From an uncultured Clostridia bacterium (GTDB lineage Bacteria; Bacillota_A; Clostridia; TANB77; CAG-508), in assembly GCA_944388685.1 (NCBI GenBank), contig CALXJS010000038.1, positions 1 to 14,823 of the forward strand: a DNA stretch of 14,823 bases, in the 5' to 3' direction. Both the position numbers and the translations under genes were made by a program. Shown one piece after another: positions 1-14,823 of the stretch (its first letter is position 1; the number at the start of each line of letters is the position of its first letter). Below the pieces are notes generated by a model. It searched no databases, was not told where the DNA came from, and saw only the letters and a program-made list of their open reading frames with translations.

Positions 1-180
1 TGTATTTGTAACTGTTAATGGTTGTCTAACGATAACTTTTAAAGTTTCTAATCCGAAGAATTCATCAATATCTTTACCATTGATTGTTATTTTTCCATTA
101 CCTTCAACAAGTCTAACTCTTGCAACTGAAGATTTTCTTCTACCTGTACCATAAAAAACTACATTTTCTTTCTTAGCCAT
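1..180 (-). CDS. rpsI: 30S ribosomal protein S9, N-terminal part (cut by window edge)
   Basis: The minus strand from an ATG at 180-178 reads 60 codons without a stop to the window edge, starting [20 protein letters not shown] and continuing with the S9 motif [17 protein letters not shown]9 is a small-subunit protein whose C-terminal tail, not present here, reaches the ribosomal P site. The ribosome binding site GGGAGGT lies inside the last codons of rplM, and the two genes are one base apart, so they are co-transcribed and probably translationally coupled. rplM-rpsI is a conserved bacterial pair. Only the C-terminal part is missing, because the window ends. Confidence 0.96.
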
Positions 181-181
181 A

Positions 182-619
182 TTATTTTACCTCCCATACT
201 TCTGGTTTTTGTGCTTGGTTTTCATGTTCACTACCAGCATAAACTCTTAATTTTTTAGCCATTTTTCTACCTAAAGATGTATGTGGTAACATTCCTTTGA
301 TAGCTAATGTCATAGCTTTTTCTGGATTTTTTTCAAGCATTACTTTTGCAGGAACTTCTTTCATTCCTCCAATATAACCAGAATGATGTCTATAAACTTT
401 TTGATTTAATTTGTTACCTGTTAAGATAACATCTTTACAATTAAGGATAATTACATGATCACCCATATCAATGTTAGGTGTATATGTTGGTTTGTGTTTC
501 CCTCTTAATAATTTTGCAGCTTCTGTAGCAACTCTACCAAGGGGTTTGTTTGCTGCATCAATAATATACCATTTACTTTCTACTTCATTTGCTTTTGCAC
601 TATATGTTGTATTATTCAT
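182..619 (-). CDS. rplM: 50S ribosomal protein L13
   Basis: Codes for 145 residues, the usual length for L13, an early-assembly protein of the large subunit. Family signatures are visible: [16 protein letters not shown] near residues 17-32, [25 protein letters not shown] near 37-61, and the [21 protein letters not shown] segment near 109-129. The ATG at 619-617 is preceded by GGAGGG with good spacing. It is the first gene of the rplM-rpsI operon, transcribed leftward from a consensus promoter at 736-764 with a leader of about 110 nt. Confidence 0.97.
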
Positions 620-660
620 GATAATAATACCCTCCTATTATTATAAATTTTATATATGAA

Positions 661-702
661 ATTTAAATCTAAAACCACCGGGGAGAGATCTTATATTTAA
701 AT
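661..702 (-). promoter_or_regulatory. possible structured leader of rplM
   Basis: In the ~110-nt leader between the rplM promoter and its start, two copies of the self-complementary octamer ATTTAAAT (661-668 and 695-702) enclose a locally GC-richer stretch, which on the minus strand contains TCTCCCCGGTGG. The octamers can pair as a stem closing a 26-nt loop. L13 leaders that autoregulate rplM are known in Firmicutes, but I cannot confirm that this matches that family. Only the inverted repeat is directly seen. Confidence 0.3.
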
Positions 703-735
703 CATATTAACTAATAAATACATAATTGCTAAATA

Positions 736-764
736 ATTTTAATACAAAAATGGCTATTTGTCAA
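736..764 (-). promoter_or_regulatory. sigma-A promoter of rplM-rpsI
   Basis: On the minus strand, -35 TTGACA (764-759) and -10 TAAAAT (741-736) are separated by exactly 17 bp. The predicted start is near 729. The -35 is a perfect match, as expected for a highly expressed ribosomal protein operon. Confidence 0.85.
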
Positions 765-791
765 TAATTTTAACAAAAAATTTCAAAAGTA

Positions 792-820
792 TTGAATAAT
801 TTAGTAATTAAATTTATAAT
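792..820 (+). promoter_or_regulatory. sigma-A promoter of the flippase gene
   Basis: -35 TTGAAT (792-797), 17-bp spacer, -10 TATAAT (815-820), divergent from the rplM promoter. The predicted leader is about 95 nt to the ATG at 924. A second TATAAT at 873-878 lacks a good -35. Confidence 0.7.
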
Positions 821-923
821 TAATTCGTACAATTAAAAAGAAATACATCACAATATGGACATAACGAAACGATATAATGAGTGAAATATAGATAAGAACA
901 ATATAGAAAACAGGAGGGATTAG

Positions 924-2562
924 ATGACGCAGACAGCAGAAAAAAAAGTTTCTAGAGGGAAGAAAGAAACTTTTATGCAGGGGATTGTTACATTAATATT
1001 TTCGCAATTGCTAATAAAACTGCTTGGACTTGTATATAACTTATATTTAACAAATAGAGAAGGATTTGGAGACCAGGGAAATGGAATTGTTTCAGCAAGC
1101 TATCAAATTTATGCAGTATTATTAACCATTTCTTCCACAGGTGTGCCAAATGCTATATCAAAATTAGTATCAGAAAGAGTGGCAGTAGGAGACCACAAAG
1201 GAGCTTATAGAATTTTTAAGATTGCTTTTGCAACTTTTGCAGTAGTTGGTTTAGTAGGTAGTTTAATGCTCTTTTTTGGAGCTGGAATGATTGCAAATCA
1301 ATGGTTACAAATACCGGATGCAGAGATGACAATGGTGGCACTATCTCCAGCCGTATTTTTTGTGGCTATTTCATCTGTTATGAGAGGATATTTTAATGGA
1401 AGACAAAATTTAAAAGTAACAGCAAGATCACAAACTTTAGAACAAATTTTTAAAACAACACTTACCATTATATTAGTAGAAATTGTTGCGATTATATCAA
1501 ATACATCTACTGTATGGATGGCAGGAGGAGCAACATTAGCAACAACTCTAGCAACTTTTGTTGGATTTGGTTATTTATATTTATTCTATAAAACGAGAAG
1601 AAGAGAAATTGCAGCTGAAATAAGAGAAACAGTAAATTACAAATATGAAAGAGTTAGAAATATTGTAAAGAAGATTTTATTAGTATCTATTCCAATTGCA
1701 CTAACTGCAATTATGTCTTCACTAAATAAAAATATTGATTCTTTTACCGTTGTAAGAAGTCTAAAACAATTTATGAGTGAAGATATGGCAATATCACAAT
1801 ATGGAATATTAGGAGGAAAGGTTGATACATTAACCAGTTTACCATTATCTTTTAATGTGGCTTTTGCTACGGCATTGGTTCCAGCCATTTCAGCCGCAAA
1901 AGCAATAAAAGATTATAAATCTATAAAACAGAAATCAACTTTTACATTATTGATGTCAATGTTAATTGGACTTCCATGTACAATTGGCATGTGTATATTT
2001 GCAGGACCAATACTAAATTTGCTATATCCAAATGCAAGTTCAGGAGAATTGGTATTACAAATTAGTTCATTTACCATCATTTTTACAATATTAGACCAAA
2101 CCATTAATTCTATTTTGCAGGGATATGGAAAATTGAGAGTACCAGCAATGGCATTAGGATGCCGGTGTGATTGTGAAATTAATTTTAAATTTAATTTTGG
2201 TTCCAATACCTTCAATAGGTGTTAATGGAGCAGCAATTGCGTCAGTAGCATGTCATTTGGTAGCCTTCGGAATTTCAATTATGGCATTAAAGAAAACCAT
2301 TAGAATAAAACTAGGCTTGAAACGATTTGTTATTAAACCAATATTAGCAACCGCAATTATGGCAATTTGTTCATATTTTGTATATTCTATACTTTTAGGA
2401 ATAATTGCTGAAAAATTGGCTACAATAATAGCAATCGTATTTGCAATTATTATTTACGGAGCAGCAATCATAGCTTTACGAGTATTTTCAAAACAAGAAA
2501 TAAAAATGTTGCCAGCTGGAAATAAAATTTGCATGATACTAGAAAAGTTAAAAATATATTAA
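924..2562 (+). CDS. SpoVB/MATE-like polysaccharide (lipid-linked sugar) flippase, split by a frameshift
   Basis: A multi-pass membrane protein of the oligosaccharide flippase / stage V sporulation protein B branch of the MOP superfamily. These move undecaprenyl-linked sugars or wall precursors across the cytoplasmic membrane. Typical landmarks are the N-terminal GIVTLIFSQLLIKLLGLVYN helix, STGVPNAISKLVSE near residue 71, and MRGYFNGRQN followed by the SQTLEQIFK loop. ATG 924 has AGGAGG at 912-917. The frame breaks near 2160: removing the T at 2160 changes GGATGCCGG to GGA GCC GGT and joins ...VPAMALG to AGVIVKLILNLILVPIPSIGVNGAA, as expected for the family. The joined product is about 545 residues, normal for SpoVB-like proteins. 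As written, frame 1 stops at 2225, and the rest is read from 2161 to 2562. This could be a pseudogene or a sequence error. SpoVB versus another flippase cannot be settled here. Confidence 0.85.
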
Positions 2563-2619
2563 TTTTTCAGAAAAAAAAGAAGGATTTTATATATTTTTGG
2601 CGAATAAATTTATATAGTA

Positions 2620-2654
2620 GTACATTTATTGCGGGATTTAAGCAATAAGGTACA
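2620..2654 (+). promoter_or_regulatory. inverted repeat upstream of hup
   Basis: TTATTGC (2626-2632) and GCAATAA (2642-2648) are perfect inverted repeats around a 9-nt loop. Outer GTAC sequences on both sides extend the match to about 12 bp with one mismatch or bulge. It lies about 30 bp before the hup start and ends before the AGGAGG at 2671-2676. It could be a 5'-UTR hairpin or a protein-binding operator; I could not place a convincing hup promoter relative to it. Confidence 0.45.
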
Positions 2655-2684
2655 TAACATTATACTTTATAGGAGGTAATTTAA

Positions 2685-2963
2685 ATGAACAAAGCTGAAT
2701 TAATCGCAGCAGTAGCTGCAAAAACAGGAGACACAAAAAAAGCAGCTGAAGAATCAGTAAATGCATTCGTAGAAGTTGTAACAAATGCTTTAAAAGAAGG
2801 AGATAAAGTTCAATTAGTTGGATTTGGTTCTTTTGAAGTAAGAAAAAGAGCAGCTAGAAAAGGTAGAAACCCACAAACTAAAGAAGAAATCAAAATACCT
2901 GCATCAAAAGCTCCAGTGTTCAAAGCTGGTAAAGCATTAAAAGATTTAGTAAACAAAAAATAA
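2685..2963 (+). CDS. hup: HU family DNA-binding protein
   Basis: 92 residues, the standard HU length. HU is a dimeric nucleoid protein that bends DNA with two beta-ribbon arms. The sequence begins [28 protein letters not shown], carries the family core [24 protein letters not shown] near residues 45-66, and ends with the [20 protein letters not shown] helix region. The start is fixed by AGGAGG at 2671-2676. It is monocistronic in appearance: a terminator follows 40 bp after the stop. HU-type proteins assist several site-specific recombination systems, which may matter for the switches downstream, but that link is inference. Confidence 0.96.
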
Positions 2964-3003
2964 TGAATAAATAAAGTATATAAATATATGAATCGATAAT
3001 AAT

Positions 3004-3054
3004 AAAAGCGACAAATAAGTATCTGAAATGTTAGATAATTGATTTGTCGCTTTT
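3004..3054 (+). terminator. Rho-independent terminator of hup
   Basis: A 13-bp perfect inverted repeat, AAAAGCGACAAAT (3004-3016) and ATTTGTCGCTTTT (3042-3054), with a further internal TATCT/AGATA pair in the loop. The T run on the plus strand follows the GC-rich stem. The A run on the left could let it act on the minus strand as well. Confidence 0.8.
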
Positions 3055-3095
3055 GCGTACTAAAATATTATAAAAAAGTTTGATTAAAATTTTAA

Positions 3096-3274
3096 GAAGA
3101 CCTAATCTGGAGATATTATATATATTATATTTTAAGCGGGTTTCGGGGGAACCGACACGCTACATACTGTTATGAAATCAGTGACAGTTCTGTGGGAACT
3201 GATTTCGTTACAGTATGTAAAGTGTTGGGATAGCGAAAAATATAATATATATAATATCTCCAGATTAGGTCTTC
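3096..3274. repeat. 179-bp nested palindrome with 38-bp perfect arms (MITE-like or structured RNA)
   Basis: Left arm 3096-3133 and right arm 3237-3274 are perfectly complementary over 38 bp (outer ends GAAGACCTAATCTGGAGATA and its complement, inner part AT-only). Inside is a second, in-register hairpin. CCGACAC (3152-3158) pairs with GTGTTGG (3222-3228, one G-U), then TACATACTGT (3161-3170) with ACAGTATGTA (3210-3219), then GAAATCAGT (3174-3182) with ACTGATTTC (3198-3206). An asymmetric G-rich segment with GGTT/AACC potential occupies 3138-3153. No coding frame is present. It sits between convergent hup and aspS, 21 bp from the aspS stop, so it might also end aspS transcription. A miniature transposable element, a folded ncRNA, or a double-strand-forming terminator all fit; no clear target-site duplication abuts the ends. 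Confidence 0.75.
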
Positions 3275-3295
3275 AAGTTAAATATATAATAGAAG

Positions 3296-5053
3296 CTATT
3301 TTTTATCAATCATAATATGCACATCGCGTAATTGATCACGTCTTACATTACTTGGTGCACCCATCATTAAATCTTGTGCTTTACTATTTAATGGGAAAGC
3401 AATAACCTCTCTAATCGTATCAGAATCGGTTAAAAGCATAAGCATTCTATCAATTCCTGGTGCAATACCAGCATGTGGAGGAGCACCAAATTGAAAGGCT
3501 TTATATAAAGCACCAAATTTATTTTTTACTTCTTCCTCTGTATAACCAGCCATTGTAAAGGCTTTAAGCATAATATCAATATCATGGTTTCTAACAGCAC
3601 CAGAAGAAAGTTCAATACCATTACACACAATATCATATTGATAAGCTAAAATATCTAAAGGATTTTCGTTTTCTAAGGCTTCTAAACCACCTTGTGGCAT
3701 TGAAAATGGGTTATGACTGAAACCAATTTTTCCATGCTCATCGACCTCAAACATTGGAAAATCAACAATCCAACAAAATTTAAAGATATTGTTGTCAATT
3801 AAACCAAGTCGTTTGCCAAGTTCATCTCTAATTTGTCCAGACAATGTTTCAACAACCCCTGGAACTTCAGCGATAAAGAATAGACAATCTCCTGATTTTG
3901 AATTTGTTCTTTTACACATTTCAATTCTAGCGTCATCTGGTATAAATTTTGCAATAGGACCTTGGAAGCTTCCATCATCCAAAATTCTAAGCCAAGCTAA
4001 TCCCTTAGCTTTTAAATCTTTGATAGCATAATCTGTCATACCTTCGAAAAAGCTCCTTGGCTCATTTGCAACATCATGTGTGGCAATAATTCTAACGATT
4101 TTACCTTGGAAAGCACGTAAATCCACATGGTCAAAAATGTCTGTAACATCAACAATTTCCAAAGGGTTTCTCAAATCTGGCTTATCAGTACCATATTTTA
4201 GCATTGCCTCTTTATATGGAATTCTTGGGAAAGGATATCCTTCAATTTTTTTATCTGAAAAAGTTTTAAAAGTATTATACATCACAGGTTCTATTGTATT
4301 AAAAACATCCTCTTGTGTGGCAAAACTCATTTCCATGTCTAATTGATAAAACTCTCCAGGAGCTCTATCTGCTCTAGCATCTTCATCTCTAAAACATGGT
4401 GCAATTTGGAAATATTTATCAATTCCAGAAACCATCAACAATTGTTTAAATTGTTGAGGAGCTTGTGGCAAAGCATAAAATTTTCCTGGGTGTAGTCTAC
4501 TAGGAACTAAATAATCTCTAGCACCTTCAGGAGAAGAACTTGTAAGGATTGGTGTTTGTACTTCTAAAAATCCTTGTTCAATCATTTGTGCTCTAATGAA
4601 TTGAATAACTTTTGCACGTAATAATAAATTATTTTTTAATCTATCATTTCTTAAGTCAAGAAAACGATATTGTAATCTTAAATCTTCTCTAATCTCTTGA
4701 TTTGTATTGATTTCAAAAGGAAGATTTTGTGTTCTTTTTCCTAAAATTTTAATATCCTCAATACGGATTTCTACCAAACCAGTTTTTAGTTTAGGGTTAA
4801 TGGTTTCTTCATCACGTTTTTTTACAGTACCATAAACTGTTACAGTAGACTCAATTGGAATATGTGAAGCAAAATCAACATCTTCTGCTTTCCCAGAGGT
4901 TACAACTTGGGTAATTCCGTACATATCACGAATATCCAAGAAAACTAACCCACCTAAATCTCTGATGGTTTGTACCCATCCACTAATTCTTACTTTTTTT
5001 CCCACATCTTCTAATGTGATTTCATTGCAGTTGTGTGTTCTGTACTCATTCAT
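3296..5053 (-). CDS. aspS: aspartyl-tRNA synthetase
   Basis: A 585-residue class II synthetase that charges tRNA-Asp (and tRNA-Asn if non-discriminating). The N-terminal OB-fold anticodon-binding domain spans about residues 1-110 (VRISGWVQTIRDLGGLVFLD). Motif 2, FRDEDARADR, is at 221-230 and motif 3, GIAPGIDRMLMLL, at 529-541. The length indicates the bacterial type with the GAD insertion in the middle. After motif 2 it reads APGEFYQLDMEMSF, a variant of the more usual QPEFTQ. Residue 33 is Leu where some non-discriminating bacterial enzymes carry His; this is suggestive only. ATG 5053 has AGGAGGT upstream. The gene is under a T-box leader and its own promoter. Confidence 0.96.
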   Translation of the reverse strand: MNEYRTHNCNEITLEDVGKKVRISGWVQTIRDLGGLVFLDIRDMYGITQVVTSGKAEDVDFASHIPIESTVTVYGTVKKRDEETINPKLKTGLVEIRIEDIKILGKRTQNLPFEINTNQEIREDLRLQYRFLDLRNDRLKNNLLLRAKVIQFIRAQMIEQGFLEVQTPILTSSSPEGARDYLVPSRLHPGKFYALPQAPQQFKQLLMVSGIDKYFQIAPCFRDEDARADRAPGEFYQLDMEMSFATQEDVFNTIEPVMYNTFKTFSDKKIEGYPFPRIPYKEAMLKYGTDKPDLRNPLEIVDVTDIFDHVDLRAFQGKIVRIIATHDVANEPRSFFEGMTDYAIKDLKAKGLAWLRILDDGSFQGPIAKFIPDDARIEMCKRTNSKSGDCLFFIAEVPGVVETLSGQIRDELGKRLGLIDNNIFKFCWIVDFPMFEVDEHGKIGFSHNPFSMPQGGLEALENENPLDILAYQYDIVCNGIELSSGAVRNHDIDIMLKAFTMAGYTEEEVKNKFGALYKAFQFGAPPHAGIAPGIDRMLMLLTDSDTIREVIAFPLNSKAQDLMMGAPSNVRRDQLRDVHIMIDKK

Positions 5054-5084
5054 ATTTCTTACCTCCTATAAATTGTTAGGGCAC

Positions 5085-5116
5085 AAAAAAACGCCCTTTG
5101 CAAAAATGCAGGGACG
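5085..5116 (-). terminator. T-box attenuator terminator of aspS
   Basis: On the minus strand, CGTCCCTGC (5116-5108) pairs with GCAAAGGGCG (5101-5092), with small bulges, and is followed by seven U (5091-5085). It lies directly downstream of the conserved T-box motif and 30 nt before the aspS start, the standard place for T-box terminators. Confidence 0.85.
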
Positions 5117-5336
5117 AAATCAATCCGCGGTACCACCCAGCTTGAAAATTAAATGAATTTTATCAATAGTTTTAATGTATTGATTACTTTTAATTTTCCA
5201 CTTTATTAAAAACTGCTCCAATGTGTTTCACAAATTTAGGTTGACCTTAAAGGGCTTTCAGCCGATGACCCTCATTCTCTAAAAGTAACTTCTAAATGCT
5301 TTCATTGTACAAACGCAATAATATTTTAAATTGTCA
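5085..5336 (-). ncRNA. T-box riboswitch leader of aspS
   Basis: The minus strand holds the invariant T-box motif GGGTGGTACCGCGG (5138-5125) just before an attenuator terminator. Upstream is a stem I region with AGAGAATGAGGG (5280-5269), CGGCTGAAAGCC and the TTGGAGCAG element (5221-5213). Uncharged tRNA pairs its anticodon with the specifier loop and its CCA end with the T-box bulge, favouring antitermination. The specifier strand between CTAAA and TTGGAGC contains no GAC or GAU; AAC (5227-5225) stands at a specifier-like position, but I could not fold the stem with certainty. Confidence 0.93.
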
Positions 5337-5342
5337 AGTACT

Positions 5343-5371
5343 ATTTTACACAGTTTATGTATTTTTGTCAA
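5343..5371 (-). promoter_or_regulatory. sigma-A promoter of aspS
   Basis: Minus-strand -35 TTGACA (5371-5366) and -10 TAAAAT (5348-5343), with a 17-bp spacer. The start is near 5336, giving a leader of about 283 nt that contains the whole T-box. A second TTGACA nearby (around 5337-5332) has no matching -10. Confidence 0.85.
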
Positions 5372-5383
5372 GAAATATACATG

Positions 5384-5413
5384 AAAAAATCCTAGAGTTA
5401 GATACTCTAAGAA
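5384..5413 (-). terminator. left-arm hairpin of switch 1, terminator on the minus strand
   Basis: TAGAGT (5393-5398) and ACTCTA (5404-5409) pair across a 5-nt loop. Beyond that, 5392/5410 is a C-A clash on the plus strand but a G-U pair on the minus strand. On the minus strand the hairpin is followed by six U (5389-5384). It would stop transcripts leaving the cassette leftward, before they reach the aspS promoter region. Confidence 0.6.
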
Positions 5414-5583
5414 TATTTCTAATTGAAATTATATAAATAAATACCATAGATAGCAATAAAAAATGAAAAAATAGTAAAAAATTTTTTTGATGGTTAATAA
5501 AAAAATTTTGAAAAAGAAAGAAACTGTAACTATATAAATTTCAATAAGTTTTTTAGTTTCATAATTTCCTAGAGTATCTAACT
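5396..5583. repeat. invertible-promoter cassette 1 (predicted)
   Basis: The left arm AGTTAGATACTCTAAGAA (5396-5413) and right arm (5566-5583) are inverted repeats matching at 17 of 18 positions, enclosing 152 bp. Inside, a promoter at 5428-5456 points left, away from the surface-protein gene at 5694. A weak AT hairpin, GAAACT (5520-5525) with AGTTTC (5555-5560), precedes the right arm. Geometry and position match the three other cassettes in this window. It would be ON after inversion. Unlike cassettes 2 and 4 it also holds a possible rightward promoter: TTGAAA 5508-5513, 17 bp, TATATA 5531-5536. Confidence 0.7.
5428..5456 (-). promoter_or_regulatory. promoter inside cassette 1, pointing away from the gene
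   Basis: Minus-strand -35 TTGCTA (5456-5451), 17-bp spacer, -10 TATAAT (5433-5428). The start would be near 5421, about 8 bp inside the left arm. Confidence 0.65.
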
Positions 5584-5693
5584 GAAAGAAAAGATAAAAA
5601 GTTGAAAAATGGCATAAAATAGCAATTTATAGCAAAAAGCTAGAATTTAAGAAATAGTTAGACAAAAGAAAATAAAGAGAAAGAGGTTAAAAA

Positions 5694-7466
5694 ATGAAAG
5701 AAAAATATGTGAAGAAAATTATTAAAAAATCTGAAATAGAAACAATAAAAGTAAATACAAATGCCAAAAGGACAATACATAATTTGAAAAAGAAAAAACA
5801 AGATAAAATAAATTTTCAAATACAAAATCAAATAAGAACACAAAAAGGAATTACTTTATTGGCATTAGTTATAACAATTATTGTTTTATTAATTTTAGCA
5901 GGAATTACAATAAATGCTATCACAGGGGACAATGGAATTATAGGAAATGCAGGAAGAGCCAAAGAAGAAGCAGAAATAGCTAATGAGAAAGACATTTTAG
6001 AGAAAGCAACCGTGCAGGCAATGGGAAACAATAAATATGGAAATATCGAAGAAGAGGAATTGCAAGAGCAACTAGACAAAGAAACAGGAGAGAGAAAAAC
6101 AGAGGCAACAGATGTTGGAGAAGAGTTTGAGGTATTGTTTAAAGAAAGTAATCGATATTATGCAATAGATAAAGATGGGAATGTAGGAGAAGCAAATATA
6201 TATGAAGAAGACAAATATCCAGGAGATATTACTGTAGGAAAAGATGGAGAGAAACTAGATGGAAATACAGAAGAAACTGCATATCAAATTTGGTGTATAG
6301 AAGATTTGGTGTCATTTTGCAACATGGTAAATGGAGAAGGTATAAGACTAGAAAATGGAGAAGCAGTACCAATAACATATAGAAATAGCTTTGCCTCTAA
6401 ATATGTTGTACTAAAAGCAAACTTGAATTTTAAATCTAAATTGTCATATCAGAATAGTGAAAGAACAGACTTTGGGGATATTAATGGAAATACAGAAGAT
6501 GGGAATACTTTGATAAATGAAATGACAACAGGGACAGGTTTCAAACCAATAGGAAGAGATGGTACTTTTGCAGGAAATTTTGATGGAGAGAGTCATGAGT
6601 TAAAAAATATCTATATTAATCGACCAGAAAGTACAGTAGGACTATTTGGAACAATAGGTGGAACTGCTAATGAGGTGAATATACAAAATATAATGATTTC
6701 TGGAAATATGATAGGTAGTACAGGAGGTGGCATTGTTGGTTATGTGAATATGAATTCAGGAGAGTCAAAAGAAAATCCAATAATAATACAAAATTGTACA
6801 AACCAAGTAGCAATAGAAACGACAGATACAAGTGGAGGAATTGTAGGATCTCGATCAACTGGTGCTAAAACTAGAAGTCTAATTATTGCAAATTGTACAA
6901 ATAATGGAACAATTGAAGGAACAACTTCAGGAGGAATAATAGGGATGGCTTATGAAATTGTAAAGATTATTAACTGTTGCAATAATGGAAGCATAATCAA
7001 TAATCAAAATGGAAGCGGATATGCTGGAACAGGAGGGATTGTTGGAACTAGTATGTTTGAAATTGATATTATTAATTGCTATAATTTAGGAAATATAGAA
7101 TCAAAAGGAAATGCAGGAGGAATTATAGGATATTCGTATTGGGCAGAAAAAAGTATAGAAAATTGTTATAGCATAGGGGGAATATCTGGAAGTGTTGCTG
7201 GTGGTATTATAGGCGGGTTAAACTTAAGTAATGATTTACTAACGACAAAAAATTGCTATTATTTGAACACCAATATTTCAAAAGGAATTGGTGGTTGGAA
7301 TTCCAGTGCAGAGACATTGGAAGATATACAAGGAATTACAGGTACAGAAATGCAATCAAGTGAGATATTAGAAATATTCAATCAATATGTAACAGAAAAT
7401 AAAACAAAAGAAGGAATTGATTTGAAAAGATGGATAAAAGGAGAAAATGGTTATCCAATATTTTAA
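5694..7466 (+). CDS. pilin-like GLUG-repeat surface protein, paralog 1
   Basis: 590 residues. A basic 52-residue leader ends in the prepilin-like KG|ITLLALVITIIVLLILAGITI (G52, hydrophobic 53-73). This would anchor the protein and allow processing by a prepilin peptidase. The Glu usual at position 5 of the mature pilin is replaced by Ala. A charged stalk follows (about 74-190), then IWCIEDLV and a repeat region with six GGI(V/I)G motifs alternating with NCTN/NCYN units, the GLUG family pattern expected to form a beta-solenoid. It ends GENGYPIF. An adhesin or filament subunit role is inferred. The leader is 28 residues longer than in paralogs 2 and 4. AAGAGG at 5681-5686 sets the start. Expression is predicted to depend on inversion of the cassette at 5396-5583. 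Confidence 0.85.
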   Translation: MKEKYVKKIIKKSEIETIKVNTNAKRTIHNLKKKKQDKINFQIQNQIRTQKGITLLALVITIIVLLILAGITINAITGDNGIIGNAGRAKEEAEIANEKDILEKATVQAMGNNKYGNIEEEELQEQLDKETGERKTEATDVGEEFEVLFKESNRYYAIDKDGNVGEANIYEEDKYPGDITVGKDGEKLDGNTEETAYQIWCIEDLVSFCNMVNGEGIRLENGEAVPITYRNSFASKYVVLKANLNFKSKLSYQNSERTDFGDINGNTEDGNTLINEMTTGTGFKPIGRDGTFAGNFDGESHELKNIYINRPESTVGLFGTIGGTANEVNIQNIMISGNMIGSTGGGIVGYVNMNSGESKENPIIIQNCTNQVAIETTDTSGGIVGSRSTGAKTRSLIIANCTNNGTIEGTTSGGIIGMAYEIVKIINCCNNGSIINNQNGSGYAGTGGIVGTSMFEIDIINCYNLGNIESKGNAGGIIGYSYWAEKSIENCYSIGGISGSVAGGIIGGLNLSNDLLTTKNCYYLNTNISKGIGGWNSSAETLEDIQGITGTEMQSSEILEIFNQYVTENKTKEGIDLKRWIKGENGYPIF

Positions 7467-7494
7467 AAAAAGAGTATATGAATTTTAAAAATTT

Positions 7495-7929
7495 ATGATA
7501 ATAGAAGAAAAGGAGAGAAAACTAATCTTGACAGAAGACTTAGAAATACATATAATTGAGATACCAAAGATATATAAACTAGCAGGAGAAGAGCAAGAGG
7601 AAGAATTAGTAAAATGGCTAGAATTTATAGAAAATCCTGAAAGTAAGAAGGTGGAGAAGTATATGAAAGAAAATAAAGAGATGAAAGAAGCAAAAGAAAA
7701 GTTAGAAGTGATGAGTGAAGATGAAAGAATGCAAATCTTGGCAGAGTTAAGAGAAAAAGCAATTAGAGATGAAAAAGCAGTGGAAAGATTTGGACTAAAA
7801 AAAGGAATAGAACAAGGAAGGGAGGAAGGCATAAAGGAAATTGCTAAAAAAATGAAAGAAGAAGGATTTGATATAAAAACAATACAAAATATAACAGGAT
7901 TAACAGAAGAAGAAATCAATGCATTATAA
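7495..7929 (+). pseudogene. C-terminal fragment of an Rpn/PD-(D/E)XK nuclease-family transposase
   Basis: The 144 residues match the C-terminal part of the Rpn family (recombination-promoting nuclease, PD-(D/E)XK transposase-like). Visible features are LTEDLEIHIIEIPKIYKL, the helical acidic WLEFIENPESKKVEKYM region, and the typical tail KKGIEQGREEGIKEIAKKMKEEGFDIKTIQNITGLTEEEI. The catalytic N-terminal domain is absent. There is an in-frame stop at 7486-7488 just upstream and no ribosome binding site before the ATG at 7495. It is best read as a 5'-truncated remnant stranded between paralogs 1 and 2. Translation as a small coiled-coil protein cannot be excluded. Confidence 0.75.
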
Positions 7930-7978
7930 TATTATGAAATTATAGATACAAGGAATAAAGAAAAAATATTTTTTATAC

Positions 7979-8009
7979 AAAAAAATTCCTTAAGTCGGAT
8001 ACTTAAGGA
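7979..8009 (-). terminator. left-arm hairpin of switch 2, terminator on the minus strand
   Basis: TCCTTAAGT (7987-7995) and ACTTAAGGA (8001-8009) form a 9-bp perfect stem with loop CGGAT. On the minus strand it is followed by AA and then a run of seven U (7985-7979). It faces the promoter at 8026-8054. Confidence 0.7.
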
Positions 8010-8025
8010 CACCAAAACTAAAGAT

Positions 8026-8054
8026 ATAATAGCAATAAAATGCAGGAAAGTCAA
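8026..8054 (-). promoter_or_regulatory. promoter inside cassette 2, pointing away from the gene
   Basis: Minus-strand -35 TTGACT (8054-8049), 17-bp spacer, -10 TATTAT (8031-8026). The start would be near 8019, about 10 bp inside the left arm. Nearly identical to the promoter in cassette 4. Confidence 0.8.
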
Positions 8055-8107
8055 TAGATAGAGAAGATAAAAATATAAAATTTAAACAATGAAAATAATA
8101 AAAAATG

Positions 8108-8165
8108 AAAAGCAGAAATCGCTTGTAAATAAAGAATAACAAGTGATTCCTGCTTTTTCTTTTTT
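8108..8165 (+). terminator. terminator inside cassette 2, facing the gene
   Basis: 8108-8126 pairs with 8139-8157 over 19 positions with one mismatch and one G-U (AAAAGCAG...CTTGT with ACAAG...CTGCTTTT), 12-nt loop. A T-rich tail (TTTTTCTTTTTT) runs into the right arm. It would block read-through from the left into the surface-protein gene in the present orientation, and would point away from it after inversion. Confidence 0.75.
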
Positions 8166-8292
8166 CCTTAAGTATCCGACTGAAAGAAAACATAAAAACG
8201 CAGAAATAGTGCAAAAATAGCGATATATAGCCAAAAAGCCAAAGCCCCAAAATGATTGGACAAAAGAAAATAAAGAGAAAGAGGTATAAAAG

Positions 8293-9969
8293 ATGAAAGA
8301 AAAATATGTAAAGAAAATTACTAGAAAGGATCAAATACAAAATCAGACAAAAACACAAAAAGGAATTACTCTGCTGGCGTTAGTCATAACAATCGTTGTC
8401 TTATTAATTTTAGCAGGAATTACAATAAATGCTATCACAGGAGACAATGGAATTATTAGAAATGCAGGAAAAGCCAAAGAAGAAACAGAAATAGCCAATG
8501 AGAAAGACATTTTAGAGAAGGCAACCGTGCAAGCAATGGGAAATAATAAATATGGGAACATCGAAGAAGCAGAATTACAAGGTGAGTTAGATAAAGAAAC
8601 AGGAGAAGGAAAAACAGAAGCAACAGATATAGGAGAAGAGTTTGAGGTATTGTTCAAGGAAAGTAATCGATATTATACAGTGGATAAAGATGGAAATATA
8701 GGAGATGTTCAAAAAATTATAAAAGATAAATATCCAGGAAACATAACAGTAGGAACGGATGGAAAAGAATTGGCAGGAAACGATCAAGAACCATATCAAA
8801 TTTGGTGTATAGAAGATTTAGTAGAATGGTCACAAAATTATTCAAATTATATGAATAATTATATAAATTTAGAGAGAACATTAAATTTTAATTCAAATTT
8901 ATCATATGTAGATGGGAAAATTTTAGGTTGTAACTCAGTAGAAGAATTAAAAGATTTATTAACAAATACATCTGGTAGTGGTTTTACGCCAATAGCCAAT
9001 TTTTCTAGCACATTTAATGGACAAGAATATGAAATTCAAAATATGTATATTAATACTGCAGAAAATGCAGGACTTTTTAATATTGCTAGTGGAAAAATAG
9101 AAAATTTAAAAGTTTCGGGGAATATAACGTCAACAGAAAATAGTGCGGGAGGAATAGTAGTTGGTATATCTACAGTTGGAATAAATTTGGAAATAAATAA
9201 ATGTGAAAATAGAGCAAAAGTAATTTCGTCAAAGAAAGCAGCAGGAGGTATAGCAGGAAATGGAAATGGAATAAAGATAACGAATTGTTATAATTACGGA
9301 GAAATTTATTCATATGGTACAGATAGAGCATATGATGATTATGTAACAGGAAGCGCAGGTGGAATTGTAGGAACACATTGTACAGATATTCAAGATTGTG
9401 GAAACGAAGGAAATGTATCAAGTACTATATCAGCAGGAGGTATAATAGGATATAAATATATGGGATTTAATATAGTAAATTGCTATAATAATGGAAAAAT
9501 TACAGGAACAACTTATTCTGGAGGAATTATCGGAGAAACAAAAGCAGGAACAGGGAATATTTATAATTGTTATAATACTGGAAGTATCTATTCAGACACA
9601 AATAGTGGAGGAATTGCTGGCTGGATATATTATAACACAACAGCATACATATATAACTGCTGTAATATGGGAACAATAAGTGGAAATCAAAGTATAGGTG
9701 GAATTATAGGAAGGTCTGGTGCAGGTACAGGTTCTTATACACAATATATGCCCATCATAAAAAATACATATTCTATGCCAGAAACATTAAATGGTATTGG
9801 AAACATTTCTACAAGTGAAATTATAACATCTGAAACAAATATAGAGAATATAATTAATACTTTAAATACATATATAAATAATACAGAAGATGAAGTCGAT
9901 AAAAGTAGTTGGAGAAATTGGAGCATTAATGAAAATAATAAAATATGTTTTATGACTGCAACAAATTAA
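8293..9969 (+). CDS. pilin-like GLUG-repeat surface protein, paralog 2
   Basis: 558 residues. The leader ends at G24 (TQKG), followed by ITLLALVITIVVLLILAGITI and a stalk nearly identical to paralog 4 (NIEEAELQGELDKETGEGKTEATDIG). The central part after IWCIEDLV differs from paralogs 1 and 4. The repeat region has seven GGI-type motifs (AGGIAGNGN, AGGIVGTHC, SGGIIGETK and others) with NCYN/NCCN units. The C-terminus, ICFMTATN, lacks the GYPxF ending of paralogs 1 and 4. AAAGAGG just upstream sets the start. Likely a membrane-anchored or pilus-like adhesin, with no enzymatic motif seen. Its own cassette at 7993-8181 is in the OFF orientation. Confidence 0.85.
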   Translation: MKEKYVKKITRKDQIQNQTKTQKGITLLALVITIVVLLILAGITINAITGDNGIIRNAGKAKEETEIANEKDILEKATVQAMGNNKYGNIEEAELQGELDKETGEGKTEATDIGEEFEVLFKESNRYYTVDKDGNIGDVQKIIKDKYPGNITVGTDGKELAGNDQEPYQIWCIEDLVEWSQNYSNYMNNYINLERTLNFNSNLSYVDGKILGCNSVEELKDLLTNTSGSGFTPIANFSSTFNGQEYEIQNMYINTAENAGLFNIASGKIENLKVSGNITSTENSAGGIVVGISTVGINLEINKCENRAKVISSKKAAGGIAGNGNGIKITNCYNYGEIYSYGTDRAYDDYVTGSAGGIVGTHCTDIQDCGNEGNVSSTISAGGIIGYKYMGFNIVNCYNNGKITGTTYSGGIIGETKAGTGNIYNCYNTGSIYSDTNSGGIAGWIYYNTTAYIYNCCNMGTISGNQSIGGIIGRSGAGTGSYTQYMPIIKNTYSMPETLNGIGNISTSEIITSETNIENIINTLNTYINNTEDEVDKSSWRNWSINENNKICFMTATN

Positions 9970-9992
9970 CCAAATACAATTTTGTTTTTTGC

Positions 9993-10019
9993 ATTATAGA
10001 AAATGTGATTTCCTATAAT
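9993..10019 (+). repeat. small hairpin after paralog 2
   Basis: ATTATAG (9993-9999) pairs with CTATAAT (10013-10019), then AAAT with ATTT after one mismatch, around a GTG loop. There is no T run, so it is not clearly a terminator. It precedes the stronger hairpin at 10025-10061. Confidence 0.4.
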
Positions 10020-10024
10020 CTAAA

Positions 10025-10065
10025 AAATAAGTCTTAGAGTTGATTACTCTAGGACTTATTTTTTT
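10025..10065 (+). terminator. terminator of paralog 2, doubling as left-arm hairpin of switch 3
   Basis: AAATAAGTCTTAGAGT (10025-10040) and ACTCTAGGACTTATTT (10046-10061) pair over about 16 bp around TGATT, followed by T through 10065. An A run on the left makes it usable on the minus strand too. The right half of the stem lies in the left arm of cassette 3. Confidence 0.85.
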
Positions 10066-10225
10066 ATAAATTATACCAATAAATAATGTATATAGCAAGG
10101 AAAATAGAAAATTTTAAAAAATATATTTTTTATTAAAACGTAATAAAAAAAAAAGTGAAAAAACGACGAAAGTATATAAATATCAACAAATAAGGAGAAA
10201 ATGTATTTTCCTAGAGTAATCAACT
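10038..10225. repeat. invertible-promoter cassette 3 (predicted)
   Basis: The left arm AGTTGATTACTCTAGGA (10038-10054) and right arm (10209-10225) are perfect 17-bp inverted repeats enclosing 154 bp. A strong promoter at 10070-10098 points left, away from paralog 3. The interior is very AT-rich and lacks the GC terminator of cassettes 2 and 4. The arms differ from the other cassettes at several positions, always on both sides. Confidence 0.78.
10070..10098 (-). promoter_or_regulatory. promoter inside cassette 3, pointing away from the gene
   Basis: Minus-strand -35 TTGCTA (10098-10093), 17-bp spacer ending in TGG, -10 TATAAT (10075-10070), so it also has an extended -10 (TGnTATAAT). Confidence 0.78.
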
Positions 10226-10365
10226 AAAAGAAAAACAGAAAAGACAGGAAATACTAAAAATACTATGAAAAAACGGATTTGGTTGAAACAAAAGGGAATT
10301 AAGAAAGAGGTATAAAGCTTGAAAAAGTAATTCTTTTTTAAACAGATTTATATTTTGGGAAAGGA

Positions 10366-11874
10366 ATGAGAACAAAGATGGAAGAAAGTAAAAAAGAAAC
10401 AAAAGAAAAAAGAATAAAAAGTAATAAGGGAATTACTATATTAGCCCTTGCTATTACAATTATCGTTTTATTAATTTTAGCAGGAATAACGATTAACACT
10501 TTATCAAGTGATAATGGAGCAATTATAAATGCTTCAAAAGCAAAATTTAGAACAGAAATCAGAGATATAGAAGAAAAAATAGAATTAGAAGAAATTAATC
10601 ATAATAATGGAGAAGATTTTCAGTTTGGATCTTTAAAAGATTTAATAGGGAGAGAAGATGCATATAATGAAATATTATATATGGAAGATGGAAAATTGGT
10701 ATACATAGAAGATAAGGTAAGTGAAAAGCAAGCTGAGTGGTTAGAAGAAATGGATATACAAGCGAAACAAAATATAATTCCTATTTATACAGGTGAGCAA
10801 TTCAAGAAAATAGGAACAGGAGAAGAAGTTACAATAGAAGAAGCAGGCGGAGAGACATACCAATTTAATATAGATAGTTATTATGTTTTACAAAATGATA
10901 TCAACTTAAATTGTAGTGAAGAAAATCAATGGACACCAATAGGAACACCATCAAATCCTTTTAAAGGAATAGTCGACGGAAAGAATTATAAAATAAAAGG
11001 CATATATATGGATGGTGGAGAATTTAAAGCATTATTTAATTATAATAGTGGAAAAATTCAAAATATTATTCTAGATGATGGATATATCAATGCTACAAAT
11101 TATATTGCAGGAATAGTAGCTATAAATAATGCAAATGCAGAAATTATAAATTGTATCAATCAAGTAGAAATACATGCAACATATATAACTGGAGGAATTG
11201 TTGGAAGAAATTATGGATTAGTAGAAAATTGTGAAAATAGAGCATATTTAGAATTGAGTTCTAATTCAGGAGGGATATGTGGAGATAATCGAAATATAAT
11301 AAGAAGATGCTTCAACTCAAGTGAAATATTATTAATAGATTGGGGGATAGGGGGGATTGCAGGAACAAATTTTGGAACAGTAGAAGAATGTTATAACTTA
11401 GGAAATATATTAGCACCTACAAGTTATGCAAGATATAGTAAAGGAGGAATCGTTGGAAGCAACTATGGAACAATTACAAGATGTTATAATTTAGCAACTG
11501 TAACAGGAAATACTTCTAATTGGAATATAGGAGGAATTGCAGGAAGTAATGAGCAAAATGGAATCATTGGATTTTCATATAATGCAGGAGAAGTCATTGG
11601 ATATAATACTGTCGGAGGGATTGCAGGAAATACCCCTGGAACAATTCGACATTGCTATACAATAGATACAAATGCAATGGCAGGTAGTGGTACTGAAAAT
11701 TTAGAGAATTGTTTACAATTGTCGGAAAAACAAATGAAAAACCAAGAAAATATAAAGTTGGAAGATGGAAGCACAACAACTTTTCTAGCATTATTAAATA
11801 AAGAAGAAGAATATTTTATGGAAGATACAGAAAATAAGAATAATGAATATCCAGTTTTAAAACAAAACAGTTGA
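10366..11874 (+). CDS. pilin-like GLUG-repeat surface protein, paralog 3 (divergent)
   Basis: 502 residues. KG at 21-22 precedes ITILALAITIIVLLILAGITI. The stalk (about 45-190) is unrelated in detail to the other three and is rich in Glu and Lys. The C-terminal half holds seven GGI-type motifs (TGGIVGRNY, SGGICGDNR, KGGIVGSNY, VGGIAGNTP) with NC/RC-YN units, ending EYPVLKQNS. The start is uncertain. The leader block that carries the start in paralogs 1, 2 and 4 here reads AAGAGGTATAAAGC TTG AAA AAG TAA (10319-10330), a dead start. ATG 10366 is preceded only by GGAAAGGA at short spacing, and ATG 10378 is an alternative. The gene follows cassette 3. Confidence 0.82.
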   Translation: MRTKMEESKKETKEKRIKSNKGITILALAITIIVLLILAGITINTLSSDNGAIINASKAKFRTEIRDIEEKIELEEINHNNGEDFQFGSLKDLIGREDAYNEILYMEDGKLVYIEDKVSEKQAEWLEEMDIQAKQNIIPIYTGEQFKKIGTGEEVTIEEAGGETYQFNIDSYYVLQNDINLNCSEENQWTPIGTPSNPFKGIVDGKNYKIKGIYMDGGEFKALFNYNSGKIQNIILDDGYINATNYIAGIVAINNANAEIINCINQVEIHATYITGGIVGRNYGLVENCENRAYLELSSNSGGICGDNRNIIRRCFNSSEILLIDWGIGGIAGTNFGTVEECYNLGNILAPTSYARYSKGGIVGSNYGTITRCYNLATVTGNTSNWNIGGIAGSNEQNGIIGFSYNAGEVIGYNTVGGIAGNTPGTIRHCYTIDTNAMAGSGTENLENCLQLSEKQMKNQENIKLEDGSTTTFLALLNKEEEYFMEDTENKNNEYPVLKQNS

Positions 11875-11933
11875 CAATTTCAAAATTGATTTTGAATAAG
11901 AAGGAAAAATTTAAAGATAATAGATAAAAAAGT

Positions 11934-11965
11934 AAAAAAAATTCCTCAAGTCAGATACTTAAGGA
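11934..11965 (-). terminator. left-arm hairpin of switch 4, terminator on the minus strand
   Basis: TCCTCAAGT (11943-11951) pairs with ACTTAAGGA (11957-11965) around CAGAT. The single imperfect pair (11947/11961) is C-A on the plus strand but G-U on the minus strand. On that strand a run of eight U follows (11941-11934). It faces the promoter at 11982-12010. Confidence 0.7.
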
Positions 11966-11981
11966 TACCAAAACTAAAAAT

Positions 11982-12010
11982 ATAATAGCAATAAAATACA
12001 GGAAAGTCAA
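11982..12010 (-). promoter_or_regulatory. promoter inside cassette 4, pointing away from the gene
   Basis: Minus-strand -35 TTGACT (12010-12005), 17-bp spacer, -10 TATTAT (11987-11982), about 17 bp inside the left arm. Confidence 0.8.
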
Positions 12011-12065
12011 TAGATAGAGAGAATAAAAATAGAAAAGAAAAAATTTTATAAAAAGAAAAAATGTG

Positions 12066-12123
12066 AAAAGCAGAAAACACTTGTAAATAAAGAATAGCAA
12101 GTGATTCCTGTTTTTTCTTTTTT
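12066..12123 (+). terminator. terminator inside cassette 4, facing the gene
   Basis: AAAAGCAG...CACTTG (12066-12083) pairs with CAAGTG...CTGTTTT (12098-12115), with two mismatches and one G-U, followed by a T-rich tail to 12123. Homologous to the one in cassette 2. Confidence 0.7.
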
Positions 12124-12250
12124 CCTTAAGTATCTGACTGAAAGAAAAGGAAAAAAATTAGAAATGGTACGAAAATAGCGAGATACAGCAAAAAAATTAA
12201 AGATTAAAAATTTTTAGACAAAAGAAAATAACAAGAAAGAGGGATAAAAG

Positions 12251-13958
12251 ATGAGAGAAAAATATTTAAAGAAAATTACTAGAAAGGATCAAATGCAAAA
12301 TCAAATGAAAACACAAAAAGGGATCACATTATTAGTATTAGTAATAACAATAATCATCTTACTAATTTTAGCAGGAATTACAATAAATGCCATAACAGGA
12401 GAAAATGGAATTATAGGAAATGCAGGAAAAGCAAAAGAAGAAGCAGAGATTGCCAATGAAAAGGAAATACTAGAAAAAGCGACGGTACAGGCAATGGGAA
12501 ACAATAAATATGGAAACATCGAAGAAGCAGAATTACAAGGTGAGTTAGATAAAGAAACAGGAGAAGGAAAGACAGAAGCAACAGATATAGGAAATGAATT
12601 TGAAGTAGTATTCAAGGAAAGTAACCGATATTATACAGTAGATAAAGATGGAAATGTAAGGGAAGTACAAGATATCGTAGAAGATAAATATCCAGGAGAT
12701 ATTACAGTTGGAACAGATGGAAAAACATTAGCAGGAACAGAAGCAGAACCATATGAAATCTGGTGCATAGAAGATTTGGTAACATTTTCTAACATGGTAA
12801 ATGGAGAAGGGATAAGACTAGAAAATGAAGAGCCAGTAGAGATAACAACAGTTAATAATTTTAGCGGAAAATATGTAGAATTAAAAACAAGTCTAAACTT
12901 TAAATCTAAGTTATCATATCAAAATAGTGAACGAACGGATTTTGGAGATATTAATGGAAATGCAGATGATGGAAATACATTAATGAATGAAATGACGACA
13001 GGAAAAGGATTTAATCCAATAGGAAATAATACAACAGGCTTTTTTGGTTATTTTGATGGACAGGAAAATGAAATAAGGAATATATATGAAAATACAACAG
13101 GATATATTGGCCTATTTGGTATGTGTTTTGGAAGTACTATAAAAAATATAGGAATTACTGGATATATGGAAACGACCATAGATACATATGCAGGAGGATT
13201 AATTAGTTATGCAATTCACACAACAACTGTTAAATGTGAGAATTGTTATACAGATATAACGATTGTCGCAAATAATGCTAATATGGTAGGAGGATTAATC
13301 GGAAGAGGCGGAACAATTAGTTTAGAAAATTGTTATAATATGGGAAATATAACAGCTACCAAAGCAAATGCAGGAGGTATAATCGGATATACCAATACAA
13401 CCAACATTGATGGTTGTTATAATCAAGGAGATATAATGGGAAGTTCTGCAGGAGGAATTGTAGGATATAGTTATTATAGTAGACCTCTAACTATTTTAAA
13501 TTCATATAATAATGGAAAAATAATAGGAACAAATGCAGGTGGCATAGTTGGTTACCAAAACGGAGTAGATTCTATTATAGAGATAAAAAATAGCTATAAT
13601 ATAGGAAATGTAACAGGAAAAAATGTGGGCGGAATTTTAAATAGTAATGTAGCTATTCCAACAATAGAAAATTGCTATAATGCTAGCATTTTAGAAGGTA
13701 GTAATATAGAAACTGCTATAATAGGATATGGGGCACGGAAATTATATATTACAAGGAAAAATTCTAAATTGTTTTTTTATAGATACAACAGATGTTTCTT
13801 GTATTTATACGATAGCAATAAATGATTCAACAAGCATGTCAAAAAATGAAATGCAAAGTCAAAGTTTTGTAGAAAAGTTAAATAGTTATATATTAAATAA
13901 TTCGAAAGATTGGAAGAAATGGAAATTGGAAGAAGAAGGATATCCTGTATTTGAATAA
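12251..13958 (+). CDS. pilin-like GLUG-repeat surface protein, paralog 4 (frameshifted)
   Basis: The leader ends at G24 (TQKG), followed by ITLLVLVITIIILLILAGITI and a stalk like paralog 2. The segment after IWCIEDLV (NMVNGEGIRLENE, LNFKSKLSYQNSERTDFGDINGN) matches paralog 1. There are six GG(I/L)-type motifs with NCYN units. As written the frame stops at 13825 after an aberrant tail. Removing one G from the GGGG at 13730-13733 restores IIGYGHGNYILQGK and continues to the stop at 13956-13958. That gives about 568 residues ending EEEGYPVFE, the same ending type as paralog 1. It may be a mutation or a sequence error. The ribosome binding site AAGAGGG precedes the ATG. Predicted OFF because of cassette 4. 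Confidence 0.82.
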
Positions 13959-13972
13959 CAAATACAGGATAT
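13940..13972 (+). terminator. hairpin overlapping the end of paralog 4
   Basis: ATATCCTGTATTTG (13940-13953) and CAAATACAGGATAT (13959-13972) form a perfect 14-bp stem around a 5-nt loop that contains most of the stop codon. No U run follows (TAAATAGTGG), so it may act as an RNA 3'-end stabiliser or weak terminator. The inverted copy lies outside the coding frame. Confidence 0.6.
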
Positions 13973-14467
13973 TAAATAGTGGACAGTATAGAATAAGATT
14001 ACTTTGTTGCCATTAGTGATAATAGGATTTTAATGTAAATAGCAATAAATTTACTGGAAATACTTGTAAAATATGAAAGTACATGATATATTATTAATAT
14101 AATTATTCGTCGTTAAAATTTAAATCTGAAAGTTATTTCTAAATAAAATCCTAGAAATGTTGTAAATCTATATAATTTGAAAACCAAAGAGGAAGAGTGT
14201 TTAAAACTAATTATAAAATCTTATTTCATTTTAAATCATAAAATTAAAATTATCATATTATTTCCTGTATTTTTATTCATTATAGATTGTATTCGAGGTT
14301 AATCAAAGTTTAAAAAATTATACAAATATTTTTATTTAGTAAGAATCTTTATAAAATATTCAAGATAAAATTTTAAAAATCAAAAAGATATATATAAATA
14401 CATTATATTAATTTTTATTGGAAGTAATTTTTAGATATTGTAATGGCAAATAATGTAAAATAAAAAC
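13973..14467. other. AT-rich intergenic region with no recognised feature
   Basis: About 495 bp with no supported gene, RNA or inverted-repeat cassette. A TAGCAA at 14040-14045 recalls the -35 of the cassettes, but there are no arms around it. No convincing promoter for the gene at 14481 was found; TTGGAA near 14419 has no -10 at proper spacing. Confidence 0.5.
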
Positions 14468-14480
14468 GAGGAGGAATTTA

Positions 14481-14823
14481 ATGAGTCAAAAGGAAAAAAC
14501 CAAAAAAGAAGAAAATTATTATCTCCAAAATTAGATGTGATTTTTCAAGTACTATTTGGAGAAGTAGGAAGTGAAAGAATTACAAAAAAATTTTTAGAAG
14601 CGATACTAGATGAACAATTAGAAGAAGTGGAGTTAAGTAGAAATATTGTATTAAGAAGAGAAAATTTAGAAGATAAAATGGGAATATTAGATGTGTTAGT
14701 AAAAATTGATAATGAAGAATATTGTAATGTGGAAATGCAGATGGTGGAAAAAGATAAATTATTAGAAAGAATATTATATTATTGGTCGAGAATATATGGA
14801 AAAAATTTAAAATCAAGCAATGA
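14481..14823 (+). pseudogene. Rpn/PD-(D/E)XK nuclease-family transposase, N-terminally frameshifted and cut by window edge
   Basis: ATG 14481 has a strong GAGGAGG (14468-14474), but its frame ends after 17 codons at 14532-14534. From 14519 another frame reads LLSPKLDVIFQVLFGEVGSERITKKFLEAIL, then MGILDVLVKIDNEEYCNVEMQMVEKDKLLERILYYWSRIYGKNLKSSNE to the edge. That is the Rpn / PD-(D/E)XK transposase family. The D of ILDVLVK and the E and Q of VEMQ are the nuclease core residues. One missing base, most likely in an A run (14494-14499 or 14502-14507), explains the break. Members cut DNA and promote RecA-independent recombination. Whether the C-terminus is intact lies outside the window. A sequence error remains possible. 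Confidence 0.8.

Follow-up and report, generated by a model that had tools for sequence, protein, structure and literature searches.

Four predicted surface-protein genes of an uncultured Clostridia bacterium lie behind putative invertible promoters

In a stretch of 14,823 nucleotides of contig CALXJS010000038.1 from an uncultured Clostridia bacterium, in the following called the window, four paralogous genes encoding predicted surface proteins are each preceded by one cassette bounded by inverted repeats. Each of these genes is likely to be switched on and off separately by the flipping of its own segment, as matching segments occur in either orientation among related genomes. We consider it highly probable that the four cassettes act as separate promoter switches, the ends of which would be paired and flipped by a tyrosine recombinase, designated Rec.

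Four cassettes and their promoter-like sites

The cassettes of the window are 188–191 bp long, carry matching inverted repeats at their ends and are given without strand. Cassette 1 (5396..5583) has its inverted ends at 5396-5409 and 5570-5583, exact over 14 bp and longer if mismatches are allowed. The ends are exact over 17 bp in cassette 2 (7993..8181; 7993-8009 and 8165-8181), cassette 3 (10038..10225; 10038-10054 and 10209-10225) and cassette 4 (11949..12139; 11949-11965 and 12123-12139). The gaps to the start codons amount to 110, 111, 140 and 111 nt for cassettes 1–4. In 200 dinucleotide-preserving shuffles of positions 5301-14000, 14-nt exact arms with starts 140–220 nt apart occurred with a mean of 0.005 and a maximum of 1, compared to the four observed. 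The window cassettes are short segments bounded by inverted repeats, which is one of the features defining an inverton, and the four cassettes that an earlier note had placed 110–140 nt before the genes are borne out.

A promoter-like site is present on the minus strand in each cassette, i.e., TTGCTA-17-TATAAT in cassette 1 (5428..5456) and cassette 3 (10070..10098) and TTGACT-17-TATTAT in cassette 2 (8026..8054) and cassette 4 (11982..12010). All four read away from the gene behind, in agreement with the earlier note, which had called all four cassettes OFF. Its description of a promoter with 17-nt spacing facing away from the gene holds for 4/4 cassettes; its depth of 8–17 bp inside the arm does not, as the -10 boxes end slightly deeper, 18–19 nt from the 14-nt arm core. 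Across the whole region 41 promoter-like sites were counted compared to 40.9 expected by chance, i.e., there is no excess, so that the argument is built on the position of these sites and not on their number.

Cassette family and orientation in related genomes

For the comparison with relatives, 188 candidates were reduced to 137 by removal of duplicates and to 108 distinct cassettes in front of similar genes, including the four of the window. The downstream frame of the 29 dropped candidates has no pilin-like start; most of these duplicate a cassette, viewed from the neighbour on its other side, and a few (L180, L206, L246, L278, L282) may be real cassettes whose downstream genes are split or of another kind. 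A single genome has up to 20 counted cassettes. The -10 box ends 16–21 nt from the arm core in 106/108 cassettes of the family and the promoter spacing is 17 nt in 106/108, and the best promoter-like sites at the opposite cassette end are scattered in position. An outward promoter-like site near one end only, as is typical for invertons, therefore occupies a constant position in 106/108 cassettes.

The orientation census of the 108 cassettes resulted in 99 OFF, six ON and three ambiguous. The two closest genomes, CASFHP with 10 and CALWZZ with 11 counted cassettes, are all OFF. The better promoter-like site of each of the six ON copies lies just inside the right arm and faces into the gene, which is the position that the ON/OFF assignment of the earlier note predicts. 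Three of the ON copies have a close OFF partner, the partners being different metagenome-assembled genomes and not one clone. L038 (ON) and L043 (OFF) share a locus; their interiors are identical at 157/160 positions when one is inverted compared to 59/203 alignment columns in direct orientation, the flanks are collinear (91% over 1377 nt and 97.5% over 1500 nt), and the inversion boundary lies exactly at the repeats. Similarly, the interiors of L018 (ON) and L009 (OFF) agree at 81% inverted versus 22% direct, with flanks of 77% and 87% over about 1.5 kb, and those of L026 (ON) and L064 (OFF) at 86% versus 42%, with a right flank of 87% over 1.5 kb and a left flank of just 103 nt. The remaining three ON cassettes have best inverted matches of 57–66%. 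The homologous cassettes of the relatives are thus found in both orientations, the window's four being all OFF, and the inversion, which the earlier note had deduced from the window's sequence, is supported by this comparison.

For genome-wide searches a loose cassette pattern was discarded, since it gave matches in every one of the 97 genomes, and the controls equalled or exceeded them in most. Stricter patterns were used instead, of which the ACTTAA pattern gives 0–2 control matches per strand, and a single match is no evidence by itself. Contig ends fall within 400 nt of a cassette in 14/95 cases compared to 4.3 expected (the set of 95 is without the matches in G122 and G131 and three stray matches in G003 and G006); this excess fits mixed orientations, but repeats would give the same excess, and it is not taken as proof. 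Viral relatives of the window were searched and none was confirmed.

Cassette ends, private spacers and terminator-like folds

Each cassette end shows the same site design of inverted arms flanking a 5-nt spacer and looks like a recombinase site. In the window the spacer is the same at both ends of each cassette, i.e., TAGAT in cassette 1, CGGAT in cassette 2, TGATT in cassette 3 and CAGAT in cassette 4. Among 94 cassettes paired by their arms alone, the spacers are equal at both ends in 92, the two mismatched cassettes being in L003 and L004, whereas between different cassettes they are equal in 3.0%; 43 different spacers were counted. Each cassette apparently carries a private spacer “address”, mostly different between neighbours.

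The left sites of cassette 1 (5390..5412, 9-bp arms and 5-nt loop), cassette 2 (7987..8009) and cassette 4 (11943..11965) are also terminator-like hairpins on the minus strand, and by fold prediction that of cassette 3 lies within a longer hairpin at 10024-10062. The left-site folds of the four window cassettes have predicted energies of -10.3, -10.3, -16.0 and -10.4 kcal/mol, compared to only -2.8 kcal/mol for the right site of the ON copy L038. An A-run of at least 5 within 22 nt outside the left arm, corresponding to a U-run in the outward transcript, is present in 85/108 cassettes and a T-run outside the right arm in 1/108. The left site is predicted to double as terminator of the OFF transcript. 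Moreover, a strong hairpin followed by a T-rich stretch lies on the plus strand inside cassette 2 (8107..8158; -21.9 kcal/mol, z -6.4) and inside cassette 4 (12065..12116; -15.5 kcal/mol, z -3.7); that of cassette 2 is predicted to stop read-through into gene 2 when the cassette is OFF.

These folds raise the question whether the repeats act only as RNA, with the arms as alternative partners in a transcription-attenuation leader and DNA that never flips. The terminator fold of the left site and arms that vary between cassettes yet pair within each would suit an RNA helix. However, an only-folded leader is an insufficient explanation given both orientations among the relatives, where homologous interiors are inverted and in the closest pair the boundary lies at the repeats. 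Furthermore, the promoter-like site faces away in 99/108 cassettes, so that the transcript of the gene would have to start elsewhere, and Rfam at gathering scores gave no match in the window. We therefore rejected a leader that acts only as RNA as extremely improbable, and the cassettes are discussed in the following as DNA switches.

Genes behind the cassettes

All four genes lie on the plus strand. Gene 1 (5694..7466) encodes 590 aa with a pilin-like N-terminus and a predicted beta-solenoid, gene 2 (8293..9969) 558 aa and gene 3 (10366..11874) 502 aa, both with GLUG repeats, and gene 4 (12251..13825), also with GLUG repeats, goes on in another frame at 13728-13958. The GLUG repeats described in the earlier note are confirmed for genes 2, 3 and 4, in which the Pfam model PF07581 (GLUG) scores above cut-off; gene 1 has no Pfam GLUG match, though it can be aligned with genes 2–4. 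Its description of the products as prepilin-like stands in part: the N-methylation motif scores 9.6–15.5 bits in genes 1, 2 and 4, below the Pfam cut-off of 21.2, and none is reported for gene 3, so they are not classified as type IV prepilins. A structure model of gene 1, built from four sequences, has a mean pLDDT of 53.8 and is fair to good only at about residues 310–510. Its best fold match, 3n6z, reaches a TM-score of 0.29 by query length, and a protease domain is not claimed. The products are predicted to be surface proteins that resemble pilins and contain a beta-solenoid.

A frame break near 13728-13825 splits gene 4 and recurs in the near-identical relative L001, a contig of G001 with 97.7% identity to the window over 4.2 kb. 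This break, together with the OFF orientation of all four window cassettes and 95/104 others, would be expected if the cassettes had flipped formerly and were now remnants locked OFF in the window's strain. We judge this to be very unlikely, since decay would erase both the equal spacers and the promoter geometry that the family has kept, and Rec is intact in G001, a close relative. Moreover, the few per cent of ON cassettes resemble cwpV of Clostridioides difficile, for which PMC4737114 gives about 5% of cells transcribing. Cassettes that still flip are the preferred reading.

Candidate recombinase

Rec is a tyrosine recombinase by its PF00589 Phage_integrase catalytic domain (116.3 bits, cut-off 27.1). 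The tyrosine recombinase catalytic motif is R-K-H-R-H-Y, and the Rec residues of this set align with those of the Int protein of PDB 6en0. This Int protein (6en0/6emy), which we take to be the Tn1549 integrase, is the closest solved relative of Rec by sequence, the alignment covering only Rec residues 142–307. Rec is neither XerC nor XerD by the NCBIfam equivalog cut-offs (83.9 versus 335.15 and 69.9 versus 329.6 bits) and is assigned to an unnamed clade, because none of the NCBIfam models with a match to it gave a score above cut-off.

It is Rec that, judged by gene neighbourhood and distribution, is the likely cassette-flipping enzyme. In L159, L160, L161 and L045/L155 it adjoins a cassette together with a gene for a predicted surface protein, and a cassette was found beside it in 4/41 Rec-family loci compared to 0/40 other integrase or resolvase loci (L078-L117), which are small numbers; seven of the 40 control loci hold Rec copies with no cassette within the fetched stretch. 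A plain repeat search, done for the Rec-family loci and not for the controls, gave L120 as a further case; a Fisher value for the resulting 5/41 combines both kinds of search and carries no weight here. Across 97 same-genus genomes, a Rec match at E<=1e-60 is present in 10/15 cassette-positive genomes compared to 19/82 others, kinship being ignored and the positive set including G122, G132, G135 and G171, each on a single unverified pattern match.

The search for tyrosine and serine recombinases that the earlier note had suggested yielded both classes: in addition to Rec in G001, XerD-like and serine recombinases occur in all of the six genomes examined, five of which also have another tyrosine recombinase of 327 aa; the name XerD-like is presumed from the gene neighbourhood. 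Rec is thus not the sole candidate, and the switches might be flipped by a serine recombinase or by an Xer-type protein with a housekeeping function; 5/15 cassette-positive genomes have no Rec match at this threshold. Besides, the frame of Rec is interrupted at a T-run in 6/8 close copies, with both parts under purifying selection, and Rec was not found in G004, the home of the ON locus L038. There it may be missing through a gap, because the XerD-like gene of G004 is located at the end of a contig, and in four other genomes the distance between this gene and Rec is 4–21 kb. Given its place beside cassettes and its higher frequency in cassette-positive genomes, another enzyme than Rec appears rather unlikely, and Rec is retained as the candidate in the model. 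The size of the cassette family, the private spacers, the terminator-like left ends and this candidate enzyme are additions to what the earlier note had described.

Proposed mechanism

The tyrosine recombinase, i.e., Rec as found beside such cassettes, would pair the two ends of one cassette and invert the segment, so that its promoter faces either the gene behind it or the opposite direction. The 5-nt spacer would form the crossover region or a part of it, and the private spacer would keep neighbouring cassettes from recombining with one another. In the OFF state transcription from the promoter would run in the direction opposite to the gene and enter the cassette's own left site, where arms and spacer would fold as terminator, and in cassettes 2 and 4 the second hairpin would prevent read-through into the gene. 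Once the cassette is inverted, this promoter would lie just inside the right end; a T-run is absent there, and the gene would be transcribed. Independent flipping of the four cassettes would give the up to 16 expression states named in the earlier note. Shuffling of the shufflon or Vpma type, in which genes are exchanged in front of one promoter, does not describe this arrangement, as a separate cassette with a private spacer belongs to every one of the four genes. Tentatively, this could be extended to a two-tier system, which we regard as possible and somewhat short of probable: a bank of at least 20 adhesin-like genes across the genome, with addressed invertible promoters and site-terminators, would be served by one master Rec, gated by T-run slippage in most close relatives.

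Comparison with known systems

The RecV switches of C. difficile (cwpV, flagellar) are alike in that, according to PMC5903667 and PMC4737114, a tyrosine recombinase of a member of the Clostridia acts on short invertible segments before surface genes that are mostly OFF. According to the same papers, the cwpV switch lies between promoter and gene, whereas here the promoter-like site is inside the segment, and strain R20291 has seven sites, only two of which have common repeats, compared to up to 20 cassettes here with one site design and differing spacers. Similarly, one enzyme serves many segments in the Bacteroides Mpi promoters, at least thirteen regions according to PMC5903667; Mpi, however, is a serine recombinase, whereas Rec as the present candidate belongs to the tyrosine recombinases, and each cassette here has a private spacer. 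According to PMC11892184, inverton group 139 with invertase group 35 consists mostly of Clostridia invertons near tyrosine recombinases, and Clostridia-like strains have a median of 3 invertons per genome; the cassettes may belong to the family of group 139, to which they are likened by description. Among the matches listed, titles and abstract openings name no GLUG or pilin-like genes behind invertible promoters, which is no proof of novelty, as subscription papers mostly lie outside these matches.

Implications

Invertible promoters as such are already known, but the present cassettes are many and uniform, with what looks like an addressing code. With a single design of the sites and 43 spacers, they offer a natural experiment on the features of the crossover region that are read by a tyrosine recombinase. 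The economy of a site that would also serve as terminator and the interrupted but constrained Rec gene yield predictions that are testable by reads alone. Moreover, in this uncultured lineage the cassettes would allow the surface states of each cell to be counted directly.

Cassettes and Genes of the Array

It was claimed previously that a cassette with matching inverted ends lies ahead of each of the four genes. This was confirmed, as four such repeats were observed compared to a mean of 0.005 in shuffles of the region. Each cassette end forms a small site of its own, in which two inverted arms of approximately 9 bp flank a 5-nt spacer. The spacers of cassettes 1–4 are TAGAT, CGGAT, TGATT and CAGAT, i.e., the same at both ends of a cassette and different among cassettes. 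Moreover, the outward-reading promoter-like site with 17-nt spacing described in the earlier note was found inside the left arm of each window cassette. The scan identified the left sites of cassettes 1, 2, and 4, each with a T-run behind it on the minus strand, as terminator-like hairpins, and the predicted left-site folds of all four cassettes are stable (−10.3, −10.3, −16.0, and −10.4 kcal/mol). An extra strong plus-strand hairpin with T-rich tail is predicted just inside the right arm of cassette 2 (−21.9, z −6.4) and of cassette 4 (−15.5, z −3.7); no strong inner hairpin of this kind was seen in the parts of cassettes 1 and 3 that were folded. At the level of the DNA, cassettes, sites, spacers, and promoter- and terminator-like motifs are all present.

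Genes 1–4 (5694–7466, 8293–9969, 10366–11874, and 12251–13825) are paralogous. Their reading as pilin-like GLUG genes holds in part: all four have a hydrophobic pilin-type helix at the N-terminus and GLUG repeats occur in three of four, but the helix stays below the Pfam cut-off. The C-terminal half of the gene 1 model is predicted to consist of short strands resembling a beta-solenoid (pLDDT 76–93 at residues 361–510; whole-chain mean 53.8), and the model's top structural match, to the putative immunoglobulin A1 protease 3n6z, is weak. The last part of gene 4 is read in another frame (13728–13958); L001, the contig of a near-identical relative (97.7% identity to the window across 4.2 kb), has this break too, and a fault in a single assembly can therefore not account for it.

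Several further elements were observed. The window starts with what we take, from the translations, to be ribosomal protein, transporter, HU, and aspS genes. Fragments of PD-(D/E)XK (PF12784) transposase-family genes adjoin the array at 7495–7929, matching the profile end only, and at 14537–14821, continuing beyond the window. A 38-nt perfect inverted repeat enclosing an inner hairpin (3096–3274) resembles a small mobile or terminator-like element; it is complete at L007 2502–2680 and partial at L062 18821–18957, both loci of relatives. Gene 3 of L001 carries a 2.4-kb insert (495–2888; window 10458–10459) that is absent from the window and has a recombinase hit and, presumably, a transposase gene. 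At L001 1–330, a cassette that is 95% similar to window cassette 1 is placed ahead of the gene 3 upstream region, the match starting exactly at the inner arm, which may reflect cassette-gene reassortment or an assembly join. Cassette 4 of L001 (4378–4574) has six bases more than its window counterpart, owing to a near-duplication within the right arm.

Inversion Between Related Genomes

The aligned proteins were searched against species-representative genomes and 77 loci were retained, with titles of uncultured Clostridia, Clostridium, Eubacteriales or Bacilli; three assemblies were named as chicken isolates. The cassette scan covered all collected loci, including 97 further stretches, and yielded 137 candidates, 108 of them ahead of a pilin-like gene. 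The comparison of orientations in relatives, proposed earlier as a check, revealed 99 OFF, six ON and three ambiguous cassettes among these 108, the four of the window included. The left site over the 108 cassettes follows the consensus TC.TagAGTt...TACTctAaGA, and outer and inner arm pair better at the left (five or six of six bases in 86/108 left vs. 33/108 right sites). The promoter geometry is constant in 106/108 cassettes; the score leans slightly to 17-nt spacing, but at the opposite end the same score gave 17 in 55/108 with scattered distances. In 85/108 cassettes, an A-run confers the terminator-like character on the left site; its right-hand mirror image occurs in 1/108. At L053, a homologous cassette (6440 onwards) precedes a 3756-aa open frame that begins in the same pilin-like manner.

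L038 and L043 represent one locus in two genomes. Their flanks are collinear (left 91% over 1377 nt, right 97.5% over 1500 nt), while the 160-nt interior matches at 157/160 positions in inverted orientation only, and the inverted alignment spans exactly arm to arm (9811–9998 to 9998–9811). In a second ON/OFF pair, L018/L009, both flanks match, and for a third, L026/L064, one flank is available. For the ON cassettes at L139, L235, and L281 no close OFF partner was found (best inverted match 57–66%). Both orientations thus occur in relatives, as read from assembled sequences. Contig ends lie within 400 nt of a cassette in 14 cases compared to 4.3 expected (95 cassettes, nine genomes), an excess that mixed orientations or repeats would produce.

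For known invertons, PMC5903667 describes seven sites in C. difficile R20291, with RecV involved in six, and PMC4737114 places the cwpV switch between promoter and gene. The maximum here is 20 cassettes in one genome, counted by sequence rather than reads and hence not strictly comparable with the median of three invertons given for Clostridia-like strains in PMC11892184.

Spacers and the Candidate Recombinase

With ends paired by their arms alone and spacers kept out of the pairing, identical spacers were found at both ends in 92/94 cassettes, compared to 3.0% between cassettes (43 spacers). Many tyrosine recombinases need an identical crossover sequence, and identical spacers are therefore the expected mark of their sites. 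Spacers are mostly unique per genome (distinct spacers/cassettes: 16/20, 12/13, 12/12, 9/11, 8/10, and 8/8; four in four in the window), suggesting that private spacers might also insulate neighboring cassettes from each other.

The recombinase search suggested earlier identified both tyrosine and serine types in all six genomes examined. The candidate tyrosine recombinase Rec is encoded downstream of a GLUG-type gene with cassette at L008, L021, and L047, and homologues of ~50–57% identity lie next to a cassette that precedes a predicted surface-protein gene at L159, L160, L161, and L045/L155. L159 has two cassettes and two paralogues beside its homologue; the surface gene of L160 codes for a VWA protein in which a tip-pilin-like domain scores below cut-off. 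Among 97 same-genus genomes, Rec was found at E ≤ 1e-60 in 10/15 cassette-positive genomes vs. 19/82 others. The strict ACTCTA pattern reached at least three hits per strand in exactly six of the 97, those with Rec of at least 76% identity; as these probably form one clade, this coincidence is not independent evidence. Rec matches 11 NCBIfam models, scoring below the cut-off of each, and its nearest solved structure is the Int of 6en0. Rec is the candidate flipping enzyme.

The Rec frame changes at the same place in six of eight close copies (genomes G002, G003, G005, G006, G178, and CALXKD), at a run of 10–11 T ahead of the catalytic C-terminal part; it is unbroken in G001 and G110, where the T-run is also present. 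The interrupted copies lie at L047 11769–12699, L041 19285–20216, L021 4105–5035, L008 11970–12900, L100 855–1785, and L105 1093–2023. dN/dS is 0.06–0.15 for the first and ≤0.04 for the second part in all pairwise comparisons, those with interrupted copies among them. Judged by these ratios, both parts are under strong purifying selection, and interrupted Rec therefore does not appear to be a dead gene. The interruption may be due to slippage in DNA or RNA, to recoding or to a split protein. However, slippage fails to explain a distant copy (L045 1649–2555, 55% identity in the first part), which is interrupted at the identical residue but lacks a T-run. Rec itself might be gated.

The four window cassettes would flip and be transcribed independently of each other, and the four gene products may act as adhesins.
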